The notes below the pieces were generated by a model. That model was not told the origin of the DNA, searched no databases, and was given only the letters and a program-made list of their open reading frames with translations. A program made the position numbers and the translations under genes. From Chlorobiales bacterium (GTDB taxonomy: Bacteria; Bacteroidota; Chlorobiia; Chlorobiales; JACMJS01), in assembly GCA_014380515.1 (NCBI GenBank), contig JACMJS010000306.1:1-37827 (forward strand): a stretch of 37,827 bases of DNA, written 5' to 3'. How positions within the stretch are numbered: position 1 is the first letter of the stretch; every line of letters begins with the position of its first letter. Shown here piece by piece: positions 1-37,827 of this stretch.

Positions 1-960
1 CTTTATCAAGAAAAAAAATTGGCGATCATTCACGGCGCCGGTTCGCCGGAGAAAAACCGCTCGCATTTCGATGCGCAGGATTTCATGGAGAACGGCACGC
101 CGGGCCGCAAAGGCACTGCGGACGGCTGGCTCAACCGCACGATGGAAACTTCAAGCATGCTCCAGAAACCGTCGTCGCCGTTTCAAGCCGTTGCGCTTAC
201 GGCAGCATTGCCCCGTTCGCTTTACGGCGACCGCAAAGCAATTGCGATGTCGAACCTCAACGAGTTCGGCGTGCGGCTCGGCGGCGGCGCACAGGCGGCG
301 ATGGCTTCGGCGGCAGGAAATAGTTTCGAAGAACTTTATGCGAAAAGCACCGAGGAACTGTTGAGCGGTACGGGCAAAGAAAGTTTCGAGGCGGTGAAAG
401 TGTTATCGAAAATCGATACGCGAAATTATCAACCGGAAAATGGCGCGCAGTATCCGAACTCCCCGCTCGGCAATAGTTTGCGGCAGATCGCCCAGTTGAT
501 CAAATCCGATCTGGGTGTTGAGATTGCGTTTGCCGAATCGGCGGGCTGGGACACGCACGTCGGCGAGGTGAATCAATTCAGCGCGCGGGCGACGGACTTG
601 TCGAAATCCATCGCGGCGTTCTGGAGCGACCTGCAAAAATATCAGGACGACTTGGTGGTGATGACGATGACGGAGTTTGGCCGGACGGTCAAGCAAAACG
701 GTTCGGGCGGCACGGATCACGGACGCGGCTCGTGCTTCTTCGTGCTCGGCAATAATGTAGATGGCGGAAAAGTTCACGGATCAATTCCAACTTCGCTCGA
801 ACCCGATGCGTTGGAAGACGGGCGAGACCTGCCGGTTACAACCGACTTCCGCGCGGTCTTCAGCGAAGTGGCAGGCAAACAGTTTTCAATCGCCGCCGCA
901 AAAGACAACGTGATTTTTCCGAACTGGACGGGCAAGCGTTTGCCGCTGTTGAAGGCGTAA
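1..960 (+). CDS. DUF1501 family protein, 3' part (N-terminus outside window)
   Basis: The reading frame is open from base 1; the first in-window residues are LYQEKKLAIIHGAGSP. This matches the middle of DUF1501 proteins, where 'GKLAIVHAVG...RSHF' precedes a 'DFMExGTPG' segment, also present here. C-terminal family marks are visible: GWDTH, TEFGRTV and GGTDHG. About 319 residues remain, so roughly the first quarter to third is missing. DUF1501 proteins belong to the alkaline-phosphatase/sulfatase fold, usually carry a Tat signal and are often encoded next to a DUF1800 gene; their substrate is unknown. The TTG at 19 is only an apparent start because the coding frame is continuous to the window edge. 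The gene converges on the kinase gene to its right, with a small hairpin between them. Confidence 0.88.
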   Translation, partial: LYQEKKLAIIHGAGSPEKNRSHFDAQDFMENGTPGRKGTADGWLNRTMETSSMLQKPSSPFQAVALTAALPRSLYGDRKAIAMSNLNEFGVRLGGGAQAAMASAAGNSFEELYAKSTEELLSGTGKESFEAVKVLSKIDTRNYQPENGAQYPNSPLGNSLRQIAQLIKSDLGVEIAFAESAGWDTHVGEVNQFSARATDLSKSIAAFWSDLQKYQDDLVVMTMTEFGRTVKQNGSGGTDHGRGSCFFVLGNNVDGGKVHGSIPTSLEPDALEDGRDLPVTTDFRAVFSEVAGKQFSIAAAKDNVIFPNWTGKRLPLLKA

Positions 961-1003
961 CACGGATAATCTCTCGGAAACTTTTCTCTTGTACTTTTCT
1001 CTC

Positions 1004-1019
1004 GCGTCATTCCTGACGC
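1004..1019. terminator. Short hairpin between convergent genes
   Basis: A perfect 6-bp stem (GCGTCA/TGACGC) with a four-base loop lies 43 bp after the DUF1501 stop, and a run of seven T follows at about 1030. It could end transcription from the left. The core TCATTCCTGA is shared with the inverted repeat at 14707, so it may instead be a remnant of that repeat family. Confidence 0.4.
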
Positions 1020-1066
1020 TTGATTGAGATTTTTTTACGACGCTTGCAAACTCGGAACGGGTTCGG

Positions 1067-1141
1067 CAGCGAACGGATCGACAGGCCGAGTCGCGTTGAA
1101 CTTTCGCCGCCGGTGGGCTTGGCGGAAAGGCGTTGGAACAT
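1067..1141 (-). pseudogene. Decayed fragment of a histidine kinase ATPase domain
   Basis: Just beyond the stop of the TPR kinase, in another frame of the same strand, 25 codons read MFQRLSAKPTGGESST followed by RLGLSIRSL. This is the ATP-lid and G2-box region of a HATPase_c domain. The first part is identical in residues to the propeller kinase (FQRLSAKPTGGESSTGLGLA) and close to the TPR kinase (FQRLSARPTGKETSTGLGLA). The usual TGLGLA has become TRLGLS, and no H, N or G1 box precedes it. The DNA differs from both neighbours at many codon positions, so this looks like the remains of a third, related kinase gene rather than a recent copy. Confidence 0.6.
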
Positions 1142-1149
1142 GCCGAGGT

Positions 1150-3033
1150 TCAAATTGATGCGGGTAGTTCGATGGTAAAAGTGCAGCCTTTGTCTTTGCC
1201 TTCGGAGGCAACACGGACGTTGCCGCCATGCAATTCGACCAGACGCTTGACGATGGCTAGCCCCAAGCCCGTCGAGGTTTCTTTGCCCGTCGGTCTTGCC
1301 GAAAGGCGTTGAAATTTTCCGAAGGCTTTTTTCAAATCGTCTTCCGTCATGCCTTGTCCCTCGTCCTTGATCTCGATGCACACGGTTTCTTCGGCGTCTT
1401 CATCGGCACTGCGGCTGACGGCGATCCAAATCGTTTGACCTTCGAGCGAGTATTTCATCGCATTGCTGATGAGATTATCAAGCACTTCCATCATACGATC
1501 TTCATCGGCCCAAGCCATACAACCAAGTCCCGTGCGGAGTTCCAAGGTTTGTTGTTTCTGATCAGCACGCGGCTGATAACTGTCAACCATGAGCGAAGTG
1601 AGCTGGGCAAGATCGATCCGGCGACGGTTGAGCGCGATTTTTCCGCTTTCAATCGCCGTTGTGTTGAGCAGTTGCTTGATGATGTGCAGCATTTGCCGCG
1701 AGAGATCGCCGATCAGGTTGACGTAAATTTCCTTGCGACCTTCGTTGCTTTCTTTGCTCGACAGCATATCGGAAAAGTTGAGGATCGCCGTGAGCGGGTT
1801 TCGTAAATCATGCGCGGCAATGGAGAGCAGTTCGGATTTCATCATGTTCGCTTCCGTCAATTCGGCGTTGGCTTTGACGAGCGCGACGTTTTTCAGCCGG
1901 TAGACTTCCGCCTCGATGCGTTGGCGTTCGGCTTCGCTTTCGGCGCGTTCGAGATCGAAGCGGCGTTGCATCTTGCGGGCGTTTTCGGCGGATTCTTCCG
2001 TGAGCACTTCGGCGCGGAGCGCAAAGAATTTTTTGTAATGCTCAAACGCTTTCTCGAAGTTCTGCGCGGCGGCGTAGGCTTCGGCGAGGGCTTCATGAAT
2101 TTTAAATTCAAGCGGCTTGATAAAATGTGCCGATGCCAAATTCAGGGCGGTAGTTAGCTGCTGCACCGCCGCCTTGAATTTTTTCCGTTGCATGTCAATG
2201 GCCGCAAGGTTTTGCAAGCAGACTGCCTCACTGTTGGCGTCGCCATGCCGGGCGGCTTTGGTGCAGGCGCGATGGAAATAGTCCGCCGCCTTTTCAAGTT
2301 CACCCAATTGAAAATACGTCTCACCGATGTTGCACAGTGATGAGGCCTCGCTTTGATCCGCTCCGGCATCGCGCCGCAAGGCCAGACTATCTTCGAAACA
2401 GGCCAAGGCATTGCGGTAGTTTTTCAAATCGAAATGAATCACGCCGATGCTGTTGAGCGACGTGGCAATGGCGGCTTTGTCGTTCAAGGTTTCGCGGATC
2501 GCAAGGGCCTGCTCGTAATATTTCATCGCGTCTTGCGGCTGACCGAGTTGGCGGTAAATGATGCCGATGTTGTTGAGGACTGCGGCTTCGCGTGCCTCTT
2601 CATTGTGCGATTTCAGCAGGCGGTAGCTTTCGGTGTAATTACCCAGCGCGGTAGAGAGATCGCCCAGTTGCCAGTAGATAAGGCCGATGGTGTTGAGCGA
2701 TTTCGCCCGTCCGACGTCATCGCCCAGTTCTTCGTAGAGCCGGATCGATTCGCGCGTCGCAAAGGTAGCGATGTCGTAGTCGGCTTTGCTCCAGCAGCAG
2801 AAGCCGATGAGGTAAAGACTTTCGGCGAGTTGATCGGTGCACTCCGAGGCTTCGGCCAGCCCGCGGGCGCGTTGAGCGAAGGTGAGAGCCTGAACCGCGT
2901 CGCCCGCGGAAACCATCGTTGCAAGTTGATTGAATATCCGCGCCCGCTCGCACGCATCGGTGAGCGTTTCCTGTTTTCGAAGCAGCGTTTGCACTTGCTC
3001 GGAAAAGGCGGCGGGTTGGGATGTATTCGTCAA
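1150..3033 (-). CDS. TPR-repeat sensor histidine kinase (cytosolic)
   Basis: A 627-residue protein. Residues about 60-340 are tandem TPR motifs of 40 residues (repeated patterns such as SLNSIGVIHFDLKNYRNAL). A coiled coil covers about 345-400. HisKA contains AAHDLRNP with the probable phospho-acceptor His408. HATPase_c has the N box (DNLISNAMKYS, from residue 519), the G1 box DEGQGM (557-562) and the G2 box TGLGLA (588-593). No signal peptide or membrane helix is seen, so the input is probably cytosolic and read by the TPRs. The start is a TTG: an in-frame TAA lies five codons upstream and the next ATG would cost 39 residues. It lies 93 bp downstream of the propeller kinase on the same strand and has a closely related catalytic tail. 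No response regulator is encoded nearby. Confidence 0.9.
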   Translation of the reverse strand: MTNTSQPAAFSEQVQTLLRKQETLTDACERARIFNQLATMVSAGDAVQALTFAQRARGLAEASECTDQLAESLYLIGFCCWSKADYDIATFATRESIRLYEELGDDVGRAKSLNTIGLIYWQLGDLSTALGNYTESYRLLKSHNEEAREAAVLNNIGIIYRQLGQPQDAMKYYEQALAIRETLNDKAAIATSLNSIGVIHFDLKNYRNALACFEDSLALRRDAGADQSEASSLCNIGETYFQLGELEKAADYFHRACTKAARHGDANSEAVCLQNLAAIDMQRKKFKAAVQQLTTALNLASAHFIKPLEFKIHEALAEAYAAAQNFEKAFEHYKKFFALRAEVLTEESAENARKMQRRFDLERAESEAERQRIEAEVYRLKNVALVKANAELTEANMMKSELLSIAAHDLRNPLTAILNFSDMLSSKESNEGRKEIYVNLIGDLSRQMLHIIKQLLNTTAIESGKIALNRRRIDLAQLTSLMVDSYQPRADQKQQTLELRTGLGCMAWADEDRMMEVLDNLISNAMKYSLEGQTIWIAVSRSADEDAEETVCIEIKDEGQGMTEDDLKKAFGKFQRLSARPTGKETSTGLGLAIVKRLVELHGGNVRVASEGKDKGCTFTIELPASI

Positions 3034-3126
3034 AGCGGTTTGTACTTACGTGCGAAAATAAAATATGCGCGAGTAAAATGTACGAGAGCGAAACCTGCGG
3101 GAGTGAACCGCCCGCTTGAGAGCGAT

Positions 3127-6100
3127 TTAGTTTCTGATGACGGTCGCATTGATAACGGCGCCGTTTTCACTTTGCTTGTTTTCACTTTGCACCGGCAACC
3201 GGACGATAAAGCGACTTCCCTGTCCTTGTCCGCCGGATTCGGCACTGACGCTGCCGCCGTGCAGTTCGATCAGTTGTTTAACGATGGCAAGTCCTAAGCC
3301 CGTCGACGATTCGCCGCCCGTCGGTTTCGCCGAAAGCCGTTGAAAGCGTCCGAAGAGTTTGGCTTTGTCCATTTCCGTCAGGCCTTGTCCTTCATCGCGC
3401 ACTTCGATCACCACCGACTTCTCGCCGTGACTGCCGTTACCATCCGCCGCGACTCCCGTTGCGGCCATATCAGGAGCGGCTTTGCGGACGGCGACGAAAA
3501 TCTTTTTGCCGAGCGGCGAATACTTAATCGCGTTGCCGATGAGATTATCAACCACTTCGTGCAGCCGTTCTTCGTCGCCGGTTACGGTGCAGTCCGGCTC
3601 AAGATGCGCCACAATTTCTTGACCTTTGCGCTCGGCCTGCGGTTGATTGAACGTGATGACGCTGAGTACCAACCGGCTTATATCGACAGCGGATTTATGC
3701 AGTTCAAGATTTCCCGTATCCAACGCGGCGGTGCGAAGCAGGCTTTCAATCAGATCGACCATGCGGCGCGAGGCATCAAAGATGTGGCGAGCATATGTGG
3801 CCACGAGCGAATCTTCCGGCACGCTTTCATTGGTGAGCGAGGCGAAGCCCATCACGGTTTGCAACGGATTTTTCAGATCGTGCGCCGCCATGGAGAGCAA
3901 CTCTGACTTCAGCGCGCCCGCCGATTGCGCCGATTCGCGTTGCCGCTCGGCCTCGCGCCGCTGATGATCGGCACTGGTCTTTTGGCGTTCGGCATCTTCG
4001 CGTGCGGCCTGCGCAGCCGTTAGTGCCGATTCGGTTTCGGCTTGTTGAAGACGCAAGTCTTTGGTACGCAGTTCAACCTCAGCGAGCAGTTCCGCTTCGC
4101 GCTCGCTGACTTGCTTCATCCGAAACCGATATAAGCCGACCCCGCCGAACACGAGCAACATAGCCGCGCCCAAATAAAATGTGGCCGTTTGATAGAAGTA
4201 TGGTTCGAGTTCGATTCGCAACGACGCTCCCGATTCATTCCACACGCCGTCGCTGTTGCACGCCATCACGCGGAAAGTGTAAATGCCCGGCGGCAAGTTG
4301 GTGTAGAAGGCTTCGCGCCGTTTGCCGCCATCGATCCACTTTTTATCGAAGCCGTCGAGCTTGTATCTGAACCGTACTTTCTCCGGCGCATAGAGCGACA
4401 GGCCCGCGTATTGCACTTCAAACCGCTCCGTGCCCGGCTTCAACTTCGCCGCACCGGAAGCGAGCAAACTTTGTCCTTCTGCTCGGACGTCTTCGATGAC
4501 GATGAGCGGTACGACGTCGTTGCGCAGGATTTGACGCGGGTTGATGGCCACGAGACCTTTCGTCGTCGAGAACCACAGCGATCCGTCTTTGCGGCGGAAG
4601 GACGAAGGCTGCGAGACCGCGCTGCATTCGGAACTCTTCATGCCGTCCGACATGCCATACTGGATGGGCGTGAGCGCGGGAATTTTCTTCTCTAAAAAAT
4701 CCGAGATGTTTTTTTTGTTCAGGCGCGTGATGCCTTTGTTGCCGGAGAGCCAAAGCCAGCCGTCGTCATCTTCTAAAATGTTGAACACCGTGTCTTCGAA
4801 AAGACCTTCGGTCGACGTCAGGCTTTCGAACTTACCCTGTTTCATCCGCGAAAGTCCGCCGCCCGACGTGCCGATCCAAAGCGTGCCGCTTGTATCTTCA
4901 TAAACACAAAATACAATGTCGCTCGCAAGGCCGTCTTGCTTGGTGCATGGCGTAAATTTTCCGTGCTCGAACTTCACGAGGCCGCAACCGTCCATCCCGA
5001 TCCAGACCGCGCCGCTGCGACTGCGGAAAACGGTAAGCACCAAATTGCTCGGCAGACCGTTTTTGTCGGTGTAGGTCGTGATCGTTTCATCCGCCGCAAC
5101 GTGGCAAAGCCCGCCGCCGACGATGCCGATCCACATACCGCCCGCACCGTCGCTGCACATTGAAGAAATACGGTTGCCCGTCAATCCGCCCGTTGGCCCT
5201 TTGCTCTCCGTAAAGACTTTTACCTTGCCCTCTTTGATGCGCGCCGCGCCGCGGCTCGTGCCGACCCACACCGCGCCGCTCGTGTCCTGAGCGAGTGATT
5301 GCACAAGTTTATCCGGCAAGCCGTTCGCCTCCGAAAAAAACGTGATGCCGCCGTCCGGCGCGATGCGGTTCAAACCGCCGTCCGCCGTGCCGATCCAGAG
5401 CGCGCTGTCCCGCGTTTCGATGAGCGTGCGGGTGAAGTCGCTTGAGAGACCTTCTTTGGAGGTGTGGGTTACAAACTTGCCCATCTTCAAACGGCCAAGG
5501 CCGCCGCCCGCCGTGCCGATCCAGAGCGAACCTTCGCGGTCTTCGTGAATAGCGCGGACGAAATCGTTGGGCAATCCTTGTTTGGCCGAATACCGTTCAA
5601 TCTTTCCGTTGCGCCACCGCGCCAGACCGCCGCCATATGTGCCGATCCACAGCGTTTGGTAGCGGTCTTCGAAGAGCGACAGGATAATCGGATTCGGAAG
5701 CCCGTCGGAGACCTTGTAGGTTTTAAAAACACCGTCTTTGTATTGACATAGGCCGTCGCCGTTCGTGCCGATCCAGAGTGTGCCGTCGCGGGCGGTGCAG
5801 AGCGAGAAGATAAAGTTCGAGGGCAGACTGTCTTTCGTGGTGTAGGTCGTAAACTTATCCTCTTTGAAGCGCGAGAGGCCGCCGCCGTTCGTGCCGATCC
5901 AGATGGCACCGTCGGCACTTTGACGAATCGCGCGGACGACGTTGTGCGCGAGGCCTTGCTCGGTGGTGTAGTTTGTAAATTTTCCCGCTTTGAATTTTGA
6001 AAGGCCACGGTTCGTGCCGATCCAGATGTTACCCTCGCGGTCTTCGGTAATACTTTTGATAAAGTCGTTGGCCAGACCTTCCTTGACGGTGTAAGTGGTA

Positions 6101-6633
6101 AACTTTCCCGCCTTGTAAGCCGTAACGCCGCCGCCGTTCGTACCGATCCAGAGCGTGCTATCGCGCGATTCAGCGAGGGCGAGCACGCTGCTGTTTTTCA
6201 ATTCGCGTACCGAGGCTTTGTCGAACAGTTTAAACTTGATGCCATCGAAGCGCGCGAGGCCTTCATATGTGCCGAGCCAGATATAGCCGTCGCGCGTGGC
6301 GAGGATTGACATGACGGTATTTTGCGGCAGGCCGTGTTCGGTACGCCAGTTGTCCTGACTGTATTGCGTGATGGCTTTGTCAGGATCGAGGCCGATGGGC
6401 GCACCGACGGCGGGCGTTGTTGAGAAATTATCAGGCAGCGATTGCGTTGCGGGCACGGGCGGCACAGGCGATACCGCTTGGCCGGATGCGATGCGCATGT
6501 TGACCAGCGTCATCATCACGCACATCAACCATGCGACCCGCCATGCGGCACGGCGCGGCGCGACGCGGAACCGCGGTGTGATTTTTTGTTTACTGTGCAG
6601 ATACTTCAACATGCGGACGGCGAACCCTATCAA
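3127..6633 (-). CDS. Membrane sensor kinase with 14 propeller repeats and a Y_Y_Y domain
   Basis: A 1168-residue protein. A signal-anchor-like segment lies near residues 30-50. About 95-700 holds 14 Reg_prop repeats, recognised by the recurring 'LWIGTxGGGLxRF' strand, which is enough for two seven-bladed propellers. A Y_Y_Y domain follows (about 735-808), then a membrane helix (about 815-837), a coiled coil, HisKA (AAHDLKNP, probable His918) and HATPase_c (N box DNLIGNAIKYSP from 1029, G1 DEGQGL, G2 TGLGLA). The propellers are expected to be periplasmic and bind a ligand. This is the sensor half of a hybrid two-component system of the type used for glycan sensing in Bacteroides, but it ends after the ATPase, without receiver or AraC domains. 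The start may be the ATG at 6633 or the one at 6612. Confidence 0.92.
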   Translation of the reverse strand: MIGFAVRMLKYLHSKQKITPRFRVAPRRAAWRVAWLMCVMMTLVNMRIASGQAVSPVPPVPATQSLPDNFSTTPAVGAPIGLDPDKAITQYSQDNWRTEHGLPQNTVMSILATRDGYIWLGTYEGLARFDGIKFKLFDKASVRELKNSSVLALAESRDSTLWIGTNGGGVTAYKAGKFTTYTVKEGLANDFIKSITEDREGNIWIGTNRGLSKFKAGKFTNYTTEQGLAHNVVRAIRQSADGAIWIGTNGGGLSRFKEDKFTTYTTKDSLPSNFIFSLCTARDGTLWIGTNGDGLCQYKDGVFKTYKVSDGLPNPIILSLFEDRYQTLWIGTYGGGLARWRNGKIERYSAKQGLPNDFVRAIHEDREGSLWIGTAGGGLGRLKMGKFVTHTSKEGLSSDFTRTLIETRDSALWIGTADGGLNRIAPDGGITFFSEANGLPDKLVQSLAQDTSGAVWVGTSRGAARIKEGKVKVFTESKGPTGGLTGNRISSMCSDGAGGMWIGIVGGGLCHVAADETITTYTDKNGLPSNLVLTVFRSRSGAVWIGMDGCGLVKFEHGKFTPCTKQDGLASDIVFCVYEDTSGTLWIGTSGGGLSRMKQGKFESLTSTEGLFEDTVFNILEDDDGWLWLSGNKGITRLNKKNISDFLEKKIPALTPIQYGMSDGMKSSECSAVSQPSSFRRKDGSLWFSTTKGLVAINPRQILRNDVVPLIVIEDVRAEGQSLLASGAAKLKPGTERFEVQYAGLSLYAPEKVRFRYKLDGFDKKWIDGGKRREAFYTNLPPGIYTFRVMACNSDGVWNESGASLRIELEPYFYQTATFYLGAAMLLVFGGVGLYRFRMKQVSEREAELLAEVELRTKDLRLQQAETESALTAAQAAREDAERQKTSADHQRREAERQRESAQSAGALKSELLSMAAHDLKNPLQTVMGFASLTNESVPEDSLVATYARHIFDASRRMVDLIESLLRTAALDTGNLELHKSAVDISRLVLSVITFNQPQAERKGQEIVAHLEPDCTVTGDEERLHEVVDNLIGNAIKYSPLGKKIFVAVRKAAPDMAATGVAADGNGSHGEKSVVIEVRDEGQGLTEMDKAKLFGRFQRLSAKPTGGESSTGLGLAIVKQLIELHGGSVSAESGGQGQGSRFIVRLPVQSENKQSENGAVINATVIRN

Positions 6634-6635
6634 AT

Positions 6636-6697
6636 CTTTTCGGACGGTTTTTCAGAGGCTTTTCAAACGGTTTCTCGAACGGCTTTTCAGACGGCTT
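6636..6697. repeat. 12-bp tandem repeat, five imperfect units
   Basis: Reading the plus strand, units of the form CTTTTCRRACGG follow one another: 6636-6647, 6648-6658 (one base short), 6659-6670, 6671-6682 and 6683-6694. They lie directly upstream of the propeller kinase start, in its likely leader. No translated frame through them joins the kinase. Confidence 0.75.
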
Positions 6698-6809
6698 GGC
6701 AATACGGTGGCAGGATGATTAAGACGCCCCGCAGCGATGGGCTTGAACCGGATCAGGTTTAAAAATGCGGACGAGGCGAAGAAGTTTTTGGCCGGTGAAA
6801 AAGACGGAG

Positions 6810-6817
6810 CAAAGTTA
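6810..6817 (-). promoter_or_regulatory. Candidate Bacteroidota-type -7 box for the propeller kinase
   Basis: On the minus strand this reads TAACTTTG, a full match to TAnnTTTG. The upstream -33 position holds only a weak TTA about 20 bases away. It would give a leader of roughly 170-190 nt that includes the 12-bp tandem repeats. Confidence 0.4.
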
Positions 6818-6913
6818 CACAAGTTCCCGCAGAGTTTAAGCCTTTGTGATGATTGATGCAACCGTGAATGCCGATCTCGAACGCATACCGCCTGCATTTA
6901 GGCGGCAGCCTGC

Positions 6914-8308
6914 TCACGCGAACCCGAAAATGATTTTTCCCATCCGGCAGTCCAGACAGCGGAACGGATCGCAATATTTTTTTTTGAGTTCCAACAAGGC
7001 TTGTTCCATCGATGCCGACTTGACGGTGTAACCTTCACCGAGCAATTCGTCAAGCACTTGCCGCGCGGCTTCCGAAGTCAGTCCTTTCGGATATACGCTG
7101 TAAAGCCGCATCACGGCTGCCGCGAGCGGCGTGTTTGACGTTTGATCTGCATAGAATTTCAGCACGGGCAAAAGCGCGTTGATCACAATTTCCGCCGCGC
7201 GGTTTTTGCCGACCAAATTTCCAATCGGCTTTTTTGCGATTGCGCCGAAGCGGTAATGCGTTTGCCAATAGCCCGACGCATCGGCCATGAATAGATTTTC
7301 CATCAGCAGTATTTTGCGGCGGTCGCTGACGGGCATTGAGATAATTTCGAGGGCACTTTCCAAGAAGCCTTGCGCGGTCTGCGGTGATGTCTGCTTCGTG
7401 AGTACTTCGGCGAGGGCGGCGACGCGCAAGGTCGGGAAGTTTGAAGGGCGCAAGCGGAAAAATACCCACGCGGTTTGCGGCATCGCAGAGAGCGTGCTCA
7501 CCCACGGCGGCACAACCGCTTTGAGCGACTGCAAATACATCTGCGTCTCGCCGTCCTCCGAATCCTCCGGCGGTATCAAGCCGGAGAGCGCGAACAAAAC
7601 GGCTTCGAGCATCGTGCGGCGGGCGGCGAAAGTTTCGAGGCGCAAAAATTCGGGCGAAGATTCAAGGCGCGTCAATGGCGTTAGTGAAACCAACTGCTCC
7701 ATCGCTTCGGCGTTTTCGCTGTAGCCGAGGGAGCGGGCGAAACTGCGGGTGATGACTTGATTGTAAGTCTCGCCGGTCAAATGCGCGGCGAAACGGTGAA
7801 CTTTATTTTCGAAGCGCAGCATGGCCAGTTCATCCAGCCATTTTAATTTTTCGGCATCACCAATGGATTCAATCTGCGGCGAGCAATGCAGCACTTTGCG
7901 AGAGGCGAGTGCCGATTCATCGCGGATGCACTGAGCGATCACGGTGTGCGCTTCGCCGTTCAATTGACGCTGCATTTCGAGCACGGGAATATGATTCGGA
8001 GCATTCATAGCACCGGGTGATTTTTCATCGTGATCGAACACGGCGTGCAAAATCACGCTGTCGTAGTGCGGGTTGCCGCTGTGCTTGTGGCGTTGCCAAT
8101 CTGAAGAACGCGAGTGAATTTCTACGTCGCCTTCTTTCAACTCGCCATCGATGACGACTTTGGCGCGGTGAAAGTCCGCGCCTTCGTTGCGGTTGAGTGT
8201 GCCGACGGAAAGTATGGACAGGGTGCGTCCGTCGGCGGTAGAAAGTTTGGGCAAGTCCAGATAAAGATTTTTCCAGATGTGCCGCACGAATTTTTCAGGA
8301 ATAGCCAT
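6914..8308 (-). CDS. DUF2851 family protein
   Basis: A 464-residue protein of full family length. The start MAIPEKFVRHIWKNLYLD, the early GDVEIHSRSSDWQRHKH segment with NPHYDSVILHAVF, and the very C-terminal CDPFRCLDCRMGKIIFG are typical of DUF2851, a family almost confined to Bacteroidota and relatives. Its biochemical role is unknown. The N-terminal HSRSSDW...H region looks like a conserved functional site, and the Cys residues at the end (CxxxxCxxC) could bind metal; both are inferences from pattern alone. There is no signal peptide. It lies 49 bp downstream of the glycosyltransferase gene on the same strand, so the two are probably co-transcribed. Confidence 0.88.
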   Translation of the reverse strand: MAIPEKFVRHIWKNLYLDLPKLSTADGRTLSILSVGTLNRNEGADFHRAKVVIDGELKEGDVEIHSRSSDWQRHKHSGNPHYDSVILHAVFDHDEKSPGAMNAPNHIPVLEMQRQLNGEAHTVIAQCIRDESALASRKVLHCSPQIESIGDAEKLKWLDELAMLRFENKVHRFAAHLTGETYNQVITRSFARSLGYSENAEAMEQLVSLTPLTRLESSPEFLRLETFAARRTMLEAVLFALSGLIPPEDSEDGETQMYLQSLKAVVPPWVSTLSAMPQTAWVFFRLRPSNFPTLRVAALAEVLTKQTSPQTAQGFLESALEIISMPVSDRRKILLMENLFMADASGYWQTHYRFGAIAKKPIGNLVGKNRAAEIVINALLPVLKFYADQTSNTPLAAAVMRLYSVYPKGLTSEAARQVLDELLGEGYTVKSASMEQALLELKKKYCDPFRCLDCRMGKIIFGFA

Positions 8309-8357
8309 AGCATTGGTGCGTTGAGGGTTGGCAAAAGTATTTGACTTGCGTTGTTTG

Positions 8358-9107
8358 TTACCGCGTAAAATAATGCCGCCGGATTCGAAGCAATTCCCAA
8401 AATGCCGTGAGAAAATCCTGCGACTTGACTTTTGAGCCGCGCACGTCTTTCCACACCTTGAGCGGCAGTTCGTAAATTACGGTTTCCGCTGGCGGCTCGC
8501 CCCGCTCGCGGCGGCGGATAATCAATCGTGCGAAAATTTCAATATCAAATACCCACCGCGCAAGAAACGGCGTTGCAAACACGGCGGTAGTTTCCGGCGA
8601 GACTCGAAATAGTTTCGCGCCGCACTGTGTGTCATAAACACCCAAATCCAATACTATACTTGCCAGCGTCGCTCCGATGCGGCCAAGATAGTGCCGTACT
8701 CCGTTGCGTTCGACCGTGCGGCCTAGCAACTTGACGCGCGACCCGACCACCATTTGCAGATGCAATTGCGATTCCATCAGCAGGATGAACTCTAAGATCG
8801 TTTCCAACGGCGTCGCCAAATCAGCATCCCAGAATCCGATGTATTCCGGCGTCTCATTCAAAGCGTGCAGCAGACCTTCGCGCACGGCTTCCGCTTTGCC
8901 GCGGTTGAGTTGCAATGAATAGAGGCTGAATGCCTCGGCATTCAAAGCGCAAAGTTTCACGATGATCTCCGGCGTGTCGTCGGTTGAGCCGTCGTTGCTG
9001 AATAGGAAATGAATATCAGGATGCAGGTTGGCAAACGTGATGAAGGCATTGGTGTCCAGCCGTTTGGCTTCGTTGTAGCAAGGAATAACGATGATGGTTT
9101 TGGGCAT
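8358..9107 (-). CDS. GT2 glycosyltransferase, dolichyl-phosphate glucosyltransferase-like
   Basis: A 249-residue protein with the GT-A fold marks VIPCYNEAKRL (from residue 7), SNDGSTDDT (37-45) and the metal-binding DAD of FWDADLATP. The later GSRVKLLGR, RHYLGRIGATLAS and YDTQCGAKLFR segments resemble the family that makes polyprenyl-phosphate-linked glucose or mannose. It probably transfers a sugar from a nucleotide donor to a lipid phosphate at the inner membrane; donor and acceptor are not resolvable. The ATG at 9107 is chosen. A longer frame opens at 9176, but that start would overlap the TATGTTTG box, and its 23 extra residues are basic and unlike the family. It is probably first in an operon with the DUF2851 gene. 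Confidence 0.85.
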   Translation of the reverse strand: MPKTIIVIPCYNEAKRLDTNAFITFANLHPDIHFLFSNDGSTDDTPEIIVKLCALNAEAFSLYSLQLNRGKAEAVREGLLHALNETPEYIGFWDADLATPLETILEFILLMESQLHLQMVVGSRVKLLGRTVERNGVRHYLGRIGATLASIVLDLGVYDTQCGAKLFRVSPETTAVFATPFLARWVFDIEIFARLIIRRRERGEPPAETVIYELPLKVWKDVRGSKVKSQDFLTAFWELLRIRRHYFTR

Positions 9108-9169
9108 GATGAGAAATAAAATGAGCCGGACTTTTCTACGCTTTTCTATGTGAATTCTTTTATAGCGGC

Positions 9170-9177
9170 CAAACATA
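9170..9177 (-). promoter_or_regulatory. Candidate -7 box for the glycosyltransferase operon
   Basis: On the minus strand this reads TATGTTTG, a full match to TAnnTTTG. Transcription would begin near 9163, giving a leader of about 55 nt to the ATG at 9107. No good -33 TTTG was found upstream. Confidence 0.45.
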
Positions 9178-9220
9178 ACTTTTCACCACCGCTTTTTCAC
9201 CCTCGGTATGAGCCGCCTCA

Positions 9221-9255
9221 AAAGTTTCTGAAAGTGATTGAAAGTTTCTGAAAGT
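9221..9255. repeat. Helically phased AAAGT repeats between divergent promoters
   Basis: AAAGT occurs four times at exact 10-bp steps (9221, 9231, 9241, 9251). The 15-mer AAAGTTTCTGAAAGT is repeated perfectly at 9221-9235 and 9241-9255, and each copy contains the palindrome TTTCTGAAA. It lies between the divergent -7 boxes at 9170 and 9268 and overlaps the -33 region of the rightward one, as expected of an operator for a protein that binds one face of the helix. Confidence 0.65.
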
Positions 9256-9275
9256 CATTTTTCCGGTTATCTTTG
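9245..9275 (+). promoter_or_regulatory. Candidate promoter for the mltD-like gene
   Basis: TATCTTTG at 9268-9275 matches TAnnTTTG. TTTC at 9245-9248, 19 bases upstream, is one mismatch from the -33 TTTG and lies inside the AAAGT repeats. The predicted leader is about 130 nt. In the 305-bp gap between 9107 and 9413 I see only the two promoters and the repeat block. Confidence 0.5.
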
Positions 9276-9412
9276 CAAGCCCGCACCTGCACGGCGTTTG
9301 CAGCGATGGCGGGATAACGATTGAACATCTACCAACTACAGCGACCTAATTTTTTCAACGCACAGGCAACGCCATCATTTCACCGCCGCCTGCTGCAAAA
9401 AACTTGATCTCG

Positions 9413-11161
9413 ATGCGCTATATCATCTGGCCTTCTCAAAGGCCACACACTTTCTTCTTGCCCCGCCATACTTTACTTGCCGCCACCGTTCTCATCACCG
9501 CTTCCCTGCTCTCCGGCTGCACTTCGGCACAGCGCACTTTATCCGCACCTCCGGCGCAAAGCGTTTCCGCCGCACCCGCAGCGATGGTCGATACTTTAGG
9601 ACTAGGGCAACCTGAATCGGCGGACGCCTCGAAAGCCAAACAGAAAATCGCCAAAACGGATAGCCTCCGAGACAAAGCCTTGCGGATTTCTTCCGATGCC
9701 ACCCGCCAGAAAGTCAGCAGCATCAACCGGCTCTATGCTTCCGCTACGAAACATATCAGCGCGATCAATATGCCCGCGTCCGATAGTTCCCGCGCGTTCG
9801 CCGAAGAAGATTTGGAAAAAGCCATCGATCTCATTTCGGAACTGATCGAGAAAACGGAACTCGGTGAAGACAGTTCGTTTCGCACGCTCGCGCAAAATGT
9901 GATTGAGACGTACGATACCCATATTCAAAAAATTGATGCGTTGGATAGCGATAGTCCCGCCCTCGCTGTCAGGGAGCGGCTTTTCGGCGATGCGAGTAAA
10001 ATCGTCGTCGATGAAAATGCGTTCAAAGGTATCGCGGTTCCCAAAACGCAAATCCCGCTTGAACTCAACAAGCAGGTCGAACAGTATATCACTTACTACA
10101 GCACCCGCGCCCGCGGCATCTTTCAGCGTTACTTAGACCGCTCGGAAATTTATTTCCCGACGCTAGAGAAAATCTTGGCCGAAGAGCAAATGCCGCCCGA
10201 AATGATTTACCTCTGCATTCTTGAAAGCGGCGTCAATCCTGCGGCCCGCAGCCGCGCCAATGCGTTGGGCATGTGGCAGTTCATGCGCGCCACCGGACGC
10301 TACTACGGCCTTGCTGGAAACCAATGGTTCGATGAGCGTCAGGATATTTTCAAAGCCACCCGCAGCTCGATGCGCCACCTCAAAGACCTCTACAAAACTT
10401 ACGGCGATTGGTACTTGGTGCTGGCTGCTTACAACAGCGGCGGCGGACGCGTCAACCGCGCGGTGCGCAAGTCAGGCACCAAAGATTTCTGGCAGATGTC
10501 CAAACACTTCCGCCGTGAGACGAATGAATACGTGCCGCGGTATATCGCCGTCGCCATCATTGCGATGTCGCCGGAAAAGTTCGGATTCGCGCCGCTGAAG
10601 ATGCGTCAGCCGATTACATGCGCGGAAGTCCCGATGCCCGCCTCCGTTTCCCTGCCGACGATTGCCCGTTACACCGGCCTCAACCTCGACACGCTGCGAT
10701 TTCTCAATCCCGAGTTGATTAAAGACATGACGCCGCCCGCCTACCGAGGCTACAAACTCCGCGTGCCGACGGACAAAGGCGAGGAAGTGGCGGCGCGGTT
10801 GGATTCGATTCCATTATCGGAACGGCAGCATTTTCTGGCGCACAAAGTTCGCAAAGGCGACGGCCTGACATCGATTGCGGCGAAGTATCGAACTTCCGTG
10901 CCGATGATTGTGGCGGTGAATGATCTCAAAGCGCGCACCGCACCCGTTGGCCGCGTCCTGATGATCCCGACCTCGCCCGAACAGGCCGCCGTTGCAACCT
11001 ACACGATGCGCGAACTTTCGGACGAAAACCAAGAGAAGCGCGGACGGCGCTCCCGCCGCTACCGCCGCTCGAAACGCAAATCCAAACATGGCAAAGCGGA
11101 CAAATCGAAAAAAGTCAAACTCGCTTCCGCCGCCCGTCCCGCGGCCTCCGGCACGCACTAA
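9413..11161 (+). CDS. MltD-like lytic transglycosylase lipoprotein with LysM
   Basis: A 582-residue protein. A lipoprotein signal ends in LLSGC with Cys36 as the likely lipidated residue. The SLT (GH23) domain covers about 235-400: the catalytic Glu271 lies in CILESGVNP, followed by ALGMWQFM and the AYNSGGGRVNRAV segment. A LysM-like region lies near 410-460 (PTIARYTGLNLDTLRFLNP), and a clearer LysM at about 475-520 (HKVRKGDGLTSIAAKY). The C-terminus is a very basic tail rich in R, K and S. It should cleave the glycan strands of peptidoglycan from the outer-membrane inner leaflet, forming 1,6-anhydromuropeptides. The ATG at 9413 is preferred over a TTG three codons upstream; no Shine-Dalgarno is visible. 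It is transcribed divergently from the glycosyltransferase. Confidence 0.9.
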   Translation: MRYIIWPSQRPHTFFLPRHTLLAATVLITASLLSGCTSAQRTLSAPPAQSVSAAPAAMVDTLGLGQPESADASKAKQKIAKTDSLRDKALRISSDATRQKVSSINRLYASATKHISAINMPASDSSRAFAEEDLEKAIDLISELIEKTELGEDSSFRTLAQNVIETYDTHIQKIDALDSDSPALAVRERLFGDASKIVVDENAFKGIAVPKTQIPLELNKQVEQYITYYSTRARGIFQRYLDRSEIYFPTLEKILAEEQMPPEMIYLCILESGVNPAARSRANALGMWQFMRATGRYYGLAGNQWFDERQDIFKATRSSMRHLKDLYKTYGDWYLVLAAYNSGGGRVNRAVRKSGTKDFWQMSKHFRRETNEYVPRYIAVAIIAMSPEKFGFAPLKMRQPITCAEVPMPASVSLPTIARYTGLNLDTLRFLNPELIKDMTPPAYRGYKLRVPTDKGEEVAARLDSIPLSERQHFLAHKVRKGDGLTSIAAKYRTSVPMIVAVNDLKARTAPVGRVLMIPTSPEQAAVATYTMRELSDENQEKRGRRSRRYRRSKRKSKHGKADKSKKVKLASAARPAASGTH

Positions 11162-11470
11162 AAAATTGCGGATTGCCAGTTGCCAAAATTGCGAAGTGCG
11201 GACTGCGAATTCTGCAATCCCTAATTCACACTTCGGGCCGTGTATTAAACATATGTTTTTATCTTCGGTGTCATTCTGAGTGTAGCGAAGAATCTGCATT
11301 TAATTCGAAGACGAATGCAGATTCTTCACTGCGTTTGTACTTCGTTCAGAATGACAAAACACAACTTGATACACGACCACACTTCGTCATTCTGCAATTT
11401 TTTGTGCCTTTTTTATTCGGGAATTTCGTCTCACATTCGTTTGAGGTTTTGAAGTTTCCATCGGCCTGTT
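11162..11470. other. 309-bp intergenic region between the mltD-like and sprE-like genes
   Basis: It holds the long inverted repeat at 11269-11356 and, just before it, TATCTTCG at 11260-11267, one mismatch from the TAnnTTTG promoter box and a possible start for the sprE-like gene. A partial copy of the repeat end (CGTCATTCTG) recurs near 11386. No ORF or RNA gene is convincing here. Confidence 0.5.
11269..11356. repeat. Imperfect inverted repeat with TGTCATTCTGA ends (MITE/REP-like)
   Basis: The left arm begins TGTCATTCTGAGTGTAGCGA and continues through AGAATCTGCATT (to 11300). The right arm runs from AATGCAGATTCTTC (11314) to TCAGAATGACA (11356). The arms pair over about 30 bases, with a small insertion in the right arm and a loop of about 13 bases. 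It has no coding capacity. Elements with the core CATTCTGAGxGxAGCGAAGAATCT are familiar as intergenic repeats in many bacterial genomes. Confidence 0.8.
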
Positions 11471-13876
11471 ATGATCATTTCCGTGTTGCATCATTTTTTT
11501 TCCCATCGCCCGCTGCGCCGCGTCCTGCAAGGCATCGCCGTGATGATGCTCTTGACGCTTTCCGCCTGCGCGACGAGCGACGCCGGTTTTTTCGGCAAGG
11601 CGTATCATAATTTCACCGCGTATTTTAATTCCTACTACAACGCTCAGATTGAGTTCGACCGCGGCGTGAAAGCCATTGCGGCTTCGCAGCTCTACGGACG
11701 CACGTCGGTGCTCGGTATTTTCCCATCGATTGAAACCGCGGCTTCCGGCAAAGCAAATTTTGATTTGGTCATCAAAAAAACGGCGGATATTCTCAAAGCC
11801 CATCCGCAATCCGACATCGCCGACGACGCCCTGCTGCTGCTCGGCAAAGCCTACTATTACAACCGCGAGTTCCCGCTCGCCGAACGCAAGTTTCAGGAAA
11901 TTATTTCCAACTATCCCGATGGCGACCGGCTCGGTGAAGCCACTTTTTGGTATGGCCGCACGCTCGCCCAACAGCAAAGCCTTGCCGAAGCCCGCGAAGT
12001 TTTAGGCCGTGTGATCGCATCCTCCAAATCGGACAACGAGTCAAAATCGGACGCGCATTTTGCGCTGGCGGAACTGGCCATTCGCGCCGAGGAATACGCC
12101 GTCGCGGTAACGCAAATTCAGTTGGGGTTGCCGCTCACCTCAGACCGCGATCTCAAAGGCCGCGCCGCCTTCACGCTCGCCCGCATCTATGATTTGCTCG
12201 GCAATTACATCAATGCTGAAAAAACGTATCAGCAAGTCCTTGATCTCGATCCGCGCTACGAACTTCGATACGCCTCGCAAATCAATTACGCCGTCGACTT
12301 GCGCGAGCAAGGCCGCATCGATCAAAGCATCACGTATTTAAAAACGCTGCTCGCCGACGGCAAAAACATCGACCGCTTCGCCGAGATTCGTTATGAACTT
12401 TCGCTGTGCTACGAACGCCAAGATCGCATCGGACAAGCGATTGATCTTTACATCGAAATCATCCGCAAGCATCCGCGCACCGAACAATCGGCGCGAAGTT
12501 TTTACCGGCTCGGCACGATTCGTCAGGAAGTGAGTTTGGATTATGCCGGAGCGAAAGCGTTCTACGATAGCGCGCGCACCGAATACGCACAAGGCGAATT
12601 GGGCGCACTCTTTACAAAGTCGGCGGCGACAATGGAACGCATTCTCGACTTGCGTTACACGGTCTCGAACTTAGATAGCGTCATCGGTTTGGGTATTCGC
12701 ACGGATGTGCGTTCCGACACCGCCAAGCGCGTGGAAGTCGACAGTGTGCAATCTGCGGCTGAAAGCAATGTGCTCGTCCGCCGCACGCGAAAAGATTACC
12801 GCCGCAGTGTATTCTACGCGCTCGGCGGTACGGATGCGTTCAGCGAAACGACTGTGAAAGTCGTAACCGCTCAAGCGCGGCGCAGCTTTCCCGTCGCCCG
12901 CGATACGCTATCCTTCGTGGCGTATCAAAAGGAACTGATCGATAAAAAATTTGCGACGGGAAATTTTTATCACATCACGCTGCCGATTGAAGATTCCGCC
13001 GCTCTGTGGTATGAGCGAACGCTCGTCGAAATTCAGGCACGCCAACAGAGCGGCATCGATTCCAGTTTTCTCAGCAGCACGATGGAACTGACGCTGTTCT
13101 CGCTCGCCGACGTCTATCGTACGGAAAAGCAGGACGCGAAAGTGGATTCGCTCTACCGGCTGCTGTTGCAAGCTTATCCGGCGGGGCGTTATGTGAACCG
13201 GGTGCGGGCATATTACAACTTGCCGCCGCTCCGCACCGAAGATCGTGAGCCGGATAAACGGCTTTATCTCGAGGGACATGCGTTGATCTCCGGCAAGAAG
13301 TCGGAAGAAGCCGTCAAGCGGTTTGCAGAGTTGCTCGCACTCTATCCGCGTTCGCCGCTCGCCCCGAAAGCATTGCTCAGCCTCGGCTATGTGTATGAAA
13401 GCGTGCCCAACCGCTCCGATTCCGCAGTGGCTATTTACAAGCGGCTCAATGCCGCGTTTCCGAAATCGCCCGAAGCCGCATCGATTTCCGAGAAGATGGT
13501 TCAGATCGGTTTGTTCGAACGCCGCGCGAAAGCCGTTGCCGATTCCATCCGTTCGGATTCACTGGCGCGAGTGCCGAAACCAACGGCGGCGGATTCATTG
13601 AAGAATCTCAAGACAGTGAAACCAGATATGAAAGATTTGAAATCGCGTTCGAAACTTTCCGGAGCAACCGGGGATTCAGCCAAAGTGGCCGGACAAAGTT
13701 CGAAGGGTTCGAAGTCATCGCCGTCATCCGTGAAAGATTCGGCGCAGGCCGTGCCGCCGCGTCCGGCAACGGATTCCGCCGCATCGCCGAACGTACCTCC
13801 GAATGCGCAACCCAGTGTCCAACCGAAGAGGCCGCCGCGAAAATCGTTGAACGATTCACTTGATGTTGACAAGTAA
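11471..13876 (+). CDS. SprE/PorW-like TPR lipoprotein (probable type IX secretion accessory)
   Basis: An 801-residue lipoprotein with lipobox LLTLSAC near residue 33. Right after it comes FGKAYHNFTAYFNSYYNAQ, the N-terminal hallmark of the SprE/PorW group (family pattern 'NxTAxYNxYYNAxxxF'). TPR repeats run from about 95 to 370 and again near 545-680. The last 100 residues are low complexity (S, K, P, D). SprE in Flavobacterium and PorW in Porphyromonas are outer-membrane lipoproteins needed for gliding or type IX secretion. Relatives also occur in lineages where that link is unproven, so function here is by family only. No other type IX genes are in the window. The start is the first ATG, which gives a proper signal peptide. 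pyrK follows 15 bp later. Confidence 0.8.
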   Translation: MIISVLHHFFSHRPLRRVLQGIAVMMLLTLSACATSDAGFFGKAYHNFTAYFNSYYNAQIEFDRGVKAIAASQLYGRTSVLGIFPSIETAASGKANFDLVIKKTADILKAHPQSDIADDALLLLGKAYYYNREFPLAERKFQEIISNYPDGDRLGEATFWYGRTLAQQQSLAEAREVLGRVIASSKSDNESKSDAHFALAELAIRAEEYAVAVTQIQLGLPLTSDRDLKGRAAFTLARIYDLLGNYINAEKTYQQVLDLDPRYELRYASQINYAVDLREQGRIDQSITYLKTLLADGKNIDRFAEIRYELSLCYERQDRIGQAIDLYIEIIRKHPRTEQSARSFYRLGTIRQEVSLDYAGAKAFYDSARTEYAQGELGALFTKSAATMERILDLRYTVSNLDSVIGLGIRTDVRSDTAKRVEVDSVQSAAESNVLVRRTRKDYRRSVFYALGGTDAFSETTVKVVTAQARRSFPVARDTLSFVAYQKELIDKKFATGNFYHITLPIEDSAALWYERTLVEIQARQQSGIDSSFLSSTMELTLFSLADVYRTEKQDAKVDSLYRLLLQAYPAGRYVNRVRAYYNLPPLRTEDREPDKRLYLEGHALISGKKSEEAVKRFAELLALYPRSPLAPKALLSLGYVYESVPNRSDSAVAIYKRLNAAFPKSPEAASISEKMVQIGLFERRAKAVADSIRSDSLARVPKPTAADSLKNLKTVKPDMKDLKSRSKLSGATGDSAKVAGQSSKGSKSSPSSVKDSAQAVPPRPATDSAASPNVPPNAQPSVQPKRPPRKSLNDSLDVDK

Positions 13877-13891
13877 CTGTAGAAAATATCC

Positions 13892-14686
13892 ATGACGATG
13901 CAACCGCTTTACGACTTGCCTTTGACGGTCGTTGAAAATATCCGCTTGACTTCCGTAACCAACGTGCTGGTGCTGGACGCGCCGGTGATCGCGCCGGTAA
14001 TTCGGTCGGGACAGTTCGTCAATGTTAAAGTCAATGGCTTTCATCAACCGCTGCTGCGGCGTCCGCTCAGTGTTCACCGCGTGGTTGGCTCACAGATCGA
14101 AATAATGATTCGGATCGTCGGCATCGGTACGCAAATTCTTTACGATGCGCCGGTCGGGACGGCGTTGCAAACGCTCGCGCCGCTCGGCAATACGTTCGGC
14201 TACAACCGCGATGATTTCGATACGGCGTTGCTTGTTTCCGGCGGCATCGGCGTCGCTCCGATGGCGATGCTGGAGGAAACCCTTTTGAAGCGCGGCAAAA
14301 AAGTTGTGAACTTTATCGGCGCTCGCTCCGCACCGGACGTCATCACGCGCGGGCTGACAAACATTCATGCGGCGACGGACGATGGCTCGCTGGGATTCAA
14401 AGGCAACATCGTCCGGTTGCTCGCCGAGGAACTGCCGCAGTTCAACGGCGAACGGCTGCGCGTCTTTTCATGCGGACCGAACCGGATGCTGGAATCACTC
14501 GCGCAGTTTTGCAATGAGCGCGGGCTGCCCTGTGAAGTGTCGATTGAATCGATCATGGGTTGCGGCATCGGCATTTGTTACGGCTGTCCGGTGCGGGTGC
14601 GCGGTGAAGACGGCCTTGCGCACAATCAACTGCTTTGTCAATACGGCAGCGTGATCGATGCGAAAGAAATTATGTTCGAGGTTTGA
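13892..14686 (+). CDS. pyrK: Dihydroorotate dehydrogenase B electron-transfer subunit
   Basis: A 264-residue protein, normal for PyrK. The FAD-binding region contains QPLLRRPLSVH (residues 52-62). The NAD-binding half has SGGIGVAPM (116-124) and FSCGPNRML. The C-terminal 2Fe-2S site has Cys224, Cys229, Cys232 and Cys249 in the order MGCGIGICYGCPV...LLCQYG, the expected C-x4-C-x2-C-x16-C spacing. With PyrD (type 1B) it passes electrons from dihydroorotate oxidation through FMN, FeS and FAD to NAD+ in pyrimidine synthesis. The pyrD partner is not in this window. It is probably co-transcribed with the sprE-like gene, and a hairpin and a terminator follow it. Confidence 0.92.
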   Translation: MTMQPLYDLPLTVVENIRLTSVTNVLVLDAPVIAPVIRSGQFVNVKVNGFHQPLLRRPLSVHRVVGSQIEIMIRIVGIGTQILYDAPVGTALQTLAPLGNTFGYNRDDFDTALLVSGGIGVAPMAMLEETLLKRGKKVVNFIGARSAPDVITRGLTNIHAATDDGSLGFKGNIVRLLAEELPQFNGERLRVFSCGPNRMLESLAQFCNERGLPCEVSIESIMGCGIGICYGCPVRVRGEDGLAHNQLLCQYGSVIDAKEIMFEV

Positions 14687-14706
14687 TTGATTGTCGAATT
14701 GCCCTG

Positions 14707-14734
14707 TGTCATTCCTGACTTCGCAGGAATGACA
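14707..14734. repeat. Short perfect inverted repeat, TGTCATTCCTG arms
   Basis: The 11-bp arms TGTCATTCCTG (14707-14717) and CAGGAATGACA (14724-14734) pair perfectly around a 6-base loop. The ends match those of the 11269 element, so it may be a minimal member of the same family. It lies 21 bp after pyrK. Confidence 0.7.
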
Positions 14735-14764
14735 TGAACAACATGTAAAAGAGGTGGCCACAAT

Positions 14765-14798
14765 AAAAAAGCCGGAACACATTGTCCGGCTTTTTTTT
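14765..14798. terminator. Bidirectional rho-independent terminator
   Basis: A run of six A, then the stem GCCGGA/TCCGGC (14771-14776 and 14785-14790) with an 8-base loop, then eight T. The A and T runs extend the stem, and it would work in both directions for the convergent pyrK and fadL-like genes. Confidence 0.85.
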
Positions 14799-14818
14799 AT
14801 TTCAGTTCGTGCGGCTTC

Positions 14819-16306
14819 TCAGAAGCGGAAACTGGCGGTAACGACGACGTTGGTGGCCTTCACGCTTTCCGTAATCACGTCTGCGGTCGGATACGGACGC
14901 GACTCCAGAATTTGCGTGGTATAAAGATAGGCGACATCGATGGCGAAAGTTTTTCGGAAGAGCAATCCGGCACCGAGCGACAATGTTTTCCGCGCGTCGT
15001 TCAAATCCGTCCGCACCGAAGGCGTTGCGGAAGGCGCGGCGAGTTTAAATTTGTACGGTGAATTTTCAATGCTGTATCCCGCCCGAAGCCGCACCGGCGT
15101 TGCAGGTACACGCAGCTCGCCGCCGACCGCAAAATCCAGCGTCTGTTGAAAATCACTTTTGAAAAGGGCATTGACATCCGAAAGTTCCGAAGTGATGTAG
15201 CGTTGCTGCGTCCAATCCTTGAATGTAACATTGCCGGAAAGCGTCAGGAATAAAAACTCGTAGGAAAGGCCGCCGCTGAAAACGAAAGGCGTGGTGAGTT
15301 CATACTCGAATTCGCCGTCGTAGAAATTATTACTTGCATCGGTCGAGGAATCCGAAGTGCTGAACGATACGCCAAGCGACGAACTATATCTGTCTTTGAG
15401 CCGGAAGTAGGTCGGCGTCTCGACCGTCAGGCCGAAGCGCCATGCGTCGTCCAAGCGGTAGAGTAAACCGGCTTTGAGGTTGAAGCCGTTCACATCGCTT
15501 TCAATATCGTCTTTGAGCGTGAAGCTATTGAAGTTTGCATACACATTGCTGACGTCCTGTTCGCTGTAAGTGCGTGCGTAGGAGTAACGACCATTGATAA
15601 AGTTAAGCGTGGCGCCGAGAAACAAACTCGGTGCGGCCTCGAGTGCACCGGAGAGCACGAATGAATTCGTGCCGCCGTCCTCAAGCAGCTTCGATTGCTG
15701 TTGCACGTTGCCGGTGATGCGCGGGTCGATGTATCGAGGATTTGTACCGCCGTCTTCATTGAGCAGGAAAGCGTTGTAGGCAAGCGAGCCGTAATCCTGC
15801 AGGATAATTCCGTCGCTGCCGAACTGCGGTGTGAACTTTTGAAAGTAAGTATTGATGCTTCCCGACGAATTGAACGCATCGATATTCTGCGCGGTGTTGA
15901 AATTTTGCGAGCGGTTGTATCCGAAGGCGAAGACCAAACTGCCGCGGTAGGTCGGTACGGGCAAAACGAGGCCGAGACTGTTGAGCGCGGTTACAGGATT
16001 ATCGGCGGTAACCGTTTTGCCGAGGTAGGTCGCGTCCGAACCGGCGTTGAGGAAATTAAATCCGGCGTTGAACTCCAAGCGGCGCATCTGCGCAAGACCC
16101 GCCGGATTAAAAAAGACGGCGGAGTAGTCATCGGCGACGGCGGTATAAGCACCGCCCATCGCAAGAGCGCGAGCCGTGATGCCTTGTCCCTGCGTGCTGT
16201 AGCGAGTTGCATCCACTTCCGATTGGGCGCGGGCGGATTGCGGAATGATATTTTGGATCAATAAAAAAAAGAGCAGCAGTGAAATGGGGAAAGCAGATTT
16301 AATCAT
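14819..16306 (-). CDS. OmpP1/FadL/TodX-family outer membrane transport protein
   Basis: A 495-residue protein. An N-terminal signal peptide (FPISLLLFFLLIQ, cut near SARAQ) is followed by ARALAMGGAYTAVADDYSAV and FFNPAGLAQM, the N-terminal hatch signature of the FadL/OmpP1 family. The rest has alternating aromatic strands typical of a 14-stranded barrel, for example SLVFAFGYNRSQNF and LRAGYSIENSPY. The last residue is Phe, as expected for BAM-recognised porins. FadL-type channels take up hydrophobic compounds such as fatty acids or aromatics; the substrate here cannot be told. It lies 74 bp downstream of the CxxCH lipoprotein gene on the same strand and may be the last gene of that unit, since the 14765 terminator follows it. 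Confidence 0.88.
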   Translation of the reverse strand: MIKSAFPISLLLFFLLIQNIIPQSARAQSEVDATRYSTQGQGITARALAMGGAYTAVADDYSAVFFNPAGLAQMRRLEFNAGFNFLNAGSDATYLGKTVTADNPVTALNSLGLVLPVPTYRGSLVFAFGYNRSQNFNTAQNIDAFNSSGSINTYFQKFTPQFGSDGIILQDYGSLAYNAFLLNEDGGTNPRYIDPRITGNVQQQSKLLEDGGTNSFVLSGALEAAPSLFLGATLNFINGRYSYARTYSEQDVSNVYANFNSFTLKDDIESDVNGFNLKAGLLYRLDDAWRFGLTVETPTYFRLKDRYSSSLGVSFSTSDSSTDASNNFYDGEFEYELTTPFVFSGGLSYEFLFLTLSGNVTFKDWTQQRYITSELSDVNALFKSDFQQTLDFAVGGELRVPATPVRLRAGYSIENSPYKFKLAAPSATPSVRTDLNDARKTLSLGAGLLFRKTFAIDVAYLYTTQILESRPYPTADVITESVKATNVVVTASFRF

Positions 16307-16380
16307 CGGAGAAATAATGGTTGCTAAAAGTTATGCGTGAGTTATGAATCGCGGATCGTTCGATGCTTCAAAAAAAATTT

Positions 16381-17145
16381 TCAGCGTGAGCGCGGTGAAC
16401 TGCGTTTTTCTTCGGTGTTCGTGTTACCGTTGTTGCCACTGTTTGTAGTCGTGCCGCTCGTGCTATCGCGCGAACGGGTTTCGCCGCCGCCCGATGTGCC
16501 GGTTGAAGATTCTTTTCGCGTTGTGCTTGAGCCGGTCGAACCGGATGATTCTGCCGGTCGTGCGGCAGGCGTTGCCGTGGTTGTGCTCGGCGTGCTTACG
16601 GGTGCCGGACTGTAGACGCCGGTGGCTGCGGGGTTTCTAAACGCGCCCATCCCGCGCCGAAAACTTTGCCGTGCGCGAACGCTGCCGTTCGCAGAGCCAG
16701 CGGAAGATAAATCAGGACCGCCGCCCGCTGCTGCACTGTTTGCACCGGTAGCGAGGCTGTAACCATCAAACCACCATGGATAGTAGTAGTAATAATCATA
16801 GTCCGAACCGGCGTAGTTTGAAAGTCCCTTGAACTCCGTCGCGGTTGCCGTGGCCACGCGGTCGTAACTCGTCGTGCGTTTTTCCGCCGCGCGGGCGTAG
16901 CCTTCGTATTTGTTCGCCATTTTCTCGTGGCAACTTTTGCAATCGGAGACGGGCGAGACTTCTTCGAACACAAATTTGCCCGTCGGTTCGTCGCGTACCT
17001 CGACCTCAGGATGATCGAGCACCGTGAAACTGCCGCAGCCGGATACAGCCACCGAGACGGCAAAGATGGCCGCCGATCCGATCATCACCGACAAATGTTT
17101 GAAGCCATATATCAATTTATTTTTCATATCAACTTTACGTTTCAT
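16381..17145 (-). CDS. Lipoprotein with a single CxxCH motif and a Ser/Thr-rich tail
   Basis: A 254-residue protein. The lipobox VAVSGC puts the lipidated residue at Cys37. Cys69-Lys-Ser-Cys72-His73 in SPVSDCKSCHEKM is a haem-c attachment motif. A Met75 or a later Met/His could be the sixth ligand, but the c-type domain is very short, so haem binding is unproven. A Tyr/Trp run (DYDYYYYYPWWFDGY, residues 116-130) follows, then about 110 residues of low complexity rich in S, T, G and R. I do not recognise the family. The start is 17145 or the ATG at 17127, which gives an equally good signal peptide. It begins 15 bp after the Gly/Tyr-rich lipoprotein gene, so the two are almost surely one operon. 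Confidence 0.75.
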   Translation of the reverse strand: MKRKVDMKNKLIYGFKHLSVMIGSAAIFAVSVAVSGCGSFTVLDHPEVEVRDEPTGKFVFEEVSPVSDCKSCHEKMANKYEGYARAAEKRTTSYDRVATATATEFKGLSNYAGSDYDYYYYYPWWFDGYSLATGANSAAAGGGPDLSSAGSANGSVRARQSFRRGMGAFRNPAATGVYSPAPVSTPSTTTATPAARPAESSGSTGSSTTRKESSTGTSGGGETRSRDSTSGTTTNSGNNGNTNTEEKRSSPRSR

Positions 17146-17160
17146 AAGTGCTTCGAGAGA

Positions 17161-18144
17161 TTAACGCCCGCGTGTTGATCCGCCGCGGTTGCCGCCGTTC
17201 GAATTTCCTGAACCGCTTGAACTTGAAGAACTGCTCCGGTTGCCTCCGCCGCGATTCCCGCCCTGACCGCCTTCGCTGCGGCGCGGGGCGTTATATACCG
17301 GCGCGCTGCGTTGCGATTCACGCTGCGGACGCGCTTCGTAAGTTGACCGTTCATTGCTCTGGCGTCCTGCCTCGATAGGCCGCCGTTCTCTCTGGGCGGG
17401 TCGCTGATACGACGCGGGTGAGCCTTCGCCGCGCGTGCGTGAACCTGATACACCGGCGGCATTGTTGGTCGTGCGGCTGCGGGAATAAATTACCGGTTGG
17501 TCTGTTTCTTCATACACACTGCGGCTTCGCGTGCCGACGATGCCGCCGCGCGTCGCCCCGAATGTGCGAGGTCTGAATAATCCCGACCTGGCCGGCGTGC
17601 TGCCCCAGCCACCATAACCACCGTATCCGTAACCGCCATAGCCGCTGCCGTAGTAAGGCCAGCCATAACCGCTGTATCCATAGTAGCTGTTGCCGTAAGG
17701 TCCATATCCGTTGTTCCAGTTGTCCCAATAACCGTATCCGCCGTTGTAGCCCCAACGATCCCAGCGGTTAAATCCGAAACCATAACTGCCGAAACCGAAA
17801 CCAAGTGAAAGTCCGGGCTGACCGAAGAACGGATCGTAGTCGCCGCCTGAATTATCCGGCGTGTCGAAGTACTGCGCGTAAGGCTGATCGTAGTACTCAT
17901 CAACGATCACGGTCTCGCCCGCAACGGTTGTGTCAATGGCGACTGGCGACGGGCGGCGTTTTGAATACTTGGGTTTGGATTCCTCGGTGTATTCATCGTC
18001 CCAACTATCACGGTAGCGGCGCGGACTTTCATCGACCATTTGCGTGTAGCAACCTGAAAGCACGGTTGCTCCGACAAGCACGGTGAAAATCATTGGCAAC
18101 AGCGGTGCGACTTTTCGAATCATTGTTTTGAGCGTCGTCTTCAT
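17161..18144 (-). CDS. Gly/Tyr/Trp-rich surface lipoprotein, function unknown
   Basis: A 327-residue protein. A signal peptide ends in ATVLSGC (Cys32). Residues about 33-85 are acidic and charged. About 108-180 are extremely rich in G, Y, W and N (runs such as GYGGYGYGGYGGWG). The rest is Arg/Ser/Gln-rich and ends in a Ser7 run and GGNRGGSTRGR. The middle resembles adhesive or fibre-forming glycine/tyrosine-rich proteins only in composition; no domain is recognised. It is probably anchored in the outer membrane. It is encoded 15 bp upstream of the CxxCH lipoprotein, which has a similar architecture (lipobox, short folded part, aromatic patch, disordered basic tail), so the two may act together. 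Confidence 0.72.
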   Translation of the reverse strand: MKTTLKTMIRKVAPLLPMIFTVLVGATVLSGCYTQMVDESPRRYRDSWDDEYTEESKPKYSKRRPSPVAIDTTVAGETVIVDEYYDQPYAQYFDTPDNSGGDYDPFFGQPGLSLGFGFGSYGFGFNRWDRWGYNGGYGYWDNWNNGYGPYGNSYYGYSGYGWPYYGSGYGGYGYGGYGGWGSTPARSGLFRPRTFGATRGGIVGTRSRSVYEETDQPVIYSRSRTTNNAAGVSGSRTRGEGSPASYQRPAQRERRPIEAGRQSNERSTYEARPQRESQRSAPVYNAPRRSEGGQGGNRGGGNRSSSSSSSGSGNSNGGNRGGSTRGR

Positions 18145-18324
18145 GGTATCCTACAAAGTTGCGTAATGAAAAAAAATCTTCAGAGGAGCAATTTTAATTA
18201 CTCGTTCAACACGCGCCGCAAGGTGATTCGTTCGCGGTCGGCAGCGGAACTTCGAGAGAAACCTAACACTTCCCCGCTCAAAATCAAGTGCCGCTTTATG
18301 TATCCACCTTCAATGTATCCCTCA

Positions 18325-19092
18325 TCAAAAAGTGTTGATGTATTCCAAGCGAACGCTGCGCGTGGCCGCACCAATGTCTTTGAAGTTGTTGGAAAGGTTG
18401 GAAAGATTGAGTTCGAGCGTAATGCCGCTGCCCACCGACCATCTTAATCCTGCATCCCAGAAGCCGCGTCCCGTGCCGAGCGCGGAAGGGGAATTGTCAT
18501 TGAACGCAAAATCGTACTGCGAGTAGATTGTAACCTGCGGCCCGATGGTTTTTTCAAGGCCGACGTAAAAATTCGCATCACGATCATCGCGCGTTTCCAA
18601 ACTATAATTCACGCCGCCGTGCAGCGTCAGAAATCCCAAGAACTCCAAGTTCTTGCTTGCCGCCGCAAAGAAGCCCGCCGACTTGCGCTCATACCGCCCG
18701 AGCGAATCGATGTAGTTGCCGCGACCTTGGGAATCAAACCCAAGTGTGATGGCGGGAAAAAATAAATCTTCGGGAATGATGCGGTAGCGCACCATCACGC
18801 CCGGCAGTTTGTTCCAGACGGGATCGCCGGAGCCGACCACATTGCCCGCGCCGTAACTGATGCCGAACGTCAAGTCGTTCGATATACCGACGCTCATCGC
18901 GGCCAGCACGCCGCCGCCGGAAAAAATCAACCCTTCGATGGCATAACTGCCCCGCTCCAGCGTTCCCGCCGACGGCAGATTAAAAATGTATCTCGCTTCC
19001 TGCGTTGCCGCCGAGCCTGCCGATCCTTGAGCGTAAATGACGTTTGTAATGAACAGCAATCCCAGAAACAATGCGGCTATTTTTTTCATCAA
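18325..19092 (-). CDS. Probable outer-membrane beta-barrel protein
   Basis: A 255-residue protein with a clear signal peptide (KKIAALFLGLLFITNVIYAQ). The mature part is made of alternating short strands such as DLTFGISYGAGNVVG, GVMVRYRIIP, FLTLHGGVNYSLE and QVTIYSQYDFAFND, and it ends in VRLEYINTF with a terminal Phe, as in BAM-inserted barrels. The length suits an 8- to 12-stranded barrel. No family name can be given with confidence. The next gene downstream on the strand is the Gly/Tyr-rich lipoprotein, 180 bp away. Confidence 0.68.
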   Translation of the reverse strand: MMKKIAALFLGLLFITNVIYAQGSAGSAATQEARYIFNLPSAGTLERGSYAIEGLIFSGGGVLAAMSVGISNDLTFGISYGAGNVVGSGDPVWNKLPGVMVRYRIIPEDLFFPAITLGFDSQGRGNYIDSLGRYERKSAGFFAAASKNLEFLGFLTLHGGVNYSLETRDDRDANFYVGLEKTIGPQVTIYSQYDFAFNDNSPSALGTGRGFWDAGLRWSVGSGITLELNLSNLSNNFKDIGAATRSVRLEYINTF

Positions 19093-19108
19093 GTTTGTTT
19101 TTCATTGA

Positions 19109-19900
19109 TTAGTTGAACACGGTGAAGGGTTTCATTGCAGCGGGCAGCATTTGTAAGAACGGAATGCACAAGTCGTAATCGAGTTCATAGAACTCCTCGC
19201 CAAGCACGCGCAGGTTTTGATAATACGCCTCACGATGCGTCCAGATGTAAGCTTCACTCGGCAGTCTCCAACTTGCTGTGCCCAGATGTTGCGAGAGAAA
19301 CCATTTCTCCAGCAAGCGTGCTCCGCGCCCGTTGCCATCCCCAAACGGATGGATGTGAACGAAAATCAGGTGCACGAGTGCGATATGGTAAAAGGCCCGT
19401 TCAGGTTCAAGTTTCGTTTTGCAGAGTGCGGCTATATCGGTGAACAATTCCGTCATCAACATTTTCACCTTCGTATGTTCCGGCGAGAAATACTCGATAC
19501 GGTTGCCGCCGAGCACCGCCATTTTACTTTTGCGATAGACACCTTGCTCGCTTTTTCCAAGCAGGTTTTGCGATAAAATTCCGTGTGCTTCCAGCAAATT
19601 AGCCTCAGTAATTTTCCGTCGCTTTGCAAAAGTATATGCGGCAATCAGGTTTTCAATCTCAGCAAACTCCTTGGCCTTGAATTTTCTTTTGCGGGGCTGA
19701 GAGTTGATAAAACGGCTGAGGTCAAGACTATTGCCTTCAATGCGGGATGAATAAACGGCGGCGGACTCGGTGTAGTAATTAAAAGTTGCTTGCGGTTTTG
19801 ATTTTACAAACTTCACAAAAATTTTCCTCAACTCTGAAATATTTTCACCGCCCGTCGCCCGTCGCCATGCTTTAAAATACTTTTCATCGGTTACGCGCAT
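19109..19900 (-). CDS. Fic family protein (class II, N-terminal inhibitory helix)
   Basis: A 263-residue protein. The catalytic loop HPFGDGNGRGAR (residues 184-195) is intact: His184, Asp188, Asn190 and Arg192 suit AMP transfer from ATP to a target hydroxyl. The inhibitory motif S-x3-E-G occurs at residues 51-56 (SSRIEG), ahead of the Fic core, which makes it class II and self-restrained by Glu55. The region around AVLGGNRIEYFSP is the flap that positions the target. Its targets are unknown. The ATG at 19900 is chosen because the frame upstream lies inside the phosphoesterase gene and shows no similarity. The gap to that upstream gene is 11 bp, so they form an operon. It looks more AT-rich than its neighbours. 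Confidence 0.9.
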   Translation of the reverse strand: MRVTDEKYFKAWRRATGGENISELRKIFVKFVKSKPQATFNYYTESAAVYSSRIEGNSLDLSRFINSQPRKRKFKAKEFAEIENLIAAYTFAKRRKITEANLLEAHGILSQNLLGKSEQGVYRKSKMAVLGGNRIEYFSPEHTKVKMLMTELFTDIAALCKTKLEPERAFYHIALVHLIFVHIHPFGDGNGRGARLLEKWFLSQHLGTASWRLPSEAYIWTHREAYYQNLRVLGEEFYELDYDLCIPFLQMLPAAMKPFTVFN

Positions 19901-19911
19901 CGTTTGCCGAT

Positions 19912-20769
19912 TCAAAGTTGAATGAAAGCATTTGTGTAAGTGTCGTCGGGAAAGATTTCTATTGAGTTGATGATGGCCGTTGAGCGGCGTACCGAACCGC
20001 TGTTGATGAAATGCACGCCTTGTACGTCGTATTCTTCGGCGCGGTGAAAGTGTCCGTGCAGCGCGATCTTCGTGTTCATTTTTTTCAGCGTGGCAAGGTA
20101 TGCGTCCTTTTCCAAAAGCTCCATCGCCCAAACAAACGCCCTGTCGACGGGCGTTTGCGGCTCATAGATTTTATAAGCATGATGACACAGCGCAACGACG
20201 AACTTTCCCTGAAGCACTTCCAGCACTTCCGGCTGCTCAATCGCCTGCCGCTCCGACGCATGAACATAGCCGCGTGCGCCCGTCGGGTTGAGCCGCAGCG
20301 ACCACTCCAAAACACTGTTGAACGAAACCATCGCAATCCCCGCTTTGCCGCCGCCGAGCACTTTGACGAACGGAAAGTATCCGGCCAGTTCCGCGTCTTC
20401 AGTGATCGTTTCGCGGAAGATGTCGCAGAAGGCGTGCAATTTTTGTGCGGCGGCGAGCGCGACCCGCTGCTGCATCGCGGTGGCAATCACGCTGAGGGCT
20501 TTGTTGCCTTTCGTGTCGTACTTGCCGAAGATGTCGTGATTGCCCGGAATGATCGTCGTCTGTTCCCAATTTAAAATGCCGTTTTGCTTGAGCACTTCGC
20601 GCACCTTGCGCAGATCGTCGGTGTTGGCGACATCAACGACGTCGCCCGTGATGACGAGGTGATCGTAGTTATGTTCAAGAATGCGTTTGATGAGCCGGTC
20701 AAATTCCCAGATGCTGCCGGGGCGGGCGGGCGTATCGATGTGAATGTCGGAGATATGTGCAATTTTCAC
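19912..20769 (-). CDS. Calcineurin-like metallophosphoesterase
   Basis: A 285-residue protein carrying all the metal-site motifs of the family: ISDIHID (6-12), TGDVVD (41-46), GNHD (76-79), CHH (195-197) and GHFHR (239-243). Such enzymes split phosphodiesters or phosphomonoesters with two metal ions; the CpdA/Icc branch acts on cyclic nucleotides, but the substrate cannot be inferred here. No signal peptide is seen. The start is taken as the GTG at 20769, where the conserved VKIAHISDIH begins. An ATG 29 codons upstream (20856) is possible but adds a non-conserved stretch. It is followed 11 bp later by the Fic gene. Confidence 0.85.
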   Translation of the reverse strand: MKIAHISDIHIDTPARPGSIWEFDRLIKRILEHNYDHLVITGDVVDVANTDDLRKVREVLKQNGILNWEQTTIIPGNHDIFGKYDTKGNKALSVIATAMQQRVALAAAQKLHAFCDIFRETITEDAELAGYFPFVKVLGGGKAGIAMVSFNSVLEWSLRLNPTGARGYVHASERQAIEQPEVLEVLQGKFVVALCHHAYKIYEPQTPVDRAFVWAMELLEKDAYLATLKKMNTKIALHGHFHRAEEYDVQGVHFINSGSVRRSTAIINSIEIFPDDTYTNAFIQL

Positions 20770-21111
20770 AGGGCAATCGGAATAAAGTGTTTGCTGTCGG
20801 ATGGCGGTCAATATGGCTATAAGACCGCTGCTGATGCGGCTCAAGCGGCTTTCCAAACTCGGAGCGCAACTTACGACATTTTGAAAAGTGAAAAAAATTT
20901 CGTTCCCTTGCAGTCGTTCCGTGCAACGGCGCCATCAACATCGCTATTAAATTGACCTTGATTTGTTGCCTGATCGCGGATTGAACTGCTCACAACCAAC
21001 GCTTCAAAGCCAACGCTTCCGATATATCTTCCCCGCCGCTGTTTTCGTAGCCTTCGGCGAGCATCAAACCCGCGTTTGAAACTCGCTCTAATTCAACCGT
21101 CAAAAAACTAT
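20770..21111. other. Divergent intergenic region, phosphoesterase/glgP
   Basis: This 342-bp gap should hold two promoters. I see a 10-bp direct repeat, CCAACGCTTC, at 20996-21005 and 21010-21019, and just after it TATCTTCC at 21025-21032, a two-mismatch relative of the TAnnTTTG box followed by a C/G-rich stretch like the one after the nuoM box. Nothing else stands out. Confidence 0.35.
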
Positions 21112-23256
21112 ATGCCCGAAGTCAAATCTGTGTCGCGCTCGAAAAAATCCGCGATGAGTATCGCTGATCTCATTACCGGCCTGCGGTCGCTTTCCAAAAA
21201 TTTGTGGTGGACATGGAACAGCAGTGCCCGCGATGTGCTCGCTGAACTTTCGCCGCTCTATTGGTCGCGGTTCAATCACAACGCGGTTGAAATCATGGCG
21301 CGCGTCTCCGAGCCGGAACTCACCGCACGCCTCAGCGATCCCGATTATGCCGAGCGCGTTGCCGATGTGCTTGCCACGTTCAATAAATATCTCGGCGAGA
21401 AAAAAACATGGGCGTCGGAACACGCGAAGGAATTGACGAAGCAACCCATTGCTTACTTCAGCGCGGAGTTCGGCTTGCACGAAAGTTTGCAAATCTACTC
21501 CGGCGGTCTCGGCGTGCTCGCGGGCGATCATATCAAATCGGCCAGCGACTTGGGATTGAATTTTGCGGGCGTCAGCCTGTTTTACCGCGAAGGTTATTTT
21601 CAGCAACGGCTTTCGGCGGATGGCTGGCAACAGGAAGTTTACCCGCTCTTCCGTCCCGATTCACTCGCCATGTCGCAAGTGATCGGCGAAGACGGCAAGC
21701 CGGTGACGGTGAGCGTCGAACTTGGTCAGAGCGTCGTGCATGTTCAGGCGTGGGCGGTGAAAGTCGGGCGGGCGACGCTCTACTTGCTCGATACAAACAT
21801 CGAACAAAACGAACCGCACTACCGCGACATCACGAGCAAAGTCTACGGCGGCGACGCCACCACGCGCATCAACCAAGAAATCATTCTGGGCATCGGCGGC
21901 GTAAAATTTTTACACGCACTCGGCCTGAAACCGGCAGTGTATCATATGAACGAAGGTCATTCGGGGTTTCTCACATTGGAACTTGTGCGTGAGCAAGTTG
22001 TAGCGGGCAAGTCGCTTGATGATGCCAAAGCCTTTGTAAAAGCGGAATGTATTTTTACAACCCACACGCCCGTACCCGCCGGACACGACCGCTTCTCGCC
22101 CGATCTGATGGGTTACTCGCTCGGCAAATATGCGGAATCATTGAAGATCGATTTCAACACGTTCATGGCTCTTGGCCGCGAGCATCCGAACGATCCACAA
22201 GAGCATTTTACGATGACGGTGCTGTGTCTCAACCTTTCGCGGAGTGCGAACGGCGTTTCGGAATTGCATGGCGAAGTCTCGCGGGACATGTGGCGCGGCC
22301 TCTATGGAAATGTTGAAGCCAAAGACGTGCCCATCGGATACATCACCAACGGCATTCACACGTTCGGGTGGCTGGTGCAAAAGACCGAACGCTTCTGGCT
22401 CTCGCGGACGCAGAACGACCGTGAATTTTTCCGCAACCCCGAACGGTTGAAAGAAATTTTAGATGAAGTTTCGGACGAGGAACTCTGGTCGCTCCGGTAC
22501 CGGCTCAAGCGCGACTTGATGGAATTTGCGTACGGACGCTTGAGCGCGCAGTACGAGCGTAGCGGTCAGATGCTCGGCGAGTCGTTTGGCAATGCGCTGT
22601 CGCCCGACGTCCTCACGATTGGTTTCGCGCGGCGGTTTGCGACATACAAGCGTGCGCCGCTCGTGTTCAGCGACATCGACCGCATCACGCGCATCATCAG
22701 CAACAGTGAAAAACCCGTTCAGTTTTTCTTTGCGGGCAAAGCGCACCCGCGCGATGATGCCGGAAAAAAATACATTCAGCAGATCGTCAGTCTTACACGG
22801 CAGTCGCAGTTTTTGGGCAAGGTCGTCTTTATCGAGAACTATGATATGAACGTCGCGCGGCATTTGATTTCGGGCGTGGATGTGTGGCTTAACAACCCGA
22901 TGCGTCCGCTCGAAGCGAGCGGCACCTCGGGACAAAAAGTGATTGCGCACGGCGGACTCAACTGCAGCATCTTGGACGGCTGGTGGCGCGAAGCCTACAA
23001 CGGCGAGAATGGTTGGTCAATCGGCAAAGATGAAAATCATGCCGATCAAAATTATCAGGATTCGCTCGATGCCAATTCGCTCTACGATATCTTAGAGCAA
23101 GACCTCGTACCGACGTATTACAACCGCACGGAAAGCGGCATCCCGACCGCGTGGCTCAAAAAAGTACGCAACTCAATGCTTTCGCTGATGCCGGTCTATA
23201 ACACCCACCGTATGGTTTCGGATTACGTGCTGAAGTATTACAAGCAGAAAGTCTGA
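21112..23256 (+). CDS. glgP: Alpha-glucan (glycogen/maltodextrin) phosphorylase, GT35
   Basis: A 714-residue protein of the short bacterial and archaeal type. The N-terminal DUF3417-like part has LSKNLWWTWN. Core motifs follow: AYFSAEFGLHESLQIYSGGLGVLAGDH, YHMNEGHSGF and FTTHTPVPAGHDRF. The PLP site reads ASGTSGQKVIAHGG with Lys609 as the likely cofactor-binding residue (the usual M before K is Q), then LNCSILDGWW and NGENGWSIG. It phosphorolyses alpha-1,4-glucan ends to glucose-1-phosphate. The ATG at 21112 is preferred; a TTG 12 codons upstream adds MKLALIQPSKNY, which looks unrelated. No other glycogen gene is nearby. A terminator lies between it and the convergent SDR gene. Confidence 0.92.
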   Translation: MPEVKSVSRSKKSAMSIADLITGLRSLSKNLWWTWNSSARDVLAELSPLYWSRFNHNAVEIMARVSEPELTARLSDPDYAERVADVLATFNKYLGEKKTWASEHAKELTKQPIAYFSAEFGLHESLQIYSGGLGVLAGDHIKSASDLGLNFAGVSLFYREGYFQQRLSADGWQQEVYPLFRPDSLAMSQVIGEDGKPVTVSVELGQSVVHVQAWAVKVGRATLYLLDTNIEQNEPHYRDITSKVYGGDATTRINQEIILGIGGVKFLHALGLKPAVYHMNEGHSGFLTLELVREQVVAGKSLDDAKAFVKAECIFTTHTPVPAGHDRFSPDLMGYSLGKYAESLKIDFNTFMALGREHPNDPQEHFTMTVLCLNLSRSANGVSELHGEVSRDMWRGLYGNVEAKDVPIGYITNGIHTFGWLVQKTERFWLSRTQNDREFFRNPERLKEILDEVSDEELWSLRYRLKRDLMEFAYGRLSAQYERSGQMLGESFGNALSPDVLTIGFARRFATYKRAPLVFSDIDRITRIISNSEKPVQFFFAGKAHPRDDAGKKYIQQIVSLTRQSQFLGKVVFIENYDMNVARHLISGVDVWLNNPMRPLEASGTSGQKVIAHGGLNCSILDGWWREAYNGENGWSIGKDENHADQNYQDSLDANSLYDILEQDLVPTYYNRTESGIPTAWLKKVRNSMLSLMPVYNTHRMVSDYVLKYYKQKV

Positions 23257-23263
23257 AGAAACC

Positions 23264-23332
23264 TCCTGTCCGCTTCGGGCGGACATCTCCCTAATTGAGC
23301 TTGCCGAAATAAATTTCGGATAAAGGGAGAAT
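23264..23332. repeat. Degenerate double-hairpin repeat with an expanded loop
   Basis: The hairpin TGTCCGCTTCGGGCGGACA is followed by ATCTCCC and, 28 bases on, AAAGGGAGA. This is the order of the double-hairpin family of copies 36581 and 36770 in reverse orientation, but the loop of the second hairpin is enlarged and contains its own small stem (GCCGAAATAAATTTCGG). Confidence 0.5.
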
Positions 23333-23371
23333 CGGATGAATGGACTTGTATTTTTCGGGTCTCGAAATACA

Positions 23372-23404
23372 AAAGGCAACGTGCCCGGGGCGTTGCCTTT
23401 TTGT
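23372..23404. terminator. Bidirectional terminator between glgP and the SDR gene
   Basis: A 10-bp perfect stem, AAAGGCAACG/CGTTGCCTTT (23372-23381 and 23391-23400), has a 9-base loop and then TTGTTTT. It serves both convergent genes and overlaps the SDR stop codon region. Confidence 0.85.
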
Positions 23405-23406
23405 TT

Positions 23407-24417
23407 TCAAGCGGAAAGCAATTGCGGGTGGCTTCGCAAGTACATCGCGGCTTCCTTCACGGCGATCTTCGGCGGTTTGGGTGCAAAGCCCAATTCGGTA
23501 CGGGCTTTGGTAATGTCAAAATCCATGCGTTGTCCCCAGAACATTTCCACATCACTGCGCTGCAACAACGGCTGCGTGTCGGTGAGTTTGCTGATGAGTT
23601 CGAAGAGCGTTGCGTTGGCGTAAAGAAACCACCGCGGCACTTTAGGGGGCACTTTCAAGCCGAGGTCGGGATAAAGCGACTGAAGCAAGGCGGTCGTTTC
23701 CGAAAGTCCCATGCTTTTTTCATTCGCCAAAATATACCGCTCGCCCGCCCGGCCTTTTGTTGCTGCGGCGACACAGGCAGCGGCCACATCTTTCACATCG
23801 ATCCAGTTCAGAAAGATGTTTGACTCGACGGGTAACTTGCCCAAATACACCATCGCAAGAATCCGGTAAGATTCGTTGAGGAAAAAGGCTTCGCCGCCGA
23901 TCATCGCCGAAGGCAACACCGCAACCAACTCCAGATTCAACTTTGCGGCAAGATCAATCGCCACCTTTTCCGAATCGTTTTTCGAGTTGTAGTACATATT
24001 GCGCCGGTCAGGATTGTAACCGTCCGATTCTTTGATCGGCAGCGCGGCGTAGTTGAGTGCGGCGATTGAACTGACATAGACCACGCGCCGAACGCCTTGC
24101 GCGGCGGCGGCTTCGAGCACGTTGCGTGTGCCCTGCATATTAACATCATAAATTTCCTGCTGCGGATTTTTCGCCCAGAGCTTGAATGACGCCGCCACTT
24201 GATACAATGTATCTACGCCTTCAAGAGCCTTGACGAGCGAGGCTTTGTTCATCAGGTCGCCATGAACGACTTCGCAGTTTAAGCCTTCGAACGGCGCGCG
24301 GTTCTTGGGATTGCGAACGCTGGCGCGAACAGGGTTGCCTTGCTTTAACAAATGCCGCACGAGATTATTTCCCAAATGCCCGTTTGCACCCGTAACGAGA
24401 GCGCGTGAATTTTCCAT
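23407..24417 (-). CDS. Extended SDR, NAD-dependent epimerase/dehydratase (dihydroflavonol reductase-like)
   Basis: A 336-residue protein. The nucleotide site TGANGHLGNNL begins at residue 9. VYVSSIAAL (113-121) supplies the catalytic Ser/Thr region, and Tyr142-x3-Lys146 in MYYNSK is the active-site pair. DVNMQGTRNVLEAA and the overall order fit the dihydroflavonol-4-reductase/3-beta-hydroxysteroid-like branch, which reduces or oxidises a hydroxyl/keto group with NAD(P). The substrate is unknown. It lies 42 bp downstream of the Crp/Fnr-type regulator on the same strand, which suggests control by or together with it. Confidence 0.88.
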   Translation of the reverse strand: MENSRALVTGANGHLGNNLVRHLLKQGNPVRASVRNPKNRAPFEGLNCEVVHGDLMNKASLVKALEGVDTLYQVAASFKLWAKNPQQEIYDVNMQGTRNVLEAAAAQGVRRVVYVSSIAALNYAALPIKESDGYNPDRRNMYYNSKNDSEKVAIDLAAKLNLELVAVLPSAMIGGEAFFLNESYRILAMVYLGKLPVESNIFLNWIDVKDVAAACVAAATKGRAGERYILANEKSMGLSETTALLQSLYPDLGLKVPPKVPRWFLYANATLFELISKLTDTQPLLQRSDVEMFWGQRMDFDITKARTELGFAPKPPKIAVKEAAMYLRSHPQLLSA

Positions 24418-24459
24418 AGTTGCATCGATTTAAGATTTATGAATCGATGCAAGTTCGAT

Positions 24460-25056
24460 TCAGCCGGCGACTTTCCGCTTGACATTTGTTAGGAAATTGC
24501 GGCGGATGCGCGACAGCGATTCGGGCTTGATGCCGATGAACGAGGCGAGATGTTGCACCGGCACGTGGGCAACGAGTTGCGGTTGGTGTTGAAGCAAATT
24601 GAGGTAACGCTGTTCGGCGGTGAGCGAAATCAATTCGATGGTGCGTTGCTCTTTGCAGAGTAAGGACGATTCCATCAACTTGCGTCCGAAGAATTGCCAC
24701 TTCGCATCGCGGGCATAGAGCCGCTCAAGATTCTCGTGCGAGAGCCGCAGCAGCGTGCCTTCGCTCAGGCAATGAATGGTTTCGTGCGAGACCGCGCCGC
24801 CGATAAAACTTCCGAACGACGTCAAGAAGGTACCCGCCCCGACAAGGTGCGTTGTAACCTCTTCACCTTTCTGATAAAGGAATGCCCGCAGAAACCCCTC
24901 GTTCACAAAAAATAGTTCACGCGCGTATTGGCCTTGTCCCAGTAGCACATCGTGCTTTCGAAACGCGTGCGGTGTGAAGATGGATTCAAGCATCACATCA
25001 TCGCTGCGGGTGAGCGGAACGAGTTTCGTAATGGTCTGGCGGAGTTGGGTCAGCAT
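24460..25056 (-). CDS. Crp/Fnr family transcriptional regulator
   Basis: A 198-residue protein. A cyclic-nucleotide-binding-like beta-roll covers about 20-125 (HDVLLGQGQYARELFFVNEGFLRAF, then GAGTFLTSFGSFI), and a C-terminal helix-turn-helix covers about 160-190 (VQHLASFIGIKPESLSRIRR). There are no N-terminal Cys residues as in FNR, and the PRxxE-type phosphate-binding cassette of CRP is absent, so the ligand is unclear. Its size and style match the many Crp-like regulators of Bacteroidota. A 5-4-5 inverted repeat lies 27 bp upstream of its start. The SDR gene is the immediate downstream neighbour. Confidence 0.85.
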   Translation of the reverse strand: MLTQLRQTITKLVPLTRSDDVMLESIFTPHAFRKHDVLLGQGQYARELFFVNEGFLRAFLYQKGEEVTTHLVGAGTFLTSFGSFIGGAVSHETIHCLSEGTLLRLSHENLERLYARDAKWQFFGRKLMESSLLCKEQRTIELISLTAEQRYLNLLQHQPQLVAHVPVQHLASFIGIKPESLSRIRRNFLTNVKRKVAG

Positions 25057-25082
25057 GAGCCGTCAAGTTTTGTTTGAAGCAT

Positions 25083-25096
25083 GTCGAGTAGTCGAC
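25083..25096. promoter_or_regulatory. Candidate operator upstream of the Crp/Fnr gene
   Basis: GTCGA-N4-TCGAC is a perfect inverted repeat with the 5-4-5 geometry of FNR-type sites (TTGAT-N4-ATCAA), placed 27-40 bp before the regulator's ATG. This makes it a candidate autoregulatory site. Nothing else was recognised in the non-coding stretch 25057-25253. Confidence 0.4.
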
Positions 25097-25253
25097 TTTA
25101 ACAAACGCAGAGTTGGAGTTCATCCACAACCATAGCCACGAAGAGCCAAGCCCTTGAGATGCGTTGGAGCAAAACACCGCGCGCAACCAAGCAAACCAAA
25201 CAACGTCTGCGCTTTGTAAACATGTCCATTGAATTGTTGCCGGTGTTCTTTTG

Positions 25254-26633
25254 TCAACGGACGGTGCGGGACTTGCTGTTTTGATACTTGACAATCCACA
25301 GACCTTGATTCTTGTCGGTGATGTAAATGAATCCGCGTCTATCAACCAATACATCTTCGGTTTGCAAGGCGAGTTTATCCTTCGGCATCGGTCCGAATCT
25401 TTTGGTGGGTTGAGGCGGCATAAAAAAGCCGACTTCAACCGGCTTTCTCCGGTTCGAGACGTTGTAAATCCGCAGTCCGGCGTTGAAATGAGCGAAGTAA
25501 AACAAATCACCCTGTTTCTCGACTGCCGGATTATGCTGTAAGTGATTGAAGTTGTGCGGTCCTGACCAGCCGCCTTTGGTAAAAAAATCGGGCGTTGAAT
25601 CCTCTGGCGGCGGCGATGGTTGCGGAAAAAGCGACAGCAAAAACGGTTGTGCCGGATTCGAAATATCGATTATCGAAGCGTGGTGAAGCGGTCCTTTGCC
25701 ATATGAAACGTCTTCGGAATTTGCAAAAGCAATGTTCTTTTCAGGTATCGGCAAAACGCCATGAACGCCAAAACGCGGATGAAACGGCGGACTGAAATCA
25801 AGCCGCCCGATTTGCCTCGGCTGAGTAACATCGCTGACATCGAGCACGATCATTCCGGCTGAACCATATGGCAAATACGCAAGATTTCCCACCACATATG
25901 GCGGACCGTGAAGCGATACATCAGCATCTGTGCCGCAAATGCTGTGGTCGTGGATTTGAGTTTGGCGACTGCTGTCGACGTTTCGTGCATCGGCTCCTAA
26001 ATCTAACTTTTCGCCGCCCGCCGTGTGCTGTCCTTTTACATGCCAGCGTCCCACTTCGCGCGGATTGGCAGGATTACTAATGTCAACAATGACATAAATG
26101 TTACCTTCGTAGCCGGGCATTCCGGCGGCCAAGTGCATATATCGCCCGCCCGAATAAAAATTGCGATGCGTCCCGCTTCCGCCGGTGCGAAACTGCCCGA
26201 CTTGTTTTGGATTTATCGGGTCAGCGATGTTCCAAATAATCACGCCTTCGTCAAAAGGCTTGCCGTCATCGCCGCCGAAACCGGGCAGAATCTTTTCTAA
26301 CGAAGTAATCATTATGTCGCCGGAAAGTTCGATCTGGCCTGTGAAAGTATTTTCGGGTCCTGCAACAAACTTAACCACACGTGGTTTTTCCGGGTCGGTT
26401 ACATCAACAACGCTCCAGCCGCGATGCCAAAAATGCGCGGTATAGAGATACCAACGTCCTCGATGTTCACGAATGGACATTTTGAAAGCCGGTTTGCCGT
26501 CCAAATCCGTGTATCCGACAGTTTGTACGTCGTTTGCAATCGAACCTTTCGGAAATTGCTGAGCGGTGGCTGTTACAACCAAGCCAAACACTAAGCTCAT
26601 TAACGCGACCATACCCAGCACTATTATTTTCAT
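25254..26633 (-). CDS. Secreted LVIVD-repeat beta-propeller protein
   Basis: A 459-residue protein with a signal peptide (MKIIVLGMVALMSLVFGLVV, cut after TATAQ). Repeats of the LVIVD type recur: WSVVDVTDPEKPRVVKF, VIIWNIADPINPKQVGQF, IYVIVDISNPANPREVGRW, GMIVLDVSDVTQPRQIGRL, ASIIDISNPAQPFLLSL and LRIYNVSNRRKPVEVGF, closing with FIYITDKNQGLWIVKY. These make about seven blades, one closed propeller. Conserved His residues (TAHFWHRGW, GTHRNF, HDHSICGTDAD) hint at a functional face, but no enzyme activity is known for the family. It is expected in the periplasm or outside the cell. It appears monocistronic, with 337 bp to the upstream gene. Confidence 0.85.
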   Translation of the reverse strand: MKIIVLGMVALMSLVFGLVVTATAQQFPKGSIANDVQTVGYTDLDGKPAFKMSIREHRGRWYLYTAHFWHRGWSVVDVTDPEKPRVVKFVAGPENTFTGQIELSGDIMITSLEKILPGFGGDDGKPFDEGVIIWNIADPINPKQVGQFRTGGSGTHRNFYSGGRYMHLAAGMPGYEGNIYVIVDISNPANPREVGRWHVKGQHTAGGEKLDLGADARNVDSSRQTQIHDHSICGTDADVSLHGPPYVVGNLAYLPYGSAGMIVLDVSDVTQPRQIGRLDFSPPFHPRFGVHGVLPIPEKNIAFANSEDVSYGKGPLHHASIIDISNPAQPFLLSLFPQPSPPPEDSTPDFFTKGGWSGPHNFNHLQHNPAVEKQGDLFYFAHFNAGLRIYNVSNRRKPVEVGFFMPPQPTKRFGPMPKDKLALQTEDVLVDRRGFIYITDKNQGLWIVKYQNSKSRTVR

Positions 26634-26970
26634 CTGTAGGTTTTAAAAAGTTCGGATAGAAAAAGAGGGCTAACGGCTGAAATGACATAAGCCGTGATCG
26701 TCTTACGAAGTTCAATCAGTATGGCTCATGGGATTAAGACGGTTGAGCATATGGGTTGCGGGAAGCATTTCGACAGATCGAACTTTGATTGCTCGAAATA
26801 AAAAAGGGGCCGAAGCCCCTTTCTGTAACGGCAGAAGTCCCCCACTTCTTCTGCCAACACCCCACAAGGCGTGTGGTGTTTTACATGACACTAAGATAGA
26901 CGCTCGAAATGAACTTTGCAAGAGTTCGTGAAAAAAAACTTAATCTTTTTTTAATCTGCCGACTGTGCGG
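26634..26970. other. 337-bp intergenic region with three hairpins
   Basis: It contains the terminator at 26801-26823 and two further stems: GGCAGAAG/CTTCTGCC (26830-26837 and 26848-26855) and AACACC/GGTGTT (26856-26861 and 26875-26880). The promoter for the LVIVD gene must lie between 26634 and 26800, but no TAnnTTTG box was found there. Confidence 0.5.
26801..26823 (-). terminator. Terminator with a UUCG tetraloop
   Basis: On the minus strand AAGGGGC-TTCG-GCCCCTT is followed by more T. It lies about 150 bp after the hydrolase gene at 26971 and should end that operon. Confidence 0.8.
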
Positions 26971-27849
26971 TCATTTTTCCCGTCCCGCGGTCGCTGTTTT
27001 TTCCAAAAATGCCAGCGTCAGCTGTACAAATTCTTCCGGTCGTTCGACCATCGGCACGTGGCCGCAGCGTGAAATCAACTGTAGTTCCGAGTTCGGAATC
27101 TCGCGGTGCGCGACTGCCGCATATTTTGTGGCGACGAAACGGTCGCTATCGCCCCACAGAATCAAGACGGGTAATTTCAATTCGCCGAGCCGCACACGCA
27201 AACCGGTACGCCGCAAATCCAGATGCTTGTAGTTGCGGTTGAGTGCCATCATTGCGTTGAAGTTCGCTTGATCGCGCACCATCGAAAGGTTGCGTTGAAA
27301 GTGTTCGTCGGTAATGTGCGCGGGATCGAAGTAAACCGATTCCATCGTCTTGCGGACGAATGATTCACGGCCAACCACTTTGTTAAGCAAATGCCGCACG
27401 CCCCACAAACTTGCCGCGCTGATGATCATCGGGACGTATAGAAATCCGTCCGTGTTCGTAACGACGAGCTTCGAAAGCACATTCGGATAAAGCACCGACA
27501 TCGCCAGCAGAATTTTGCCGCCCATCGAATGCCCGACGGCATATACTTTTTTTCCTGCGCCGGTCGCATTCATCTTTTCTAAAAACTCTACCAAGAGTTT
27601 GCTGAAGAGTTCAAGGCTGTAGGGCGCGTCCGTCGGTTTGTCCGATGCACCGAACCCGACTAGATCAATCGCCAAGACGCGATACCGCTTGGCAAACGCC
27701 GGCATCACTTTCTGATACGACAGCAGCGACGCCGAAAAGCCATGCACCAACAAAAGCGTTTCATCGCCTTCGCCCAGTTCCGCGTAGTGATGCCGGTAGC
27801 CGGAAAGCGTGATGAACTTTGATTGCGTGTTCGTTAAGGTTTCAGTCAT
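26971..27849 (-). CDS. Alpha/beta hydrolase
   Basis: A 292-residue protein. The nucleophile elbow is GHSMGG with Ser108. The oxyanion region is LLVHGFSAS (33-41). The likely acid is Asp234 or Asp236 in LWGDSDRF, and the base is His264 in RCGHVPMVERPEEF. IDLVGFGASDKP is typical of the branch that includes haloalkane dehalogenase- and meta-cleavage-hydrolase-like enzymes, but the Ser nucleophile points to an esterase or C-C hydrolase. There is no signal peptide, so it is cytosolic. The substrate is unknown. The AT-rich gene upstream ends 5 bp before it, so it is the last gene of a three-gene operon. Confidence 0.88.
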   Translation of the reverse strand: MTETLTNTQSKFITLSGYRHHYAELGEGDETLLLVHGFSASLLSYQKVMPAFAKRYRVLAIDLVGFGASDKPTDAPYSLELFSKLLVEFLEKMNATGAGKKVYAVGHSMGGKILLAMSVLYPNVLSKLVVTNTDGFLYVPMIISAASLWGVRHLLNKVVGRESFVRKTMESVYFDPAHITDEHFQRNLSMVRDQANFNAMMALNRNYKHLDLRRTGLRVRLGELKLPVLILWGDSDRFVATKYAAVAHREIPNSELQLISRCGHVPMVERPEEFVQLTLAFLEKTATAGREK

Positions 27850-27854
27850 TTTCT

Positions 27855-28436
27855 CTAATCTGCGGCTCGAAGTTTCTGAGATGTGTTTTCTTCATACCTT
27901 TTTTTGCTTACTTCTAAATGTTCTAAAACATATTCTCCGGGAAAGCCTTTCGATTTCAACCAATTAACTATTGAAGTTTCGTTGGTAATAATTCGACAAG
28001 CCAAGTACTCATGCACAACATCTCCCTTTACAGAAAGCCTGTACGCCCATTCATACAAGATATTGTTAGGCTCTAATTCCACTGCTTTCTTTTGCATTTC
28101 CATACCAAGTTTGTCGTCATCTTGTCCGAAATACCATTCTGCTATCCAAAGAATTTTCCCAATGAAAAACAGATACTCTGTGTTATCAGAAAATTTTTTC
28201 TGTGATTCATCGAAATACTGTTTTAACAGCCCAGCCATGTAGTTGTGTTCGGAATTTATAGTCTCTTCTTCTAACACAATGTTGTGCAGCAAATAAATCA
28301 CTCTTACATATGCTTCAACGTCGTTAGGATGGTCTGCGATTACTTTTCGGGCTAACGCTGTTGCCGGTTTCCAGTCGAGCTTTGCATGAACGCCGAAAGT
28401 TTTTTCAATTTCTGCGAATTGCTCTTTCCAATTCAT
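27855..28436 (-). CDS. TPR-like protein of unknown function, AT-rich
   Basis: A 193-residue soluble protein without signal peptide. It is all-helical in appearance, with TPR-like spacing: NDVEAYVRVIYLLHNIV, NTEYLFFIGKILWIAEWYF and NNILYEWAYRLSV. The C-terminus has VNWLKSKGFPGEYVLEHLE. The region looks more AT-rich than both flanking hydrolase genes, and codons such as TTA, ATA and AGA/AAA are commoner, which suggests a separate origin. It is spaced 15 bp from the gene before it and 5 bp from the one after, so it is translated as part of that operon. I do not recognise a named family; a role as a helper or immunity-type protein would be speculation. Confidence 0.75.
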   Translation of the reverse strand: MNWKEQFAEIEKTFGVHAKLDWKPATALARKVIADHPNDVEAYVRVIYLLHNIVLEEETINSEHNYMAGLLKQYFDESQKKFSDNTEYLFFIGKILWIAEWYFGQDDDKLGMEMQKKAVELEPNNILYEWAYRLSVKGDVVHEYLACRIITNETSIVNWLKSKGFPGEYVLEHLEVSKKRYEENTSQKLRAAD

Positions 28437-28451
28437 ACGCCACCTCCCTAC

Positions 28452-29552
28452 TTAAAATTCCAAGTTTTGCGGCGCGGCGAAAGTGCGGTTGATCCACTCC
28501 GCCACGGCTGCCGCCGATTTCCAAACCACGCTGACATGATTCGCCCCTTCGGAAACAATCAACTCTTTTTGCTGCTGACCCATTTTCTCAAACGCAAACC
28601 GCGCGCCCGCTACGGAAAAAAGTTCATCTTCCGTGCCGATGACGAACAGCACCGGTGCGGTAATTTTTCTATACGTCTCCCGCGATGCCAACGGAAACGA
28701 CGCCAGAAAAAATTGCAACGAATACTTCAGCGTAAATAAATTTTTATCGGTTGCCGCTTTAATTAGCGCATCCTGCTGCGGCATAAAAATTTCGACGGGC
28801 TTCGGATGCACGCCCGCGAAGGCCAAGGGAATCGCCGCGAGCGACAGCCACGGATCGACTTTAGCAAACGACCGGTCGCTTTCCTGATCAAATTGTTTCA
28901 TGCCCATCGCGGCGACGGAATCGCCGGAAGCTTCGAGCAAAAATCCGCCCGACATAAAAACAAATCCGTCCGGCTCTTGATATGTTTTTTTACGGTCGGC
29001 GCGGTTCGCAAAAAACTCGACATACTTTTGCGCCACGCCCGCACCCAAACTATGGCCGCCCAGAATAATTTTGCGTTCGGGAAACTGACGGCGCAGCGTA
29101 TCTAAAAAAATTCGTACATCCCGCGCGAGCGCATCGCTGGTTCTGGAGTCGCCGCGCTCGCCGCCGGAAAGGCCGTGTCCGCGCAGATCGATCAAAGCCA
29201 CGCCGATGCCTGCCTGTTGCAAGGTTTCAGCAAAGGGAATGTAAAGTTTCGATTGTGCCGCCGTGCCGTGAATGAACGCCACAACGACGCGCATACTGTC
29301 GGGATTCATGGGAATATATTTTCGATATGCAATCGGCAACGCATCGTGCGTGTAGAATGTATCGATGGCCGTGTCGGGCAAAGCAATCAGGCGTTCATAC
29401 ACCGGACGGTCTTCATTCCTAATTTCAGAGATTGCTTTCTTCGGCGCGGTCGTTAAGGGCTGCGGCGATGTGCTGCCGCAGCCCGTCAGCAGTGCAAGCG
29501 TGAACAGGTTGAAAATGATTAGGCCAAAGAAAATCGGACGAAAGCGGTTCAT
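28452..29552 (-). CDS. Alpha/beta hydrolase lipoprotein (monoacylglycerol lipase-like)
   Basis: A 366-residue protein. A signal peptide ends in the lipobox LALLTGC with Cys25. The catalytic domain has VVAFIHGTAAQ (oxyanion region), LIDLRGHGLSGGERGD, the nucleophile elbow GGHSLGAG with Ser168, FVIGTEDELF as the acid region and EGANHVSVV as the base region. This order matches the serine aminopeptidase S33 / monoacylglycerol lipase group. It probably acts as an envelope-anchored esterase. The ATG at 29552 is chosen because it starts a standard signal peptide; an upstream ATG at 29576 would add 8 residues. It is first in the operon and divergent from nuoK. Confidence 0.87.
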   Translation of the reverse strand: MNRFRPIFFGLIIFNLFTLALLTGCGSTSPQPLTTAPKKAISEIRNEDRPVYERLIALPDTAIDTFYTHDALPIAYRKYIPMNPDSMRVVVAFIHGTAAQSKLYIPFAETLQQAGIGVALIDLRGHGLSGGERGDSRTSDALARDVRIFLDTLRRQFPERKIILGGHSLGAGVAQKYVEFFANRADRKKTYQEPDGFVFMSGGFLLEASGDSVAAMGMKQFDQESDRSFAKVDPWLSLAAIPLAFAGVHPKPVEIFMPQQDALIKAATDKNLFTLKYSLQFFLASFPLASRETYRKITAPVLFVIGTEDELFSVAGARFAFEKMGQQQKELIVSEGANHVSVVWKSAAAVAEWINRTFAAPQNLEF

Positions 29553-29654
29553 GGTTTTTCGTTTGGGTGAAAGCAACGTCGGTACTGGATCAAAGTAGAT
29601 ACGGATTTTCTGTGTTTGAAAAAACTTCGCCGCAACTCAATCCGCCTTGAATAC

Positions 29655-29689
29655 TTTGCCAACACTTTGACATCGCTTTGCTATATTTG
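29655..29689 (+). promoter_or_regulatory. Bacteroidota-type promoter upstream of nuoK
   Basis: TTTG at 29655-29658 and TATATTTG at 29682-29689 are 23 bases apart, at the upper end of the TTG-N17-23-TAnnTTTG pattern. A second TTTG at 29666 is too close. Transcription would start near 29695, about 77 nt before nuoK. Confidence 0.6.
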
Positions 29690-29771
29690 CCGCACCAAAT
29701 TGCTTCCCGTTGCAACGCTTTTTCTACGCTTGCGGCGCTACCAACTTCATTCACACCTATCTTTCGCAGCA

Positions 29772-30077
29772 ATGGAAATCGGAATGACGCATTACCTCGC
29801 GCTGAGCGCGTTTATGTTCACGACGGGCGTCATCGGCGTGCTCACGCGGCGCAACGCGATTGTGATTTTTATGTCAATTGAACTGATGCTCAACGCCGTC
29901 AATCTTTCGCTGGTCACGTTCTCGCACTACCTCAACGACGTTCAGGGACAAATGCTCGTCTTCTTCGTGATGACCGTTGCTGCCGCCGAAGCCGCCGTCG
30001 GCCTTGCGATTGTGATCTCGATGTTTCGCAACAAGCAAACGATCAACATCGACGAGATTAACATCTTAAAGTATTGA
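29772..30077 (+). CDS. nuoK: NADH-quinone oxidoreductase subunit K
   Basis: A 101-residue protein with three membrane helices, the standard size. The two buried Glu residues of the proton path are present: Glu37 in [11 protein letters not shown] and Glu73 in [11 protein letters not shown]. It is part of the membrane arm of complex I, which couples quinone reduction to ion pumping. The start ATG at 29772 gives the normal N-terminus; the frame is open further upstream but runs through the promoter. In most genomes nuoJ precedes nuoK directly. Here the gene upstream is a divergent lipase, so nuoA-J must lie elsewhere. The next gene begins 3 bp after its stop. Confidence 0.95.
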
Positions 30078-30080
30078 CTT

Positions 30081-30320
30081 ATGCCGACGCGCGTCAAGTG
30101 GAATATTGGCCGCGAAGGCCGCTCTTTTACACGAGCCGAAATCGATGCCCGCCATCAAGTCTTGCCTGAAAAAACGGAGGTCATCGACGGAAGGTTTTTC
30201 TGGACGGAGGAAGATCGGTTAAATGTTTTGGCGATTCTTTTAGAGAATGTCGGCATCGATAAAGTCGTTCGCTTAGGCAACCCTGAACTTTGGAAAGCGG
30301 CGGTTTCCGAATTGAAATAA
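30081..30320 (+). CDS. Small conserved-looking protein between nuoK and nuoL
   Basis: A 79-residue soluble protein. It starts MPTRVKWNIGREGRSFTRAE, continues with VIDGRFFWTEEDRLNVLAIL and ends with LENVGIDKVVRLGNPELW. There is no membrane segment and no known motif. It begins 3 bp after nuoK and ends 33 bp before nuoL, so it is translated within the nuo operon. The mix of charged and hydrophobic residues and the good codon use argue for a real gene. Similar short proteins occur as unnamed ORFs in environmental genomes as far as I recall, but I cannot give a function. A role in assembling or regulating complex I is possible only from position. Confidence 0.75.
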   Translation: MPTRVKWNIGREGRSFTRAEIDARHQVLPEKTEVIDGRFFWTEEDRLNVLAILLENVGIDKVVRLGNPELWKAAVSELK

Positions 30321-30353
30321 TTTTTTCCGGTTCAGCAATCAATCCATTTGACC

Positions 30354-32411
30354 ATGCACCAATATATTTTCCTGACCATTCTTTTTCCGCTCGCCGGATT
30401 TCTGATCAACTCGCTTTTTACGCTGACGAATTTTTTGGGCTGGCGCACCAAAGAGCGCGAAACGCTCGTCGGCTTGTTTTCATCGCTGATGATTGCAATT
30501 CCGTTCGGCATCGTGGTTGCCATCTTTTTAGAGATGCTCAGTGAAGCGGAGCGGCCTGCACATTTGGTTGAAGTCTATCAGTGGATGAACACCGGCTTGA
30601 TGAACGTCGCTATTGCGTATCAGGTCGATACGCTGTCGGTGTTGATGGCATTGATTGTAACCGGCGTCGGCACGCTGATCCACATTTACAGCATCGGATA
30701 CATGCACGGCGACGACGGCTTCTCGCGGTTTTTCAGTTACCTCAATCTCTTCATCTTCGCCATGATGAATTTGATTTTGGGCGCGAATATGGTCGTCATG
30801 TTTCTCGGCTGGGAAGGCGTCGGCCTTTGCTCGTATTTGCTCATCGGCTTTTGGTACGACCGCAAGTTCGAGGGCACGGCGATTGTTTCCACCGGCGACG
30901 CGGCCAAAAAAGCGTTCATCACGAACCGCGTTGGAGATTTTGCGATGCTGGGCGCAATGTTCCTCATCTTTCAAACGCTCGGCAGTTTGAATTACACCGA
31001 CATCATCGCCAAGCGCGACGCCTTCGACGGCACAACGGTTTTCTGGATCACGCTGCTCATCTTCATCGGATGTACGGGCAAATCGGCGCAGTTGCCGCTG
31101 TTCGTGTGGCTGCCCGACGCGATGGCAGGCCCGACACCCGTCAGCGCGCTCATCCATGCGGCGACGATGGTTACGAGCGGCATTTATATTACCGCGCGGC
31201 TTTCGCCGTTGTTTTTGATGGCACCGCAAACGATGGAAATCATTGCCGTCGTGGGCGCAATCACGGCGATCTTCGCGGGCACGGTGGGCTTGGTACAGAA
31301 TGATATTAAAAAAGTGCTTGCGTACTCGACCGTCTCGCAATTGGGATTTATGTTTCTCGCGCTCGGCGTCGGCGCATTTCAGATTGCGATCTTTCACGTG
31401 ATGACGCATGCGTTTTTCAAAGCGTGTTTGTTTCTCGGTTCGGGTTCGGTGATTCACGCGATGCACGAAGAGCAGGATATTCGAAAGATGGGCGGCCTGC
31501 GAAAATATATGCCGTCGACGTCCACCACGTTTTTCATTGCGTCGCTCGCGCTCGCCGGATTCCCGCTCACGGCGGGCTTCTTCAGCAAGGATGCCATTCT
31601 CGCCGAAGCCTTCGCATCGGGACACATTGTGCTTTACGCTATCGGCACCGTTGCTGCGTTCTGCACCGCGTTCTATTCGATGCGGCTGTGCGTCCTGACG
31701 TTTTTAGGCGAAGAACGCTTCAATAAATCCGTCGCCGCTCCCACAACCTCTTCTGTGGCGGAGCAGGAACCCGGTGGCGGACACGGCGATCACGGATATG
31801 ACGCGCACGATGATCACGGGCATGGTGATGCACACGGCGCAGATGGCCATGCAATTCATCCGCACGAATCCCCGGCGTTTATGACGGTGCCGCTCTGGAT
31901 TCTCGCCGCGCTTTCGCTCGGAGCGGGTTTTCTCGGATTGCCTGCGGTGGTAACGGAACACAGTTGGATTCACGGCTGGCTGGAATCGTCGGTGATGCAG
32001 GCGGAGGCGGCGCATCACTTGTCGCACGAAACCGAATGGATACTCCTCGGCATCGGCAGCCTTGTAGCTGTTCTCGGTTTGGGTTTCGGATATTTTGTTT
32101 ATGCGATGCGCATTGAAATTGCGGCGTCGGCCAAACGCTCGCTCGCATTTCTTTACACCACGCTGCTCGATAAGTATTATATCGATGAACTCTACGAACT
32201 CTTGTTCGTCCGTCCGGTGCAGTGGCTGTCGGATAAAGTGTTGTTCCGCTTTGATACATCGGTGGTCGATGGCACGGTGAACGGCATCGGCGATATTTTT
32301 ATGAGCCTCGGCAACGGCTTGCGTAAATGGCAATCGGGTGTCGCACAAAACTATGCCGTTGCAATCACGTTCGGTTTGATTCTCGTTATCGCCTTCATCG
32401 CTTTTCGATAA
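30354..32411 (+). CDS. nuoL: NADH-quinone oxidoreductase subunit L
   Basis: A 685-residue membrane protein with the antiporter-like core: MFLGWEGVGLCSYLLIGFWY holds the conserved Glu, and TGKSAQLPLFVWLPDAMAGPTPVSALIHAATMVTSG is the family signature with its Lys and His residues. The long C-terminal amphipathic helix and last membrane segment are present (LDKYYIDELYELLF onward). Between helices near residues 465-505 lies a loop very rich in His and Asp. The ATG at 30354 is used; a TTG two codons earlier is less likely. It should pump protons in complex I. A terminator-like hairpin follows the gene about 108 bp downstream. Confidence 0.95.
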   Translation: MHQYIFLTILFPLAGFLINSLFTLTNFLGWRTKERETLVGLFSSLMIAIPFGIVVAIFLEMLSEAERPAHLVEVYQWMNTGLMNVAIAYQVDTLSVLMALIVTGVGTLIHIYSIGYMHGDDGFSRFFSYLNLFIFAMMNLILGANMVVMFLGWEGVGLCSYLLIGFWYDRKFEGTAIVSTGDAAKKAFITNRVGDFAMLGAMFLIFQTLGSLNYTDIIAKRDAFDGTTVFWITLLIFIGCTGKSAQLPLFVWLPDAMAGPTPVSALIHAATMVTSGIYITARLSPLFLMAPQTMEIIAVVGAITAIFAGTVGLVQNDIKKVLAYSTVSQLGFMFLALGVGAFQIAIFHVMTHAFFKACLFLGSGSVIHAMHEEQDIRKMGGLRKYMPSTSTTFFIASLALAGFPLTAGFFSKDAILAEAFASGHIVLYAIGTVAAFCTAFYSMRLCVLTFLGEERFNKSVAAPTTSSVAEQEPGGGHGDHGYDAHDDHGHGDAHGADGHAIHPHESPAFMTVPLWILAALSLGAGFLGLPAVVTEHSWIHGWLESSVMQAEAAHHLSHETEWILLGIGSLVAVLGLGFGYFVYAMRIEIAASAKRSLAFLYTTLLDKYYIDELYELLFVRPVQWLSDKVLFRFDTSVVDGTVNGIGDIFMSLGNGLRKWQSGVAQNYAVAITFGLILVIAFIAFR

Positions 32412-32423
32412 CTTTTCCGTCCT

Positions 32424-32481
32424 TCGAACATCTCCCTTTGCGAAAGGGAATGCCCCGCGCAGTAAGCGGGGTGAGGGGTTT
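32424..32481 (+). repeat. Double-hairpin intergenic repeat, copy 1
   Basis: Hairpin A, CCCTTTGCGAAAGGG (32434-32448), is followed by hairpin B with stem CCCCGC/GCGGGG (32453-32458 and 32466-32471) and then GAGGGGTTT. It is the same plan as the copies at 36581 (inverted) and 36770. Confidence 0.75.
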
Positions 32482-32518
32482 AAGACATTTGTATTATTGT
32501 TTCCGTTGCGGTTACTTT

Positions 32519-32550
32519 AAGGCGGACGCTGTGTCCGCTTTATTTTTTTT
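32519..32550 (+). terminator. Terminator-like hairpin after nuoL, abutting the kinase gene
   Basis: Stem GCGGAC/GTCCGC (32522-32527 and 32533-32538) has a 5-base loop, extends by two A-T pairs past a one-base bulge, and is followed by TATTTTTTTT. The kinase ATG is at 32555, four bases after the T run. Confidence 0.7.
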
Positions 32551-32554
32551 CGGA

Positions 32555-35500
32555 ATGCCAAATCAATCTTCACACAAACGTCCTTCACGGGCGACTTCAT
32601 CTTCCGCGACGCCGCCAACGGTGCCGCCTGTGCATTCGCGCCCGAAATCGGTCGATGCGTCTGCCAAGCCGCCGAAGCCTCTCAAGTCCGGTAAGCTAAA
32701 GCCCAAGTCGAAAAAATCCCAAAACGCCGTCGCAAAAAACGTCGCAAAGAAAATGCGTTCGGATTTGCACGATCAGCTCCTCACCGAAAACGCCTCGCTT
32801 GCCGCTTCGCAGTCGCTGCTGACCGGCCTTGCGACGTTCATTTCGGAAGTACAACGTCAATCGACGTTGTCGGAAAAACTTAAGCGGATTTGCAAAGCCG
32901 TCGTCCGGCTGGAGATTGCCGGTTTAACTTCCGTCCTGCTGTTCGATGAAGAGTTGACGCTTGAGCACACGAGTTTTTTCGTCAAGCACAACAGCGATCT
33001 CGAAGCGGTGGAAAAGGTTTTTGCGGAAAAGTTTAAGATCGGCACGCGGCTCAACCGGAAGTTTTACCAGCACCTTTTTTCCCCAACCCACGCCGTCTCT
33101 GAAAGTTACGTCGCCTCGATGCCGCTCATTTCACAATTGATGGCCGACATTCAATCCGGCGAACCGGTCGTCATGTACATGGAGCAAACCGACACCGCCG
33201 AAGTGAAAGATGCGACGATCTTCACGCCGCTCTACAACCGCAACGGCGGCATGATCGGCTATCTTTCTTCGGCACTGGATACAGTACCCGATGATCTCAA
33301 GGCGACGGTTCAACGCATTGAACTTTACGCCCGCATCATTGAAAAGGACATTGAACTCTTTCGCAACTACGAATCGGAACTGCGGCGCGGCGAGCAGGTC
33401 AGCCGGATGAAAACGCGGTTGCAAGACCTCTTCAATTTTTCGGCGGCCATTTCGCAGCAGCCGTCGGTCGAACAAAAAGTCCGCACGATGGCCGAGTCGA
33501 TTACGAAAGCGGGTGATTTCAAAAGTTGCATCGTCGTGCTCTACCGTAGCGACGGCTCGTTGGAACATACCGCCTTCGCCGGTTCGGGTCCGGGCACGCC
33601 CGATGCCGATACCGTGCAGGCGAACTTGACGGAAGTTCAACACACCCAGAAAAAAGTACTCGATCAAATTTTTTCGACGGCGGCGTTTCGCGTCGAGAAT
33701 AGTTATTGTTTCACGCCCGAACAGGTCGCGGCACTTACCCGGTTCAACTTAAAAGCATTCGGCGATGACGGCGGGCGGATCGCGCTGCCGCACGGTGAGC
33801 ACCCGTTGCGTTCGCTTCCGCCGGAATCGTGGCCGATGACGCTCGGCGAAGAAAACTTGCGGCACTTCGGCAGCGATGAACCCGTCGGACTTTTTACGCC
33901 CATTCAAACCGGCGGCATCACCTTCGGCTACGTGGGCTTGGGCGAACCGAAGGAAGGCATGCTCGGCACGGACGACTTGCGCGAGCGGCTCAAGATGATC
34001 AGCCTTTTCATCGATGAAGTCGCCAGCGACATCTTTCAGAAAAAACTTGAGCAAGACCGCGAACGCTACGCCGCCCTGAACCTGACGATCAGAGATTTGC
34101 TCGAAACGCTTTTCGCCGCAGGCAATGACGTTCAATCGGCGGCGACGGTTCAGGAAAAATTCAAACTTGCAGCCGATTCCATCGTCAATTCATTTGGCTT
34201 TCAGGAAGCCTCGCTCATTGCTTACGACGAACACTACGTCGTTACCGATGCGGCGTTCAGCATGAATCCGGCCACGCACAATGAGGAAGATTACGCCCGC
34301 CTCCGCGCCCATATTTACACCGGAAAGCAACTCACCCGAAAAGCGTTTGAAGTCATTCACGCCACGCCGGAGTTCGTCATCGGCGGATGCCGGTGCTATC
34401 ACGTCCGGCAAGTTGCGAAACTGATGGGCGATGAGAAACCGAACTTCATCGATCTGCGCGGCCACTCGCCCAAGATTGACGACCATGATCCGGCCTTGCT
34501 CAGTCCGACGGCGGGCTTGGACAATCTCGTGCGGTATCTGAACGGCGACACCGGCATCGGAATTATGTTCACCCTTTGCGATGAAACGGGCAACAGCGTC
34601 GGCAGTTTGAGTCTCGGCGATTTGATGCCGTCGTTTTCGGACATCACGGTGCCGGAATTTATCGAGCGGCTGAGGATCATTGCGATTTTCATCGAACGGC
34701 TCAGTCAGGATTATCTGCTGGCGCGACTGGCGGCGGAGCGCAAGCGCGAACTCTCGGAAAAGAACCGGCTTAATCATGCGCTCTCGGCGGAATCGAAACG
34801 GCTACAGGAAAAGAACCGCTTCATTCAAACGCTACTCGAGTTGGGCGTGCAACTCTCGCAGCCGATCACGCGGCAGGAAAAAATTAAAATCACGTGCGAG
34901 CGGATCGTCTCCGGTTCGGTTTTCAAATCCGTAACCGGCATCGTGGTTCGAGGCGGCGATTATCTGATCACGGATTTCTGCGTCGTCTCGCATCCGGCGT
35001 TGGCCGTGCCGGTATCTTACACGCAGCCCGCCGCGCACGCTCCCGCAGGGATGCGGAAACTCAACCAACGGTTCGTTGAACTTTCCTTCGCCGAAGAAAC
35101 GCGGATCGGCCATTCGCATTGCTACGACCTCCATTGGCTCTATGCGCGCACCGACGCCGTGAATGATAAACCGAAATACGTCATCAGAGAGGGCGTAGCG
35201 ACCGAGTTTACCGACATTCATCCGCACGCCGATTACCTGACGCACGCCGAGGCTTTTGACGTCTTCTGCGGCTTGCGCGGGGGCTACGATGCGTCGCAGA
35301 TTAATTTTCTTATTCCGATGCGCGCGGCGGAGGGCACGTTGCTCGGATTCATTTCGCTCGGCGGCTTGCTCGAGGGCGTGCGCAAAACCCGCGATGAGGC
35401 TCTCGAAGAAATCAGCTTGATCGAACTCATCGCTGGCAACCTCGCCTCCAGCCTTGCGACCGAGCAATTAACCGCCGACCTGAGCGCATCGGAAGCCAAA

Positions 35501-36580
35501 TACAAAAACATCGTTGAGAACGTCAGTTACGGATTTATCGCGGCGGATCGCAGCGGAGTGATTGAGTATATCAATCCGTTTTTGCGCACCGTACTCGGCT
35601 ACAGCGAAGCGGAAATGCTGGGCAAACCTTACGCCGCGTTCGTCAGCGCGGAAAGCGTTCCGGTGGCCATAGATCATTTCCGCAAATACTTGAGCAGATT
35701 CACCGCGACGGAATACGAGATACGGCTGCAACCCAAACAGGGCGAGCAAATTCCGTTTCGCATTTCAGCCACGCCCCAGGTCGGAAAAGATCAAGCGGGC
35801 GAGATGTGGGTCAAGGGCGCGTTCGGCGTCTTGGTGGATTTACGGCAGCAGAAGAAAGTGGAGGAACAACAGAAAGCCCTCGAGACGATTCAGGATAATT
35901 TTTTTGCGATGGTCATTCACGATCTCAAAGTGCCGCTCTCGGCCATCTACGGCTACAGCCAATTGCTCAGCGATCTTGAGCCGAACTCGATAGACCCGGC
36001 GCGGTATCATAACATTGTTTCGCAGATTCACTTATCGTCGGAAAACATCACGCGACTCGTGCAGGATATTTTAGATTTTTCGAAGTTCGAATCGCACAAG
36101 GTGTCGCTCCAGAAAGTGCGTCAAAGTTTATTGCTTGCGACGGAACTCGTCGCCGAGCAAGTGCACCATGATTTGGCGGGCAAACAACTGACGATTGAAC
36201 GCCGCTTCACGGCCAGCGAAAGGGAACTGACGTTTGACTTTGACTTTGATAAAATCGTCCGCGTGATCAACAATCTTATCGGCAATGCGATCAAATTTTC
36301 GAATCCGAAAACATCCATTCATCTCAGCCTCAGCCGCAGGGATGAAGGTGAATCGTGTTTCGCCGTGTTTCGGATTGAAGATCAGGGCGACGGGATGAGC
36401 GAGGAAGAAGTCGGATATATTTTCGATGCGTACCGGCAGGCGAACTCCAAACACGGTTCGCGCGGCACGGGTCTCGGCCTTTCCATCGCCGAACAGATTA
36501 TCGATCTGCACGGCGGATACATTCGCGCCGAAAGCAAGTTGGGCAGAGGCACAGTCATTGAGTTCGGCCTGCCGATGTAA
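32555..36580 (+). CDS. Soluble sensor histidine kinase with four GAF-like repeats and PAS
   Basis: A 1341-residue protein without membrane segments. Residues 1-66 are a disordered, Lys/Pro/Ser-rich stretch. Four homologous GAF-like units follow (about 75-270, 285-490, 505-720 and 755-970), each ending in a strand such as GGMIGYLSSALD, GITFGYVGLGEP, GNSVGSLSLGDL or GTLLGFISLGGL, and separated by coiled coils. PAS covers 975-1097 (ENVSYGFIAADRSGVIEYIN). HisKA has VIHDLKVPLS with His1122. HATPase_c has NNLIGNAIKFS, DQGDGM (1276-1281) and TGLGLS (1305-1310). The start ATG at 32555 follows a hairpin; ATG 32753 is an alternative that skips the disordered part. It sits between nuoL and nuoM. No response regulator is nearby. 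Confidence 0.9.
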   Translation: MPNQSSHKRPSRATSSSATPPTVPPVHSRPKSVDASAKPPKPLKSGKLKPKSKKSQNAVAKNVAKKMRSDLHDQLLTENASLAASQSLLTGLATFISEVQRQSTLSEKLKRICKAVVRLEIAGLTSVLLFDEELTLEHTSFFVKHNSDLEAVEKVFAEKFKIGTRLNRKFYQHLFSPTHAVSESYVASMPLISQLMADIQSGEPVVMYMEQTDTAEVKDATIFTPLYNRNGGMIGYLSSALDTVPDDLKATVQRIELYARIIEKDIELFRNYESELRRGEQVSRMKTRLQDLFNFSAAISQQPSVEQKVRTMAESITKAGDFKSCIVVLYRSDGSLEHTAFAGSGPGTPDADTVQANLTEVQHTQKKVLDQIFSTAAFRVENSYCFTPEQVAALTRFNLKAFGDDGGRIALPHGEHPLRSLPPESWPMTLGEENLRHFGSDEPVGLFTPIQTGGITFGYVGLGEPKEGMLGTDDLRERLKMISLFIDEVASDIFQKKLEQDRERYAALNLTIRDLLETLFAAGNDVQSAATVQEKFKLAADSIVNSFGFQEASLIAYDEHYVVTDAAFSMNPATHNEEDYARLRAHIYTGKQLTRKAFEVIHATPEFVIGGCRCYHVRQVAKLMGDEKPNFIDLRGHSPKIDDHDPALLSPTAGLDNLVRYLNGDTGIGIMFTLCDETGNSVGSLSLGDLMPSFSDITVPEFIERLRIIAIFIERLSQDYLLARLAAERKRELSEKNRLNHALSAESKRLQEKNRFIQTLLELGVQLSQPITRQEKIKITCERIVSGSVFKSVTGIVVRGGDYLITDFCVVSHPALAVPVSYTQPAAHAPAGMRKLNQRFVELSFAEETRIGHSHCYDLHWLYARTDAVNDKPKYVIREGVATEFTDIHPHADYLTHAEAFDVFCGLRGGYDASQINFLIPMRAAEGTLLGFISLGGLLEGVRKTRDEALEEISLIELIAGNLASSLATEQLTADLSASEAKYKNIVENVSYGFIAADRSGVIEYINPFLRTVLGYSEAEMLGKPYAAFVSAESVPVAIDHFRKYLSRFTATEYEIRLQPKQGEQIPFRISATPQVGKDQAGEMWVKGAFGVLVDLRQQKKVEEQQKALETIQDNFFAMVIHDLKVPLSAIYGYSQLLSDLEPNSIDPARYHNIVSQIHLSSENITRLVQDILDFSKFESHKVSLQKVRQSLLLATELVAEQVHHDLAGKQLTIERRFTASERELTFDFDFDKIVRVINNLIGNAIKFSNPKTSIHLSLSRRDEGESCFAVFRIEDQGDGMSEEEVGYIFDAYRQANSKHGSRGTGLGLSIAEQIIDLHGGYIRAESKLGRGTVIEFGLPM

Positions 36581-36636
36581 TCGAACCCCTCGTCCCGCTT
36601 GGCGGCGGGACACTCCCCTTTCGCAAAGGGGAGATT
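36581..36636 (-). repeat. Double-hairpin intergenic repeat, copy 2 (inverted)
   Basis: TCGAACCCCTC is followed by the stem GTCCCGC/GCGGGAC and then CTCCCCTTT/AAAGGGGAG. It is the reverse orientation of copy 3, whose right end GAGGGTTCGA mirrors its left end. It begins directly at the kinase stop and may serve as its transcription end. Confidence 0.75.
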
Positions 36637-36712
36637 GATGAAGAGGCGTTCGACAAAAAATTGACGGTTGCACTTCGGCTTTTTCAAATCGCTTCGTCCT
36701 TCGAATCTTTTC

Positions 36713-36781
36713 TTTTGCTTTTACACTTCTCCCTTTACCAAAGATCTTTGCTTTTGCTTTTGCTTTTACACATCTCCCTTT
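36713..36781 (+). repeat. Direct repeat of a T-rich, half-hairpin unit
   Basis: TTTTGCTTTTACAC followed by WTCTCCCTTT occurs at 36713-36736 and again at 36758-36781, 45 bp apart, with extra TTTTGC units between. The first copy keeps only half of hairpin A and breaks off at ACCAAAG. This looks like a slippage or partial duplication of the left flank of copy 3. Confidence 0.6.
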
Positions 36782-36827
36782 GGTAAAGGGAGATGTCCCG
36801 CCGAAGCGGGACAGAGGGTTCGAACAA
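36770..36827 (+). repeat. Double-hairpin intergenic repeat, copy 3
   Basis: ACATCTCCCTTT/AAAGGGAGATGT forms hairpin A. GTCCCGC/GCGGGAC forms hairpin B, followed by AGAGGGTTCGAAC. It is the most complete copy of the family in the window. Confidence 0.78.
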
Positions 36828-36852
36828 GGATTCACATTTACATGTTGTTTCG

Positions 36853-36860
36853 TATCTTTG
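36853..36860 (+). promoter_or_regulatory. Candidate -7 box for nuoM
   Basis: TATCTTTG, identical to the box before the mltD-like gene, lies 63 bp upstream of the nuoM ATG. A weak TTC at 36831 stands 19 bases before it. It would let nuoM be transcribed independently of nuoKL and the kinase. Confidence 0.5.
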
Positions 36861-36923
36861 CCCCGCTTCGCACCTCGCTTCCGGTTGCCATCACCATAAA
36901 CGCCTTGTCTTCATTCTGCATTT

Positions 36924-37827
36924 ATGAACTCACTTCTGAGCATCGCCATTTTGCTTCCGTTTGTACTTGCCTTGCCGCTTCTGTTCTTCGACCGCAAAAA
37001 CGAAGGGTTGATTAAATTTTATACGCTCTTCGTCTCGCTTGCCACCTTCGCCATATCGCTCGTGCTCTATTTTAATTTTGATAGCAATGCGTCGGGCTTT
37101 CAATTTCAGGAAGAGGCGTTGCAGCATTGGCTCGGCGGCGATTTGGATGTGAAGTATAGCGTAGGGCTGGACGGCAACGCGATCTTACTGTTCGTCTTTA
37201 CCGCGTTTCTCTTTCCCGTCGTCATCATCGGTTCGTTCGGCCACGCGGTCGAAAAAGACCTGCGCGAATATTTTTTCTTTATGCTACTCTTGGAGACGGG
37301 CGTGCTCGGCGTGTTCAGTGCCACCGATCTGTTTCTCTTCTATATTTTCTGGGAAGCGATGCTCATTCCGATGTACTTTCTCATCGGCGTTTGGGGCGGA
37401 TCGAACCGCATTTATGCAGGCACGAAGTTTTTCATCTACACGATGTTCGGCTCGCTGCTCATGCTCGTCGGCATTATTTATCTCGGTTACTACGCACGCG
37501 ACTCCAACGGCGGCATCTTTACCACCGATTATCAAAAACTCATCACCGCGCCCTTGCCGACGAGCGTGCAAGAGATTTTATTCTGGGCGTTCGGCATTTC
37601 ATTCTTTATCAAAGTCCCGCTCTTCCCGCTCCACACGTGGCTGCCCGACGCCCACACCGAAGCCCCGACCGCCGGTTCAGTCATCCTCGCTGGCGTGCTG
37701 TTGAAGATGGGCACGTACGGTTTAATCCGCTTCAACCTGATGCTGTTCCCCGCGGCCTCCGCAACCTTTGCGCCGTTCGTTTGCGTGCTGGCGGTGATCG
37801 GAATTATTTACGGCGCGCTTATAGCGA
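36924..37827 (+). CDS. nuoM: NADH-quinone oxidoreductase subunit M, 5' part (runs off window)
   Basis: The frame from the ATG at 36924 is open to the window edge (301 codons). It begins MNSLLSIAILLPFVLALPLL and contains the conserved Glu of FWEAMLIPMYFLIG and the antiporter signature KVPLFPLHTWLPDAHTEAPT, followed by AGSVILAGVLLKMGTYGLIR. This is clearly the second antiporter-like subunit of the complex I membrane arm. About 60% of the usual 500 residues are present. nuoN probably follows outside the window. It has its own promoter box and is separated from nuoL by the 4-kb sensor kinase gene. Confidence 0.95.
   Translation, partial: MNSLLSIAILLPFVLALPLLFFDRKNEGLIKFYTLFVSLATFAISLVLYFNFDSNASGFQFQEEALQHWLGGDLDVKYSVGLDGNAILLFVFTAFLFPVVIIGSFGHAVEKDLREYFFFMLLLETGVLGVFSATDLFLFYIFWEAMLIPMYFLIGVWGGSNRIYAGTKFFIYTMFGSLLMLVGIIYLGYYARDSNGGIFTTDYQKLITAPLPTSVQEILFWAFGISFFIKVPLFPLHTWLPDAHTEAPTAGSVILAGVLLKMGTYGLIRFNLMLFPAASATFAPFVCVLAVIGIIYGALIA

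Follow-up and report, generated by a model that had tools for sequence, protein, structure and literature searches.

A conserved gene set for two predicted outer-membrane barrels and a basic-tailed lipoprotein, with an optional CxxCH lipoprotein, in Chlorobiales and other Bacteroidota

Introduction

Two adjacent genes for lipoproteins with disordered tails, one of which carries a CxxCH motif, raise the question of whether the two form a unit of their own or belong to a larger assembly, and what a haem-type motif would do there. They were examined in a window of 37,827 nucleotides (the whole stretch of DNA that was analysed) from a member of the Chlorobiales. O, GY, C and F denote the four genes concerned, G numbers denote genomes (G000 is that of the window), L numbers loci and f numbers families. 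No description of this operon was found in the open-access literature searched.

Organisation of the locus

The original prediction described an operon of two lipoproteins of one plan, the second with a haem-c-type motif, and these points were upheld: the two ORFs lie 15 bp apart on the minus strand (Table 1). The FadL-like porin that it placed after the pair was confirmed as F, 74 bp beyond C. The prediction had, however, overlooked a fourth gene, O, upstream of GY, and the window holds a minus-strand set in the order O, GY, C, F. Long basic Ser/Gly/Arg tails had been proposed for both lipoproteins; this describes GY, whose acidic stretch has a net charge of -7, whereas the tail of C is basic but rich in Ser and Thr (20% S, 19% T, 12% G, 11% R) rather than in Gly and Arg. 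Similarly, GY is Gly/Tyr-rich in the window, as stated, while the patches of its relatives are, by eye, rich in Trp, Tyr and Pro.

Table 1. Positions of the four genes and their parts in the window
Feature	Position	Strand	Description or basis
O	18325-19092	-	Predicted 12-14-strand outer-membrane barrel, FapF-like fold, kin to the N-terminal half of YjbH
GY lipoprotein, 327 aa	17161-18144	-	Lipobox C32 (GCYTQ), acidic stretch, Gly/Tyr-rich patch, basic Ser/Gly/Arg tail
GY, codon of presumed lipidated Cys32	18049-18051	-	Sequence (lipobox VLSGC)
GY, Gly/Tyr-rich patch, residues 101-181	17602-17844	-	35% Gly, 21% Tyr
GY, basic tail, residues 182-327	17164-17601	-	Net +16, end STRGR
C, CxxCH lipoprotein, 254 aa	16381-17145	-	Sequence, homologue searches
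C, codon of presumed lipidated Cys37	17035-17037	-	Sequence (AVSGC); invariant in alignment A1
C, His45 of HPEVEV	17011-17013	-	Candidate for the sixth haem ligand, 24 residues ahead of CxxCH
C, CKSCH, residues 69-73	16927-16941	-	C, C and H invariant in 10/10 Chlorobiales copies
C, aromatic patch YYYYYPWW, residues 118-125	16771-16794	-	WW invariant in 24/24 rows of alignment A8
C, Ser/Thr/Gly/Arg tail, residues 158-254	16384-16674	-	Net +7, end SPRSR
F, FadL/PorV-superfamily outer-membrane barrel, 495 aa	14819-16306	-	PF03349 above cut-off

Distribution across the class and the phylum

A first search of the class for C gave matches in 11 of 61 genomes, own included, and in 10 after removal of a false match in G023 (by eye an FtsW-like membrane protein in a cell-division cluster). 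With a core profile (A4), C was found in 10 of 98 class genomes, again counting our own: the single genome of the own family, all nine of f2, neither of the two of f3 and none of the 86 of f4. The named records for six of these copies are metagenome-assembled genomes of Chlorobiales, Thermochlorobacteriaceae and Chloroherpetonaceae, e.g. Candidatus Thermochlorobacter aerophilum. CxxCH, the His of HPxVEV and WW were invariant in all 10 copies. GY lay upstream of C in 10 of 10 genomes and F downstream in nine, including G017, in which it is cut by the contig end; in G009, F is located away from GY and C. O was present in 12 of the 98 genomes (own family, 9/9 of f2, 2/2 of f3, 0/86 of f4), standing apart from the other set genes in f2 except in G007, and operon-type F (E < 1e-60) in the own genome, 9/9 of f2 and 1/2 of f3. 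In f4, only 7 of 86 genomes gave FadL-like matches, all weak (E 5e-5 to 6e-10); since the O and C profiles found nothing there, f4 appears to be without the set. One f3 genome, G005, has O-GY-F without a CxxCH gene between them (L064:3745-6201), a natural control within the order.

When A4 was run over 394 genomes of the phylum, two further matches were obtained. That in G345 was dropped because of in-frame stops (55-aa open frame); the real one, in G298, lies in the same order O-GY-C-F, with a third small lipoprotein between C and F. This additional protein (L061:5785-6114) has 109 aa, a basic end and an RDNDGGR motif like those of its neighbours. A profile including G298 matched 14 of 294 genomes of that class, G298 counted. 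In the 13 other neighbourhoods, GY and F adjoined the match in 13 of 13 and O in 12, the O of G295 being on a separate contig. In the proteins of G551 and G295 (f33), CxxCH and HP are missing, but the CYT start is retained, as are the PWW patch and the tail. Thus, C is not a chance ORF, as it recurs in 10 of 98 class genomes and in another class, adjacent to GY in those examined.

The O gene is more widespread; profile A6 found it in about a quarter of the phylum genomes sampled (92 of 394). The neighbourhoods of 79 of these were fetched, the remaining 13 coming from genomes already in the set, and 103 genomes were tabulated (78 O loci and 25 already in the set). GY counterparts were present in 71 and GY together with F in 69. 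The latter comprised 35 without a middle gene, 25 with a CxxCH gene, five with a WW-type middle gene lacking CxxCH and four with another small middle lipoprotein. Two further rows had GY and the CxxCH gene without F entered (one of them G017, in which F starts at the contig end), two had F without GY, and 30 had none of these genes. The 30 set-less rows consisted of 20 weaker O matches in f17, f24, f31, f48 and f49, together with six from f33, three from f10 and one from f3, some of the last three groups being cut by contig ends; loci so cut (e.g. G145, G215) were scored as without the set. Three candidate middle ORFs were excluded: one of 130 aa in G292, first counted and later dropped as spurious, one of 109 aa in G280 that looked out of frame, and one in G105, in which a run of N lies between O and F.

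The original prediction had proposed that the pair be sought in related genomes, and GY and CxxCH genes were indeed found together in 27, i.e. 27 CxxCH copies in seven families (f1, f2, f10, f29, f46, f59, f60). As a unit, however, the pair did not stand: GY is associated with the barrels O and F, and in 44 of its 71 genomes it had no CxxCH partner. The CxxCH share of operons is inflated, since 11 of the 103 genomes entered solely through the CxxCH search; in the O-anchored sample alone (n = 92, counted by hand), 60 had GY and 17 CxxCH. Part of the conservation of GY is by construction, since in the 78 scripted loci it was recognised by the letters CYT and solely between O and F. Absences in the class and phylum searches are soft because these were samples of larger groups with limited candidates scored per genome.

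Gene spacing and inheritance

In all seven genomes of f60 (L083, L085, L087, L089-L092), the GY-C and the C-F junction are each a 4-bp overlap, as expected for co-translated partners. Wide junctions also occur: 101 bp between GY and C in G013, 230 bp between C and F in G007, and 325 bp, with the extra gene within, between C and F in G298. A tree of 71 F proteins, from which G105 was left out because its F is split, mostly follows families; f60, f8, f29, f5, f22, f37, f46 and f59 each fall on one branch side, whereas f10, f33 and f2 do not. These observations point to an old set of outer-membrane genes that has mostly been inherited vertically. At least 10 changes on this tree are required to explain where the CxxCH gene is present, and repeated loss of an old optional subunit C fits best, although the change count cannot separate gain from loss. 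The resulting patchy presence of C across families provides natural controls.

Tails and anchors of the lipoproteins

At least two R/K residues among the last six were found in 68 of 71 GY proteins (21.4 expected, maximum 35 in 1000 shufflings of the last 80 residues) and in 38 of 39 middle lipoproteins (9.4 expected, maximum 18; the later-dropped G292 is among the 39), the C of G356 being the one without a basic tail. The corresponding counts were 11 of 71 for F and 5 of 94 for O. By eye, an R-[DN]-x-D-G-G-R-like motif follows the aromatic patch in several GY and C proteins and in the third lipoprotein of G298. GY gave no Pfam or NCBIfam match at E ≤ 1. Two acidic residues near the lipidated Cys are taken as a sign of surface exposure in the portion of PMC12578637 cited; within six residues of this Cys, the window proteins have one in GY (C-YTQMVD) and none in C (C-GSFTVL).

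Barrel O

The model of O (255 aa, strands from residue 49; pLDDT 72.7, pTM 0.70) has the fold of FapF, the amyloid secretion barrel of Pseudomonas. The best 15 Foldseek rows were all FapF (best E 3.8e-7, TM-scores about 0.5), as were the best three in VIA-align (5o65_B, Z 18.9, 207 aligned, 3.5 Å), with the porin KdgM next (Z 17.2). Unlike FapF, O has no N-terminal periplasmic coiled coil, for which there is no room before the barrel. It is conceivable, though we consider it doubtful, that O is a FapF-like polypeptide exporter, with GY and C as lipid-anchored, low-complexity matrix or amyloid-like substrates for a coat or for adhesion and F anchoring or modifying them. The leading position of FapF in both structure searches speaks for this, as do the passage of unfolded amyloid subunits through FapF (in the part of PMC5557850 cited) and the Gly/Tyr-rich GY with its basic tail; a Gly-rich protein is common to both operons. 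The missing coiled coil speaks against it, and KdgM follows so closely that a shared barrel fold may be all there is to the likeness.

The YjbH family (PF06082) was matched at E ≤ 1 by 12 of 15 O proteins (best 5.3e-6), over profile positions 10-118 in the three placed members, and the O of G298 (L061) reached 26.0 bits against a gathering threshold of 24; the O of the window itself gave no match to PF06082. The YjbH-half match and the FapF fold agree with sections of PMC9603273, where YjbH and GfcD are reported to match FapF in their N-terminal halves. By analogy with these exopolysaccharide proteins, the operon might help to export a surface polysaccharide or to attach it, its basic tails holding the anionic polymer. 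The YjbH matches of the O family would suit such a role, as would the make-up of gfc and yjb operons, which, like the present one, join YjbH-type barrels to a lipoprotein (excerpts of PMC8592465). We nevertheless regard it as unlikely, because only the N-terminal part of YjbH was matched, whereas the PNAG-porin-like half is placed at its C-terminus (same sections of PMC9603273), a second barrel half that O is without, and because the window O shows no YjbH match. The gfc genes, as described in those excerpts of PMC8592465, include no FadL-type barrel and no CxxCH lipoprotein.

Barrel F

F scored 70.7 bits with PF03349 (FadL/Toluene_X; cut-off 29.7) and is 45-52% identical to seven relatives that adjoin C. 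It stayed below the cut-offs of the PorV/PorQ model NF033709 (PorV_fam; 52.9 bits against 90) and the BamG model NF053685 (52.6-66.4 bits against 250). A profile search of the PDB gave E. coli FadL (3.3e-8) and 9hjm_F (0.0075), and the F profile matched the PorV chain 6h3i_F over its first 66 residues (2.6e-5), the C-terminal part being FadL-like. F is like PorV, an outer-membrane protein of type IX secretion, in its N-terminal match and unlike it in its below-cut-off score and FadL-like C-terminal part.

BamG-BamH consists of a FadL-like barrel on which a surface lipoprotein is docked by its lipidated N-terminus (passages of PMC12611786 and PMC12578637). F shares with it the barrel family and, presumably, a docked lipoprotein partner, and does score with the BamG model (66 bits), so that F and the lipoproteins could be thought a lineage-specific extra BAM module replacing BamG and BamH. 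This seems very unlikely, as a better match to BamG lies elsewhere in the same genome (G000:C154, 217.5 bits), as is likewise the case in 8 of 10 other Chlorobiales genomes searched (238-283 bits); F is a separate paralogue, and its lipoproteins are small, C being poorly ordered in the model. F was accordingly rejected as the BamG of this genome, although the C154 match is itself below the cut-off of 250. As a separate observation, NF053685 gave 217-283 bits in 9 of 11 Chlorobiales genomes, five of them over 250 (G000:C154:6256-7332, i.e. L062, and L025-L032), and no match in the two f4 genomes searched. Passages of PMC12611786 state that Chlorobiota lack BamG and BamH; the Chlorobiota sample used there may have been of the f4 type only.

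The CxxCH module of C

The CxxCH, whose non-conservation the original prediction had named as evidence against it, is kept in most homologues; the other refuting outcome it had named, a pair never seen together elsewhere, was not obtained either. Counting back from the first Cys of CxxCH, all copies but that of G248 (26 of 27) have a His at -22, -23 or -24; when the stretch was shuffled 2000 times, this held for 3.9 copies on average and for 11 at most, a contrast that is not a probability because the copies are related. More telling is G168, which lacks HP and has a longer linker but still places a His at -23. HP near the Cys occurs in 25 of 27 CxxCH copies (24 by script and G004, whose automatic start was wrong) and in 0 of 5 WW-type middle lipoproteins without CxxCH; as all five are from f33, this joint absence amounts to few events. 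No Met or His at a fixed downstream place was common to all 27 copies.

The original prediction had also called for a check of cytochrome c maturation genes. The cytochrome-c-assembly family PF01578 was found in 70 of 70 genomes searched, with four matches in G000, two of which lie together on C201 and have CcmF-like and CcmC-like lengths; which of the matches serve c-type cytochromes was judged from length alone. Haem attachment is thus possible. PF01578 was rejected as a discriminating trait, since it is equally present where C is absent.

The window C combines an export signal (lipobox) with CKSCH, as a c-type cytochrome would. It gave no match to cytochrome families at E ≤ 0.1, and no cytochrome family reached its cut-off among 24 C members scanned at E ≤ 0.1; single members matched Paired_CXXCH_1 (0.0047), Cytochrom_CIII and similar families weakly, and the cytochrome c7 model (CytC7) gave 14.7 bits against a cut-off of 120. 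The best hit in a PDB sequence search with C was an unrelated-looking lyase (E 0.027). The AlphaFold model of C is poor (mean pLDDT 56, tail mostly <50) and, at low overall confidence, shows a hairpin at residues 48-61 and the CxxCH on a short helix.

The motif, the export signal, the assembly genes and the paired His together suggest that C is best read as a putative single-haem, bis-histidine c-type subunit. Another reading, to which we would give roughly one chance in a few, is that zinc rather than haem is bound by the H...CxxCH module, or that the latter is a CxxC redox pair, in effect a small structural metal site giving stiffness to the N-terminal region of C. The candidate ligands, H-x(21-23)-C-x2-C-H, are four in number, conserved, and jointly absent in f33; a metal knob would be of use here, the remainder of C being short and, in the model, poorly ordered, and no cytochrome family was matched at threshold. 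On the other hand, G248 keeps CxxCH without the upstream His, and in cells that produce c-type cytochromes the CxxCH of an exported protein normally serves to attach haem.

A possible outer-membrane assembly

Three features argue for a single assembly: a gene order maintained between classes, the 4-bp overlaps seen in f60, and inheritance that is mostly vertical. We tentatively propose, at somewhat below even odds, that the four genes encode one outer-membrane assembly in which C is an optional haem or redox subunit; the complex, its surface exposure, the haem and its task are all part of what is proposed here. Against a single assembly count the separate O of most f2 genomes, the separate F of G009 and the wide junctions; the few acidic residues near the lipidated Cys count against surface exposure, the tail-less C of G356 against a general role of basic tails, and G248, together with the absence of a cytochrome match at cut-off, against the haem. 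The likelihoods attached to this and the other explanations are not mutually exclusive. In the proposed assembly, F (FadL/PorV-like) and O (FapF/YjbH-like) would be the two barrels, and GY and C would be anchored through their N-terminal Cys and docked on a barrel, as BamH is on BamG. Their long, disordered basic tails would lie at the cell surface, possibly after passage through a barrel, and could hold the assembly or a surface polymer together via aromatic and Arg contacts. As an optional subunit, C would bring in a redox or haem module inserted into it: one haem would be bound covalently at CxxCH, and its axial ligands would be the His of that motif and the one some 23 residues before it. 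C might serve in redox or haem sensing or as a short-range electron relay.

If tails pass through a barrel, the arrangement would be reminiscent of RcsF-OMP complexes or of FapF export. In RcsF-OMP (part of PMC9907809), a lipoprotein with a disordered segment likewise has barrel partners; this is an analogy only, and the disordered part of RcsF is N-terminal. We also considered the bolder scheme in which the FapF-like barrel threads the tails out, the FadL/PorV-like barrel holds them, and the optional mono-haem lipoprotein, with its Tyr/Trp patch near the haem, lends the surface redox activity, acting as a sensor or relay for peroxide, haem or electrons; this is improbable as a whole. At this locus, barrels of two known types share an operon with lipoproteins that have a basic end in common, and if C carries haem, it would be the single haem subunit of a FadL-type complex, and a removable one.

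Neighbouring genes in the window

Gene names of the neighbours are by-eye assignments. Next to O, ORFs at 19912-20856 and 21076-23256 resemble a metallophosphoesterase and a glycogen phosphorylase, and counterparts of both occupy the same place in G007 and G005. At 1150-6633, two large tandem ORFs resemble sensor kinases; in the second, the sensor region is long and repetitive.
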